A DNA stretch of 64,000 bases from Malachius bipustulatus (taxonomy: Eukaryota; Arthropoda; Insecta; Coleoptera; Melyridae). The stretch lies in NCBI GenBank assembly GCA_910589415.1, contig OU342639.1, positions 15,632,268 to 15,696,267 on the forward strand, given 5' to 3'. This document shows positions 1 to 64,000 of the stretch, piece by piece. A program made the translations under genes and the position numbers. Numbering within the stretch: the first letter of the stretch is position 1; each line of letters starts with the position of its first letter. The notes below the pieces were generated by a model. The model had not been told where the DNA came from. It worked only from the letters and a program-made list of their open reading frames with translations, and made no database searches.

Positions 1-142
1 AGTTTTGAAATAAATACCTAGTATTTTGGGATGGATTTATAGAAAAAAGAATATAATATTCAAATTAAATCAAGAAAACGTATAATCAAAAATATTTATT
101 GAACATAATAATACACATTAAACGAGTAGATGTGGCATTTCT

Positions 143-2091
143 TCAACAAATTCGCAGGTTGCTTCTGTTTTCTTCTTCCTGACTTGGTGGCTCTAACTGA
201 AGATTTTCATTAGCAAGAATGTTTTTATAAAAACCGAGTTCTTCCAGAGATCTCCAAGTAGTCCCAAAGTGTTTTGTCAGAAGTTTGTCAACATCTTTAA
301 GCTTCAGCGGGTTGACTTGTTGGAAACCACCTTTTATAATGGCAGGGTTGATCATGTGAAGACTTTTTCCCTTCCTTACGACACTTTTAAAGGTTTCTAA
401 GTCATTTTTGTAATACAATTCACCTCTTAGTAAAACATTTCCACTTTTACATTTCTTTAACAAAAACCTTTTTGTGTTCTTGAAAGGAAAATGCCATGTT
501 CCTGGGGGCTTAAATACGTCTGAGATGGTTTCTTTCCAATTAAATACTTTGCAATTTTGTCCCAAATGGATAACCGTCCCGTTTTTGGAAAACAACTCTA
601 TATAGGTTTCTGGCTGCGTTATAACCTCTAACTTTTTGATCCCCTTCTCAATATTACCGAAAACCCTATCAGCAGGAAGAAATGAATGGCCAACTACTGG
701 AAAAATCACTTCAATTTTTTGAATATGTTCTGGCGCTTTCTCCGAAAGCCATTTGCAGCACATTCCAATGAGTGTCGTATTCTTGTTCTGCCCACTACAG
801 CCATCTGCCATCAGTCTGACTACAGTTACAGTAGCATCAAACTCGATTTCATTTAGTCTGTCAAATACAGCGGAAGAAACTTCATTGGAACCTTTCCCAA
901 ATTCGTTCTCTGTCCAATAATAGGAAAAAACATTTTGCTTTGTAAGTTTAGATTTAGATGTCCCCTGAACAATAGTGAAGTTGTACAGATAAAGTTGCCT
1001 TGAGTAGTAAGCAGTTTGATCTGGGACCTTAAGGAGTATAAGATTCTTCTGGCAATCGAAAGATAATGTTATCAAGTCATCCCTGGCTTCTTGAAGCAAC
1101 TGAAAAAATGCATTTGCTCTTTGCTTATGAATTTTCTTCTCAATGATTAAGTTATTCTTCTGCTCTTCATCTATGCATCTCTTAATCTTCTCAGAGAGTT
1201 CTATACATGTGGAACATACGTCGGTACGAGGAGTAGTAAAGCTGAGGTTGTACTTCGTATTTGAAAATCATTCGAAAGTATGACGACTTAACTCTTTCTT
1301 CTGGAGAACACTGATCGTTATACATTTTCGACATTTTTTCTATAGAAAAATCCGAAGACAAATAATGTCTACGTGACGAAAAACGACAATAATGAGATTC
1401 GATGCTTTTAAACGAATTAATAAATCTTTGGACAGCGATTTGTTTCTCTTCGAACTTTGTTGTTTTTCTGTCACCTCCTCTTTTCTCTGAAGGTGCTTCA
1501 CCTGTTCTTAGGAACGATTTCATAACGTATGATGGACGATGTTTCGTAATTTGTAATACTTTCAAAAACGCCTGTTGGCATACCGGAACATGCTGCTTAG
1601 ACACATTTTTCCTAATAAAGCATTTTACAGAAGTTTCTTTTGCTGTGTGTTCGTGATTTGATGGACGACGACGTTTAGGTAGTTGAACAGTGCAAAATTT
1701 TAAAATAAATGCATCCTGGCTGATTTTATTTTTTACTGCATAAAATGCATCATAAAAACTTTCAATGTCTGCCATTGTTAAGGTACTACATTGGTATGAT
1801 TTAGTATTATGTCCACAAGAAGGATATTGCGGCAACTGATGTGAAGAATATCTGAAAAAAAAATCATGTGTCATAAGACATTTAACGCAGTTTAAAAAAA
1901 AATTAACAATGGTTTTAATTAAATTTAGATTTTACTGTATATCAAAAATAAACACCAAAGTAAACAAACAAAAAAAAAACATTTTAATCTAACATACCTT
2001 GTCTCTTTTCGTATGTTTTGCTTCCAAGTACAGGGCTTTCGAGCCTTTTACGAGCTTCCTTGTTCTTTACAGGTGTTGTAGCACTTTCCAT
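143..2091 (-). pseudogene. Dispersed insect gene of the DUF7869 type, frameshifted
   Basis: Two long minus-strand open stretches (1874-1191 and 1099-143) and an upstream exon form one gene. The exon at 2091-1998 starts with ATG, is Lys/Arg-rich and ends at a good donor (CAAG|GTATGT). An acceptor with a T-rich tract lies near 1852, so the first seven codons of the 1874 stretch are probably intron. The middle part has the basic, RGGD-containing region and an ESHYCR motif. After about 1250 the frame shifts by one base, and the shifted frame continues with a Cys-rich VCSTC segment into the C-terminal domain (AYYSRQL, DGCSGQNKN, PADRVFG). I recognise this pattern from many arthropod repeat-like proteins annotated DUF7869. 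Its biochemical role is unknown, and transposon origin is an inference from copy number in other genomes. The frameshift means this copy is probably dead. Confidence 0.6.
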
Positions 2092-2249
2092 TCTAATTTT
2101 TAAATTAAAAAACTAAACAATATCGTTAATAATCAAACCACCCAGCAGTTGCAAAGAAAACTAACTAAGAATAATAATCAACTTCTCACTATCTGAAACA
2201 GTAATCACATCCAGTACGTTTGGTCAAGTCACATGATCGTCGCGAGCCA

Positions 2250-2600
2250 TCTGATTGGCCAGAACGGATATTGCCGCCTATGATTCTAAGTGTGCAATGG
2301 AGATTGCCGGGTTTGATTCTCAGGTGATGTTTTAATGCAGTTTTGTAATGGGATAAAGCAGCTTTTGATACTCGCAAACCGAATATTTAGATAGAGCGCG
2401 AAAAACCGAAAAATATCATGTATCTAACTCGATTTCGTCAAAAAGTGGAGATTGCCACCTTTGATACTAGGGCTCTCAAATATGTAATTATACATATAGT
2501 ATTATAATACATATTCCGACTGAGCGACGGATGTTACCTATAATGCTGGAACTGTAATATGATCACCGACTGAGAGACGGATGTTACTTATAAAGTGAAA
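2250..2600. repeat. Short diverged direct repeats
   Basis: The motif CCGACTGAGNGACGGATGTTAC occurs near 2517 and 2564, about 47 bp apart. Upstream, the phrase ATTGCCNNNTWTGATWCT occurs three times between 2270 and 2470. There is no ORF. This tract lies downstream of the copia RNase H domain and could include part of its 3' end, but I could not define an LTR. Confidence 0.4.
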
Positions 2601-2609
2601 AAAAGTATG

Positions 2610-3161
2610 TTACCAACTAAGGGTTAAAATAAGTAAGTTTTTCTCAACTTGCTCACGTATGAAATGATATTTAATGTCGATATGCTTTGTTCTTTTGTGG
2701 TATGTCGGATTGGTGTCTATTCTTATGCAACTTTGGTTGTCTTCATATATGTTGACAGCATCTTTTAAAGACCAGTTTATACTTTTTAAAAGTGAGATGA
2801 GCCAAATGGCTTCCTTTGTACCTTCATAAAGTGCCATATATTCCGCCTCTGTTGAAGAAACGGCAACTGAAGTTTGTCTTTTTATATTCCAAGATATCGA
2901 ACAATGTTCAAATAATTGAACTAAATATCCAGTTGTACTTTTACGTGGTAGTTCGTCGTTGGCCCAATCAGAATCCACATATCCAACTATTATTTTTTCT
3001 GTATCATTTCTCACGTAAGTAAGTTTAAGAGTTAATGTTCCCTTTATATACCGAAGAACCCTCTTGAGACACTTCCACACTTCAGAATTGTTCTTAGTTT
3101 GTGTACCCTCTAAGGATATTGATGGCTGCGCATAGATCGGGCCGTGTGCATAACATGGCAT
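2610..3161 (-). pseudogene. copia RNase H domain and C-terminus
   Basis: The stretch encodes the copia RNase H fold: GYVDSDWANDE with its catalytic aspartate, then SSTEAEYMAL, EDNQSCI and the closing KRTKHIDIKYHFIRE signature. The first ~25 codons are out of frame: in the alternative frame the same DNA reads like the conserved MYVMLCTRPDL segment that normally joins RT to RNase H, so a frameshift lies near 3120. The C-terminus is near the usual end of copia Pol. It would act in cDNA synthesis inside virus-like particles if intact. Confidence 0.85.
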
Positions 3162-3180
3162 ACATTAAACACCCTATCAA

Positions 3181-3188
3181 GTTTTTAC
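3181..3188. repeat. 8-bp target-site duplication (left)
   Basis: GTTTTTAC flanks the left TIR and is repeated exactly at 4175-4182. Eight-base duplications are the hallmark of hAT-superfamily insertion. Confidence 0.9.
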
Positions 3189-4174
3189 TAGAGTCCCTCG
3201 ATATACAAGAGTCTGGTCATACGGTCTCCGGCAGCCATGTTTATCCTGTTTCACTGAAAAAATGCATTGATGAGATAGGCGCTTAGCACTAAAACAATTA
3301 AAATACGCGTTATTTTGCATATTATTTATACAGTGATTTTTTTGATGGTGACTATGGGAATGTTAAAGGATCTTGTAAAATCGTTTCCACATTATCTCTT
3401 GTTTTACCTCGAGTTTTACCTTGATTTACTGCGTATTCTTCAAAACAATGTTAAATGTAGTCAAGTTCAAAAGTGAGGTTTTTCATTTATTAACCAAGCA
3501 ACATTAACAATAAATATCCCTCAATACGAAAATGTAAATAGATATTTTATATAATATTATACGATATTAAAAAAAAGAGTTTTTATTAAGTAAATAAGTA
3601 CCTACCTAAGTTTTAAAGCTTGCAGTAATAAATTTCAATATAATTGGACTCAAGGACTAAAAATCTTAGAGGGTAATATACTGAAGGGTTATAAATATAG
3701 TTTTTAGAAGTGAAGCGGTCAGGCTTGTTCTTTATTAGACAGGTTCTATGTAATTCGAGCATCCCAATAATACTAAACCACAGTCTAAAATCCATTCAAC
3801 TTCGCATTTCATTATTTTATAAATGATTCAGTAAAATGTTCATTATTATTCTTTCTAACTTTTGATAAAATATATCTGGAAGTATTAGATTAAAGCGAGT
3901 TTCTTTAATTTTATATTGAATTTTAAAGGGTAATTTAATTTTTTTTTTCACTATTGCAACAATAACTAATTGCACAACGACCAGGCATTATTTATAACCT
4001 TATAGGTATATGCAATTCGATGAAAAAAATCAATTAGTAGTCATTTTCGAGATCGGCTGATGCTAATCTTATTGCACTCGCCGGAGCTAAAAGGATAAAA
4101 ATGGCCGCCGAGGCGGCTAACCAATCAGAAAGATGACCGCGTATGGCCAGACTCTTATATATCGAGGGACTCTA
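3189..4174. mobile_element. Non-autonomous hAT-type DNA transposon
   Basis: The 986-bp element has terminal inverted repeats of about 38 bp beginning TAGAGTCCCTCGATATA at both ends (right end reverse-complemented), differing at a few positions. TAGAG fits the hAT terminal pattern YARNG, and the flanks carry a perfect 8-bp duplication GTTTTTAC. No ORF longer than 60 codons and no transposase motif is present, so it needs a partner in trans. It sits inside the copia Pol region and is therefore younger than that copia copy. Confidence 0.9.
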
Positions 4175-4468
4175 GTTTTTACATGGCGCTTCATAAACTA
4201 TGTCTGAGTTTAATGCATTATAGTCCAATTTTACAGGCAAAGGGGTTAATGCACTTTTACAGTCAGTCATATTGAATCTCGCTAACACTGATTTTAAGTA
4301 GGACGATTGATCTATATTGATTGTTCTATTTGTACGTTCAATTTTTATACCTAGAAATAATTTTATTTCCTTTAGATCTACCATGTCAAATTGTTGTTTG
4401 AGATAGGCTTTGAAATTATTCAGTATGCCCATGTTTCCTACAATGATGACTAAATCATCAACGTACAA
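4172..4468 (-). pseudogene. copia reverse transcriptase fragment (thumb side)
   Basis: The stretch begins with the copia catalytic YVDD motif (MYVDDLVII) and continues through FDMVDLKEIKLFLGI and SSYLKSVLARFNM, typical of the region after the RT active site. The N-terminal half of RT is not in frame upstream. The coding sense stops where the hAT-type element enters. Confidence 0.85.
4175..4182. repeat. 8-bp target-site duplication (right)
   Basis: Exact copy of GTTTTTAC at 3181-3188. Confidence 0.9.
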
Positions 4469-5088
4469 TATTACATAAATATTATTGTTTATGTTGCCAT
4501 GTCAAACTTTTCAAACCAGCACCGGGCTGACTGTTTTGTGAATTGAGCAATTTCATCGATCCATATTTTATAACCATTTTATTCATAACCGACAAGGATC
4601 CCTTTCAGAGACTTTGAATCAAATTTGTCCTGTCTTAATTTTTTATGTATGTAAACACTAAACAGTCGACCCAAATACTTTAAGGTGGTTAACTGAGGTT
4701 TTTATTATGCCACAGTTCATACGGAGTTTTTTCCGTTTTTATCGCTTTTGTATAGGTAAGCGATTTAGTGTGTAAACAGCTGTTAAGACAGCTTCACCCC
4801 AGAACGATTTAGGTAAGTGGGCTGAGTGAAACATAGCAAAAACTCTAAATACCTCTGATTTATAAGTAATCAAATATACCACTGTATGGGTGTATTCATC
4901 AATGAATGATACAAAATAATTTTTATTATCAATTGTTGGTGGATTTCCGCAGACATCGGAATGAACTATAAATAAAGGTCGCTTTATGTGATCCTTTTGT
5001 TTTGCTTTGGCAAATGGTTTGAATGCAACCCTCGCATAATTTATTTATGGGGTCTATCTTTTCAATATACTCCGGATCATCAATAAGT

Positions 5089-5487
5089 TTACAAGTTTTT
5101 AATTTCAGAAATGTTTCCTTGCTTATATGTATGTCCAAGACGCTGATGCCACAGAAAATCATTTGTATCATTCACTTGACTATAATGAATGGAGTTTTTG
5201 TTTATTTTAAAAATTACACCAATTAACTCAGAAAAGGGCTTACTTGATGCAATGGTTTTGGAACCATTTTTTATTGTTACGTCACCTCTTTGGTCGAAGA
5301 TGATGGTCATTCCCTTTTCCTGCAGTCGCCTTACCGACAGGAGATTGTAGGGCACATCCTTGGAGTACAGAACGTTCTCCAGTCGTCCATGTATTCCTTG
5401 ATCTGTTACCACTTGAATTGTACCTCTTCTTGTTGCTTGAATCGATGATCCAACTTTTGCAACTGATATTTGCAAAGGTCTTGCCAA
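5089..5487 (-). pseudogene. copia protease/GAG-pre-integrase region
   Basis: LQEKGMTIIF, NVLYSKDVPYNLLSVRRL and the pre-integrase motif FLWHQRLGH identify the spacer between the aspartic protease and integrase of copia Pol. The protease active site itself should lie just upstream, around 5490-5560, where the frame is broken. Confidence 0.8.
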
Positions 5488-5530
5488 TTATTCATAGTTC
5501 ATAAACAGATCAGGATTGTTAATCATATGC

Positions 5531-5761
5531 TCAATTGCGTCCGAGTCTAGGAAAAAATAAGCTTCTTTCTGAAGAGAAGGTGGCATTAGCATAGTCTCCC
5601 AACATAAATATGAATCCATCCTTTTCTTCGGTTGGGTTTGACTGATGACTTGTTAGTGTTTGGATAATTCTCGGTCGGGGATTGGTATTTTCAATCATTC
5701 GTTTGAAATGATAACAGTTTTGCTTGAAATGATTTGTTCTTCCACAAAAATCGCATTTCAT
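5531..5761 (-). pseudogene. copia gag zinc knuckle and start of protease
   Basis: The sequence has one CCHC-like knuckle, CDFCGRTNHFKQNC, used by Gag to bind RNA. Basic residues precede it in another frame (5880-5765), as in copia gag. The 3' part (about 5560-5531) should enter the protease, but the frame shifts. Confidence 0.75.
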
Positions 5762-5894
5762 ATTTGAGGTTTTGAACTTCAGTTTTCGCTGAGCTTTTCT
5801 TTTCGGAAGTTAGGAATTTTTCGTCTTCCATTTTGTACCTTTGAATGCTTTCGAAAGTGATTTGCCCTTGGAGTTATTGTTGGCCTTGTACATC

Positions 5895-6180
5895 TGCAAT
5901 ATTTTTACGCTTGACGATAGGTTAGCGTAATTAGAGTAATGACTTTTTGCTTTGAGGTGTTAATTTTTGATGACTTCATTCCAGCGTCGGGATGAATCTT
6001 TAACATGTATCTTTGTATAAATTCTAAAATGCATGATGCTTCTTCGATGTATTTTAGATTTGAAACAAAATACAGTCCCATTGTGTGTTCCATAACTTCA
6101 GCAAAATTTGTGGCCGTAAAAACATCCCGTTTTTCAAAAAATACTTTATAAACTGTTCCTCCTGAAATATAAATGGTTAC
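5895..6180 (-). pseudogene. Unidentified coding-like segment upstream of copia
   Basis: On the minus strand from about 6170 the frame is open through residues ATNFAEV, EEASCILEFIQRYMLKIHPD and ends at 5905. It does not look like copia gag. The pattern reads as a real protein fragment, but I cannot place it in a family with confidence. Confidence 0.3.
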
Positions 6181-6535
6181 CTGTTGAAATTTTGTAATTT
6201 GGAGTATACCTCTAGGTACATATTAGTAAACAAGAAGATTCTATACATATTACTATACCATTATACATACATAGGTATACCAGTAGTGTGCCCAAAATAA
6301 GAATAAATAGCATTGCGGATATCAGAAACGGTGGTAATACTGGGTAGGTTAAATTGGCAATAGCTGCTCAATTTAGTGGTAAATTATATTCCGTTGTGAA
6401 AACCAAAAAAAAATGCACAAAAAAAATCTCAAGGTTGTATTGTATTGTATTGTATTTTTGAGGGTGATTAAGTTACTGCGACCTAAAAGATCTATTGTAT
6501 CCCCTCTACTGTGCTTCGCCTGGTGTGGAATCCCT

Positions 6536-7144
6536 TTAGTGAAGCACCCTCTCCAAGTCCGTTTCCTTGAGAAACTTCAGGATTTTGAGAGGATCAAGGT
6601 CGGGTAAGTTCCCTGCCTCTAGCTGGTGATGGCCCAGAACATTACTTCTTTTGAGTTCTATCGCATCGCAGTTGAGCAGCAGGTGACGTGGTGTCTCGTC
6701 TCCTTTCCCGCAGAATCTGCAGACGCCATTTTTTCTATGCCTAGCTTCCTCAGGTGTTCCTTGAGCTTGCAATGTCTCGTTAGGAATCCCGTCAGTGTTC
6801 TGTTAATTCTCTCGGTTAAAATTCCCGAGAAATTCTTGGATTGTCTCAACCCCGAGAGGTTCCTCCAATGAGTTTCTCTCAGTTTTCTTCTTCCTTTTGG
6901 AATTCTGATTGAAGAAAGTATCTTCGAAGCCACAGAATGGTTCTGGTCCTATGAAGGGTGTCGATGCTCCTTTTCTTGCCAATGAGTGGACATTCTTCTT
7001 GCGCTCCAGGTGGTCTCGAGCACAAGGATTGTTTAGATTGCCGACTGTCTTGACGGGTGACAAGCCCCGCTCGGTCAGCAGTCTGTTTTGCGGTGATGTC
7101 CCGCGATTTCTTGGTCTTTTATTTCTTACCATGGTTGATCCCAC
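6536..7144 (-). pseudogene. LINE (RNase-H-bearing clade) Pol C-terminus
   Basis: On the minus strand the end of an RNase H domain (VHSLARKGAS near 6980) is followed by LTGFLTRHC and a zinc-binding C-terminus with CRFCGKGDETPRHLLLNC. This is the usual tail of R1/I/Jockey-group non-LTR retrotransposon Pol proteins. The pieces lie in different frames (7144-6803, 6933-6658, 6772-6536), showing at least two frameshifts. Only the last ~200 codons remain. Confidence 0.75.
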
Positions 7145-7640
7145 GAGTAGCTAGGGAAGGGTGTTCCACCTATGCAGAGCCCCGCATGCAAAGGTGAGGG
7201 GATTGATACAGTGGGGTGCCCCCTGGTGCCCCAAGGTTGAATCCAGTAGGGCTGGTCTTCTATCCAGTCACGCATCCCATCAGCCTGGACCCCCGCCTTA
7301 GGATTTAGGTTTTTTAGTGAGGTTGTCTCCTCTTGGTTCCGGCGATTAAGCCGAGACCCCCGCATCTCTCTGTGCGCGGAACGTGACCACGACAACAGAT
7401 GATACGGTATATCAGATAGTCCACAGTCGGACATCTCTGGCGCCGTTTCCCCTAGTGCAGACCTTTAGTCACGACACGACAACCAGGTTAGGGGAGGTGG
7501 TCCGCGGCAGGGTTTTGAGCTACCAGTCTAGAATTTTAACTCCGACGAGCTTTATCACCACTGCTAACCTTACTCACTTACGCTCATTGTAAGGCCTTCC
7601 CCCTATCCGCCACCTGGGGACGCGCCCGATGGGTACTCAA
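7145..7640. other. Untranslated tract of a LINE-like repeat
   Basis: This stretch is more GC-rich than its surroundings and contains the block GTAAGGCCTTCCCCC/CGCCACCTGGGGACGCGCC. It has no convincing ORF. It adjoins the LINE tail on its 5' side (minus strand) and is probably part of a rearranged non-LTR element. Confidence 0.3.
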
Positions 7641-8728
7641 CCGCACGGGAATCTCAAGGTTACGTTTTTATTTTTTTATTTTATTTTTTCGATGTGCGAT
7701 GTTAATATTTTTTATTTATACTTAATTATTATTTTTTTTACTTTATACTTATACTCAACATTATACTTAATATTTGTTTTGTCAAATTGGAAATGTTATC
7801 TAAATACAGGATGTATGGACCATCATATAAAAAATAAAGTTAATGGTGATTTATTCGAAACTTAACATTGAACTGAGACTTTCTAAAAAAAATAAAAACG
7901 CAATCGAAGATTTTATTTTTTCGAATAGGTTTCTCTTAAGACCTTGGAAGTAGGTAATCCAAATTTAACGGCATTTTTCAACAGAATAAAATTGATCACT
8001 AAATTAGGTAATATTTGTTGGTTTACCCGACCCCACGTAACTCATAACGGGTTCCGCTCTACGCATTAGGTACATAATTATCTTTGGAATGTTTTTGAAA
8101 AATTATTTTCAAAGAGACTTACCTGTTTCTAAAATACAAGGTGCAAGAATGGAAATATGCGATTCTGCATCATTGCCAGTTCCAATGGTCTGTAACAAAA
8201 GGTCAATCTTATAAAACTAACCTCATAAGTAACAGGTTCAAAAATTCTTATAGGTACAGGGTTAAATAAAAAATTCGAATATTTGGAGAAGATATAGCTA
8301 TAGTACCTTATATACGGACTAAAATAATAAGTAAAAAAAATGTTATCTCCGAAATCGTCAATTTGACTCATGGATGTTTGCCTACATTGAGATTTTTTTG
8401 ACTTAATTGGGTCCATATTCGATCTTTTCGTCAACACCTGTATATAGATATAATAATATTTTTGATGCTAAACTCACCTGGCTTTGTAAGAACATCTTTT
8501 TCAAAGTACACCGATAAAATGTACATGGGTTGTAGAACTTTATCAGAGCAGTCGATAACCTTAACACTGTTGTGTACAGGGTGATTCATTATAATGTCGC
8601 CCCCCTTTAACTTTGTTATTTCATGTGTCTCAAAAAAATTCAAAGTAGGGTTATGTAGGTGCTAAAAAAGACTTTTTTATACGTATAACAAAAATTTGAA
8701 AATAGATACAGGGAAAACAAAAAAAAAA
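7641..8728. other. A/T-rich intergenic tract
   Basis: No recognisable gene. Short motifs resembling mariner-type ends are present (CAGGGTGATTCATTATAATG near 8577; the complement of ACAGGTGTTGACGAAAAG near 8425), so it may hold old miniature elements, but no matching partner ends were found. Confidence 0.3.
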
Positions 8729-9251
8729 TTTTTTTCAATGGAACACCCTATATATGAATTTATTTTTCGATTCCTCGTAAAATTCTAAGCATAATTTATA
8801 AAACATACCGTATACCTAAATTCAATAGTTTCTGAAATATTCGCATTTGAAACTATTTATAAAACCGTGTGCATGACGACTACCATATTGAAAACCTCGA
8901 TCATCTTTAAAGATTTGATACGGATTGAAATTAATAATTTAAATGAAAATAACCCAGCATTCATAACAGATTCATTGGAGAAAATGCGAACAACCCTTAT
9001 AAACCCTTTTAAACCCTTATAGACCCTTATAAAATGTGTTGAAAAAAATGGAGGCCCAGTAGAGCATTTTATTGTTAGATTTCTTGATTTGCAACAGTTG
9101 TTGCTTAAAAAAATATTTGATGATGTTTCAAATGCGAATATTTCAGAAGCCATTGAATTTAGGTATACGGTATGTTATATAAGTTATGCTTAGAATTTTA
9201 CGAGGAATCGAAAAATAAATTCATATATAGGGTGATCCATTGAAAAAAATT
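8729..9251. mobile_element. Inverted-repeat miniature element with a mariner-type transposase remnant
   Basis: Arms of about 125 bp (8729-8853 and 9125-9251) are near-perfect inverted repeats starting AATTTTTTTCAATGGAWCACC. Between them the plus strand keeps broken coding traces: IENLDHL, then in another frame LIRIEINNLNENNPAFI, then KCVEKNGGPVEHF. This matches the C-terminal end of the insect mariner-type transposase family also seen at 18665-19727 (NDGGHFEHL). It is an internally deleted derivative whose long TIRs enclose the last part of the transposase gene. No clear target duplication. Confidence 0.65.
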
Positions 9252-9764
9252 AAGTTTGTGCTGTTGATAAAATCTCTCTGTAATTTATAGGTTTTGTCCA
9301 GCATGATTGTATACTCTTCGTCATAAGTGGGGTCTTCTATGGAAAGGGACGTTTCTTTATTTCTGTAGAGTCTTCAGCTAATTCTTCTGATGGTTCTTAA
9401 CATCTTAAGAAAGTGAAAAGTAATTAAAGCTGATTTTTTTGGGTGTTATTGTTCCTGGAATTGTTTTGCTGGATTCATTTGTATTAGTGAAGAGCCGCTG
9501 AGGTCAAGTTTGGTTATTAATTGGTTTTAGGGAATTCCTAGTTTTGATATCAGACCTGAAAACAGGCAACTTGCCTCTGCAGGTATTTACTTTTACTATG
9601 TAGACGCTTTTCTGGTTAAATAAATAAAAACAATATATAAAACAATAATTTTACTTCTTGATAAATTACGAAGTTAAATTAATACTGAACGAAACTAAGG
9701 TAATTCCATTTACATTCAATTTTTTTTTTTTATTATTATTATGTAATTATATATGTTTATTATA

Positions 9765-10644
9765 CAGGGTGTCCCAGCTTATTCGAAGCGGTCTCTGTAG
9801 GCCAAACGATGGACTTTTTCAAAAAACTTTTTGAAAATTCAAGTACAGGATCACAATGGCCATAATTTAAAATTATTTTGGAGTATACAGAGTGTCCCAT
9901 ATGACAGTGGCATATCAAAGTTATGTTTTTTTAAATGGAATGCTCCTATGTTATTGCATTTTTAGATTGTCTGAGAAGAGGAAATAAGGTTGACTTTTAC
10001 AGTTGGTGTTTAAATTCAGAAGTTTTTGAGTTATAAACAAGTGAAAATCGTAATTTTTCAAGTTCAAAGCCCTGTACAACGAAAACGGCTGAAGATAGAG
10101 AAAAACGGCTTACGTGTCCCTATTTTACTTTTTCATGTACTATCCTATCATGTAGATGAAATGTTTATACAGGGTGATAAAAAATTTGAAAAATTCTGAG
10201 ATTTCTCCACACGTCGCCAAATAAAAAAATCAAAGAAAGTAAAAATTTTTCTATACCATAGGATAGTAGATAAAAAGTTAAAATAGGGCCATGTAAGCCG
10301 TTTTTCTCTATCTTGAACCGTTTTCATTGTACAGGGCCTTGAACTTGAAAAATGACGATTTTCACTTGTTTATAACTCAAAAACTTCTGAATTTAAACAC
10401 CAACTGTAAAAGCCAATCCTATTTTCTCTTCTCATACAATCTAAAAATGCAATAACATAGGAGCATTCCATTTAAAAAAACATAACTTTGAAATACTACT
10501 GATGTCATATGGGACACTCTGTATACTCCAAAATAATTTTAAATTATGGCCATTGTGATCCTGTACTTGAATTTGCAAAAAATTTTTGTAAAAAATCAAT
10601 CGTTTGGCCTACAGACACCGCTTCGAATAAGCTGGGACACCCTG
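9765..10644. mobile_element. 880-bp fold-back (palindromic) transposon
   Basis: The element begins CAGGGTGTCCCAGCTTATTC and ends with its reverse complement. The two halves match as inverted repeats over about 400 bp each, meeting near 10,200, with only scattered differences. TA dinucleotides flank both ends (9763-9764, 10645-10646), fitting a Tc1/mariner TA duplication. No ORF supports a transposase. A related fragment occurs at 62,300-62,450, so the family is dispersed. Confidence 0.8.
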
Positions 10645-10771
10645 TATAATTATATATGTGATATTTTTGGAGACAAGCTAAAGGTAATTTTGGATAATGT
10701 TTCAAGGACCGGGAGCTGATTTGTTTATTCATTTGTTTATTTATTTGTTTTCATTTTGAGTTGGCAACTAT

Positions 10772-11749
10772 TGTCGTGTAATGTACATTTCGTACGTACC
10801 GGCTAGATGCCGGTAACATAGCCGGTAAAACAGAGACAACGGCGGGCGTGCGCAGTTCGTGAGTGACAGTGGTTGTTAGTGCATCGACCAACTCGAGTCG
10901 TAACCTCGACGGTCAAGTTGCAATGAGGTGCGTTTCAGCATCATACCTGCGTTTTCACTTTCTTTTCTCTCCTGGAACTCGCAAAAGTAAGGTCGGTTCC
11001 GCAACACCTGATGTTCCTGAAATGGCGTCGTGAACTTTCACGTTAATTATTGTTAATTATTATAAACATCGCCCACGTTTTTGGCTTGGTAAGTCTCGTA
11101 AAATGATGTTATTAATTGTGCTAGAATTATACCGATCATATTTATTTTTCTTAATACCGTAGGCTAATTTTAATTATTGCTTCCGATCGAGTTTCGCTCG
11201 CAGGTAAAATTTCGTCAATCATATTTTTGATTCTAACCTATCTTGAGGACGGGACATCATTTTATGTACCCTCGGCAAGCAGACTCGATCGGAGCATTTA
11301 TTATTGCAAGAGTGTTTCTGATACACATGAAAATTGCAGCTTTTTCCTGCGGATTGCATTTTTACCTGGAGGCACATTATTCCCGGAGGCACCTGCCTTT
11401 TCCGTGCCAGGCCGATTGTCCGGAGCCAAGCAAGAAGACCCAGGCCACTTCCAGCTAGACCTCTGAAGAGCCAGACGAAGCTAAGTGCCTTTTAACCATC
11501 CTACCAATTCATTCGACTAGCACCGCACGCTCTTGTTATTCTTTTTACTATCTGTTAACCGTGCTCAAGTTAATAGTATTCATAATAATTGTGATATTTT
11601 ATATTTTAATAAAGAGAACCTGTTATTCTGCTGACCCGCTTGTTATTGTTGACCCTCTTAGACTAGCGACTCAACCTACGACCCTTGTTTCTCTTGTCTC
11701 ATGCTCTCAGCGACTATTTTTCCCCTCTAGGGTTAAATAGTTCGTTTCA
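10772..11749 (+). repeat. 5' LTR of the gypsy-type element
   Basis: The proposed LTR starts TGTCGTG and ends ...TTTCA two bases before a primer-binding site, so both termini obey the TG...CA rule. It contains AATAAAG near 11,609 as a possible polyadenylation signal. The 3' LTR is absent because the element is truncated, so the left border rests only on the TG rule and could be tens of bases off. Confidence 0.55.
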
Positions 11750-11751
11750 AG

Positions 11752-11768
11752 TGGCGCCCAACATTTAA
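11752..11768 (+). promoter_or_regulatory. Primer-binding site of the gypsy-type element
   Basis: TGGCGCCCAAC follows the LTR by two bases. The TGGCGCC start is the complement of a tRNA 3' end as used by gypsy-group elements (lysine tRNA in several). The match beyond 11 bases was not tested. Confidence 0.65.
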
Positions 11769-12121
11769 GGGAGTTGCAGTCTTTGAGGTTCGCAGTGACC
11801 GGGGGGTCCGGTGGATATACAGGTGCTCTAGAAGCTAGCGAATGAAACTGGTCGTTTAACCTTTTAATTTTTCGTATTTACTTTAACGTTAATATTCATT
11901 ACCTTTATCGAATTTAATATCGTCACATTTTATAGCAGGAAAGCAAGCCAAAAACGAAATCTTTCTCCAGGAGGTATTTTAACTGTTTTGTTTCGTGTAT
12001 TTTCGTTGCCGATTATTTCGGAGATTTTTTATATCTTTCATTTAGTGTTATTATCGATTTATCTTTTATCGTATATTGCTCGTCCCTATTATTTTCACAT
12101 AGTGAGTACCGCTGACGCACA

Positions 12122-13468
12122 ATGGCTAAATCTAGGCTAGTTCCCGAGCTTCTTACTTGCATCCAGACCGCCTACGAGATCAGGATACGAGGAGTCGACG
12201 TCCCTACTACAGCCGAGGAGCGGCGCAAAATTCTGCGAGGCCTTCTCGCACAGGAGGCAGGCGACCGTAGTTTCTCGCGTCCCCAAAAGTTTCCGTATAC
12301 ATTCGAGGAGGACGCAAAGGAAGTCCAGATAGGGCTCAAGAATGTCGAGGATGCGGTCAAAGCATTCCAAGGAGATAATAGTGCTCCTGAATGTCGTAGA
12401 ATTACCTGTAGATTGTCGCATTTATCTAACCGCATTTCCAATATAGTTCCGACTAACGCAGAGCAGACCACAGCCAAGGAGTCCCTCAAAACCCGTTTAG
12501 TTAGTGTAGAGGCAGATTTCGCCATGAAACTTGATATTGACGTGCCTGGACCCAATGCCGCTTCTAGCCCACTTCTTCCATCTTCGGGGTCCTCCTACTT
12601 TTCTTCCAGCTCGAAGGCAGTCCCAGTTTATAAATGGGGTATCCAAAAATACTCTGGTAAGGAACCCTTGATAACTTTTCTAGAGAAGGTTGAATCTCTT
12701 CGCCTGTCCCGAGGCTGTTCAAGGTCTGACCTTTTCTTTTCTGCCGGTGATCTGTTTGAGGGTGATGTGTGGACATGGTGGCATACAAATTCATTAAAAA
12801 AACGCTTCTCATGTTGGGACGAACTAGTCCAGAAACTGAAAGAGACATTTTTGGGGGAGAGCTACGATCAAAATCTTCTGGACGAAATACGTTCACGTAG
12901 ACAGGGTCCCCGAGAGGACGTATCGCTTTACATTGCCGCCATGGAGTCTCTATTCTATCGCCTCACCCAGCCTCCATCAGAGTCGGACATAGTCCATGCC
13001 ATCCGACGAAATCTTCGACCTGAATTCATTACAGCGCTCGCCCTTCAGACGGTCACTACGGTAGCCGAGCTGAACACCTTCTGTCGTAAAATTGAGGAGT
13101 CCTTGTCTGCATGCGGGAAATTTAACGCCGAATATCGGAACACCTGTCAGGTCTCGTCAACATATCCTAAGAGGAGTTTTTCTCATACCTCTACTTTCAG
13201 GTGCTGGAATTGTGGCCGCAGTGGTCATCGTTACCCGGACTGTCGGGAGCGGCGAAATAGATTCTGCTTTGGGTGTGGCAGGAAAGGAATCACGAAGTCT
13301 TCCTGTCCAAATTGTCCTACGGAGGACGCACCACAGTCTTCACGTTCTTCGGAACCAAAAAACTTGCCAGGCACGGGCGCCAGGAGTCCAGATCTTGGAC
13401 GCCCAGGAACTTCCGGTTCCCTAAAAGGGAAAGCGACGCCAGGACAACCCAGCAAGTCACAGGGATAA
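12122..13468 (+). CDS. gag: gypsy-type Gag polyprotein
   Basis: A 448-codon ORF starts at ATG 12122. Residues ~165-330 carry the retrotransposon Gag core (YKWGIQKYSG, FLEKVESL, DVWTWWHT, WDELVQKLKETFLG, VSLYIAAMESLFYRL). A canonical CCHC knuckle CWNCGRSGHRYPDC lies at ~361-374; a second, CFGCGRKGITKSSC, lacks the histidine. Gag would package the RNA in a virus-like particle. The frame is intact. Its 3' end overlaps pol by about 200 nt, with a slippery heptamer at 13357. Confidence 0.9.
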   Translation: MAKSRLVPELLTCIQTAYEIRIRGVDVPTTAEERRKILRGLLAQEAGDRSFSRPQKFPYTFEEDAKEVQIGLKNVEDAVKAFQGDNSAPECRRITCRLSHLSNRISNIVPTNAEQTTAKESLKTRLVSVEADFAMKLDIDVPGPNAASSPLLPSSGSSYFSSSSKAVPVYKWGIQKYSGKEPLITFLEKVESLRLSRGCSRSDLFFSAGDLFEGDVWTWWHTNSLKKRFSCWDELVQKLKETFLGESYDQNLLDEIRSRRQGPREDVSLYIAAMESLFYRLTQPPSESDIVHAIRRNLRPEFITALALQTVTTVAELNTFCRKIEESLSACGKFNAEYRNTCQVSSTYPKRSFSHTSTFRCWNCGRSGHRYPDCRERRNRFCFGCGRKGITKSSCPNCPTEDAPQSSRSSEPKNLPGTGARSPDLGRPGTSGSLKGKATPGQPSKSQG

Positions 13469-14397
13469 GTACCTCGCCTATTTATGCAGATAATCAGTTT
13501 TTTAAATCTAACCTTAACTCTAACGTACCCGTATCTCTCTCTTCAACTCTTTCTTCTAACTCTTTGTCTTTATCTTCACCTGTAATACCGTCTCTTCCAC
13601 CTGTCTCATTTACCTCCGTATCTGATAATAGTGCAAAACCTGTCGTTTTCCCAGTACTAGAATCTCGAACTAATGACAACCGTCCATACCTCGCAGTCTC
13701 AATTCAGGGTGAACCAGTCTCTGCTCTGTTGGACAGTGGTAGCAATGTTTCTATCTTAGGTTCCCATGGCCTGTATCTTTTAAAAAAATTAAATCTACCC
13801 GTTCAATATGACATTTCCTGCCATGTTACTACTGCTGATGGTCAGCTTCAGTCAGCCATGGGCTATGTCTATGCCAACGTTACCTTGGACTCTCAGTCTC
13901 AATCCCTGAAACTTTTACTCATACCCACCATCACTCAGAATTTAATTCTAGGCATGGACTTTATTCAATCTTTCAATTTGCACCTTAACTTTGACGATTT
14001 TTCATATCAGTGTCCGGCCACGTCCTCTCTCTGTGTAATTAACACTATTCAGGGAGTTGATAAACTTTTACCTAGCCAACAGGTCGAACTCGACCAGGTC
14101 GTCAAAGCCTATGCTGAAATCAGTCCAAAAGATCGAATCGGTCTTACCCACCTTCACGAACATCACATTGAGACTGGGAACGCTAAACCGTTCAAGCAAC
14201 GACAGTACCCTCTGTCCCCTTACATGCAGGAAATTCTTAATCAACAAATTGACGAAATGCTCCGAATGGACATTATCGAGCCCTCAAATTCACCCTGGTC
14301 ATCTCCTCTGTGGCTGGTAAAAAAGAAGGACAATTCGTATAGAGTGTGTTTCGATGGAAGGAAATTAAATTCAATATCACTACGTCGAAAACGTTAG
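13273..14397 (+). pseudogene. pol: gypsy-type Pol, truncated after the start of RT
   Basis: Pol lies in the -1 frame relative to gag and is most likely entered by frameshifting near 13357-13363, not by its own ATG. The aspartic protease active site is LLDSGSNVSIL (~residue 152 of the open frame), with ILGMDF as its C-terminal flap-side motif. RT begins around 14160 (HIETGNAKPFKQRQYPLSP, IEPSNSPWSSPLWLVKKKD, FDGRKLN). At about 14385 the homology stops abruptly and LINE-like 3' sequence follows, so the RT palm, RNase H and integrase are missing. Confidence 0.85.
13357..13415 (+). promoter_or_regulatory. -1 ribosomal frameshift signal (gag-pol)
   Basis: The heptamer A AAA AAC at 13357-13363 is in the gag reading phase required for simultaneous -1 slippage, and the -1 frame is pol. 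A few bases downstream, GGGCG and CGCCC (about 13375 and 13399) can form a stem, with TCCA/TGGA pairing inside it. Known -1 signals have exactly this layout. The stem was found by eye and not folded. Confidence 0.7.
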
Positions 14398-14640
14398 TGT
14401 TAGGTTTTCATTATTGGTTTTTATTATTGGGTTATGACTTTATTTTTGGGGAGGGGATGAACTTGTTTTTTTTAAATGTTTTTTAAAGTGAAAGTAATCT
14501 GTATATCTATACAATATTTATTATGATAATCCTGTCTTTTGCTCTTTGTATTCAATTATTTGTAATTATTTTGCCCGTAAGTGGAATAATTCTGTTGGGC
14601 AAATAAATGGTTATTATTATTATTATTATTATTATTATTC
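14390..14640 (+). mobile_element. 5'-truncated LINE 3' end with (TTA)n tail
   Basis: Non-coding sequence ends GGGCAAATAAATGG followed by about nine TTA units (14612-14640). This looks like a LINE 3' UTR with a microsatellite tail. It abuts the broken gypsy RT, so insertion or repair here probably truncated gypsy. The (TTA)n is also the end of the oppositely oriented R4/Dong-like element. Confidence 0.45.
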
Positions 14641-16010
14641 GATTCATTCTCAGCATTCTCAGCATCATAGCTGGTGAGATTATCCATGCAGACGGGCTCA
14701 GGCCAAGTCTACACAGATTTCATTATCTTTGATTTAAGAAGTTTCGAGTGATGTTACACGTTTGAAGTATCGTTGCTTTTTGCGCCTGTGTATGTATGTA
14801 ATGTGGCAGCTGGAGTTGTGTGAGATGTTGTGTGAATGTGTGCGGCGTGATTCCAGTTACTGATATTATAAAGGGTAAGATGTAAACCGACTTCTGTTTC
14901 CATTATTCTTTCAACTTCTATGGCTAATGGTTGATATTTAGTTTTCTTTTCTGGGTATTTATTTGTTATGTTGGAGTCTGATGGAACTGCGATGTCAATG
15001 ATGAATGTTACGTGTTCTTTTTTATTCACAAGCGTGATATCTGGCCTATTGTGCATGATTGTTTTATCAGTTTGGATGGTGAGGTCCCAATATAATTTGT
15101 AATCCTGATTTTCCAGTATTGTTTGAGGTGTGTATTTGTAGTAGGGTTGAGTGTCTGCATGAAGATTGTAGTGGAGCCCAATGGCTTGGTGTATTATTTT
15201 TGCTACTGTGTTGTGTCTATCAGTATATGCAGTTCCTGCAAGGAGCTTGCAACCAGAGGTGATGTGATCTATTGTCTCTGGAAATTGTTGGCATTTTCTA
15301 CATGCGTCACTGACTATTGTTGTTGCATCTTTTAATATGTGCTTTCTGTAGTTATTGGTGGCAATTACTTGGTCCTGGATGGCAAGAAGAAAGCCTTCGG
15401 TTTCAGGGAAGAGAAGGCCGTTTTCCAAAAATCTATACGACAGCTTTTTGTTAATGTTGGAGTTATTGACTTGATTGTAGTGTCTGCCCCATGTAGAGCC
15501 TTAGAGGACCATATCTCTTTTTTTTTGTTCGACTGTTCTTGGATGTTGATCAGTTGGTGTTTGTGAATGAAGATTCAGCGGTGTGTAGTTCTTGTCTGTA
15601 TGCACTATTGCTTTGTGTAGTTTGTGTTCTTTTGAACGGAAGTATGTCTGAAGTGAATTCAATTGTTTGGCATGTAGTGAATGTAGGTCTATTATTCCTC
15701 TCCCTCCTTCTTTTCTGCTTATGTTGAATCTTTCCTTACATGAGTTGGGGTGCAGTATTATATTTTTCGTTAGGGCAGTTCTTGTTCGTATGTTTATGTT
15801 TTCCAGGTCTGTGGTCGACCATTTGATGATTCCGAAGGAGTAGGTGAGAATGGGGATCGCGTAAGTGTTAATGGCTTTAAATAGATTTCCCGAGTTTAAG
15901 TGTGTTTTGAGAAGTTGGTTTAGTCTTTTTTCATATTCTGCTTGGAGCTGTGATTTTATTTCGGTGTGATTAAGTTTGAAGCTTTGTTGAAATCCCAGGT
16001 ATGCATGTGA
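14641..16010 (-). mobile_element. R4/Dong-like non-LTR retrotransposon, copy 1 (5'-truncated)
   Basis: The minus strand carries the last part of a LINE with a restriction-like endonuclease. Coding sense runs from about 16010, where it is cut at the Polinton border, to the stop at 14754; the 3' UTR ends in a TAA-type microsatellite at 14640. The RT thumb portion (16010-15430) is frameshifted. A second, closely similar copy lies at 43.6-44.5 kb. Dong of Bombyx is known to insert in TAA repeats, in line with the microsatellite at its 3' end. Confidence 0.7.
14754..15428 (-). pseudogene. R4/Dong-like LINE Pol: zinc knuckle and restriction-like endonuclease
   Basis: About 224 codons remain. Residues ~40-60 hold the CCHC-type knuckle CRKCQQFPETIDHITSGC. 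The endonuclease core follows: RPDITLVNK (catalytic PD) and, after a spacer, FIIDIAVPSD, matching the PD-(D/E)xK pattern of R2/R4-group elements, which nick the target for primed reverse transcription. The C-terminal ~60 residues are low in conserved motifs. The first codon is TTG, so there is no true start here; the frame is entered from RT in intact elements. Confidence 0.75.
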
Positions 16011-17033
16011 AGTAGATATAATAATAATATAATAATAATAATAATATAATAATAATAATAAGTAGGCCCAAGGTCATGGCCTTGGGCTAGAACTGTCCTC
16101 CACATGTAAATCTCAAAGGTCAGGTCATTTCAAGGTGAAATTTTCAAGGTCAAGGTCGTTCTAGAATCCGCACATGTAAATCTTCAAGGTCAGGTCATTT
16201 CAAGGTGAAATTTTCAAGGTCATGGCCTTGGGCTAGAACTATCCACATGTAAATCTTCAAGGTCAGGTTATTTGAAGGTGAAATTTTCAAGGCCAAGCTG
16301 TCCCAGAACCGGCACATGTAAATCTTACATATGCTTCAAGGTCAACTCATTACAAGGCCAAACAATACGATTTAATTGATTAAGAAAATCTATTTTTCAA
16401 GGCCAACCGTCCTGACGAAAATCATCAAGTAATTATTTCAAGATTATTGAATGAATTAAAAATCAGTTATTATTATTGGGTACTATTAGGTACTTATAAT
16501 AACTTGGAGACATTATGAATATGAAAACACCGCTAGCAGGTGCGATATCATGTTACCCAGCTCGTCGCGCTGGTCATCCTATATGGTTAATTGTATTATT
16601 ATATGAATGAGAAAATTAAGCTCCGGCTAGATCATGTAGGTATTTTGTATTGTTATTTGAAGCAAAATAAAGCCTCGGCTAGATCCTGTAGGTAATGAAA
16701 GTAATTCAAGGTAATAATTTATTGTAGGTTTACATAAGTCGTCAAAAGCTTTTCATTTCACATTACAGAAATTATCTAAGCCGACTAGATTTACGGCCAC
16801 CAAATCGGTTATTTTTCAAGGTTGGAAAGGTGTGAACTGCATGTAATTTTGGAGGTCGAATTATTTCAAGGTTATCTGAAATATTTCAAAGTCCCAGCAC
16901 ATGTAATTTTGAAGACCAAGATCAAACATTTTGATATGACGTAAATTTCAAGGTTAAAAAATCATCTAAATCCATTATTTCAACCGGAGATTTTTATAAA
17001 TATTTAAAATGGTGGGGGTAGCCGGTCGCCATT
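16011..17033 (+). repeat. Polinton 1 left terminal inverted repeat
   Basis: Starts AGTAGATA, followed by an imperfect TAA microsatellite (16018-16062) not shared with the right end. Then ~3.5 copies of a ~72-bp unit beginning ACATGTAAATC (16099-16330), each with TTCAAGGTCA and TTCAAGGTGA. At least nine matches to YCAAGGYCR occur. The inner part (16,430-17,033) matches the right TIR closely. Confidence 0.85.
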
Positions 17034-17117
17034 TGAATTTCAAGGTCAACGTTAAAATATTGTAGAGGGGGTAATAAATATAAATAATCCGTAAGCGAGG
17101 TAGCAGATAAAGCTATA

Positions 17118-17567
17118 ATGCCGGTAATAGTGGATATACAGTGCTTCAAAGTTGAAAATAATAAATTCCTTGTAAAGGAGTTTGCGGCATATGACGGAGA
17201 TAGAGTGATACATTACGTTTTCAAGCCGCCATATCCGTTCCAACGGCTAGCCGACACATATCAGCAGCAAGCAAAATGGGTAATCCGAAATCATCACGCA
17301 ATTGCATGGGGGCAAGGATTTACTCCAGTTCATCATCTGCCCGAAATATTGAGGCAGTTATCACAAAGATGCGATAAATTTTTGATCAAGGGGAAGGAAA
17401 AGGTGAAGTTTATTCAGCAGTACGTGTCGATTCCAGTGCTGGAGCTCCCGAAAACACCAGCAATGAAAATGAAAGAAGCTAAATGTTTTTATCACAGCAA
17501 GGAAGTGTGTATGTGTGCTCTTTCTAACGTGTACGACTTGTACTATGAATATGCTATGATTGAGTAA
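17118..17567 (+). CDS. Polinton 1 orphan ORF, 149 aa
   Basis: First gene inside the left TIR, starting at ATG 17118. It opens VIVDIQCFKV, then FLVKEFA, FKPPYPF, a WVIRNHHAIAWGQG segment, ILRQL, FLIKGKEKVKFI and ends with a Cys/His-containing region. I recognise this layout from small proteins repeated in insect genomes and Polinton-like elements. An RNase-H/exonuclease-like fold has seemed plausible for the early acidic residue and the KG...K region, but that is inference. The frame is undamaged, unlike many genes nearby. Confidence 0.6.
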   Translation: MPVIVDIQCFKVENNKFLVKEFAAYDGDRVIHYVFKPPYPFQRLADTYQQQAKWVIRNHHAIAWGQGFTPVHHLPEILRQLSQRCDKFLIKGKEKVKFIQQYVSIPVLELPKTPAMKMKEAKCFYHSKEVCMCALSNVYDLYYEYAMIE

Positions 17568-17602
17568 TTATACAAAGTGTTTAAAATATTTTTTTACTTA
17601 CA

Positions 17603-17818
17603 ATGGCGACCAGTTTAGTTTTAGAAATGAATTATATTGAAGAAACATTGAAAGAATCTGAAGAGTTTGAATTAATGAATCTCTCAGATGACCTATCTAC
17701 AAACTGGAAGAATGACGATCACTGTTGTCTATTCTATTATTTAATAGCATTTTTTATGTTCATATCGTATTCCATGTACCTGTTAATTTTTAAAGAGAGG
17801 TATTTATTAAAAAACTGA
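17603..17818 (+). CDS. Polinton 1 small single-pass membrane protein
   Basis: A 71-codon ORF starting at ATG 17603, 35 bp after the preceding stop. The N-terminal half is acidic (EETLKESEEFELMNLSDDL). Residues ~42-64 are a hydrophobic helix rich in F, Y, I and L, followed by a basic tail (KERYLLKN). This predicts a tail-anchored or type II membrane protein. No family recognised. Confidence 0.45.
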   Translation: MATSLVLEMNYIEETLKESEEFELMNLSDDLSTNWKNDDHCCLFYYLIAFFMFISYSMYLLIFKERYLLKN

Positions 17819-17964
17819 TTTCATATAGATAATGTATTTATTTTACTGTATACCCAATAACATTTTACAATATTACAAAAAAATTCACTTGAATAATCGA
17901 ATCAATTCAATATTAAAGATGTTTAACGTATTTGGTTAACGCGTTGTAAGCAACTGAGCGTTCA

Positions 17965-19735
17965 TATACAGGGTGGGAAATTTTTGTACTACCCATCATT
18001 GGGATCTCGTAAGCCGTAAGAGATACAGGGTCGGCTAATTTAGAGAAAAGCTGCACTATTTTATGCTCTCCCATAATCTGATTAGAAATCAAAAATATCT
18101 ACAGGGGTTTTCAAAATATCGGCTAAAAACTAAAAAACACTCTTTTTGAAAAACCGTTGTATTTTCTACACGGAATAAGGGAATTGAATGAAACGTGGTA
18201 CTTTTGTCTTACCATCTATTTTCAATCAAATGTGGTTAACAAAAAAATTCCAACCCTTCTAGATTTCGAGCAACCATGGCCAACTTTGTTATTTCTTATG
18301 GCCGCCATATTGGATTTTCAAACCATTAAATAAAACAAAAATTTCCCAGTTCAGCGATACCTCACAAGACATGAAAAAGCAATCGTTTTCTGGCCGAATA
18401 TCCTTATGACATTGGCATATGCATCATAATTTTTTGTGCCAATTTTATGACAGCTTTCTCAAACACATTTATTACTATAACAGCCCGCCGCCTTCGGCAT
18501 TTGGATGTTACCAAGCAACGTGCTTTCGACAGTCATAAAATTATCCCGTCCATTATCTATGTCAAATCCACTCAGTCACATATGCTCGGTTGTCATAGCA
18601 ACAAAAAACTTTGTTTGTCAAATTTTGTTGGCAAAGTGACTGTTTAAGTAATTTATTCTTCAAAATGGTTCGATACACTTTTGAAGAGAAGAAAGATATG
18701 TATGACCTCTACATTAGAAATTATAGAAACTGTAATTTAACAATACAAAAGTATTTTGAAGAATTTCCTGAGAGGCAACAACCAACAAGGAAAACACTAA
18801 GTTGTATTTGCAGAAGCATGGCCACAAATGGAAGTGTAAATAAAAAGAGAGCCAAATACAGAAAATTATCAGAAGTAAACAGTATAAATGTTCTTGCACA
18901 AATTTTTATAAGCCCGGAAACCAGTAGTCGAGCCATTGCAAGAGAGTGTGGAATATCGGACAGAGGGGTGAGATCAATTATAAAAAACAGAAGTTTCATG
19001 GTTTTAAATACACACCGGTCCAGCAATTGCATGTAGGAGATTCAAATAGACGATTAGACTTTTGCCACTGGTACTGTGACCTTCTCCAAGACGATCCAGA
19101 TTTATCTAGAAAAATTATGTGGAGCGACGAATCTACATTTACGAATTGTGGCATGTTTAACCGAAAGAATAAACACTACTACGCAATAGAAAATCCTCAT
19201 TTACGACATCCCATACGACCTCAAATTCGATTTAAAATTAATGTTTTTCCGCTTTATTGAATGACCAATTAATTCTTCCATTTATTATTGAAGAAAATTT
19301 GAATCAACATGTTTATTTAGAAATCCTTCAAAACAGGTTAGAAGAAACACTCGATAATCTACCTTTGGAAACTACAGTACGCCAATTTAAGTGGTTTCAG
19401 CAAGATGGTTGTCCAAGTCTTATTATCGCTCTTATTGTCAGAAACTACCTCGACGATCGTTTCACAAATTCCTGGATAGGAACATATGGACCTGTACCTT
19501 GGCCTCCGCGATCCCCGTGCCTAAATCCCTTAGATTATTTTTTGTGGGGTTCTTTAAAGGATGAAGTCTATTTTAGTCCAGCTAATAATATGGATGAATT
19601 AAGAATAAAAATTGAAAATGCTTTCCAAAAAATAACTCCGCAAATGATTAAAAGGGCAGTTAAGGACATTGACAGGCTCACCAGATTGTGTATAGAAAAT
19701 GATGGGGGACATTTTGAGCATCTTTAGGTTTGGTT
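17965..19735 (+). mobile_element. Mariner-type DNA transposon nested in Polinton 1
   Basis: The left end is CAGGGTGGGAAATTTTTG near 17967, similar to other insect mariner-type ends. A non-coding leader of ~700 bp follows, then a broken transposase gene. No matching right TIR was found after 19727, so the 3' end is probably deleted. Confidence 0.6.
18665..19727 (+). pseudogene. Mariner-type transposase, two frameshifts
   Basis: Starts at ATG 18665 (MVRYTFEEKKD) with a helix-turn-helix DNA-binding region (SRAIARECGISDRGVRSI) before a frameshift near 18,985. The second frame carries the first catalytic aspartate (WSDESTFTN). After another frameshift near 19,255 the third frame carries the second aspartate (QQDGCPS). 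The third catalytic block reads SPCLNPLDYFLWG where this family normally has SPDL, so the third acidic residue is replaced by Cys. The C-terminus ends NDGGHFEHL, the family hallmark. Confidence 0.8.
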
Positions 19736-20139
19736 TTTTTTTTAAGTTTATGCTTTTGTTGTTATGATTTTCGTGTTTTTCTTTTGTATGTAACTAGTTA
19801 TGGTCATTATTTACATCCGCGGCTCCTACAGTTTCACTATGGAACTTATATAGGGGTGGAGAACATACTTATAGTAACACCAGGAAGGTATTCATTTGCT
19901 GGGCAAATGAAAGGGAAAGCCACAAAACGGTGTAAAAAATGGTTTTAAGAGTGCGGAGGGAGTGCGGTCCTGACAAGAGGCACCGATTAGATGCCGCGAT
20001 CCCGGATAAAACCACTTCACCATAATTGCCAAGTATTCTATTCTGTGTTAGAGGCTCACAGAGGCGGACTGAGCGAAATATCCGCTTTCATTACGTGTCT
20101 AGTCCGCACAGGGATTGATTCAATGATTTTCGGATTATA
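19736..20139. other. Polinton 1 non-coding tract
   Basis: No ORF with recognisable content. It includes a possible stem GCGGACT/AGTCCGC (about 20063-20107) enclosing a smaller GCGGA/TCCGC pairing. A TATATA-like motif lies near 19,847. Confidence 0.3.
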
Positions 20140-20142
20140 AAT

Positions 20143-20350
20143 TCAAAATAAATGCAAAATTCAAAATAAAAATCGTGGTACTGTTATTTTCGAAGATTTT
20201 CCTTGCCCTGAAAGTGAAAAAAAAAATGCTAATCAGCTGGTAGATCGCTTAAGAGTGCTGACAGCTTCCCAGATGATCGGACATACCGGACTCGAGAACG
20301 AGATCGTGTACATAATAGAAGAGCTTCGAAGGATAAACATTATACGTTGA
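20143..20350 (+). CDS. Polinton 1 short ORF without ATG
   Basis: The frame is open after TAA at ~20140 and reads TVIFEDFPCPESE, then LVDRLRVLTASQM and GHTGLENEIVYIIEELR before TGA at 20348-20350. The motif ASQxxGxTGxxNEI is one I recognise from small Polinton-associated proteins in insects. No ATG is present; it may be a 3' exon or start at a near-cognate codon. The next gene's ATG (20353) lies two bases beyond the stop. Confidence 0.4.
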
Positions 20351-20352
20351 AC

Positions 20353-20835
20353 ATGTCGATTAATAAATTCGGTGCATACGTGCATCCATATTTCTCACGA
20401 GGGATATCGTCGGACAGTGTGTCGAAATCTGCAGGGTCACCGAAGCGGGAGCAAGTTGTGGATTATTTGATAAATATAAACGGTGGTAGCCAAGACAATT
20501 TTACAGATTACATCTATACGGGGGTAGACGGGAAGATAGAAGATGTCCAATTTACCATGGGAGATATGGTATCTGTCAATAATGGGCCAATTATAGATTT
20601 AAATAGATTATTATTTAAAAATATCAAGAATAACGACGTTATTAGAATCTATCATACCGATAAAAAAGAAAGCAAATATAGTGTAAATGTGAACGACTTT
20701 AAGGTTGAAAGAAACAGATCTGAAGACGCAAGTCTAAAGAAGATGGAATCCTACAGGACAATATTTAAATTCCCATTGCAATCAGGAAGTGTAATCAAAG
20801 CTGAAGTGTTAACAATCACTCTGTGCAAACATTAG
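20353..20835 (+). CDS. Polinton 1 orphan ORF, about 160 aa
   Basis: Starts at ATG 20353 (MSINKFGAYVHPYFSRG). Contains YIYTGVDGKIEDVQF and two DV-rich segments suggesting beta-strand repeats. After the stop at 20835 a second frame continues with NVKLENGDIIEFF to about 20,930, so the original protein was probably longer and a frameshift lies near 20,815. Function unknown; position next to integrase and the start motif place it with Polinton structural or accessory proteins. Confidence 0.45.
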   Translation: MSINKFGAYVHPYFSRGISSDSVSKSAGSPKREQVVDYLININGGSQDNFTDYIYTGVDGKIEDVQFTMGDMVSVNNGPIIDLNRLLFKNIKNNDVIRIYHTDKKESKYSVNVNDFKVERNRSEDASLKKMESYRTIFKFPLQSGSVIKAEVLTITLCKH

Positions 20836-20914
20836 AAAATGTAAAGTTGGAAAATGGCGATATAATAGAATTTTTTCACAATATACTGTTTTTTGAAGCA
20901 AATTTAATCCTAAG

Positions 20915-21889
20915 GTGTCCTATAAAAGAGAGTGCATAAATAATAACATCAAAATCAAGATGGACATTAAAAGGAGCATTGTCGAAGAGCTACACAAACC
21001 GGCCAAGACAAATTTCAAACGTCGTCATATGATAATAAAGGGATTATCTGATTTGATGCAGCTGGATCTTGTGGAAATGATTCCGTTTTCCTCTGTCAAC
21101 AAAGGTTATAAATACATTCTGATGGCTATAAACGTTTTTAGTAAAATGCTTTGGGCCAAGCCTCTGAAAACAAAAACTGGCGAAGAGGTAACAAAAGCTA
21201 TGAAGCAGATACTGACGGAAGCAAAATATAAACCGAAAAATGTGCAGACCGATCATGGGAAAGAATTCTATAATAAATATTTCAAAGAATTAATGGATAA
21301 AAATAAAATAAACCACTACTCGACTTTTTCCAATTTGAAAGCGAGTATCGTCGAGAGATCAAACCGCACAATAAAAAATAAAATGTGGAAGGAATTTAGC
21401 TACCAGGGTAACTACCGATGGTTGTCTCTTCTGGATAAGATAGTGTCAGATTACAATCATACAACACACAGCACGACCGGTTTTAAACCCGTTGATGTCA
21501 ACAAGCGCAACGAAAAGCAGATACTTATGTCAGCATTCAGTCACTTGAAAACGGTGGATCCTAAGAATGCGAAATTCAAGGTCGGTAACAAAGTTAGAAT
21601 TAGCAAATATAGAGAAGCGTTCAAGAAAGGATACACTCCGAACTGGTCTCATGAAGTTTTCGAGCTAAGAAAGTTGTTATTCACCAACCCGAGAACGTAT
21701 TTGCTGAAGGACGAATATGGTAATAATATAGAGGGCGGTTTCTACGAGTCTGAGCTACAAAAAGTAAAGTACCCGGACGTCTTTCTGGTAAAGAAGATTA
21801 TCAAAAAACAAAAGAATAAAGTGTACGTCAAATGGTTAGGCTATGACAGTTCGCACAACTCTTGGATAGCGAAATCTGACATCGTTTAA
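20915..21889 (+). CDS. INT: Polinton 1 retroviral-type integrase with chromodomain
   Basis: The ORF is 324 codons; the first codons before ~20,960 may be non-coding. The DDE triad is visible as QLDLVEM (~48), QTDHGKEF (~110) and ASIVERSNRT (~145). YSTFSNLKASIVER and NHTTHSTTGFKPV are typical of Polinton integrases. Residues ~285-324 form a chromodomain (KVYVKWLGYDSSHNSW), likely guiding insertion by histone contacts. The frame is intact. It converges on genes transcribed from the other strand. Confidence 0.9.
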   Translation: MSYKRECINNNIKIKMDIKRSIVEELHKPAKTNFKRRHMIIKGLSDLMQLDLVEMIPFSSVNKGYKYILMAINVFSKMLWAKPLKTKTGEEVTKAMKQILTEAKYKPKNVQTDHGKEFYNKYFKELMDKNKINHYSTFSNLKASIVERSNRTIKNKMWKEFSYQGNYRWLSLLDKIVSDYNHTTHSTTGFKPVDVNKRNEKQILMSAFSHLKTVDPKNAKFKVGNKVRISKYREAFKKGYTPNWSHEVFELRKLLFTNPRTYLLKDEYGNNIEGGFYESELQKVKYPDVFLVKKIIKKQKNKVYVKWLGYDSSHNSWIAKSDIV

Positions 21890-21949
21890 TAATATTCTAT
21901 GTAACCTGTTTTTAAGAAAAATAAAACAAATAATATTTACTAAGTATTT

Positions 21950-22204
21950 TCATTTCATAAATCGTTCGAGATATATTTTATGTCTATAATTAGGATTTAA
22001 TACAACGTCAAGTACACGAGCTGACTGATCTATGCGCCTCTTGAATCGTAACCTATCAGCTGCTACGGTCATCCAATCCGAAACCCTGGCTTGACGGTGG
22101 GCAAACTGCCAAACAATCATATTATGTACTCGATTGTTTTCTTCTTTGAAGGTGACACGCATCTTAGTAGTTTGCTGCATAATTGTCATAATACTTGCTC
22201 TCAA
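21950..22204 (-). CDS. Polinton 1 orphan ORF, 84 aa
   Basis: Basic, Arg/Met-rich short ORF (QQTTKMRVTFKEENNRVHNM, then RVSDWMTVAADRLRF). It overlaps the end of the 22775-22164 ORF by 41 bp in another frame, so it may be a separate protein or a frameshifted tail of that gene. No family recognised. It lies 60 bp from the convergent integrase stop. Confidence 0.35.
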   Translation of the reverse strand: MRASIMTIMQQTTKMRVTFKEENNRVHNMIVWQFAHRQARVSDWMTVAADRLRFKRRIDQSARVLDVVLNPNYRHKIYLERFMK

Positions 22205-22775
22205 AATCTGGTAAACTTGGATACTGCAGGAGAATTTCCATCATAGTACTAACGTTTTCTGAATTAGGATTCGTCGGCGGCGAAAGCTTCATAAAAATCA
22301 ACCTGGCAATGTCGCCAGCACGTTCACTTCTTGCAACCGCCAGTTGCGATTGATAATATTTCAGAAAATCTTGCCTCTTCAAAATATCGATTCTGTAGTC
22401 GAGGAGAGGGAGTAACTTGATCAGCTGATTTACGGAGTCCATGGCCAACCATATGTAGTAACCTCGCTTATCTTCCACTCTGACACATTTAACATCGTTA
22501 AACTGTTCAAACGATATTTTAAAACCAGGCGTGCAGATGGGATCGAAGTATGTTGAACAATAAAAATAATTCTCCATTTCATCACGATGTTTTAGAAATT
22601 CTCTCCAATCATGTTCACAAAACACAACAGGTGGAGCTTTGCAGCTATTTAATGTTATGCAGGGCTGGAATCCATCTTCATATGATAATCCAATTGACAC
22701 GTATTTTGCACAGGACTTATTCAAATGGTATCTTTTCTGATTCACTAAGATCAACTGTTGCTTGGAACATGCCAT
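22164..22775 (-). CDS. Polinton 1 orphan ORF, about 203 aa
   Basis: ATG at 22775 (MACSKQQLILVNQKRYHL). Contains PPVVFCEHDWREFLKHRDEM, a WLAMDSVNQLIKLLPLLDYRI helical stretch and YYQSQLAVARSERAGD. No signal peptide or membrane segment. The amphipathic C-terminal half could mediate assembly, but this is inference. Undamaged frame inside an otherwise old element suggests the family is maintained. I do not recognise the family. Confidence 0.5.
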   Translation of the reverse strand: MACSKQQLILVNQKRYHLNKSCAKYVSIGLSYEDGFQPCITLNSCKAPPVVFCEHDWREFLKHRDEMENYFYCSTYFDPICTPGFKISFEQFNDVKCVRVEDKRGYYIWLAMDSVNQLIKLLPLLDYRIDILKRQDFLKYYQSQLAVARSERAGDIARLIFMKLSPPTNPNSENVSTMMEILLQYPSLPDFESKYYDNYAANY

Positions 22776-22979
22776 GATTAACTCACTATTGCTCAAACGT
22801 AGACACTTTACGACTGCTTCACAGCTACTGTTCTTTCCAACTTCGACTTACACTTATATAGAGGTTTCCCCCACCATATATACAATTTCAAGGTTAAAAC
22901 AAGTTCATCTTTGGATGATTACAATGAATTTTTACATTAGAAAATTATAGACACGGATTAAATATTTTTCGCAACGAAT

Positions 22980-23751
22980 TCAAGACATAATTGTATACAA
23001 GCAAGCAAGTGTATCGATATAGTCTTTGAGATGCGTCGAGGGCCATCTCCCTGAATCGGGTCCATACACCCATCCCAATTTATTTTCTTCTCCGGAGCAA
23101 CCTTTTACAATATTTCGTTTCAACCAGGACAGCAAATTTGCATGTGACGGGGTGTTGGGATCGAACACATATTTTATATCATATTCAGCAGCGGCTTTAA
23201 TTACGTTTTTGAGTAGGCGGCTATCGGCATACTGGATAGCTTCACAAATTAATTGATCAATAAAGTGATGCCCGTGCTTATATCTGGTGAAAATATTCTT
23301 CAACTCGTATTCTTCTTCCCAGTCATATGATTTCTTATTGGTTAATAAAGTGAAAAAGAAGTGCTTTTCATACAATGATAGTCTTAAACCGTTACGAAGT
23401 AACAAACCGTATGCCAGTTTACAACTTAGGTTTTCAAATTCACTATCACTTAAAATACTAACAATCTGATTATATTTCTTATCAAACTTAATTATATTTT
23501 CTAAGACGGAATTTATAATAGTTAAATTCGATTCTCCTCTATTTACAATCCACTTAAAAGCTTCATCTGGTACAACAATCTTTGATAAAAGTAAATGAAT
23601 AAAAAATTACTATCACTAATATTACCTATACAAAATTTCATCTTTCAACTGATTTTTATACAAATCATAAGTAGAAGTAATGTAATCAAACAACACTGAT
23701 AAATCTAACCCGCACATGGTAGCAAACTGAAGAGCATGAAGTTGAAACATT
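22980..23751 (-). CDS. Polinton 1 orphan ORF in two pieces, about 240 aa
   Basis: The first piece starts at ATG 23751 (MFQLHALQFATMCGLDL) and runs to about 23,630. The second runs from about 23,583 (IVVPDEAFKWIVNRGES) through ELKNIFTRYKHGHHFIDQL to the stop at 22980. Between them lie ~45 bp starting GTAATATT and ending TTTATCAAAG, which looks like a short intron, but the simplest splice does not keep the frame, so a frameshift is equally possible. The repeated helical segments recall ankyrin-like proteins; no clear repeat could be proven. Confidence 0.45.
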
Positions 23752-23884
23752 GTTATATATATCACCTACTCCCACCACTTATAATTTATTCTCCAATGCC
23801 AATTTCATAAGATCTATAAGGCCAGACAGATTATGTGGAAATTCGTCACTCTCGTCATCGGGCGGGGCGGCCCCTTCTCCATTA

Positions 23885-26800
23885 TTAGATATATCTTTGT
23901 GGCCCCAAGCTGAACTTTGGAACTTTGGAACCCTGAATCAAAAAACGCTTGTCATCGAAATGCGATAGTGCCACTTTGCGTTGATAATTTGTAAAAATTG
24001 TATGATTTATAGATCGAAAGGTATGCATTGTGCAATATACGCTGGTACCTCGCTCTAACACATCTCTATAATGTGCCATCGTCAACTGTTGCTTAACGGA
24101 ACTCTTCTTAATTCCCTTAGCCTTTTTTACCTCATCATCGCCCGCCTTCACGTAATAGGCTTTGGAACCTGTACCGTAAAATGTATCTATTGCACGTCCG
24201 GAAAACTCATCCTTCATGCGACCAATGACTGACTTGTTTCGAGGTATATTGTGAACATTATCAACAGAATAATTTGACGTGTCAAATTTGTCGATATTTT
24301 CTTTCATGTCATCATAAAAATTTGGTGTTTTTACGGAAATGATTAAACTATCCGTATCAGTATACAGCAGAGATACATTTTTACCGTACAAGTTCTTAAG
24401 GTATCCGTAAAAGAAGTCGTAGATGAGGGTTTTAGATATATCTAATATGGAAAACCCGACATATATGGGCTTATTATAGTGCACATAAAGCTTTTTTAGC
24501 TCGACGGCTACCAAATTATCTTGAAATATTTTCAAAGATTTGAAACTCGGTCTCGAAACATAATTTTCCACCCCCAGCTTATGACCGGTGGCGGCATATT
24601 GGGTAACCAACTTGATGTTAACCCGATTTTCCACATTTTCCATCGTTTTGCCATAGATGCTGTTAATCATAAGTTTGAACATATCCCTTTCAAAAGAATT
24701 TTTAGCCGAATTCCTGAGAGTTGTGTTTAGGTCGATATACGGCTTCAGCCAGGCTGATTGACGAAATTTAATGGCTCTATGAATCTGCTTCAATTTCAAT
24801 CCGTGGGATAAGCATTGTTTCAAATTTGAATAATGTATGATATACTTATTTTTATTTTGTAAATTTTGAATAAGTTTGGAATGCTTCCCCCCGGGAGGTA
24901 TCATGTTTTCCGGACAGAAAGGGAAATCATTGTGTTCATCGTGAAGCGATTCAGGATATTCGAGATCGACTTCGAAAACATAACCGATGGATGAATCTGC
25001 AGAGAGCACGTCTAAGTCTATTTCATCAATCTCCTGTCTGGTCAACCATGCGAAGTCCTCCCTTGGTAGGACTCGTTGCATGCTGGCACCGTACATATTC
25101 GACATGTCTAAGTACATGATATAATCGGTCTCATTAGCTGGATTATAATTTTGACTGAAGGGATTGTTAGCTTCGGCCTTTCTCTTCACACAGGTGCTGC
25201 ATCCACCGCGAATACCCTTCTTAAAAAAATGCAGCATGTCGATATCCGTGAGGAGTTCTAGCTTCACTTTTGTAAACCTCAACATGGCATCCCAACTCAA
25301 ACCAGGAGCCGTGTAGTAATGGGCGGGATCTAAATGATATGTGGACAAGCAAAGATCTCGATAATTTTCGAAAACATCTGCAAGGAGGAGAACGTCTGAT
25401 TTAAGATATAAATCACAATAATCGCCCAGAGTTTGACAGTGAAAAGCATCCCAGACTGATCGAGCGCGTTGAAAGTCCTCATCACTAACGCACTCCTGGT
25501 TCAGTTCATCATAAAATCGACCACGACATGGTAGTCTAGTCTCTTGCAGCTTGGAAATATCGTCAAGATATGAATATGGCATGACACCCTTTTGACGAAC
25601 ATATGAGAATTCAGTATCGTCAGGAAACGCTTTTCTTACTTCTCGACACTGATTAGAATCTAAATTGCCTGCAAGAGTTTCTAACGACGATGATAAAAAT
25701 TGAAAACTGTCGAGGAACCGCAGCTGCAGGTGCACATCACGTGACTGGCCTCGAGAATCACTAACAGTGTCGACGTGAAGGAATTTAGTGAATGAAACAT
25801 ATTTTTCAAAGTTGCAAGGGATAATATCGATTCGCTCACCATTGGGTGCTAAATGTTTAATCAAGATGTGAGCATCATAGTTTTTTAGGTTGTGGAACAG
25901 TATCGGAACAAATTTCGGAACTTTGTAGTTGATGTTGCAGGTGGCATGTGACGGTCCGCGATATAGGCCAGTGAGGTGGCAATGATCGCGAACTTTAACA
26001 TCTGATAATGTGAAACTCTCCTCACAGATATGACACGCTGTGGCATTTCTATAAGAATCCTCTTGCTGAGGTGTTAATGTCTTCATAGGGACAACGGGTT
26101 TCAAAAATTCGTGGTAGATGCGTTGTAAATCGTTTTCTAATTTAGTCACAAACATTTGAGGTGCATCTAGGCCGGTATAAATTTCGAATTTTGACAATGA
26201 GTCATCGAAAGAACATTTTATATAGTACGCGAATGAAAAAGGGATATGTTCATACTTTTGAACTGTGTATGTGTCTGTAGTAGGGTTATCTGCTTGCTCC
26301 ACATTTTTCATCAGGCACTCAAAATCACCAAAGACGACAAAAGGCACTCTCAACCGCTTTTGATAATTTTCAAATTTTAGAAAATTAGTAGGCACTTGAC
26401 GGCCAAGTTTATCCTTCCTCTCACCTATGGTAGGAAGTATCACGGCTACATGACTGCAGTCGTACTCTTTGTGTCTAGCAAGTATCTCTGCCGAACGGAA
26501 ATATTGTAAACAGGAATCGCAAAAATACATTTTCCCATCATGTTTCGAAATTTGGTTTGAAATTAGTCGTGATAAATTCTTAATGTAACAACAATGTTGC
26601 ATTCCTTCAGAGTTATCTATTAGTAACAAATTTACATGTCGGGCTCGTTTGTGTTCCGAATAGTGCAATGGGCCTACTATTTGATACCTCTCGAAACCGT
26701 CAATATAAATTTTTTCCAGACCATAAACGTTAACTGAAATATTATTTTGCGTTTCAAATTTAGGTACGTCTTTCAACGCGACAGGAAAACTTATATCTGT

Positions 26801-27739
26801 GAAGTCGAACACTGTTGAAAAATGTGGATACGATGATACTCGATTATATCTACCTGTCGGTTCGCAAATAGCTGCCACCAAGCTCCATGCGAAACAGTAC
26901 TCGTCATTATTTTGAATATTTATAACAGCTTTTTTCTTTTCTATGCTTGGAGGTAGCGGTATATACGAACTGCCTTTAAGCGGATTAAATTTATTAACAT
27001 TGACTTCTACATGTATAAATTGTTCCAAAATCCATCCTGAATCCCGCTCTAGGAATTCAGATGTTTTTTGGTCAAACACGCTAACTATATCTATATACAA
27101 ACTATCTAAGCTAGTTGAGGCACACACTACTCTACTACTAAAAATAAACGACTCTACCTCTCTAATGTCCTTACTTGGTAGATAATAAATACCAAACAAC
27201 TCTAAATTTACTTTAAAAGGTCCGTTTTTCAATAGTTCATTTTCCAACAACGCTATAATGTCTGCTCGCACATCACTCATGAATTCGTCAACACTAATAC
27301 GCTTTTCGTCACTACTTACTCTGTAGCTCGCTAACCTGCCTCCGTACGCTGTACTACTCACTTCCACACGTCCACTTTCGGCCATCCAAAAATGACTCTT
27401 ATGTTTATTGGTCCGAATATGTGCAGCGTATGCGTTGCCTGGAACTTGCACCTGGCAAGCATTGCAGTACAGCAAATTTGCTAAAATAAAATGTTCAGGT
27501 ATGAATTTGAAAATCCAGTGCACATTTGCGAAACTTACGAGCAGAGTTGGTTGCGAGTTTTTGTCTCTTTGCAGGTGCGGCCACATCGTCCGTAGTGCGA
27601 CTTGTTGAAGCTGCTAAATAATTATTATAATTCACCATTATTTTAAAATATTTATCACATTACCTGATGCTCGAGTTGCGAGCGGTCTTTTGCATCCCTG
27701 CTCGAGGTGGTTGAACAATGCCGCTTGGTTTCCATACAT
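23885..27739 (-). CDS. POLB: Polinton 1 protein-primed DNA polymerase B, with 5' introns
   Basis: The main exon encodes ~1200 residues. In order: U1-type zinc finger (CNACQVQV), a C2H2 finger (CDSCLQYF), exonuclease motif VFGDFECLM, an HNH-like RDHCHLTG cluster, polymerase motif A (LDMSNMYGASM), motif B (KLMINSIYGKT) and motif C (LLYTDTDSLI). Exons upstream: 27739-27664, intron 27663-27614 (50 bp), exon 27613-27539, intron 27538-27481 (58 bp, GTAAGT...TTTTAG), which puts the downstream frame in register. At the 3' end the 23885 stop may follow a one-base shift: the next frame reads AWGHKDI and an acidic tail to 23779, resembling the usual C-terminus. Replicates the element from a protein-primed end. 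Confidence 0.85.
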
Positions 27740-27770
27740 GAGTCAAACATCTAGGACATTTGTTCGCCAT
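27740..27770 (-). pseudogene. Out-of-frame zinc-finger start of the polymerase gene
   Basis: ATG 27770 opens MANKCPRCLTH, the first half of a C2HC finger; the second half (ALFNHLEQGC) is one base out of frame from 27739. The spacing C-x2-C...H-x4-C argues that one base was lost or gained near 27,740 and that the ancestral start was 27770. Confidence 0.5.
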
Positions 27771-29506
27771 TGTTTACGCACTCTCTGTCCTTGCACGGGT
27801 ATTTATAGGCGCTAGATGAAGGAAGGGTAATATTAGAATGTGATAAGAGTGGGGAGTTGAAAGATTTGAAAATAATAGTTATTATTATAAGGCTGAGTTT
27901 TACTATCATAAAATTTGAAATGATTCGCGCATCTTTAGAATAATTTTTAAAGATCCCAAGTGTCATATTATTAAAATTTAATAAAGTTCAATTTTTTTAT
28001 TTCCAACTTTGAGTACATAGACATTTCTAAAATTTCTAAAAAAGTCATTCACTCATATTTAAAAGTATTTTTAAAATTTTCTTCGATAAGCATTATTAAA
28101 ATTGTAAGAAAAAATTGTAAGAAAAAATTCAATTATTTATTTGTTTTTATTACTTATTATTCTAACATGGTATCAAAGCATATGGAATTTACAAAATCCT
28201 AAAGATTCACTCTGAATATTTTTTTTATTTTATTTTTTTTTTAATTTTACTACGGATTAAAGGAATTTTCTTCTTCTTTGCACTGCTCTATACCTAGGTT
28301 AGAATTTATAAAATCCTGAAGAAATAGCTCTTCACTGTATATAAGCGTTTTCATAATTTTCATTTATTAGCACAATAAAAAATTGTGATAAATTTTATTT
28401 TTTATTTTTTATTTTAATTAATTTTCAGCTTAGTATTGAAAGACTTAAAATTTAGAGAATGCTGAAAAAGTCTTTCATTCTGTATATTTATTCTTTAAAT
28501 TTAATTTTACTCGATAATTCACTTCATTATAAAACACAAGAAATAAATGAGATAAATATGATAGTTATACTTACATAAAACTTTGAAGACAATTGGGGAA
28601 CACTCGGTAGGTATTATGAGTCAACTGCACTAGAGAACTGCACTAGAGAATTGCACTGTAGTAAACTGTCAGACACGTCTGAATGATACGGGTAATGCAT
28701 CCGCTTATATACCATTTGAGCGACCTTCTAACGGTGATCTTCAAGGACGTTGATATGACCTAACCTTGAAGATGTTCTGGAACACCATGAAACCAAGGTT
28801 GAACTTGCGTATCTAGCCTATGCTTTAAATTATGTTGAAGATTCTCGAGGTCAAATTATATAACGATTTTACATGTGAGAGTTCTGGAACGCCTTGAAAC
28901 CAAGGCCAAACAATAATATGATTTAATTTATTATGAAAATCCATTTTCCAAATAAATAATAACAATACGATAACACAAATCAAACACTTGATGATCAAGC
29001 TTAGAATATTATTTCATGTTTGTTCAAAAATAATTAGAGGCTTAGACGTTATTTTCGGGTGTTATTTTATAATAAGGTAGCAGGAGTATAGAAACAGCAA
29101 GGACGTTCATCACTTCATAAGCTAGAGCGTTTAATAAAGTATGTAATGTTACACTTCGGTCAAGTTACCGTAATTTCAACCATAAACATTACATCTGGAC
29201 ATACCTACCTATGAAACTCTATTTATTTTCATTATAGTTTTTCTCTTGTAATTCATGCTCAGCTCCCTTAATTAGGGATTCTGTTTTTATAAATTACCCA
29301 ATAGTTTTTTGCGACATTGACTTTTCCATTATTATTTAAATAATTTTTAATTAAAGTATAGGTACCTACCTAACGATTATACACTTATAAATTATTTTAT
29401 TCACACCCACTAACAGCTTTATAGCATATTTTTTTTTCCGTTTGGTGTAGCAGGACTTATAAGAACACTAAAGTTTTTTAAAATTTATTTTATTCACATT
29501 ATAAAC
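27771..29506. other. Polinton 1 long non-coding tract with internal TIR-like sequence
   Basis: About 1.7 kb without a recognisable gene, the place where capsid or ATPase genes could once have been. From ~28,620 to 29,050 it resembles Polinton TIR sequence: CTTATATACC as a possible TATA box, ACCTTGAAGATGTTCTGGAAC, TTACATGTGAGAGTTCTGG and AAGGCCAAACAATA all have close counterparts in the termini. Confidence 0.45.
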
Positions 29507-29878
29507 TTACAACAGTGACAATTTTTCAGTAATTGATTTTATAGTGTTTTCTATATACATGTTATCGATAATACATAAATCTACATGTTTACGTGGCTCG
29601 TTATAAAAATACATTTTACAGCTGTGGCTTGTACAAAAATGTCCTCTTGACCAACAAATAGCTATTTGGCCACAATCGGGAATAAGACAGCGACGATCTT
29701 CCTGGAAGATCTCATCTGGTGGAATATCCACTACCGGACAATTCTGATAATGTTTCCCCCCTATATAGTTGCAGAAGAAACAAATCTCTGGCTTCTTAAT
29801 ATTTTTTTCCGTGTGGATTTTACAATATGCTGATGGTTTATCAACTTCTAAGTTGCAATACAAACATTTACTCTCCAT
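29507..29878 (-). CDS. Polinton 1 Cys/His-rich putative zinc protein
   Basis: ATG at 29878 shares one base with the TGA of the upstream ORF (TGATG). The 123-aa product has CLYCNLEV, CKIH, CFFCNYIGGKHYQNC, CLIPDCGQIAICW and HFCTSHSC, enough ligands for three zinc sites. The layout fits a small RNA- or protein-binding regulator. No named family recognised. Confidence 0.55.
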   Translation of the reverse strand: MESKCLYCNLEVDKPSAYCKIHTEKNIKKPEICFFCNYIGGKHYQNCPVVDIPPDEIFQEDRRCLIPDCGQIAICWSRGHFCTSHSCKMYFYNEPRKHVDLCIIDNMYIENTIKSITEKLSLL

Positions 29879-30246
29879 CACTTATTTTCTTGTTCACTTT
29901 CTTCACAGCTAGTCTCACAAAACTTTATTTTCAGATCCTCAGGTAGAAATTCACTCAATATACTAAGGTAACTCCCGAAGTTTAATTTTATAAATTCGTA
30001 ACAGAGGCACTCAACACTTATCTCAGCATTTAAATATTCTTCACAAATAATCACGCCTTCCTCATAATTTTTGGCGAGTTGCGATGTATAACTTATTTCA
30101 TCTTCATCGAAAATAACTTTGAAGTCGTATATTCCTGCATGCTCTGCATCTCTTCGTAAATCTCTAAACTCTGCTCTTATTCTTTTCACACCGCTTTTCA
30201 AATCTGTTACGTCACTCCACGTTTGTGTTGCATACATCAACCACAT
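29878..30246 (-). CDS. Polinton 1 orphan ORF, 122 aa
   Basis: Starts at ATG 30246, just inside the right TIR. Mixed-charge helical protein (MYATQTWSDVTDLKSGVKRI; FKVIFDEDEISYTSQLAK) with an acidic end (CEESEQENK). Its stop overlaps the start of the Cys-rich ORF, suggesting the pair is expressed from one transcript. Function unknown. Confidence 0.5.
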   Translation of the reverse strand: MWLMYATQTWSDVTDLKSGVKRIRAEFRDLRRDAEHAGIYDFKVIFDEDEISYTSQLAKNYEEGVIICEEYLNAEISVECLCYEFIKLNFGSYLSILSEFLPEDLKIKFCETSCEESEQENK

Positions 30247-30288
30247 TTTCTTTTCTTATGAGTGACTAGCCTCACATTATAATATTTA

Positions 30289-31266
30289 TATGGCGACCGG
30301 CTACCCCCACCATTTTAAATATTTATAAAAATCTCCGGTTGAAATAATGGATTTAGATGATTTTTTAACCTTGAAATTTACGTCATATCAAAATGTTTGA
30401 TCTTGGTCTTCAAAATTACATGTGCTGGGACTTTGAGATATTTTAGATAACCTTGAAATAATTCGACCTCCAAAATTACATGCAGTTCACACCTTTCCAA
30501 CCTTGAAAAATAACCGATTTGGCGGCCGTAAATCTAGTCGGCTTAGATAATTTCTGTAATGTGAAATGAAAAGCTTTTGACGACTTATGTAAACCTACAA
30601 TAAATTATTACCTTGAATTTCATTACCTACAGGATCTAGCCGAGGCTTTACTTTGCTTCAAATAACAATACAAAATACCTACATGATCTAGCCGGAGCTT
30701 AATTTTCTCATTCATATAATAATAACGATGTCACCAGCGCGACGAGCTCGGTAACATGATACCACCTGCTAGCGTTGTTTTCATATTCATAATGTCTCCA
30801 AGTTTATCTAATAGGTACCCGACAACTGATTTTTAATTCATTCAATAATCTTAAAATAATTACTTGATGATTTTTGTCAGGACGGTTGGCCTTGAAAAAT
30901 AGATTTTTTAAATAAATTAAATCGTATTGTTTTGCCTTGTTGACCTTGAAGATTCACATGTGGAGAGTTCTGGGACAGCTCGGCCTTGAAAATTTCACCT
31001 TGAAATAATATATTAACGCTAGGTTAGATCATATAGTTCGGCCTTGAAATGAGTCGACCTTGAAGCATATGTACCATTTACATGTGGACAGTTCTGGGAC
31101 AGTTCGGCCTTGAAAATTTCACCTTGAAATAATATATTAACGCTAGGTTAGATCATATAGTTCGGCCTTGAAATGAGTCGACCTTGAAGCATATGTACCA
31201 TTTACATGTGGACAGTTCTGAGACAGCCTTGACCTTGTGTCCTAGAACTGTCCAACTCTATCTACT
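30289..31266 (-). repeat. Polinton 1 right terminal inverted repeat
   Basis: Reverse complement of the left TIR, from ATGGCGACCGGCTACC inward to AGTAGATA at the tip. A 124-bp unit beginning CGGCCTTGAAAATTTC is tandemly duplicated (30981-31104 and from 31105), a change not seen on the left. Many TGACCTTGA/GGCCTTGA sites occur. Confidence 0.85.
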
Positions 31267-31286
31267 CACAGTGTCAAGAAGGTGAT

Positions 31287-31781
31287 TTGTGGAACAACCT
31301 GCTGAAAACCAAAGCATATGCCATTGCAAACAAAATAGAAAAAATCGTGACCCATAAATTATCCTACTACGACATAGAACTCCAAAGAACAATGATACAA
31401 ATAGCATTTTCTGATACAAAAATACAAGTGGACCTATATATACCAAGAGCAATAAATAAAAATGCACAAGGCAGGAAATACTCAGCAAGAGTTACACAGA
31501 GAACTTTTGATACAAACGCAATTACCGTTAGAAAACCAGGTACCGACTACATAGATCTTCTAAAAGATGTTAAAAGGGTTATAAGTGAGACCAAAGAGGC
31601 AGACGCCATACAAACTATAAGGAGCTCTAGAGAAAACGAAATGCTAATCATACTCGAAAAAGATGACACCAAAACGAATAATCTTCTAAAAACGATAAAA
31701 GAGAGAATAACAGAGTCGGAAGTGAAAGAGCTAGGTAAACTAAAAGATAAGAAAAAGGTGGCCTATACAAGGTGTTTCTAA
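31287..31781 (+). pseudogene. LINE ORF1 (gag-like) fragment
   Basis: The frame is open from the Polinton border to 31781. The central part, AITVRKPGTDYIDLLKDVKR then IQTIRSSRENEMLIILEKD, resembles the region before the zinc knuckles in ORF1 proteins of R1/Jockey-type LINEs. It is cut at the right by ACAAGGTGTTTCTAAAT, which looks like the end of a mariner-type miniature element. No start codon in the preserved part. Confidence 0.5.
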
Positions 31782-32400
31782 ATGGAGTACCATAAATTGG
31801 AGGACTTGTAGATAAAGTTAAAAAAATACGAAAATGTAGGAAATTTTTTTTTCGAAAAGGCTTTATTGATGAGATACAGGGTGTTAAAGAGTCGACCGAC
31901 AGACCACTCTTTTGTTAATATTTGTTGAAACAATAACCCAACTGAGACAATTTTTTGTGTGTAACAACAAGTTATAAAGAGCAATAATCAGACAAATTTT
32001 CGGTTTATTTCAATAAGCCAGTGGCGTAGAAACAGGGGTCGTTTGACACTTTTCACTCTTTAAAAAAGTAAGGGCTAGGTTTTTTGATGTCTTATTACTT
32101 TTTTCTGAATCAACGGTCTTTTTACAATAAAAAAGCCATACTTGTTTAATTTGCCCAGAGGCGTCCGTTTTTGAGATATTTGCAATTTTGTGTCAGGACG
32201 TCTGTCGCATTATGTAAAATACACTTAAAAATTTCATTTATTAAAATTGTGAAGGTAGCTTTGAAATTTAAATAAACTAATTTTTGGACTTAAAAACTTA
32301 GTTTATTAGTTTATTAGTTTATTTGAAAAAATTATTAATAATAGGGGAGTGTGTAATTTCGTATTTTTCCAATTTATTTGATTTTTGGTTTCCTTGATTT
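31776..32400. mobile_element. Probable miniature mariner-type element
   Basis: Begins with AGGTGTTTCTAAATGGAG, close to mariner-type termini (CAGGGTGTTTC), and resembles the non-coding leader of the nested mariner at 17.97 kb in texture. The right end was not found. No transposase. Confidence 0.3.
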
Positions 32401-32403
32401 TTT

Positions 32404-32576
32404 TTAGACCAAATAACATTTTATCCTGTGCTGCGCCAACCTACTCTTAAGGTATTGTGAGGTTTGACCTACAGAAGATAAATCACAGTTCTTACATTTT
32501 ATTTTATAAACCAGATCAGATTTGACAGAGTCCGGGATGTCGTCTTTTTTATTTTTGTAAAATAAATTTTTGATGC
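32404..32576 (-). pseudogene. Penelope-like GIY-YIG endonuclease fragment (N-terminal half)
   Basis: Minus-strand reading gives DDIPDSVKSDLVYKIKCKNC then SSVGQTSQYLKSRLAQH, the GIY-YIG region of Penelope-like elements (usually VYxIxCxxC...YVGQT). The second Tyr-Ile/Val block is altered to SVG. The frame is lost after AQHR. It lies between the miniature element and the Tigger copy. Confidence 0.7.
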
Positions 32577-32589
32577 CCCAAACAAGAGT

Positions 32590-33615
32590 GACCGCAAGCC
32601 CTTATTTTGTTGATATTTATCTAGTTTTCAACTAGTACGGTCAGTACTAAGTGTTTTCTAATATTTTGATTATCCAAAACATTTTCCATTTCACCAAAGG
32701 CCCAATCTTTTACTACCTGAGATGGAACATTTTCGGTTTCACATATTCGATCCACCAGAAGAGCGAGATCCTTTTGAGGCAAGTCTCTTTCTCGTAGATT
32801 CTGTCGTACAGACGGTACAAAATTTTGATGAAACCACCACGGAATATATCCCTAGTTATCCATCCACTTTTCTGACCCCAGTAGTGAACAGGAAGTTCTT
32901 CACAATTCCTAAAAGAGCGAGGATTTTTTGCTTTACCGATAACAACAAATGGTAACTTGTGATTACCGCTAGAATTAGCACATGACATAAATGTAACCCT
33001 GCCTTTCGATACTTTTCGACCCGGTGCACTTGTCTCTATGAATGAACTAAAGTCTGTTTTGGTAAACAGCTTCACAACAACCCTGACTCATCTGCATTGT
33101 GAACTTGTTCAGCACAGAGATTCATTTCGGCGATTTTTGACGGAAAAGCAGCTGGAATGGTCGAACAGCACTTTCGTCGTGTGACAGTTTTTCGCCCGTA
33201 ATTTTCAGGTGTCTTATTCCATGTCTCTTTTTCAAACGGTCTAACCATCCGATACTAGCATGAAAGGAATGTCCACTTTTAATAATTTCATTAAAAAAGT
33301 ATTTCGCTTTCTCAGCCAACATGGCACCGCAAATTGGAGCATTTTTATTCTTTGTTGTAGAAACCATTTATAGAGTGCCTCTTCGACTTTCGGATATTTT
33401 TGCTGACGTAAAGTTTGTCTTTTCCCAGGTCCCTGTTCTGTATTTTTTATGAAATCACGCAACTGATCTTTCTTACGTTTGATATCGCAAATTGTCGATT
33501 TCCCAACATCATATAATTTTGCAAGAGATGTTACAGATTCACCGGCTTCAAAGCGATCCAGGATAATATTTTTTTCACTTAGCGTTAATGTTTTATGACG
33601 ACGACTACTAGCCAT
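32590..33615 (-). pseudogene. pogo/Tigger transposase pseudogene
   Basis: ATG 33615 (MASSRRHKTLTLSEKNII) starts a CENP-B/psq-type N-terminal HTH (GESVTSLAKLYDVGKSTI). The second CENP-B-like domain continues in another frame (33367-33122: GHSFHASIGWLDRLKKRHGI). The DDE part is seen at 33075-32713: KGRVTFMSCANSSGNHKLP, VHYWGQKSGWI. At least two frameshifts and a deletion between domains kill the gene. The tail WAFGEMENVLDNQNI (about 32,690-32,650) also fits the family. Confidence 0.8.
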
Positions 33616-33723
33616 GATCAAATCATTTGTATTGTAACAAACTCGCACAAAATTGAAGACTGACTGAAGAGAAATAAGCACGAACAGGCAATTGTTTGGA
33701 TTGAATTGGCCTGTTCCCCGCAT

Positions 33724-34340
33724 TCGGTCGTTTTTATTTCCTGGAAGTCGTAAATTTCATTCACCCTGCTAAACCATTTATATTGCATATCTCAGGGGCA
33801 CAATTTTATTATTTTTATTAATAGGTGTGCATGTAGAGATTGGCTGTTTCGATTATAAGGAAATTTTTGGACGACTGTTCGGACTACGAGAATATTCGGA
33901 TTAACGAGGGGTACTGTATATTGTTTTGAAATTTATTTGCAAAAATTTATAATAAAAATAACTTAAAATCATCTGATTTATGAAATTCGCTACAACACAT
34001 GCACTTCAAACTTATAAGTAGGTATAGCACTGTTTATTTTTTGATGTTGTAAAGATCAAAAAATCATTATTCTAGTGATAAATCAAATTTCATACTGAGC
34101 CAGACTGAGAGCTTTAACATGAGGAGGGAATTCTTAACGCTACTAGGTATACTTTTACAATAAACAATTGACCTGTTTCGTTGTTTTTTTTTTGTAATAA
34201 CTGTGCTAATTGTGCAGTGTCAACTGAGAAAATGATTATTTGTTACATAGGTACTTTCTCCTAATTTTTACTCATCATTTTAATAGCTCAACGAGGGTAC
34301 CATGGTTTCATAGATGCATTGCAGAGCTTCACCCTTAAAA
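33724..34340. other. Intergenic tract
   Basis: A/T-rich sequence between the Tigger copy and the LRR locus with no supported gene. GATTATAAGGAAATTTTTGG...GGATTAACGAGGGGTACTGTA near 33,853-33,920 is typical of pogo/Tigger terminal sequence (ends with CAGTATACCCC-like motif). Confidence 0.3.
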
Positions 34341-34345
34341 TTTAC

Positions 34346-34470
34346 CTTTGTGTCAAGGTCAACGTCACCAGTAGATGATCCATCTGCCGACCATAGTTTT
34401 GATATGAAGCGTTTCCCGCTATCTGCCGCAGCTTCAAAGGTATTCTTCGTCGGTCCATTAAAATGAGGAA
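34346..34470 (-). CDS. Candidate exon downstream of the LRR array
   Basis: The minus-strand stretch has acceptor ATTTCAATTAG at 34471 and donor ACAAAG|GTAAAT at 34345, with one open frame across all 125 bases (KNTFEAAADSGKRFISKLW, DVDLDTK). It could be a 3' exon of the LRR gene or of another host gene. No family recognised. Confidence 0.35.
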
Positions 34471-34588
34471 CTAATTGAAATATATTTTAATTTCTTTATA
34501 TAACTGTTTTGCACAAACATCTTAATTTCTACAAGTATCTATTTTCTAGAAAATTCGTTTTTTTTTCTTTAAAGATTTAAAGTGATCT

Positions 34589-34831
34589 TTAACCACATTC
34601 TTCTATTGTGATGGCGTTCTTTCTGATTTTTTTTATAACTTTCACAGTCTTTAACGTATTCCTATTTTTATCATTTTCTGGATTCACATCCTCCTTCCTA
34701 CTCATGGATGAAGGTGAAAGAACTTCATCGCTACTGAGAACTATTGCTTCATTCATGAGGTCTTCATCTTGGTTAATATTGATTTCATTTAATGTTTTAT
34801 CCATAAATTCACACGCAGATCCTTTCTCCAA
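34589..34831 (-). CDS. Candidate acidic exon or small ORF
   Basis: Open for 80 codons, first ATG at 34804 (MDKTLNEININQDEDL), ends IEECG before TAA. Rich in Asp, Glu and Ser in the first half, Lys in the second. It may be an exon of the same host gene as the LRR array, since it is on the same strand and lies between the array and the 34346-34470 exon. Confidence 0.3.
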   Translation of the reverse strand: MEKGSACEFMDKTLNEININQDEDLMNEAIVLSSDEVLSPSSMSRKEDVNPENDKNRNTLKTVKVIKKIRKNAITIEECG

Positions 34832-34962
34832 TAATAGTATATAGAAATAAAATAATTATAATACATAATACTAAATAAAATAAAATACAAACTATATAAT
34901 AATGATACAGATGGCATGTGTTTCAGTTTCTATTGGCCTCACAATATCTGATCGTGTAGGCA

Positions 34963-37900
34963 TTATGGTAGGTATCTCTCAATTACTATTGGTCCTACAA
35001 CGTCTGGTTGTGCAGGCGGTTCGTTGTCCTGTTCCTGAAAAAAAAAAAATTTAAAAAGGAAACTGAAAAAGAAAAAAAAAGCTTTTCCACTGATTGACGT
35101 GCAGGTTGAACTTCGAAGTCTTCGATGAGGTTATGAGAAAAGTCGAGCAGCTTCAGCGTGTCTAGTCCGATGTGCAAACATTTGGGGACCACCTCTAATT
35201 GATCATCTGAAAAGATCGGGTTTGTGACTTTTAATTCGCTTACACTAAGAGGCACTTCTTTTAAATTGCAACTTCGCAATTCCAGGACAGTTATATTGAG
35301 ATTTCTGTACCGGCTACCGGTGAGGTAGTTCAATAATCTGTTAACCCTGATCCGGATCGATTTGGATCGTTTTGTAAGGTTGCTTTCCTTTACCAGGGTT
35401 TTTCCTCTACTCAAAAAGTTAGACTTTTCTTGCATTTTGTTTCTCATCCAATAGCAAAAAACAGTCTTCTCTCAAAGTCTTCATTCAAAAGTTCTTGGTG
35501 GATTTGAACATCTCTCAATTACTATTGGTCCTACAACGTCTGGTTGTGCAGGCGGTTCGTTGTCCTGTTCCTGAAAAAAAAATTTAAAAAGGAAACTGAA
35601 AAAGAAAAAAAAAGCTTTTCCACTGATTGACATGCAGGTTGAACTTCGAAGTCTTCGATGAGGTTATGAGAAAAGTCGAGCAGCTTCAGCGTGTCTAGTC
35701 CGATGTGCAAACATTTGGGGACCACCTCTAATTGATCATCTGAAAAGATCGGGTTTGTGACTTTTAATTCGCTTACACTAAGAGGCACTTCTTTTAAATT
35801 GCAACTTCGCAATTCCAGGACAGTTATATTGAGATTTCTGTACCGGTTACCGGTGAGGTAGTTCAATAATCTGTTAACCCTGATCCGGATCGATTTGGAT
35901 CGTTTTGTAAGGTTGCTTTCCTTTACCAGGGTTTTTCCTCTACTCAAAAGTTTGGCTCTTCTTGCATTTTGTTTCTCATCCAATAGCAAAAAACAGTCTT
36001 CTCTCAAAGTCTTCATTCAAAAGTTCTTGGTGGATTTGAACATCTCTCAATTACTATTGGTCCTACAACGTCTGGTTGTGCAGGCGGTTCGTTGTCCTGT
36101 TCCTGAAAAAAAAAAAAAAAAATTAAAAAGGAAACTGAAAAAGAAAAAAAAGCTTTTCCACTGATTGACATGCAGGTTGAACTTCGAAGTCTTCGATGAG
36201 GTTATGAGAAAAGTCCAGCAGCTTCAGCGTGTCTAGTCCGATGTGCAAACATTTGGGGACCACCTCTAATTGATCATCTGAAAAGATCGGGTTTGTGACT
36301 TTTAATTCGCTTAAACTAAGAGGTACTTCTTTTAAATTGCAACTTCGCAATTCCAGGACAGTTATATTGAGATTTCTGTACCGGCTACCGGTGAGGTAGT
36401 TCAATAATCTGTTAACCCTGATCCGGATCGATTTGGATCGTTTTGACAGGTTGCTTTCCTTTACCAGGGTTTTTCCTCTACTCAAAAGTTTGGCTCTTCT
36501 TGCATTTTGTTTCTCATCCAATAGCAAAAAACAGTCTTCTCTCAAAGTCTTCATTCAAAAGTTCTTGGTGGATTTGAACATCTCTCAATTACTATTGGTC
36601 CTACAACGTCTGGTTGTGCAGGCGGTTCGTTGTCCTGTTCCTGAAAAAAAAAAAAAAAATTAAAAAGGAAACTGAAAAAGAAAAAAAAGCTTTTCCACTG
36701 ATTGACATGCAGGTTGAACTTCGAAGTCTTCGATGAGGTTATGAGAAAAGTCGAGTAGCTTCAGCGTGTCTAGTCCGATGTGCAAACATTTGGGGACCAC
36801 CTCTAATTGATCATCTGAAAAGATCGGGTTTGTGACTTTTAATTCGCTTACACTAAGAGGCACTTCTTTTAAATTGCAACTTCGCAATTCCAGGACAGTT
36901 ATATTGAGATTTCTGTACCGGTTACCGGTGAGGTAGTTCAATAATCTGTTAACCCTGATCCGGATCGATTTGGATCGTTTTGTAAGGTTGCTTTCCTTTA
37001 CCAGGGTTTTTCCTCTACTCAAAAGTTTGGCTCTTCTTGCATTTTGTTTCTCATCCAATAGCAAAAAACAGTCTTCTCTCAAAGTCTTCATTCAAAAGTT
37101 CTTGGTGGATTTGAACATCTCTCAATTACTATTGGTCCTACAACGTCTGGTTGTGCAGGCGGTTCGTTGTCCTGTTCCTGAAAAAAAAAAAAAAAAATTA
37201 AAAAGGAAACTGAAAAAGAAAAAAAAGCTTTTCCACTGATTGACATGCAGGTTGAACTTCGAAGTCTTCGATGAGGTTATGAGAAAAGTCCAGCAGCTTC
37301 AGCGTGTCTAGTCCGATGTGCAAACATTTGGGGACCACCTCTAATTGATCATCTGAAAAGATCGGGTTTGTGACTTTTAATTCGCTTAAACTAAGAGGTA
37401 CTTCTTTTAAATTGCAACTTCGCAATTCCAGGACAGTTATATTGAGATTTCTGTACCGGCTACCGGTGAGGTAGTTCAATAATCTGTTAACCCTGATCCG
37501 GATCGATTTGGATCGTTTTGACAGGTTGCTTTCCTTTACCAGGGTTTTTCCTCTACTCAAAAGTTTGGCTCTTCTTGCATTTTGTTTCTCATCCAATAGC
37601 AAAAAACAGTCTTCTCTCAAAGTCTTCATTCAAAAGTTCTTGGTGGATTTGAACATCTCTCAATTACTATTGGTCCTACAACGTCTGGTTGTGCAGGCGG
37701 TTCGTTGTCCTGTTCCTGAAAAAAAAAAAATTTAAAAAGGAAACTGAAAAAGAAAAAAAAAGCTTTTCCACTGATTGACATGCAGGTTGAACTTCGAAGT
37801 CTTCGATGAGGTTATGAGAAAAGTCGAGTAGCTTCAGCGTGTCTAGTCCGATGTGCAAACATTTGGGGACCACCTCTAATTGATCATCTGAAAAGATCGG

Positions 37901-40876
37901 GTTTGTGACTTTTAATTCGCTTACACTAAGAGGCACTTCTTTTAAATTGCAACTTCGCAATTCCAGGACAGTTATATTGAGATTTCTGTACCGGCTACCG
38001 GTGAGGTAGTTCAATAATCTGTTAACCCTGATCCGGATCGATTTGGATCGTATTGTCAGGTTGCTTTCCTTTACCAGGGTTTTTTCTCTACTCAAAAAGT
38101 TTGGCTCTTCTTGCATTTTGTTTCTCATCCAATAGCAAAAAACAGTCTTCTCTCAAAGTCTTCATTCAAAAGTTCTTGGTGGATTTGAACATCTCCCAAT
38201 TACTATTGGTCCTACAACGTCTGGTTGTGCAGGCGGTTCGTTGTCCTGTTCCTGAAAAAAAAAAACTTTAAAAAGGAAACTGAAAAAGAAAAAAAAGCTT
38301 TTCCACTGATTGACATGCAGGTTGAACTTCGAAGTCTTCGATGAGGTTATGAGAAAAGTCGAGCAGCTTCAGCGTGTCTAGTCCGATGTGCAAACATTTG
38401 GGGACCACCTCTAATTGATCATCTGAAAAGATCGGGTTTGTGACTTTTAATTCGCTTAAACTAAGAGGCACTTCTTTTAAATTGCAACTTCGCAATTCCA
38501 GGACAGTTATATTGAGATTTCTGTACCGGCTACCGGTGAGGTAGTTCAATAATCTGTTAACCCTGATCCGGATCGATTTGGATCGTTTTGTCAGGTTGCT
38601 TTCCTTTACCAGGGTTTTTCCTCTACTCAAAAAGTTTGGCTCTTCTTGCATTTTGTTTCTCATCCAATAGCAAAAAACAGTCTTCTCTCAAAGTCTTCAT
38701 TCAAAAGTTGTTGGTGGATTTGAACATCTCTCAATTACTATTGGTCCTACAACGTCTGGTTGTGCAGGCGGTTCGTTGTCCTGTTCCTGAAAAAAAAAAA
38801 AATTAAAAAGGAAACTGAAAAAGAAAAAAAAAGCTTTTCCACTGATTGACATGCAGGTTGAACTTCGAAGTCTTCGATGAGGTTATGAGAAAAGTCGAGC
38901 AGCTTCAGCGTGTCTAGTCCGATGTGCAAACATTTGGGGACCACCTCTAATTGATCATCTGAAAAGATCGGGTTTGTGACTTTTAATTCGCTTAAACTAA
39001 GAGGCACTTCTTTTAAATTGCAACTTCGCAATTCCAGGACAGTTATATTGAGATTTCTGTACCGGCTACCGGTGAGGTAGTTCAATAATCTGTTAACCCT
39101 GATCCGGATCGATTTGGATCGTTTTGTCAGGTTGCTTTCCTTTACCAGGGTTTTTCCTCTACTCAAAAGTTTGGCTCATCTTGCATTTTGTTTCTCATCC
39201 AATAGCAAAAAACAGTCTTCTCTCAAAGTCTTCATTCAAAAGTTCTTGGTGGATTTGAACATCTCCCAATTACTATTGGTCCTACAACGTCTGGTTGTGC
39301 AGGCGGTTCGTTGTCCTGTTCCTGAAAAAAAAAAAAATTAAAAAGGAAACTGAAAAAGAAAAAAAAGCTTTTCCACTGATTGACATGCAGGTTGAACTTC
39401 GAAGTCTTCGATGAGGTTATGAGAAAAGTCGAGTAGCTTCAGCGTGTCTAGTCCGATGTGCAAACATTTGGGGACCACCTCTAATTGATCATCTGAAAAG
39501 ATCGGGTTTGTGACTTTTAATTCGCTTAAACTAAGAGGTACTTCTTTTAAATTGCAACTTCGCAATTCCAGGACAGTTATATTGAGATTTAATTTTCTGT
39601 ACCGGCTACCGGTGAGGTAGTTCAATAATCTGTTAACCCTGATCCGGATCGATTTGGATCGTATTGTCAGGTTGCTTTCCTTTACCAGGGTTTTTCCTCT
39701 ACTCAAAAAGTTTGGCTCTTCTTGCATTTTGTTTCTCATCCAATAGCAAAAAACAGTCTTCTCTCAAAGTCTTCATTCAAAAGTTCTTGGTGGATTTGAA
39801 CATCTCTCAATTACTATTGGTCCTACAACGTCTGGTTGTGCAGGCGGTTCGTTGTCCTGTTCCTGAAAAAAAAAAATTTAAAAAGGAAACTGAAAAAGAA
39901 AAAAAAAGCTTTTCCACTGATTGACATGCAGGTTGAACTTCGAAGTCTTCGATGAGGTTATGAGAAAAGTCGAGTAGCTTCAGCGTGTCTAGTCCGATGT
40001 GCAAACATTTGGGGACCACCTCTAATTGATCATCTGAAAAGATCGGGTTTGTGACTTTTAATTCGCTTAAACTAAGAGGTACTTCTTTTAAATTGCAACT
40101 TCGCAATTCCAGGACAGTTATATTGAGATTTCTGTACCGGCTACCGGTGAGGTAGTTCAATAATCTGTTAACCCTGATCCGGATCGATTTGGATCGTATT
40201 GTCAGGTTGCTTTCCTTTACCAGGGTTTTTCCTCTACTCAAAAAGTTTGGCTCTTCTTGCATTTTGTTTCTCATCCAATAGCAAAAAACAGTCTTCTCTC
40301 AAAGTCTTCATTCAAAAGTTCTTGGTGGATTTGAACATCTCTCAATTACTATTGGTCCTACAACGTCTGGTTGTGCAGGCGGTTCGTTGTCCTGTTCCTG
40401 AAAAAAAAAAAAAATTTAAAAAGGAAACTGAAAAAGAAAAAAAAAGCTTTTCCACTGATTGACATGCAGGTTGAACTTCGAAGTCTTCGATGAGGTTATG
40501 AGAAAAGTCGAGCAGCTTCAGCGTGTCTAGTCCGATGTGCAAACATTTGGGGACCACCTCTAATTGATCATCTGAAAAGATCGGGTTTGTGACTTTTAAT
40601 TCGCTTAAACTAAGAGGCACTTCTTTTAAATTGCAACTTCGCAATTCCAGGACAGTTATATTGAGATTTCTGTACCGGCTACCGGTGAGGTAGTTCAATA
40701 ATCTGTTAACCCTGATCCGGATCGATTTGGATCGTATTGTCAGGTTGCTTTCCTTTACCAGGGTTTTTCCTCTACTCAAAAAGTTTAGCTCCTCTTGCAT
40801 TTTGTTTCTCATCCAATAGCAAAAAACAGTCTTCTCTCAAAATATTCATTCAAAAGTTCTTGGTGGATTTGAACAT
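34963..40876 (-). repeat. 11-unit tandem array of an LRR-encoding segment (~537 bp per unit)
   Basis: Each unit, read on the minus strand, has ATG AAG ACT..., a basic segment (KTLVKESNL, KRSKSIRIRVNRLL), then LRR-type motifs ITVLELRSCNLKEVPLS and LKLLDFSHNLIEDF, followed by a T-rich intron-like stretch ending TTTTTTTTTCAG and a short exon (EQDNEPPAQPD, IVIERCSNPP) whose TGA overlaps the next unit's ATG. Unit ORFs end at 34995, 35531, 36123, 36660, 37198, 37676, 38268, 38747, 39338, 39807 and 40342. Copies differ at only a few sites plus A/T-run length. One unit (39338-39739) has a six-base insertion adding two codons. Flanking DNA at 34,920-34,975 holds an older, diverged copy of the unit's short exon. 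Confidence 0.85.
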
Positions 40877-41059
40877 TACACTGAGAGTGTAATAATTATT
40901 ATCCTCTATTGATGTAATATGAGAGCTATCCTTGTTGAGGTGTTCCTGTTCACTTTCAGGTAAGATGGTTAATAATGTAGTGTCATTATTGTTTAAAATG
41001 ACATAATTGATCATAATCACTCGGTAAGGATGACGATTTATTTTTCTCAGGAGGTTCAC
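40850..41059 (-). CDS. Upstream coding segment of the LRR locus
   Basis: Open frame entering the array from its 5' side: ESFEGKAVNLLRKINRHPY, then TLLTILPESEQEHLNKDSS and SIEDNNYYTLSV, reaching the array at 40,876. In this frame a stop follows nine codons into the array (MFKSTKNF*). It is probably the single-copy exon preceding the duplicated one. The open frame begins before 41059, with no ATG at that point. Confidence 0.45.
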   Translation of the reverse strand: MNLLRKINRHPYRVIMINYVILNNNDTTLLTILPESEQEHLNKDSSHITSIEDNNYYTLSVMFKSTKNF

Positions 41060-43570
41060 TGCTTTCCCTTCAAAGGATTCTCCTTAAAAATTCAGTAATT
41101 AAAAAAAGCTATCTATCTCATTGAATTGTCGGATGAGGCACCCCCAAAATTTAGACAGTGGTCAGCGATAATTCAGCAATAAACATGTGGTCAAAACGTC
41201 AACTGAGACATCGTTAAAAAATTCCCAAATTTCCAATAATGCATTATGTATTGAAGAAAAAGTTTTATATTTTGTTAACATAATACGAGTATAAAATACT
41301 TATAACGTACATATTTAATTTTCGAAAATACCATCAATAACATTGAATGCTTAATTAAAATAGGTTACCAGTATATGTAGTATTTTTTAAATCCTCTCAT
41401 CCAATTTAGATCCAAAGTTAGAAAAATTAAATACATAATAATAGGTATACCTATAACAGTGACTTACCACATTTATACTTATATATCATCCAACTGCACC
41501 CCGAAATTTACATCATCTTCTAAAGATTGTATTTTGTTCCGAATGAGAATTCTTTCGCCCAAAATTGGTATCAGCTCTCCTGGTCCGTAAGACCGTAAGT
41601 GTAACCAAAATTTTGAAATCAATTTTTTGATCTAAAATTGAAGAACTTTTATCAGTAATTTATTTCATTAAATATCTGTTGATTAATTAATTAATTATTA
41701 GTTAATTAATTATTTATCAATAGAACATTATGTGCAATAACCTTATTTCATCTACGCAACAACGGTGCTACAAAATGGTCGCATCACATCCACTTACTGG
41801 GGTACCAATTATAAAAAAAAATTATCGGGTTACTGGGGAGAAATAACAATAGATACACATTATATACATATACATTATATACATATAAATTATATACATA
41901 TAACAATAGATACATAAGTAAAAAATGCTTATTACACAAATTGTAATACAAACAACAGTGATAGACTCTAAAAAATGGCAACATTTATAATGTAAACTTC
42001 AAAGGAGAGATCATCAACAAACCTAGCAACACAACTGACTTTTTATATCATAAATCTAATAAGTAAATATAGAACGATTCAGGAATAATTTCTATGAACA
42101 ATGAAACATTTCTTATTTCATAAACCTAATTGGAAACAAAATAGTTTTATAGATTCAAAGCCAAGGTTTACACAATAGATCTTGGGAGACGGGCAAGATT
42201 AAATTAGTTGATTTCTTGTATTGGGTTCCTTAGAAAGTTTAAAATAAATTTACTCTATCATAGATAACTCACAAAACATATCGAAGGCTGAGAAGCAATG
42301 CCTCGTAAGTCCCTTTTTCTAAATTATAAATTTTTGCCGCGGTAATTGAATGTGGCAAAGCTTCCATTAAAAGCTCTGAAAAATGAAAATACTATATTCT
42401 ACAACAAACACACATAAAATTTGTGGGTTTCTTGCTGTCCTGCAGAGTTGCGTTAACCTCACATCCAATGTATTGCTTCATTGCTTCTAAGCCACCGAAA
42501 TCAGAAACTCATGCTAAATAATAGTATGGGTTTACATTACATGGTAGAAGTAACAAGTAACTACTTAACTTTGTTTTACATACATCTAAAAATATGATAC
42601 CGGAAGTAACAAAAATGATTTCACAATAAGGATACTATGTTAAATTTAACATTGGGCAACCCAGCCCATAAAAAAATATGATAAGAAATATTGTTACGTT
42701 GATGTAGGATCACACTGATTCGATATGAATTGATATGAATTAAAGTCTGCCTTGTACTTAATTACGTATATTATTACTATTAACGATACAAGAAGAATAA
42801 CCACGAGCACTACCTGGCTGCAACCCTGAAGGGATCGTGTTGCTGTGCCGAGTGCTGATGAGTGATGATTGAATGGTATATTGACAGTGGTGGTAGGGTA
42901 GCCAGGAAGGTGGAAGGTACCCTGCTTTAGCACAGAAAGATACATGCTAATGAGACTTTGTTGTCACTCTGCTCAGGCACAGCAGGATTGCCACATAAAC
43001 TTCACCATAACTGCCCGCCTTGAAATGTTATGATATAATAACAGTTCAATAAAAAGTTGATAGAAGTCGCATTGATAAATCACACGATGATTACATGCAC
43101 ATTTGTGAATTGAAAAAGGATTAAATCATTAATATTTACATTAAAAACAAAAAAAGGATAAAATAATAACACAAATAAATTTGAATTTGAGCTAGTACAC
43201 AACCTTATGTAACAACCCCTACCCGCTGATTTCAGCTGAAAGTTGGCCTTGCGATCGTCTAGCTTTGGATTTAGAACCGAACGTTGTGTTTCGCAGTATC
43301 GAGATTCGTAATTGAGGTATGCCGGAAGCGAAGGAGCTAAGTCAAGGATTTTGCGTTCTGACGTTTGACTGAATTTCTGGATTTTGATTCTTATAAAATA
43401 ATAAACAAATCAATTGTAGGGTGGGAGTAATCAATTTCATATCATCTTTCAAACTCAGGATTACCCCCATCGTTACAATCCTTTACTCATTACTTTATAA
43501 ATTGTTGTTTGATTTCTCTGTTTGTGAATTACGTGTTTCTTTAAACACCGTGAGTCAACAACACTCGAGT
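41060..43570. other. Intergenic A/T-rich tract
   Basis: No gene supported. A short tandem repeat of TTATATACATATA lies at about 41,860-41,905. From ~43,207 (TGTAACAACCCC) to 43,477 (CGTTACA) a 270-bp block with a TATAAAATAATAAA stretch has TG...CA ends like a small solo LTR, but no target duplication supports it. Confidence 0.35.
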
Positions 43571-43591
43571 TCGAATATAAAGGGACCCTGC

Positions 43592-44450
43592 TGGTAGTGG
43601 AGTCCAATGGCTTGGTGTATTATTTTTGCTACTGTGTTGTGTCTACCAGTATATGCAGTTCCTGCAAGGAGCTTGCAACCAGAGGTGATGTGATCTATCG
43701 TCTCTGGAAATTGTTGGCATTTTCTACATGCGTCACTGACTATTGTTGCATCTGTTAATATGTGCTTTCTGTAGTTATTGGAAGCAATTACTTGGTCCTG
43801 GATGACAAGAAGAAAGCCTTCGGTTTCAGGAAAGAGAAGGCCGTTTTCCAAAAATCTATACGACAGCTTCTTGTTAATGTTGGAGTCATTGACTTGATTG
43901 TAGTGTCTGCCATGTAAAGCCTTAGAGGACCATATCTCTTTTTTTTTGTTCGACTGTTCTTGGATGTTGATCAGTTGGTGTTTGTGAATGAAGATTCAGC
44001 GGTGTGTAGTTCTTGTCTGTATGCACTATTGCTTTGTGTAGTTTGTGTTATTTTGAACGGAAGTATGTCTGGAGTGAATTCAATTGTTTGGCATGTAGTG
44101 AATGTAGATCTATTATTCCTCTCCCTCCTTCTTTTCTGCTTTGTTGAATCTTTCCTTACATGAGTTGGGGTGCAGTATTCTATTTTTCGTTAGGGCAGTT
44201 CTTGTTCGTATGTTTATGTTTTCCAGGTCTGTGGTCGACCATTTGATGATTCCGAAGGAGTAGGTGAGAATGGGAATCGCGTAAGTGTTAATGGCTTTAA
44301 ATAGATTTCCCGAGTTTAAGTGTGTTTTGAGAAGTTGGTTTAGTCTTTTTTCATATTCTGCTTGGAGCTGTGATTTTATTTCGGTGTGATTAAGTTTGAA
44401 GCTTTGTTGAAATCCCAGGTATTTATACATGTGATAATCTCGCAATCTCG
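43592..44450 (-). mobile_element. R4/Dong-like LINE, copy 2 (3'-truncated)
   Basis: Near-identical to copy 1 over shared bases. It covers RT thumb (44445-44113: YHMYKYLGFQQSFKLNHTEI, INTYAIPILTYSFGIIKW) and the zinc knuckle (43851-43592: CRKCQQFPETIDHITSGC). It ends abruptly at 43,592 before the endonuclease, where copy 1 continues. Upstream coding sense goes on to about 44,520 (LPNGDPDFNGPIIPI). Frames are broken between the two ORFs. Confidence 0.7.
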
Positions 44451-44643
44451 GTATGTGGTAGATTGGGATTATTGGTCCATTAAAGTCAGGATCGCCATTC
44501 GGTAGAAGAGTGGTGGTGAGGTTGGAGACACTTACTTGGTTTTAATGGGTTTTATTAACAAAAACAACTACATGGTTAAACTTAACTAATAAGATTAATT
44601 GACTAATGATTAATCGAACTAATCATTATCATAATAATAATAA

Positions 44644-45261
44644 TACTCCTACACTAATAATATACACTAATAAAGGGGGGTTGTCATTTCATCTCTAAAC
44701 AGTGCTTATAATTTTAGTGTTCATGTAAAATGGAACAATAACAATGTAAAATAAAGCAATATCAACAACCTAAACAGGAACACAGGACTAACTCAAATTT
44801 ATTATTTTTTTATAATAACAACCACAACATGTTAAGAGATAAAATAAATAAACAAATTGTACATCAGAGGACCCCCTCCCTTTCCTTATCTAGTTCTAGC
44901 TTACTTAACTTTGCGCTTGTGAAATTCAGTACATTCTAATTAATTAACATTACAAAAATTAAAAGCTAATAATACATTGAATAAAAGTTGCATCTCATAA
45001 AAATCCTATAAAATTTGATAAATTGAAAAGACTACTTAATTTTGTAAGGCGTATTATTCTCATTTTGATGTATACAGGATGATCAGAAACTGATGCACTC
45101 TGAACATGCTTGAACAAGATTGTACAAGGAGGATGATACTTTGTGGTCAAGATCACAATGTGAAGCACAAACTAATGTAATCAATTAATTATAACATCCT
45201 AATTATATCTAACTAATAACTAACACTAAAAAATATAAAATCATCCCAATTAATAATGAAA
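44644..45261. repeat. Diverged repeat, copy left of the BEL element
   Basis: Begins ACTCCTACACTAATAA...GGGGGGTTGTCATTTCATC. The first ~320 bp recur right of the BEL element (52235-52520) with scattered substitutions and small gaps. No ORF. Confidence 0.6.
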
Positions 45262-45266
45262 CTCCT
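45262..45266. repeat. BEL 5-bp target-site duplication (left)
   Basis: CTCCT directly before the 5' LTR; repeated at 52235-52239. Confidence 0.8.
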
Positions 45267-45707
45267 TGTTTCATGTTCATTTTTAAATCCTTGCCGCCTT
45301 CCTTTTACCCCGTCCCTTTTGGTTCGACCTATAACGTCTATGCGCAAGGGCACAGGTGTCGTCGCCGTCGCGAGACCGGGCGGTAGTAAGTAGATAACGA
45401 GTCGTCACCGTGGTCGGAGTGAAAATATATTCGTATTTGTGAACTTCTTCACTGATTCGTCGTGTCCTGTCTTCGCCCCTTCAGAAGCAGGAAAATACAT
45501 GCCGGGCCCGTGCGAAGCTGTCTACCACATCGAACAACAAGATTATTATTGAATTTAATCAATCAACTGGTTATGGTATTTAGACTCATCACCTAACGTC
45601 GTTAAAAAGGTAGGTCAACCATCTTCCATTGTTATTTTCTTCCCGTCGATTAATTCATTAATAATCCCATCCGTTCAAATTTATGCTCCATGAACAATCT
45701 TCGTTCA
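45267..45707 (+). repeat. BEL/Pao 5' LTR
   Basis: 441 bp, TGTTTCATG...CTTCGTTCA. By eye it matches the 3' LTR base for base, implying recent insertion. It contains AATATATTCG and downstream signals for transcription that I cannot define further. Confidence 0.9.
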
Positions 45708-46419
45708 TTTTATGGTCCTTCTAGCCCCATTTGAAAAGCTCTATTAACATACAGCTCATTATTTGTAAATTAATACCGTCAAAAAAAAAAAGAAATTATC
45801 TGTGTTTTGTCTTGTGATTTGCATGGGTAATTTATTTTAAGATCGCATTTGAAATCATACCTATTGATTTCAGAAACAATTAGGGAAAGTTTTTGGAAAA
45901 ACAATTTCTCGACATCTGCAGCATTGCGCTTCTGTTTTCGTTTTCGTAGGTACCTTTATTTACGCACGCAGTAGTGTTTTGTATTTGCCGTAGTGGTGAT
46001 AGTGGTGGTGTAGCTCGAGCTCGAGTTCGCCCTAGCACGGTGGTCTCGTCTGGTTTCAAGCAATTTCTCGCTGAAATTATTATCCTCGCGAGCATCACCT
46101 TTTGTTCGTCAACATTTTCTTTCTTGTTAGTTGACTTTCAAGAAGAAATATTTATTCACTCGGTTGGGTGAATTTTTACGTAACGAATTTATTCCTTCTC
46201 ATCGAAATTTATTCATAATAGATTGGTCAGAACATAGGTAGGTACTTTTATGTACTTTGTTGTCTCGGTGGTTTTTTAATGATTTTATTTGCGCCCGTCA
46301 GTAAATAATTATTATTATTACCGATTGCCTTTGTTTTTGAATTATTGTTTTTTGTATCTCGTTACTACATTGACTAATTAAGGCCTTTATTATTTAATTG
46401 GTAGATTAATTGTTACGCC
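45708..46419 (+). other. BEL/Pao leader
   Basis: 712-bp 5' untranslated region. TGGTCCTTCTAG directly after the LTR resembles the conserved post-LTR motif of many insect BEL elements and may be the primer-binding site; the tRNA was not identified. The ORFs seen here are shadows. Confidence 0.5.
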
Positions 46420-49400
46420 ATGACAGATAGTAATTATACTATGGAAAAAGCCATCATTTTGGCTAAAATTACTATTGGAAGGTTAGCTCCTTTGGCAGTC
46501 TTGGCTGATAAAGCTAAGGATGACAGAGATGTTTGTTCTGAATTGAGCCAGTCATTTGATGAAGCTTCATCATTATACCACGAGTTTCAGTTAGTCGTTA
46601 AGGGAACTTTATATGATGATTCATGCGAGAATTTTGAAACCGTTTGCGGGCAAATTGTCGAGATTGATGCGTTGTTCAGGAAGATCAGGATTGCTCATTC
46701 ACGGTTTGGCACAGAATTATCGTCGAAACCTTCGCCCATTATCAAAGCTAATTCGTCAGAATCATTGACTCCAACTCGATCTCTTCCGGAGTCTCAGGCA
46801 GGTTCTTCCGACGCTTTGAATAGGTCATTGAATGTCAAACTTCCTCGTATTAGTCTACCCATTTATGACGGATCGTTGGAATCTTGGTCATCTTATTACA
46901 ATTTATTTTGTGCGTTGATACATGAGAATAGTTCATTATCGAATATTGAAAAATTTCAGTATTTAATTTCGACTCTCTCAAAAGAGCCGTTGGCTTTGGT
47001 TAAACATCTACCTCTTACGTCTGACAATTATGTCATCGCTTACCAGTCCTTGGTGGATCGTTATCAAAATGACAGGGTTCTGGCCACCTTATATTGGAGA
47101 TCGGTCTTTGAGGCTTCGAAGGTCTCATCAGAGTCTAGTCATGCTCTTCGGACTTTATTGAACACGTTTGTTGAAAACATCACAGCATTAGAAAGAATCC
47201 CTAATTTAGATTTATGGGACTTCACAGTCTTCAATGTGTTTGTTCAGAAGTTGGATAGTGGGACACGCAAACGATTTGAAATGGCATTTGCTCAGACTGA
47301 ATTTCCTACCTTCGACGATTTGAAACAGTTTGTTAACGATCAATGCCGCGCTTTAGAAGCTAGTTCATTTACTAATCAGCCTAGTTCCACGCCAAAATTG
47401 GGTACTGTTGAACGTAAGCCAGTTACTAATGGGTCTAGAAACGCATCTTCGTCTTATCGTCATAGATCTCAGGCGTTATTGGCTTCTTCTGCGGATGCAT
47501 CAGCGTCAAATGCATCTTCAGTGAGATCTAACTGCTTCCATTGCAAGGGTGCATCACATAAAATTGTGAATTGCCCTTCATTTTTAGACCTTTCGCCATA
47601 CAATCGTCATTTGTTGATCAAGGCTGCAAAACATTGCAACAATTGTTTGAAACCGTCACATACGATGAAATCATGTACGTCTTCGTCTAGGTGTCAACAT
47701 TGTTCACAACCACATCATTCATTACTTCACTTTGCCGGTAGCAAGGATAATCCGTCGTCAAGCGCAACATCTAATACGTTGCCTAATGGTGTTTTATCAG
47801 ATTCACCAGTCACATTATCGTCCACAGTAAATTTGACATCTTCATCCGATACGACTTTGGTTTTGTTGTCCACGGTAGCATTGGAGATTCAAGATCGTTT
47901 TGGTAATTACAAGCAGGTTAGAGCCCTTTGTGATTCCGGTAGCCAGTCTACTTTTATAACCGCACGATGTCGCAAACACCTTGGTTTGGCTATCGATCGC
48001 TCATCGATACCTCTTGCTGGTTTAGGTCAAACAGCCATTACTTCCTCTCACGGGCGTACTAACTGTCAAATTCGTCCGATCGGTTCGCCAGAGCAGGTTT
48101 GTAAGGTTTCTGCAATTGTGCTTCCAACGATTTGTTCTAATCTTCCGGCCGTGCCTCTACCACACACAAGGTCGTTTGAAAATTTACCGTTAGCTGATCC
48201 TCATTGGAATGTCCCATCGTCGGTGGACATGCTTTTGGGAGCTGATATATTTGCTCATATTGTTCGTGGTGGTTTTATCGCTGGTGATACTGATCATCCA
48301 GCAGCCATGAATACTATCTTTGGCTGGGCATTATTTGGAAATATTTCTTGTACCAGTCCATCTCCAACGAGGTCCTTCTTCGTCATGACAAATCCTTCGC
48401 TTGATGATACCTTAAAGGCCTTTTGGAACGTTGAAGAAGTTCCCAACGTCGTTAGCAAATCTCCAGAGGATCAGAGTTGTGAATCGTCTTTTGTTAATGA
48501 TCATTATCGTAACCAATCAGGTCGGTTTTGTGTATCCTTGCCATTCAAGGAACCAAATTCGTTGCCTTCATTCCTTGATTCTGAGAAAATCGCGGACAAT
48601 CGTCTCCGTACTCTTGAACGTCGCTTATCCAAGGATTCGGCGCTTCGTGACAAATATAATGAATTTCTGTCGGAATACATCGCATCTGGGCACATGTCTC
48701 TTTTAACGTCAACCCCGTCAGATTCGAATTGCTATTTCATTCCCCATCACTGCGTCTTCAAGGGTGAGGGAATCTCTTCAAAGATTCGAGTGGTGTTTGA
48801 TGCGTCGGCTAAAGCGTCAAATAATGTTTCACTTAACGATGCATTGTTTGTCGGGCCTAAACTTCAAAATGACATTTCTGTCATTTTACTTCGTTTTCGT
48901 CTTCATGAATATGTGTTCACTTGTGATATACGACAGATGTACCGTCAAATTTTGGTGACAGAAGCCCATCAATCGTTTCAATTAATTCGGTGGCGTTCGT
49001 CGCCCGAAGACCCTATTGACACATATCGTTTGAACACTGTCACTTATGGAGTGTCCAGCTCTCCTTTTCTCGCTATTCGTTGTCTTTTGCAACTAGCGCA
49101 AGAGGGCGAACAAGATTTCCCACTTGCCGCGCATGCGATTCGTAATGCATTGTACGTTGATGACTTTGCAACCGGGGCAGACGATCTTCAGACTGCCTCA
49201 GAGTTGAAGAGGCAACTCATTGGTTTATTGAAAGGAGGTCAATTCGAACTTCGAAAATGGGCTTCGAATCATCCTGACCTTTTACTTGGACTACCTGCTG
49301 AGCATTGTCAAATTCATGCATCGTCGTTTGATTCTGATTCTGACACAATGCTTAAGATTCTTGGCTTGCTGTGGCAATCGTCTAGTGATTCTTTCTCATT

Positions 49401-51678
49401 CAGCGTTAAGCAGATTGAGTCACCATGTACAAAGCGATCTATTTTATCTGAAATTGCTCGCATATATGATCCTTTGGGATTCTTGTGTCCTATCACTTTT
49501 TTTGCGAAACGTCTCATTCAGCACTTGTGGTCTTTGGGATTAGACTGGGATTCTGAACCCCCGTCTGACGTCTGCGAACAATGGAAGCATTACAAATCGT
49601 CACTTCCTGTCATATCTGAACTGAGCATTCCTCGCCGTTTGAAGCTTGTTTCATCGACATGCCAGCTTCACGGATTTTGTGACGCGTCTGAGTCTGGCAT
49701 GGCAGCTGTTGTTTATTTTCGGTGTGTTGATCCAGAAGGGATGGTTCATGTGTCTTTTGTCATGGCCAAGTCCAAGGTCGCCCCGTTGAAGCGAATCTCT
49801 ATTCCGCGCCTTGAACTATGCGCAGCGGTTTTGCTAGCCAAATTAATTGCTCATATCATTCAGAATTGTTCTGAAAGCGTCGTCATCGAGCAAATATTTG
49901 CATGGAGTGATTCGACAGTCACTCTTTCATGGATCCGTTCGTCTCCACATAAGTGGAAAACGTTTGTGGCTAATCGAGTCACATATGTTCAAGAAAGAGT
50001 TCCTCCCGATCGTTGGCATCATGTTCGGTCGGCTGAAAATCCAGCTGATCCAGCATCACGTGGTCTTTTTCCCCGCGAACTTTTAATAAGTTCTCTATGG
50101 TGGGCGGGGCCGCATTGGCTTACGGAATCTCCGGAAAATTGGCCTTTAAATTCATCGTCGTCCACTGGTGTGGATATAAATGAAGAAGCTAGGGTTGTCG
50201 TGTTACACTCTCATGTCGTCACGTCAGATATTGAGATTTTGCTAACTCGATTTTCCTCTCTACGCAAAATACAGGGCATTGTGGCTTACTGCCTGCGTTT
50301 TCTTCACAACGCTCGTCATAAGCCCAAAATTGTTGGTCCGTTGACAGATGCAAAATTACATCAGTCTTTGTTGTTAATCGTCAAGGCGGTTCAGGCAGCT
50401 ATCTTTCAGCCAGAACTTGCCAAACTGCAAAGTGGACAGCCTTGTAGTAAATATCTGCAAAAATTGTCTCCCTTTATAGATAATGCGGGTATTCTTCGCG
50501 TCGGTGGTCGTCTGGCAAATTCGTCATTGCCATTTGGTACCAAACACCCTGCTTTACTTCCAAGTCGTCATCGTTTGACTGAACTAATAATTTTGCAAGT
50601 TCACAATCGTCATCTGCATCCAGGGATTCAAACAACTATGTATCTGATACAACAGAATTTTTGGATTCTCGCCTTTCGTCAAACAATCCGTCATTACTTG
50701 AAAACGTGCAACCGTTGCTTTCGGGTTCATCCACGTTCTCTTACACCCCCCATGGGCAATTTGCCCTCGTTTCGTGTAAGTCAGGTTAAAGCTTTTAGTT
50801 GTGTAGGTGTGGATTACGGAGGTCCTTTTCCCATTTTGATGTCACGTCATCGAGGTGCTCGTACCCAAAAGGCTTATTTGTGCTTGTTTGTTTGCGCTGC
50901 AACAAGGGCCATTCACGTCGAAGTCGCTTCAGACTTATCAAGCGAAACGTTCCTCGCTGCCCTTCGTCGATTTATCGCTAGACGAGGACGTTGCTCGTTT
51001 CTTTTCAGTGACTGTGGCACGAACTTTGTCGGTGCCCATCGTTTGCTCGTCGAATACATGAAATCCGCTGTGGAAGCAGAGTCCATCGAATGGCGCTTTA
51101 ACCCGCCTTCCTCGCCTCACTTCGGAGGGTTATTCGAAAGTGGAATTAAGTCCGTGAAAACTCATCTGGCCAGGGTCATTGGTCAACAAATCTTAACATA
51201 TGAGGAACTCAACACTCTTCTTGTTCAAGTCGAAGCGGTGTTGAATTCGCGTCCGTTGTGTGGTGTCAGCGCTGATCCTAATGACCTAACCGTTCTCACA
51301 CCCGGTCATTTTCTTACTCTTGAAACCCTAACAGCACCACCTGATCCAGATCTATCCCATTTGAAACTTTCTCGTCTGTCTCGTTGGCAATTAGTGCAAC
51401 GTTTGCACTATGATTTTTGGAAACGGTGGAAGAACGAATATCTTCATACGTTCTATCAACGTGGTAAATGGAGTAAGACCAAGACATTTGATGTTGCAGA
51501 TGTCGGGACATTGGTACTGATCAAGGATGAACTTGCCCCTCCCCTTCAGTGGAGGCTTGGCAGAATTGTTCACCTTCATTTTGGGTCAGACAAAATTGCT
51601 CGAGTCGCTACACTTCAAACGAAAACCGGGCTCCTTAAGAGACCCCTCGTTAAGTTGTGTCCTTTACCGTCACAATAA
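46420..51678 (+). CDS. gag-pol: BEL/Pao Gag-Pol polyprotein, intact
   Basis: One uninterrupted 1752-codon ORF from ATG 46420. Residues ~140-330: DUF1759-type Gag (LPIYDGSLESWSSYYNLF). ~371-430: Cys/His knuckles (CFHCKGASHKIVNC, CNNCLKPSHTMKSC, CQHC). ~503: protease CDSGSQSTF. ~790-1000: RT with YVDDFATGAD at ~911. ~1083: RNase H (HGFCDASESGM). ~1396: integrase zinc region (RHLHPG...CNRC). Catalytic core D ~1463 (GVDYGGPF), D ~1529 (SDCGTNF), E ~1567 (FGGLFESGIKSVK). C-terminal DUF5641-like domain to the stop. No separate envelope ORF follows, so an intracellular retrotransposon is expected. Gag and Pol are in one frame, as usual for BEL. Confidence 0.95.
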   Translation: MTDSNYTMEKAIILAKITIGRLAPLAVLADKAKDDRDVCSELSQSFDEASSLYHEFQLVVKGTLYDDSCENFETVCGQIVEIDALFRKIRIAHSRFGTELSSKPSPIIKANSSESLTPTRSLPESQAGSSDALNRSLNVKLPRISLPIYDGSLESWSSYYNLFCALIHENSSLSNIEKFQYLISTLSKEPLALVKHLPLTSDNYVIAYQSLVDRYQNDRVLATLYWRSVFEASKVSSESSHALRTLLNTFVENITALERIPNLDLWDFTVFNVFVQKLDSGTRKRFEMAFAQTEFPTFDDLKQFVNDQCRALEASSFTNQPSSTPKLGTVERKPVTNGSRNASSSYRHRSQALLASSADASASNASSVRSNCFHCKGASHKIVNCPSFLDLSPYNRHLLIKAAKHCNNCLKPSHTMKSCTSSSRCQHCSQPHHSLLHFAGSKDNPSSSATSNTLPNGVLSDSPVTLSSTVNLTSSSDTTLVLLSTVALEIQDRFGNYKQVRALCDSGSQSTFITARCRKHLGLAIDRSSIPLAGLGQTAITSSHGRTNCQIRPIGSPEQVCKVSAIVLPTICSNLPAVPLPHTRSFENLPLADPHWNVPSSVDMLLGADIFAHIVRGGFIAGDTDHPAAMNTIFGWALFGNISCTSPSPTRSFFVMTNPSLDDTLKAFWNVEEVPNVVSKSPEDQSCESSFVNDHYRNQSGRFCVSLPFKEPNSLPSFLDSEKIADNRLRTLERRLSKDSALRDKYNEFLSEYIASGHMSLLTSTPSDSNCYFIPHHCVFKGEGISSKIRVVFDASAKASNNVSLNDALFVGPKLQNDISVILLRFRLHEYVFTCDIRQMYRQILVTEAHQSFQLIRWRSSPEDPIDTYRLNTVTYGVSSSPFLAIRCLLQLAQEGEQDFPLAAHAIRNALYVDDFATGADDLQTASELKRQLIGLLKGGQFELRKWASNHPDLLLGLPAEHCQIHASSFDSDSDTMLKILGLLWQSSSDSFSFSVKQIESPCTKRSILSEIARIYDPLGFLCPITFFAKRLIQHLWSLGLDWDSEPPSDVCEQWKHYKSSLPVISELSIPRRLKLVSSTCQLHGFCDASESGMAAVVYFRCVDPEGMVHVSFVMAKSKVAPLKRISIPRLELCAAVLLAKLIAHIIQNCSESVVIEQIFAWSDSTVTLSWIRSSPHKWKTFVANRVTYVQERVPPDRWHHVRSAENPADPASRGLFPRELLISSLWWAGPHWLTESPENWPLNSSSSTGVDINEEARVVVLHSHVVTSDIEILLTRFSSLRKIQGIVAYCLRFLHNARHKPKIVGPLTDAKLHQSLLLIVKAVQAAIFQPELAKLQSGQPCSKYLQKLSPFIDNAGILRVGGRLANSSLPFGTKHPALLPSRHRLTELIILQVHNRHLHPGIQTTMYLIQQNFWILAFRQTIRHYLKTCNRCFRVHPRSLTPPMGNLPSFRVSQVKAFSCVGVDYGGPFPILMSRHRGARTQKAYLCLFVCAATRAIHVEVASDLSSETFLAALRRFIARRGRCSFLFSDCGTNFVGAHRLLVEYMKSAVEAESIEWRFNPPSSPHFGGLFESGIKSVKTHLARVIGQQILTYEELNTLLVQVEAVLNSRPLCGVSADPNDLTVLTPGHFLTLETLTAPPDPDLSHLKLSRLSRWQLVQRLHYDFWKRWKNEYLHTFYQRGKWSKTKTFDVADVGTLVLIKDELAPPLQWRLGRIVHLHFGSDKIARVATLQTKTGLLKRPLVKLCPLPSQ

Positions 51679-51779
51679 GCAAGACACAACACATGTAAAT
51701 AGTTAGAATTCTAACTTCATTCGTTTCTTTTTTTTTTTTCTTCTCTTCTCATCAGAAAATTACTTTATTTTATAGTAAT

Positions 51780-51793
51780 TTTGGTGGGCGGTA
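51780..51793 (+). promoter_or_regulatory. Candidate polypurine tract of BEL
   Basis: TTGGTGGGCGGTA lies immediately before the 3' LTR, where second-strand priming starts in LTR elements. It is short and interrupted by pyrimidines. Confidence 0.35.
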
Positions 51794-52234
51794 TGTTTCA
51801 TGTTCATTTTTAAATCCTTGCCGCCTTCCTTTTACCCCGTCCCTTTTGGTTCGACCTATAACGTCTATGCGCAAGGGCACAGGTGTCGTCGCCGTCGCGA
51901 GACCGGGCGGTAGTAAGTAGATAACGAGTCGTCACCGTGGTCGGAGTGAAAATATATTCGTATTTGTGAACTTCTTCACTGATTCGTCGTGTCCTGTCTT
52001 CGCCCCTTCAGAAGCAGGAAAATACATGCCGGGCCCGTGCGAAGCTGTCTACCACATCGAACAACAAGATTATTATTGAATTTAATCAATCAACTGGTTA
52101 TGGTATTTAGACTCATCACCTAACGTCGTTAAAAAGGTAGGTCAACCATCTTCCATTGTTATTTTCTTCCCGTCGATTAATTCATTAATAATCCCATCCG
52201 TTCAAATTTATGCTCCATGAACAATCTTCGTTCA
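51794..52234 (+). repeat. BEL/Pao 3' LTR
   Basis: 441 bp, apparently identical to 45267-45707, followed by CTCCT (target duplication). Confidence 0.9.
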
Positions 52235-52520
52235 CTCCTACACTAATAAAGGGGGGTTGTCATTTCATCTCTAAACATTATATATAATTTTAGTGTTCAT
52301 GTAAAATGAAACATATCAACAGCCTAAACAAGAACACATGACTACATTAAATTTATATTTTTTCATAATACACAACTACAGCATGTTAACAGATAAAATA
52401 AATAAACAAATTGTACATCAGAAGAACTCCCCCATCCTTATCTAGTTAATGCAGTGACACTTGTTCATTTGTTAAATTCAGTACAGTCTAATTAATTAAA
52501 TCTTATTAATAAATTAATAA
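52235..52520. repeat. Diverged repeat, copy right of the BEL element
   Basis: Starts CTCCTACACTAATAAAGG and follows 44,644-44,960. The BEL element integrated at the very start of this copy. Confidence 0.6.
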
Positions 52521-52861
52521 GATTCAATAGACACATTTGATACTCTTACTAGTTTCTCAGGATTAGGATAATTGTATATACAGTATATACACATTATAAT
52601 AATAGCTACAACATAATTTACTTACATTAAATACTCAATAAACTACAGAAATATTTCAAATAAAGATGTTCTTTAAGCCTATTAAACTGGACATTAAATA
52701 TTTTGACATATAATATTTTTCACTTGCCTTGAATCAATCAATTCGTCCAGAGCTAATGAAGATGCTACAAATGAGTGATTCAAGTTATTTTGTGGTTCTG
52801 ATTACATTACATTCAACATACTAACATCATTTTTTATGCACGAATAAAAAATATAATTTCA

Positions 52862-52899
<38 letters not shown>
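52862..52899. repeat. (ATT)n microsatellite
   Basis: About twelve perfect ATT units directly before the minisatellite. Confidence 0.9.
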
Positions 52900-53012
52900 G
52901 GTCTTGGGAGGCTTCTCTCGTTGGTCTTGGGAGAAGGCTTCTCTCGTCGGTTTTAGGAGGCATCTCGTTGGTTGTGGGAGGCTTTTCGTCGGTCTTGGGA
53001 GACGTCTGTTTA
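52900..53012. repeat. Minisatellite, ~24-27 bp units
   Basis: GGTCTTGGGAGGCTTCTCTC and variants repeat about five times with drifting length. A plus-strand open frame across it is a by-product of the repeat (Gly/Arg/Leu-rich) and not called as a gene. Confidence 0.7.
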
Positions 53013-53119
53013 TTTTTTTCCTTTCCTTTCGGCTGGCCGTTTTTGTTTATGGCGAGGACTCGCAGAAGAGGCCTGTTGAATCAAAATTAACATTAATCTT
53101 ATTTGTTACCACAGAATGA

Positions 53120-54340
53120 GATGTTTCGAAAACGAATCTGCAACAAACTATGTATTTCGTGGTATTTTCAAAGCCCAGTAACCTCCATACTGATATCGAA
53201 GCATGAAAAATTCCATTTACAAAGCTACTTTACAATGATGTGATAAACTTGATGCTATCCAAAAACTTCTGACACTTGGGATTTACCAAAGCCATACAAT
53301 ATTTATTTCTTTGTTTACGCCAAAATGGCGCAGAATCTCCTAATTTGCAATAAAAAACAATTTGAAAATAAGAACTGCAAGAATATGAACAAATAACAAA
53401 TTAAAAACAAATAACTAACAAATAATAATGAAATCTGGTTATAAATACCCCAGAAAGGTTCTCTTCTTCAGTTTTTTTATCCGAAGACCAGCGCCTTCGG
53501 TCAATTCATCCACACTCTTTCCTTTTATCTCCGTCTCGGTCTCTTTTAAATATTCCATGAGAGGAGTCGGATCGGAAGAGGGGTTCTTCCCTCATTTACA
53601 TGATCAGCCAAGTTTCAAATTTCCATTTCCAAGTTTCAAGGAAAGGGTTCAGTAGCTTTAAACATTGTAATGAGAATAAATTATAAGCACTTACATTGTG
53701 TTGTTCATATAATACGTTCCTTCTAGTTCAAGGATGGGCTAAAATTCATAGGCAATACCGACGTTGTCATATCGGGCCGTAGAGGTGAAACTCGAATCGT
53801 AGTCGATACTCGATAGTTATTGTGACTACGTGTATTCTATTCATTGAGATTACCAAAATAATTAACATTTTATCGCACAAATAAAAGTACAATTTCTATT
53901 TCGGTTTTCGTGGTTTTACTGCCCGATGGTGCTACTGTTTTGGATCTGTGCTTTAATAAGTTTATCTTGGGAGTGACATACATTAAAAACTATGCATTTT
54001 CGGATCAATGTTTATGTGAACTAATCTTCCTAAATTCACTTAAAGAAGCACCCCGTGGAGTAATACTTAAAAAACACCCTGTACGTTTAATATCTTATTT
54101 GAACCATTACAGAGTTACTAGAAATAAATACTAGATGACATTCGTAATTAAATTAATTTTCCTAACAAAAATGAATTATGGGAGCTAAAGCAATATTAAA
54201 ATACATATAGTGATTCGGTGTCAGTGAATTAGGTCAGAGCAACTATAAAATCTCTTTTATCTGAAGGGATAATAATATTTGATATTCTTGTCTTTATTTG
54301 CCAATGGTGACTTGGTTGGTCTTATTTTGTGACTTACTAC
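53120..54340. other. Intergenic tract
   Basis: No supported gene. Plus-strand open stretches at 53428-53655 and 53910-54134 have no recognisable content. Confidence 0.4.
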
Positions 54341-54344
54341 TTAC

Positions 54345-54970
54345 TCAACCCACTCTCGCATACTTGGAAAGGTTTGGATTCAATCAATTTTTGACCAGCA
54401 GACGACGCATGTAAAGCTACAGATTGCGTTGGGGTCTCTGAAAGTTCCATTACTAGACCAATTTTACTGCAACGATGCACTGTCTCAATTGCATTCTTCG
54501 TCGTCATGTGTTCAAACCTTAATAAATTTATACTTCAATAAAATTAATTCATAGCTAGCTACAGAATAATTACCTGGTTCCCGCCACATTTCTCTGCAGG
54601 TACAGTCCCTAGCTCTTTACTAAGAGCCCTGTCAATGAGATTCACAATATACGATTTAGACCTATGCAGTTCCAAAGCTGTATGATCATCCATAATTTGC
54701 TGCCCTTCCATCGACATGGACTTCTGACTTTTTCCTCGTTGCTTGGGACTTTCCAGTAGCGCAGTGACGCTGTCTTGTCCCTCCCCCTCACCTTCACGAA
54801 CTTCTTCCTGCTACTCGGCACGGTACGTCACCTCCAAGTCTATTTCTCTATCACTGACAGCTGCACTAGTCTCTTCCTCAACAGTTGTTATTTTCTCTCT
54901 TTCTTTGTATTCGAGTAATTCTGCTTGCTCGCTTTTGGTATTTGGTATTTGGTATTTTAACTAAATGTGA
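54345..54970 (-). pseudogene. Host-like two-exon gene fragment of unknown family
   Basis: Minus-strand segment from ~54,960 reads LLEYKEREKITTVEEE, then an in-frame TAG near 54,818, then EGEGQDSVTALLESPKQRG, DDHTALELHRSKSYIVNLI and KELGTVPAEKCGGN, reaching a GTAATT donor at 54573. A second stretch (about 54,520-54,345: FEHMTTKNAIETVHRCSKIG, SAGQKLIESKPFQVC) ends at a stop. The two look like successive exons, though the simplest splice is not in phase. The stop suggests a pseudogene. Confidence 0.35.
54934..54960. repeat. Short tandem repeat TTTGGTA
   Basis: Three copies of TTTGGTA in tandem. Confidence 0.7.
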
Positions 54971-55004
54971 GAGATGGTCTATGTGGTCCCAAACACTGAA
55001 GCCA

Positions 55005-55290
55005 GCGGGCTTATTGTATTTCTCACATTTAGATTTTCCTTGGTTAGAAGAGCTCCGTTCCTTTGACAAGATTCAGCAGTCCGCTAACCAAGGTATTTTC
55101 CGCCAGCAGGCTCCCGGGACTGAGTGGTCCCAGGAACGCATAGCGTGTTCGTGCGAGTGCTGGACACTCGAATATCACATGAGAAGCTGTCTCATCTTCT
55201 TCATCGCAGAGTCTACAAACTGGTTCTTCTCTGTATATCCCCAGCTTATGTGGGTGAACTCTTAGGTGGCAGTGTCCTGTGATTGTGCAG
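55005..55290 (-). pseudogene. LINE Pol C-terminal zinc region
   Basis: Minus strand: TITGHCHLRVHPHKLGI, then CRLCDEEDETASHVIFEC, then LARTRYAFLGPLSPGS. This is the typical tail following RNase H in R1/Jockey-type LINE Pol. It is a different family from the piece at 6.5-7.1 kb. No upstream RNase H remains in frame. Confidence 0.75.
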
Positions 55291-55770
55291 CTGTCGTACT
55301 CGCTGGTCTTGTAGCGCTGCTACTTCCCTGCGATTCCGCACAGCTATGTGTTTCTACTTGCGTAGGTTCCAGGGTGGTATGGCTTTGGGGGCCTGCCACA
55401 TCATGTGAATCTATGCTATGTTCTGAGGTTTCTCCTTGTGGAAGTCCCTCAGTGGTTTGTTTGGTTTCTTCTCTGGTTTCCATTCTGGTCCCACGAGAAT
55501 TGGGGAAATAAAAATACTGCGCCATAACCCCAATGACGCAGCAGGCTACATACAACGGGATGTGTATAAATTAAGCAAAAGAATGGGTCGGTCCCCTATA
55601 CAGGTAATAAAATATACGAGCACAAAAGGCTCTGTTAAAAGCTGCCGTTCCTGACAAGGAAATGGGTATAAATACAAAAAAAAAACACAGGTTGATTAAA
55701 AATGCTATTTATTATAATATGGTCTTTAACAAAATAATTATCAGATTAAACTAGGGCTAATGGTACATGA
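55291..55770. other. Non-coding tract before Polinton 2
   Basis: A Thr/Ser/Glu-rich minus-strand open stretch (55555-55262) has low complexity and overlaps the LINE tail; not called as a gene. Confidence 0.35.
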
Positions 55771-55774
55771 TAAT

Positions 55775-56994
55775 TTAAAGAATTTTCTGAAACACTCCGC
55801 CGAGAGAACGATGTTCATACACGCAGTCGTTGATGATGACACAGTAGACCTTCGTATTGGCTGGGAAATTGGCACTGCTTTCAAAGACCAGTTTAATGTC
55901 TACGGTAGCTGCCTGCGTCGCCGGGGAATGCTTTGAGCAGTCAAACACAAATAGAGGTCGGTCTTTGAAGTCGACATAGTCGAGCATCGGTGAGGACGAT
56001 GGCTTACCACAAAATGACCTCTGGAAGGTCGTGTATGCGTCGTATACTTCTCCGTAACGATTTTGTTCAAAATTAAGGCGCATAGGCTCCGCAGGGTACG
56101 TCTCGGAATTCAACTGCAGTCGTACACTGGTCAGGTCCGCGTGTACGCAAACTGCGTGATATTGTTCAGAAGGCTGTTCCATCGGTTGGTCTGCAAACCA
56201 ACGACAACGTAACGAGGTCGTTCAGTTACCGGTGATGTTTTCACAGCCCACAGATCCTTTGTGCTGTTACTGAGAGCTGGTAGCTCGTACAGCTCCCAAC
56301 GGCGGAAGGGTATGTAGACAGGTTTGTTAGCGTTCAAGTGACGTAACATCGAGAGGCGTGTGACATCATCGGGGACGATATGCAACATCTTGAGTTTGAC
56401 ATTGCTTACGGTGATGGTCGCTGTTTTCGTACCGACCGTTCCGTCGGCTTGCAAACTGACATATGCGTTGTTATCGCTAACGGCTCGTGTGAAACGGAAG
56501 ATGTGTTTACCGCTTAATACTTTGCTATAGTCGTAAAAAACACTAAACAGATGTGAAAGGGGGACGCGGAAGCAAAACTTCCTGTCTCCTCCTAACAGTG
56601 ATTCAAATGTATTGCTCCAGGAGGCATGCTTCAATGCACTAACTTCATCACGGTTGTAGAGGAGCAGTGTACGCATCGCTGTAAGGATTCCGGGGTCACG
56701 AACCTTCTCCACCTCCTTCCCATTGATTTCATAAGTGATGTCTGAGAACAAAAACAAGGCAGCATTCTGTGTCAAGCTGCACGTGCCGGTCCCTTCAGCG
56801 CCGGGTACAAATTGACCTTCAATCACCAGAGTCGATTCGGACGGTAAAAGGCATATGTCTTGTTGGTTGATGATGATCTCGCAAGTATCATTATAGCTAA
56901 ATGAGCGTGTCTGCGGTTGGTAGGTGTGCACCTTGGCCTTGACGATCGATTCATCGTAGTTTGGGCTGGTATAGATATCGAGGACTCCGGACAT
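55775..56994 (-). pseudogene. MCP: Polinton 2 major capsid protein (double jelly-roll), frameshifted
   Basis: ATG 56994 (MSGVLDIYTSPNYDESI). The pattern PSESTLVIEGQF, FLFSDITYEINGKEVEKV, FRVPLSHLF and VYIPFRRWELYELP is that of insect double-jelly-roll-like proteins found in Polintons. Near 56,170 the frame shifts by one base; the next frame continues with LNSETYPAEPMRLNFEQNR, PLFVFDCSKH and ends at 55775. Together they equal ~410 residues, a usual length. It would form the hexon-like capsomer if intact. Confidence 0.75.
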
Positions 56995-57104
56995 TATAAC
57001 CAAGCGATCGTAGGAATGCGACGTTGTTAGCAGCTAAAGCACGATGATGTGATCGAGCGGAGCGTCGCACATGAACTGACGTCTGTGGGTGTACCAATCG
57101 CGTA

Positions 57105-57927
57105 TTAGTATGCGTAATGACTAACATCCTGGCGAGGTTCTTTACGCAGCTCCAATCGGATGACAATCTTCTCCCCGCGAAAGTTGACAGGGTGTGAGTC
57201 CTGGTCCTTGATGCCGATGGTTATATTGTCAATCATGGACTTGCCGTCGATTAGTGGTAAATAGGTTGGAGTGCGAGTCTCTTCACGTATGACAAACCCC
57301 GGGTCGATCAGCGGCGTAAATTCGTAGATGGCCAAGACGGCCATTCAAATAAGCCCCAGTGGTGATGTTTGTCTCGATATGTAACGATAGTGTTCGCACA
57401 ATATTCACGGGTTGATCGGACTCGTGTGTCTGCAGGGCTTCATAGACTTTAGGTGAAAAACCCAACAAATCGTTTGGACTGCCTGGTTGTGTGAAGTCAA
57501 TATCAAAAAGAGCGCTCTTCATGCGGCATTTCAGTGTACTGTTATCAGGCTTTAGGGTGAATACATCTTCCAGATCTGGCGGTGCACCGTCCTTGGGGAG
57601 ATAAGCGGTCAAGATCTTACGGCATCGATCGTTGGTGGCAATGAGTGTTTGTAACTTATCCCGTATACATGACTCCAGATGCTCGATCTCGTATGAACCG
57701 TCGGGCAGGTCGAAGAAATGGCTAACAGCAGAGACGTTCACACCAGTGCGTGGTGTTACATGAATTCGGCTGTTGACGCCCTGTTCAATGTTAGGTATAC
57801 TATTGTAGCATACAAACGCCAATAGGGCCATATTGTATTCATAACGGTCGGTATCAAGTAGGAGCGGCGGGTCGACAGCCGTCGAGAAATGGCTGGTGCG
57901 ACCTGTTAGGGTGAATGTGCGAGACAT
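57105..57927 (-). pseudogene. mCP: Polinton 2 minor capsid (penton-like) protein, frameshifted
   Basis: ATG 57927 (MSRTFTLTGRTSHFSTAV). Residues YEYNMALLAFVCYNSIPNI and FFDLPDGSYEIEHLES are typical of the Polinton minor capsid protein. At about 57,335 the frame shifts after NITTGAYLNG; the next frame carries IYEFTPLIDPGF, IDNITIGIKDQD and VNFRGEKIVIRLELR to 57105, the family's usual end. Confidence 0.75.
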
Positions 57928-57948
57928 GATTGTCTGATAATGGTGCGA

Positions 57949-58347
57949 TCACAGCTCTTTATTCAGAAACTGTAAACAGAGATGCCCACAGGTGTAGTAC
58001 CCATCACGTTGAAATACGTTGTCATTATAGTAGATCTTACAGGTGTGAAAATACCGTTGAGGTTCTTGCGGCGGTGCTAAATTACCATAGCTGTCAAAAT
58101 ATTCGACTGCCTTGCCATGTTTCCGGTAAGCAACCCAATGAGTGCCGGGGCCCGCGCTAACGTCCAGGTTGACGATGCCGCTTTCCACAGTATGTGGCTG
58201 TGAGGGCAGACGATCCCTCATGAAGACGCCCCGGAAGGCCGGAATACGTAACAAGTCAGCGTACCGGACCAAGTCGACATCACTCAGAGGACGGGCGGGC
58301 AGCTTTAGTTTTTTGACTGGTGACGTTTCAAATAGTAGCCGTTGCAT
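57949..58347 (-). CDS. PRO: Polinton 2 adenain-like cysteine protease
   Basis: ATG 58347; 132 aa, intact. Motifs: VRYADLLRIPAFRGVFMRD, catalytic His in GTHWVAYRKHG, Asp/Asn site in VEYFDSYGNL, and the nucleophile Cys in YYTCGHLCLQFL. This order is that of adenovirus-type maturation proteases found in Polintons, which process capsid precursors. It is the only undamaged gene of this remnant. Confidence 0.85.
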   Translation of the reverse strand: MQRLLFETSPVKKLKLPARPLSDVDLVRYADLLRIPAFRGVFMRDRLPSQPHTVESGIVNLDVSAGPGTHWVAYRKHGKAVEYFDSYGNLAPPQEPQRYFHTCKIYYNDNVFQRDGYYTCGHLCLQFLNKEL

Positions 58348-59063
58348 TGACGCCGCAGGTACAATCCTGAACCCTTTTTGCCCAACGCAATGTCCTCCAT
58401 ATGACGGTTATGGCGCTTCGTCTCGTCCAGCTGTCGGGTCTTGGCCTGACGTCGGTAACGGTTTTAGCGATACCAGCAGCTCCGCTGGCTAAAGCACCGA
58501 GTGCACTCAGCCCAGCAAATATTGGTATCAGAGGGAGTACAGCCCCCGGTCTTAGGCATCGGTATTATGCGTGGTTTGTTAAACTTCTGTCTTCGAACTA
58601 TGCGTCGTGCCGTCTTGAGAGACGATGATGCAACTGCCGAGATGTCCGTGTCATCGCTGGGTGGTCTTTCACGTTTAATCTGACGAACCAGAGCTGCGAA
58701 GGACTTAGACGAACGGCAACGGCACCCCGCGCCAAGTTTCCGTTTGACCTTCATGGCGCCGGTAACCATAAGCGCTGCGGCCTTCTCACCAATTCCAGAG
58801 TCTGATGCCGTCACACGCTCCCAAGCACCGTCTTCCAAGATTTTGTCCGCCTGATGTCTAGATGCTAGATCCTTGCGAAGGGCGTAGGCAATGTCGTGAG
58901 ATCGACACAGGGTGTCAAGTTTGTTCCTGGGTATATCACCTCTACGCAAACGCTCTTCGAGTCTCGTGCCAGGACCGCAAAACTTGTAACTCGGGATATG
59001 CAGTTCAAACGGGAGATTATTGATGGCGTTATTAATGAGACCTCTACCCACGACGTCCAACAT
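58340..59063 (-). pseudogene. Polinton 2 PLA2-like virion protein, frameshifted
   Basis: ATG 59063. Residues ~15-75 hold the parvovirus-VP1-like phospholipase A2 fold: calcium loop KFCGPGTRL and catalytic HD pair in CRSHDIAYAL. A basic segment follows. At about 58,540 the frame shifts; the next frame reads LIPIFAGLSALGALASGAAG, a hydrophobic segment typical of this family, and continues toward 58,340. The family is thought to breach endosomal membranes in related virus-like elements; here this is inference. Confidence 0.7.
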
Positions 59064-59124
59064 AAAGACTGATTACCGATCAGCTGCGCTGTTCGGCGCT
59101 GCGATGTCGTGCAACAGTCGTTAC

Positions 59125-59964
59125 AGGCCTGGATGATCTATGGCAAATCGATCTGGCCTAGTTTCAAACGTATGCCAACGTGAATAGAGGAATGCGATAC
59201 ATTTTGGTTGTTATCGACTGCTGTTCCAAGTATCTATGGACTAGAGCTGTAAAGAGCAAAACAGGCGCCGATGTTGCTAAGGCTATGGGTAGTATTCTCG
59301 CTGAAGAGCGTGTGCCGGCGCTCATTCAATCTGACCGTGGTCGGGAATTTTTCAACACCAAATTCAAGACATTGATGGATCAGTACTCCATTACGCACTA
59401 TAGCACCTATAGTATCATGAAAGCCTCAATGGCTGAACGGGTCATCAGAACTCTCAAGGAGCGTCTCTATAAAGCATTCAATCTGCAAGGTTCCTACCGT
59501 TGGCTCAAGTTGCTTCCCACCGTCACAGCCGCTTACAACCAAACTAGACATTCCACGACCGGTATGAGCCGGCCGATGTAAACGCATCTAACGTGGATGA
59601 AGTGTTGGAAGCTATAGCTCGTAAACGACCCACTATCCACAGTATAAAGTACAAGCAAGGCGACATTGTGCGGATCAGCAGATCTAAGATGTGTATGGAG
59701 AAGGGATACACACATCGATGGACGACCGAGTTGTTTCGGGTTAGAGTTGTTAGAGACACAACGAGGCCTGTCACCTACATGTTGGAAGATTTAGAGGGTT
59801 CGCCTATACAAGGCTGTTTTTACGCCGAAGAGCTGCAGCGCACAGCGGTGCCTGATACCTACCTCGTGGAGCGCGTCTTGAAGCGTCGGGGGCGTCGTGT
59901 GTATGTAAAGTGGCTTGGTATGAGCGAGAAGAGCTGGATTGATGCCGCCGACGTGTCTGTTTAA
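59125..59964 (+). pseudogene. INT: Polinton 2 integrase, one stop and one frameshift
   Basis: Coding sense starts about 59,125 (GLDDLWQIDL, first catalytic Asp), meets an in-frame TAG at 59160, then runs from 59180 through IQSDRGREFFN (second Asp) and KASMAERVIRTLKE (Glu). At 59,575 the frame shifts. The last part (59593-59964) has the SH3-like region and a chromodomain (RVYVKWLGMSEKSWIDA). The N-terminal zinc region is absent because the divergent PLA2-like gene starts at 59063. It is more diverged from Polinton 1 integrase than expected for one family. Confidence 0.8.
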
Positions 59965-60342
59965 GGAACTCAAGCTTTTAGACTTTATATCTACTGTATC
60001 TTTTACAACTATAATGTAGGAATTTGATTTAATAAATAAAATGCAAATTATGTGTTTTACTTTTTTATTGACACCATTAAAGATATTCCACACATAGTGA
60101 CAATGACTAGCAAGTCTCTATTGATAAATATACAGCATATTACATAATCATATTACCTAACTTTTGAAAGCTAATATAATACAAATAAATAAAAATGACT
60201 TTACATTAATAAATATTACAAATAAATGGATCTAATAAAAATAAAATCTATTACTAAATTAATTAAATTAATCTACGTTTAAAATCTAATACTCTACATA
60301 GCTAAAATATATTTACAAGAGTTACTAGAATCTTATAAATAA
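59965..60342. other. A/T-rich intergenic tract
   Basis: Lies between convergent integrase and polymerase genes. AATAAATAAAATGC near 60,031 may be the integrase polyadenylation signal. Nothing else seen. Confidence 0.5.
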
Positions 60343-61240
60343 TTAGTCTGCGTGGTAACCGTATGGTAGGGTGTCGAAGGCGTTAACTCTTTTTCGCTTT
60401 GTATAGCATAGGCGGTAAACCTTTTGTTCCGACCGGGTTACGACTTCGCAGGTATGTACCCGACTTATAGCCTTGGAATTATAAACATGCTTTTCATCAG
60501 CGCCCTCGCAAACCATCTCCTTGAGGGTATTAAAATTAACAATTTTGGCATTGTCAAAGTTCAAGGTGATACCTTTAACCTTGCACACGTACACAAAATC
60601 GTTATTCTTAGATGAGAATACTTTTAACGCGTAATTTTTCGGACCACCACTAACAAATTCAGATATGTAGCTACCATCGCCGTAACCTGATATCTCATCT
60701 GTTAGCTGCCCCAAAAAATCACCCGTCTCAGGCATCCAGTCCCCGGGGGCGCCCTTGAAAATCACGCTGTCTGTGTCAAAATATAGGACCCTGTCGCTCA
60801 GTTTATGAAGATATTTGTATAACTCCAAGCGCGCTAAGCAGGTAGTCACTGCAGCTATAACAACGTTCACCGTTCTTAACGGAGTATAGCTGTCGTCCAA
60901 CTTATCCCAAGAGGCTAGCAAGACATCATCATCGATAATTACAAGATTATGGACATTTATTGACGGCTCCGATAGTAACTGAAAGAGCTCTGCAGAATCC
61001 CTTATCACAGATGTCTGCATGAGGTTTTCTCTTTGCCCGAATTTTCCCCAAAAAGAATTGAGCTGTAGTTTGGCTATGTACCGCATCCCGGGATTGACCC
61101 GTATGTTGTTCTCATCTAAAACAATTAAAACGGAGCATTTAATAAGCCCTACGAGCGTGTCAAGATTCTCCGCTTTACATGCCTCATTACCTATAATTAC
61201 CGTGGGATGGCCTACGGGGTACGTACCGTATTTGGTATGT
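60343..61240 (-). pseudogene. POLB: Polinton 2 DNA polymerase B, C-terminal part
   Basis: Open from TKYGTYPVGHPTVII (about 61,230) with frame breaks, then clean from ATG 61086. Motif B-like LNSFWGKFGQRENL, motif C YFDTDSVIF, and GPKNYALKVF with VCKVKGITLN belong to the second Polinton/organellar-viral polymerase group. Between GLIKCSVL and NNIRVNPGMRYIAK about 100-150 residues typical of the family are missing. The N-terminal part lies beyond a ~280-bp foreign segment. Confidence 0.8.
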
Positions 61241-61255
61241 GATTATAATTAAATT

Positions 61256-61535
61256 TATAATTATTTTGACAACTTTTTTTTATAGTTATAGCTGTTATAG
61301 CGAGAATAATACTATATAAAAGACACGCACGTTCTCTGGTTGCCTACTCACTCATTTGAAATTAAAAGCCACTACAAAACGAAAACACCAGTTAGAATAG
61401 ATAGAACTTCCAAATTTCGTGTAGCATATGTGGTTTAGAGCTGACTGATATGATATGCTGATGAGTCCATAATAAGGACGAAACGGTACCGTCCATGTCT
61501 TCAGTCTTCTCCTCGCATGCTGTACGAAAGTTTTT
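61256..61535 (+). mobile_element. Foreign segment interrupting polymerase B; carries a hammerhead ribozyme
   Basis: Polymerase coding sense stops at ~61,536 (LYRTN) and resumes at ~61,240. The intervening bases are non-coding on both strands. The plus strand has TATATAAAAG at 61314-61323 and an initiator-like TCACTC ~30 bp later, then a hammerhead motif at 61443-61506. It could be a small ribozyme-bearing retroelement (retrozyme or Penelope pseudo-LTR). Exact borders and a target duplication could not be set. Confidence 0.55.
61443..61506 (+). ncRNA. Hammerhead ribozyme, type I
   Basis: All conserved core elements are present: CUGAUGA (61458-61464), stem II GUCC/GGAC with loop AUAAUAA (61465-61479), GAAA (61480-61483), a minimal stem III CGG-UA-CCG (61484-61491) and the cleavage triplet GUC (61491-61493). 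Stem I pairs GAUAUG (61452-61457) with CAUGUC (61494-61499), one G-U, followed by an asymmetric internal loop and six more pairs GACUGA/UCAGUC. The very short, palindromic stem III is the form described in Penelope-like elements and retrozymes, where dimers cleave. Predicted cut after C61493. Confidence 0.85.
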
Positions 61536-62135
61536 CTAATTTGTTCTGTAAAGAATCTTTAGTGGCAAATTTAAATTAGAACCTAAATCCCAATAAAATT
61601 CATCAAATATATTATAATTAAATGTATCCTGCAGCTCTACCCTCATGTCTTCGTTGTCTTCCAACAGCTTCTGAAAACCGCATTCCCAGATAGTTTCAAC
61701 ATTATATCCGAGCGCCAGAAGCTTATTTTCTTTCCATACGGTTTTTTCACGGCGTATTAAGGCCAAGTTGTTAATATCGGAGCGGTCATTATCTTCAAAT
61801 TTTGACGACGTTTGTTTGGGATGACACCGTTCACATCCATGGTAGTAACAACCATAAAATTCGTAAACGGTGTTTGTTTCGGCGCAAAACCCATCCACAA
61901 GCAGGTTTGATGGTAGCCTGACTTCACGACCATTCCCGGCATGTTTAATCGGGTGAGGTGATGAAGCTTCTTTTAGATGTAGCCCTTTCAAGGCTACAAG
62001 AGACTGACCGTCGAGCATTCTGTAACCGTTCGGCGGCAGAAGACCGATACTATCGTTTTTCAGAAAGTTTCTTCTGAATACGAGGTTACAGGCTCCGGCT
62101 ATGGTAACGCTTTCTTGGAACGGATCAACACACAG
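61536..62135 (-). pseudogene. POLB: Polinton 2 DNA polymerase B, middle part
   Basis: Reads VDPFQESVTIAGACNLVFRR, LLPPNGYRM, VDGFCAETNTVYEFYGCYYH, CERCHP and LIRREKTVWKENKLLALGY. This is the restriction-like, HGC-containing region that precedes polymerase motif A in this group. The 5' part, including exonuclease motifs, is lost at ~62,135, where a Penelope fragment begins. Confidence 0.75.
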
Positions 62136-62325
62136 AAGTGACATAACAAAACTAAAAAAATCATGTGCTCTAGCACATCACTGCAAAAATACTGGCCACA
62201 GTATGGATTTTAATAACACAAAAATCCTAGAATCGGAGGACAGACTGAACAAACGCTCTTTTCTAGAAATGTTCTATATTATATTTTGGACTATACCTAC
62301 AGCAAGTCCCATGTTAGAGTGACAT
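62125..62325 (+). pseudogene. Penelope-like endonuclease fragment (C-terminal half)
   Basis: Plus strand: HRSDITKLKKSCALAHHC, then HSMDFNNTKILESEDRLNKR and SFLEMFYI. This follows the GIY-YIG core in Penelope proteins. It starts at HRSD, almost exactly where the fragment at 32,404-32,576 stops (AQHR). The 5' part is missing. Confidence 0.65.
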
Positions 62326-62450
62326 ATCAAACTTATGTTTTTTTTTTAATGGAATGCTATGTTATTGCTTTTTTAGATTATCTGAGAAGAAAAAAATAAG
62401 ATTAGTTTCTACAGTTGGTGTTTAAATTCAGAAGTTTGTGAGAGTTTTGA
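62300..62450. repeat. Fragment related to the fold-back element at 9.77 kb
   Basis: GTGACATATCAAACTTATG, AATGGAATGCTATGTTATTG and CAGTTGGTGTTTAAATTCAG match bases ~9,905-10,025 with small differences. One arm only, truncated on both sides. Confidence 0.65.
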
Positions 62451-63465
62451 AAAATTTACAAATAAATAGGAAAAAAGAGACAGACACTATAATATGAGAC
62501 TCCAAAAGAGGAGAAAAGCAGTTATATGAACGTGAATGAAAGCTAAAAGGGGCAAGAACTAACCTGACTATCCAATTGTTGAACTTATTTCAAAAGGAAA
62601 CACAATTAACTACCAAAGATTTTAAATAAATTATCTGGAAATTCTGAGTTTGACAGATGGATTTATTTCATTTCGATCACCTTGGTTACCATATCTTATT
62701 CAAGCTACTGACTTTCTGACAAGCTTAGAAATTTGAAAATTCCAAAGACAGTGTGTCAAGTCCGAGGTCAAGTCAAACATTAATTTAGTAACTCAGTAAT
62801 ACCAACTCACTTGAAAATTTTTAAGAAAAGGCTCAAGAAAAGGCTATTGTGTGAGAAAAGACTCACATAATAAAAGAATCTTCATCTGTGAATATTATTC
62901 TAAAAAAAACATTTCGTTGAGTACCTACATTAAGTTTTACAAAAATCTATTTAATAGTTTTTGATAACTATAAGATACAGTTTTTGGTAATTGGAAAAAT
63001 AATTGTTCTTATCTATAAGTAATAATTATAAAAAATTAGTATTTACTCAAATTATTAAAATCTTATTTTTTCTCAAAAATTAATTCAATAAAAATAACAC
63101 GTTTATGCCGTAATATATTTATAGCAATAACAGTGTCCTCATATAAGGCAAAAGTTTGGGGTTCAGAAATTTATGTGCAAGTAACTTGAACATAAGGCCA
63201 ACATCTATGAAAAAAAGCAACACTTGAGAGCAGACTTGACACAGAAGTCTCTTCACAGTTTGAGCTTACCAAAAATATCAGAAAATAATGTTTTTTAATG
63301 ACCACAAGCAAGATATTAATTTGATCTAGTTTGACGTTTAATTGAATTTTATTCTGTAATAAATGCAAGATGAAGTTAGTACGTGCATATGAGCTGTAAA
63401 TATAAATAGGGAATAGTAAATATAAATTTCTTATAATTTAAACAATGAAAGGTATCAATAATTTC
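62451..63465. other. A/T-rich intergenic tract
   Basis: No ORF or repeat that I can identify. Confidence 0.5.
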
Positions 63466-64000
63466 TCAGAAGTGTTCAACAATAAAAACCCAAGGTCCAG
63501 TGTCCGCACGATATTCAACAAACTCTGCGTTTTGTCTTCTGCAAATATCCGCTAATAAATCCGAGATAGTACTCCTCATAATTTTTTCTTCATCTGTTAC
63601 AACTTGGTTTCTCGGTTTTATTTCTCGGTTATACATTTTCAAGCGTTACTTGAGCTTTACGGTTCAAACCAGTCCCAACCGGAGGCTTCTTGCTAACGTC
63701 TGGATAAACGGAGACTTCCCTATAACCGAATTCGATTATTTCATCCAGGTTTAGATTAGAAACATCCATCGTTTCTGAGAAATGAACATTTCCGTAACCA
63801 ACTCTCCCAACAGTGAAACCTTTCACCCAGCAAGCACCATCTTCATTTAAATATTTTTCCATCTCACTCAAATCCGGTATGGTGTAGTAATCCGATCTGG
63901 TGAGGGTAATGCCACAAGGACAAGGACCTGGAGATGGTTCAATGGGAGTATCAAGATCTGAATAAAAATAAGAAGGTGAGACAAACGGTTTTGGGGTTGC
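63466..64000 (-). pseudogene. Nup98-like autoproteolytic domain, pseudogene (runs off the window)
   Basis: Open from the window edge: GITLTRSDYYTIPDL, DGACWVKGFTVGRVGYGN, LNLDEIIEFGYREV and KKPPVGTGLNRKAQVTLEN are the Nup98 C-terminal nuclear-pore-targeting domain. At 63629-63631 a TAA stands where the family has Trp (V-W-P). A one-base shift follows; the next frame ends RRQNAEFVEYRADTGPWVF and IVEHF before TGA at 63466, exactly where the self-cleavage site HF|S is expected. No intron is visible from the window edge to the first stop, so a retrocopy or partial duplicate is likely. Confidence 0.7.

What the first reader, a model, noticed from the sequence alone, without database searches (positions are those of the whole stretch)
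61443..61506. Complete hammerhead ribozyme inside a broken Polinton polymerase gene
Every conserved core base (CUGAUGA, GAAA, GUC) is present, stem II is perfect, stem I has twelve pairs with an internal loop, and stem III is a 3-bp palindrome. Such type I motifs with tiny stem III are established in Penelope-like elements and retrozymes. Here the motif lies on the plus strand about 120 bases after a TATA box, in a ~280-bp non-coding segment that splits the polymerase. The likely reading is a small ribozyme-bearing retroelement or Penelope pseudo-LTR.
Basis: partly seen in the sequence, partly recalled or inferred. Interest (0 to 1): 0.88.

Follow-up and report, generated by a model that had tools for sequence, protein, structure and literature searches.

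The report
Self-cutting RNA retroelement with Penelope-style insertion
A tiny non-coding jumping element that carries a complete self-cutting RNA (hammerhead ribozyme) landed inside a dead virus-like transposon gene, and the end structure of its many copies suggests that it is moved by the enzymes of Penelope-like retroelements, which had only been proposed for such elements.

Summary
It is the only one found in the window; its exact 36-nt core occurs 477 times in the same 544-Mb genome (reversed-pattern control 0). It belongs to a non-coding repeat with a unit of about 571 bp, found in head-to-tail arrays and in head-to-head two-armed insertions. The window copy is such an insertion: 13-bp flanking repeat, 15-nt inverted stub, 325-bp right arm, set between pieces of a decayed Polinton-like polymerase gene.

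Of 50 loci read, 32 are two-armed. In 27 of the 32, one arm ends at unit position A (u385-407) and the other at B (u428-440); 25 of the 27 have flanking direct repeats of 9 bp or more. Head-to-head arms with a short tail on one of them and target duplications are the published signature of Penelope-like elements (PLEs). The same genome holds many GIY-YIG ORFs that look like intact PLEs with the same arrangement, and a second, 320-bp hammerhead family.

Best reading: a retrozyme-type non-autonomous element moved in trans by PLE machinery. The near-obligate A+B pairing is the new part. Self-cleavage, circular RNA and dependence on a PLE are inferred, not shown.

The parts
61242..61254 (.). left copy of the flanking 13-bp direct repeat (target-site duplication)
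   Evidence: exact 13-mer, also at 61611-61623; 0 of 2000 mononucleotide shuffles of the two 100-base flanks share a 13-mer; part of it may be microhomology with the element's end
61253..61267 (-). short left arm: 15 nt, inverted, of unit end B (u417-431)
   Evidence: exact 15-nt match, 0 of 200 shuffled tails reach it; overlaps the repeat by 2 nt
61268..61291 (.). junction of the two arms, partly filler sequence
   Evidence: by exclusion from the arm coordinates
61292..61616 (+). right arm of the element, unit positions u69-u394, ending at end A
   Evidence: blastn to the reference unit L009:5201-5771, 98%
61313..61322 (+). TATA box TATATAAAAG, possible promoter
   Evidence: sequence; activity not tested; by rough reckoning such a box is not rare in sequence this AT-rich
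61443..61506 (+). type I hammerhead ribozyme; predicted cleavage 61493/61494
   Evidence: 477 exact genomic copies of the 36-nt core 61458-61493
61592..61597 (+). AATAAA about 20 nt before end A
   Evidence: sequence
61611..61623 (.). right copy of the flanking 13-bp direct repeat
   Evidence: its first 6 bases also match the end of the right arm
60343..61242 (-). target gene, C-side piece of a B-family DNA polymerase frame (299 aa, stop to stop)
   Evidence: PF03175 DNA_pol_B_2, E 5.7e-5, 22.6 bits, cut-off 25.8
61626..62177 (-). target gene, N-side piece (open frame)
   Evidence: open frame; no Pfam match, no PDB match; assignment to the polymerase is inference from position and recalled motifs
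56131..57003 (-). neighbouring Polinton-type double-jelly-roll capsid gene (context of the target)
   Evidence: PF21738, E 4.5e-37

Best explanation
It is one copy of a non-autonomous, non-coding retroelement of the retrozyme type: unit about 571 bp, 32% GC, one type I hammerhead per unit. Proposed cycle: tandem copies are transcribed (read-through, or from the TATA box in the unit); some RNA is cut by the hammerhead into units that may be circularised; the enzyme of a Penelope-like element (RT plus GIY-YIG nuclease) takes such RNA, cuts both strands of an AT-rich site with a stagger of roughly 10-13 bp, and starts reverse transcription inside the RNA at two fixed places about 36 nt apart: one DNA end is primed at A, the other at B. 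The two cDNA arms run toward each other and are joined head to head, often after several turns round the unit. Shown here: ribozyme anatomy, copy number, non-coding unit, two-armed structure, A+B pairing, flanking duplications, PLE-like genes in the same genome. Inferred: cleavage, circles, trans-mobilisation by a PLE, one RNA serving both ends.
For: Hammerhead. Copies: 477 exact cores, 825 with up to 3 mismatches, reversed controls 0. Hammerhead is the least variable part: 7 variant events in 1280 locus-positions (0.55%) against 1.9-5.2% in five other parts of the unit, in the 20 loci not picked by an exact core. No ORF over 45 aa found in the unit. Unit period 571-574 bp in arrays. Two-armed 32 of 50 loci: A+B 27, A+A 1, B+B 1, 3 with another end. 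Repeats of 9 bp or more: 25 of 27 A+B loci, 0 of 5 other two-armed, 57 of 992 mismatched flank pairs. Neighbour orientation: this family on C1 tandem 12, head-to-head 15, tail-to-tail 0; GIY-YIG places tandem 47, head-to-head 23, tail-to-tail 2. GIY-YIG: 150 scored of 775 candidates, all over cut-off, about 47 (hand count) in stop-free frames of 820-860 aa, many at a period near 3.3 kb. Published PLE anatomy: inverted pLTR, TSD 8-10 bp, 31-bp tail on one of the inverted pLTRs (PMC3846280, passages); a PLE enzyme cuts and extends both strands, prefers AT-rich sites, and starts at two adjacent internal sites whose interval is the tail (PMC11167929, main text).
Against: No transcript, cleavage or circle was seen. 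Rfam score is below gathering. The monomer fold lacks stem III. The PLE-like ORFs were recognised by GIY-YIG only; their RT part was not read, and the N-terminal pieces read match no Pfam family significantly. The unit shares no clear similarity with the two PLE-like leaders read, so what a PLE enzyme would recognise is unknown. 18 of 50 loci are one-armed, and of 25 five-prime sides searched for a stub only the window's was beyond 200 shuffles; one more reached 1 of 200. Of 83 arm starts only 1 lies within 5 nt of the cleavage site (u273), while 12 pile up at u550-558: hammerhead-cut linear RNA is not the usual template end, and the pile-up is unexplained. Classes A and B were set after seeing the data; without bridging gaps over 120 bp the count is A+B 20, same class 3, other 6 of 29 (read). 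The 20-bp repeat at L025 is a TA run.
Confidence: 0.83

Rival explanations
1. The unit is the pseudo-LTR of an autonomous Penelope-like element whose full-length copies were not sampled; the copies read are solo or tandem pLTRs.
For: TATA box, head-to-head arms and tail are pLTR features (PMC3846280 passages). Many PLE-like genes are present. Only 150 of 775 GIY-YIG candidates were scored, and only 100 of 477 core places were listed.
Against: No ORF over 115 aa in 11 gaps near units. C1: nearest of 15 GIY-YIG places to 93 cores is 20.5 kb. Leaders of two PLE-like families do not resemble the unit. The hammerhead is the full canonical type, whereas PLE motifs are described as minimal variants (PMC7761336 passages).
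Confidence: 0.1
2. A LINE moves it: ends A and B are two polyadenylation sites (AATAAA lies about 20 nt before each) and the inverted arms come from twin priming.
For: AATAAA starts at about u370 and u413, ends at about u396 and u434. TSDs and inversions also occur with LINEs (recalled).
Against: No A-tail was noticed at the ends printed. Two independent polyA sites would give A+A and B+B often; seen 27 A+B, 1, 1. The 320-bp family has two other ends without an AATAAA on the transcribed strand just before them (by eye).
Confidence: 0.05
3. A satellite spread and inverted by DNA-level duplication, with a ribozyme that no longer matters.
For: Arrays with identical 571-bp units exist (L009).
Against: Flanking duplications in 25 of 27 A+B loci, dispersed single insertions, and the ribozyme as the most conserved part.
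Confidence: 0.02

Closest known systems
Metazoan non-LTR retrozymes (Cervera and de la Pena 2020, PMC7229834: outline, passages, sections 14 and 17 seen)
   Same: Type I hammerhead, no ORF, low GC, tandem units, TSDs longer than 4 bp when present, dispersed copies in an animal-type genome.
   Different: Unit about 571 nt against about 170-400 nt; TATA box and AATAAA motifs in the unit, while a review says such elements seem to lack promoters (PMC7761336, passages); insertion anatomy resolved to two arms with ends A and B. The second family here (320 bp) fits the published size.
Penelope-like elements, Penelope/Poseidon type (PMC3846280 passages; PMC11167929 main text)
   Same: Head-to-head inverted arms, tail of about 30-40 nt on one arm, short TSDs, AT-rich targets, tandem units, hammerhead.
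   Different: No RT/GIY-YIG gene in the unit; full canonical hammerhead; here the tail is on exactly one arm in 27 of 32 two-armed loci, where the 2013 paper calls it optional and the 2024 in vitro work saw no difference in start site between strands.
Rfam RF00163 Hammerhead_1
   Same: Core, stem order, stem II and III match.
   Different: Window copy 28.1 bits, under the gathering score of 34; the 320-bp family scores 58.7.

Membership tests
Metazoan non-LTR retrozyme | type I hammerhead with complete core | tested here: met
Metazoan non-LTR retrozyme | no protein-coding gene | tested here: met
   longest ATG/GTG/TTG ORF 45 aa in two units of L009
Metazoan non-LTR retrozyme | tandem units (dimer or more) | tested here: met
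   family: L009, L033 and C1 spacings of 571-574; the window copy itself is less than one unit
Metazoan non-LTR retrozyme | unit of about 170-400 nt (descriptive in the paper, which elsewhere allows RNA circles of 150 to over 1000 nt) | tested here: not met
   571 bp; hence 'retrozyme-type', a variant, not a filed member; the 320-bp family meets it (spacing)
Metazoan non-LTR retrozyme | GC below 45% and TSD over 4 bp | tested here: met
   GC 0.317
Metazoan non-LTR retrozyme | expressed as self-cleaved linear and circular RNA | not testable with these tools
   no transcript data
Penelope-like element | ORF with RT and GIY-YIG nuclease | tested here: not met
   for the copies read
Penelope-like element (mode of insertion only) | head-to-head arms, tail on one arm, TSD | tested here: met
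   27 of 32 two-armed loci A+B, 25 of 27 with repeats of 9 bp or more
Rfam Hammerhead_1 | score over gathering cut-off | tested here: not met
   28.1 against 34

The most novel reading that the evidence does not exclude
Retrozymes are parasites of Penelope-like elements, and their insertions record a fixed architecture of the PLE complex: two polymerase sites take hold of two fixed places, A and B, of the RNA, and each insertion uses A for one DNA end and B for the other. That would make integration a concerted two-ended reaction unlike the one-ended start shown for LINEs, and the 'optional tail' of PLEs would be the obligatory mark of one of the two ends.
Probability: 0.42. Interest if true: 0.75.

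Novelty: new variant of a known kind. Interest (0 to 1): 0.6.

Why it matters
The papers seen name PLEs only as likely candidates for moving animal retrozymes (PMC7229834, PMC7761336, PMC11722881). End structures at dozens of loci give physical evidence for that, in a genome that holds young-looking retrozymes and long PLE-like ORFs side by side. The A+B rule turns the PLE 'tail' into a testable statement about how the two ends of an insertion are primed.

Tried and rejected
Chance motif: rejected. Tail-to-tail or random arrangement: rejected. Similarity between the window's two Polinton-like polymerases, to define the damage at the target: no tblastn match. Viral contigs for a related hammerhead pattern: 0. 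A Pfam family recalled as PLE-specific is not in the library. Covariation inside the family: the sample is too uniform (61 of 76 hammerheads identical) and part of it was picked by an exact core; the MAFFT alignment of two families was shifted in stem III and not used, so pairing in both families was checked directly. Conservation against a control 36-mer: exact counts 477 and 315, but the control's count with 3 mismatches did not complete, so that comparison is incomplete. Promoter: only 3 of 83 arm starts lie at u118-121, where a TATA-driven start might fall; too few. HHR-cut RNA as template end: not supported. Printed claims of an A+B rule were sought (listings, plus passages of the papers named); none was seen, but two PLE papers asked for are not held.

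Full report
THE MOTIF. At 61443-61506 (+) a complete type I hammerhead is present: all three core segments, a 12-pair stem I with a 3x1 internal loop, 4-pair stem II, and a palindromic stem III of three pairs plus the closing A-U. Rfam Hammerhead_1 matches at 28.1 bits, under its gathering score of 34, with E 0.0099 for the whole window against 4227 families. The full motif occurs once in the window and in none of 1500 shuffled windows. The lone monomer's minimum-energy fold keeps stems I and II but not stem III; the fold is 3.0 standard deviations better than shuffles. Hammerheads with a weak stem III often act as dimers (PMC7761336, passages).

GENOMIC COPIES. The window lies in a 544-Mb genome of 52 contigs. 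The insert found 50 matches in the listing, with only 40 of 1562 candidates scored. The exact 36-nt core occurs 477 times, and 825 times with up to three mismatches; reversed controls 0. In the 20 loci chosen without regard to an exact core, the hammerhead carries 7 variant events in 1280 locus-positions (0.55%) against 1.9-5.2% in five other parts of the unit. A control 36-mer has 315 exact copies; its count with mismatches was not obtained.

THE UNIT. In arrays the period is 571-574 bp. The reference unit used here is L009:5201-5771, GC 0.317, TATA box from u89, hammerhead core from u236, AATAAA from about u370 and u413. Two consecutive units hold no ATG/GTG/TTG ORF over 45 aa. Eleven gaps between or beside units hold no stop-free stretch over 115 aa. 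At least four gaps look like later insertions of small DNA transposons at TATA or TAAG with inverted ends (L014, L025, L026, L037), which is why gaps up to 1.3 kb were bridged.

TWO-ARMED INSERTIONS. 50 loci were examined: L009-L028 (best matches to the insert), L029-L057 (29 of 69 regions asked for from the first 100 core places listed), and the window. 32 are two-armed, 18 one-armed (A 11, B 5, other 2). Of the 32: A+B 27, A+A 1 (L040), B+B 1 (L032), 3 with an end outside both classes (L037, L045, L050). Against an even chance of equal or unequal ends, 27 of 29 gives p = 8e-7. Flanking direct repeats of 9 bp or more: 25 of 27 A+B loci, 0 of 5 others, 57 of 992 mismatched flank pairs. One of the 25 (L025) is a TA run. 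Split by sample, A+B is 15 of 15 two-armed loci in L009-L028 and 12 of 17 in L029-L057 (counted). Without bridging, A+B 20, same class 3, other 6, among 29 two-armed clusters (counted). The class limits were set after seeing the data. The window copy counts as one-armed there, but has a 15-nt inverted stub of end B opposite its end A (0 of 200 shuffles; of 25 sides searched, one other reached 1 of 200).

TEMPLATES. Units of one locus are more alike (median 0.9945, 73 pairs, 28 of them within L009) than units of different loci (0.971, 4092 pairs); 8 of 29 multi-unit loci have variants shared by two or more of their units and seen in no other locus, while many also have unshared ones. This fits one RNA or one source per insertion, for example several turns round a circle, but a homogeneous source array would do the same. 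Arm starts: 12 of 83 at u550-558, 1 of 83 within 5 nt of the cleavage site (sample selected for clusters with a core).

COMPANIONS. Rfam Hammerhead_1 over the own genome: 74 scored of 73468 candidates, all over cut-off, 0 of 14 control genomes; most of the listed rows score 58.7 bits and many lie 319-320 bp apart, a second family. Two of its loci (L058, L059) are head-to-head with 13-bp flanking repeats and two different outer ends (read by eye; hammerheads). GIY-YIG: 150 scored of 775, all over cut-off, about 47 (hand count) in stop-free frames of 820-860 aa, many at a period near 3.3 kb, head-to-head pairs 23 against 2 tail-to-tail. Two leaders were read: their ORF starts are 42% identical and each holds a hammerhead-like core by pattern (L060:216, L061:45), which Rfam does not report. 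That these are Penelope-like elements is inferred from GIY-YIG, ORF length, tandem period and inversion; the RT part was not read. PF01541 also rings in 12 of 14 bacterial and archaeal control genomes, so the family alone is not specific.

TARGET. The insertion lies in minus-strand open frames. The C-side piece matches DNA_pol_B_2 weakly (22.6 bits, cut-off 25.8), the N-side piece matches nothing. A double-jelly-roll capsid gene and a phospholipase A2-like frame (PF08398) next to it support a decayed Polinton/adintovirus-like element. The two pieces lie in different frames, so the gene was probably damaged in more than this one way.

COMPARISON. In PLEs an inverted pLTR lies head to head with the element, a 31-bp tail is optionally present on one of the inverted pLTRs, TSDs are 8-10 bp, and the pLTR has TATA and initiator motifs (PMC3846280, passages). 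The anole PLE enzyme cuts and extends both strands, prefers AT-rich DNA and starts at two adjacent internal RNA sites that bound the tail; the authors saw no difference in start site between strands and found hammerhead cleavage unnecessary in vitro (PMC11167929, main text). Both points agree with the ends described here; the regular use of one site per arm goes beyond them. Retrozyme papers name PLEs as likely but unproven helpers (PMC7229834, section 17; PMC7761336; PMC11722881).

VERDICT. Observation confirmed, interpretation supported. A retrozyme-type element of unusual unit length with PLE-type insertion; new variant of a known kind.

Noticed in passing
G000:C1:8745450-8746350 and 10320050-10320900 (L058, L059): Second hammerhead family with a 319-320 bp period and 58.7-bit ribozymes, also head-to-head with 13-bp flanking repeats but with two different outer ends.
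   Followed up: partly
G000:C11:3382-82839: A small contig made almost wholly of GIY-YIG ORFs at a 3327-bp period (21 of 24 listed places in 833-aa frames), turning from minus to plus strand once.
   Followed up: no
L014, L025, L026, L037 gaps: Short DNA transposons with inverted ends (CAGGGTGTCCC-type and others) inserted at TATA or TAAG inside copies of the repeat.
   Followed up: partly
unit u550-558: 12 of 83 arm starts pile up here (sequence TATATACTTATG); could be the 5' end of an RNA, an RT stop or microhomology at TATA.
   Followed up: no
window 23645-23747 (+): Weak RAGATH-18 match (27.7 bits, gathering 44.9, E 0.51) beside the 1233-aa ORF 23885-27586, which looks like the polymerase of a second Polinton-like element; probably chance.
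   Followed up: no
window 46420-51678 (+): Unbroken 1752-aa Pao/BEL retrotransposon polyprotein (PF05380, E 2.1e-51).
   Followed up: no
window 58464-59072 (-): Phospholipase A2-like domain (PF08398, E 1.5e-11) in the Polinton-like element that the repeat hit.
   Followed up: no
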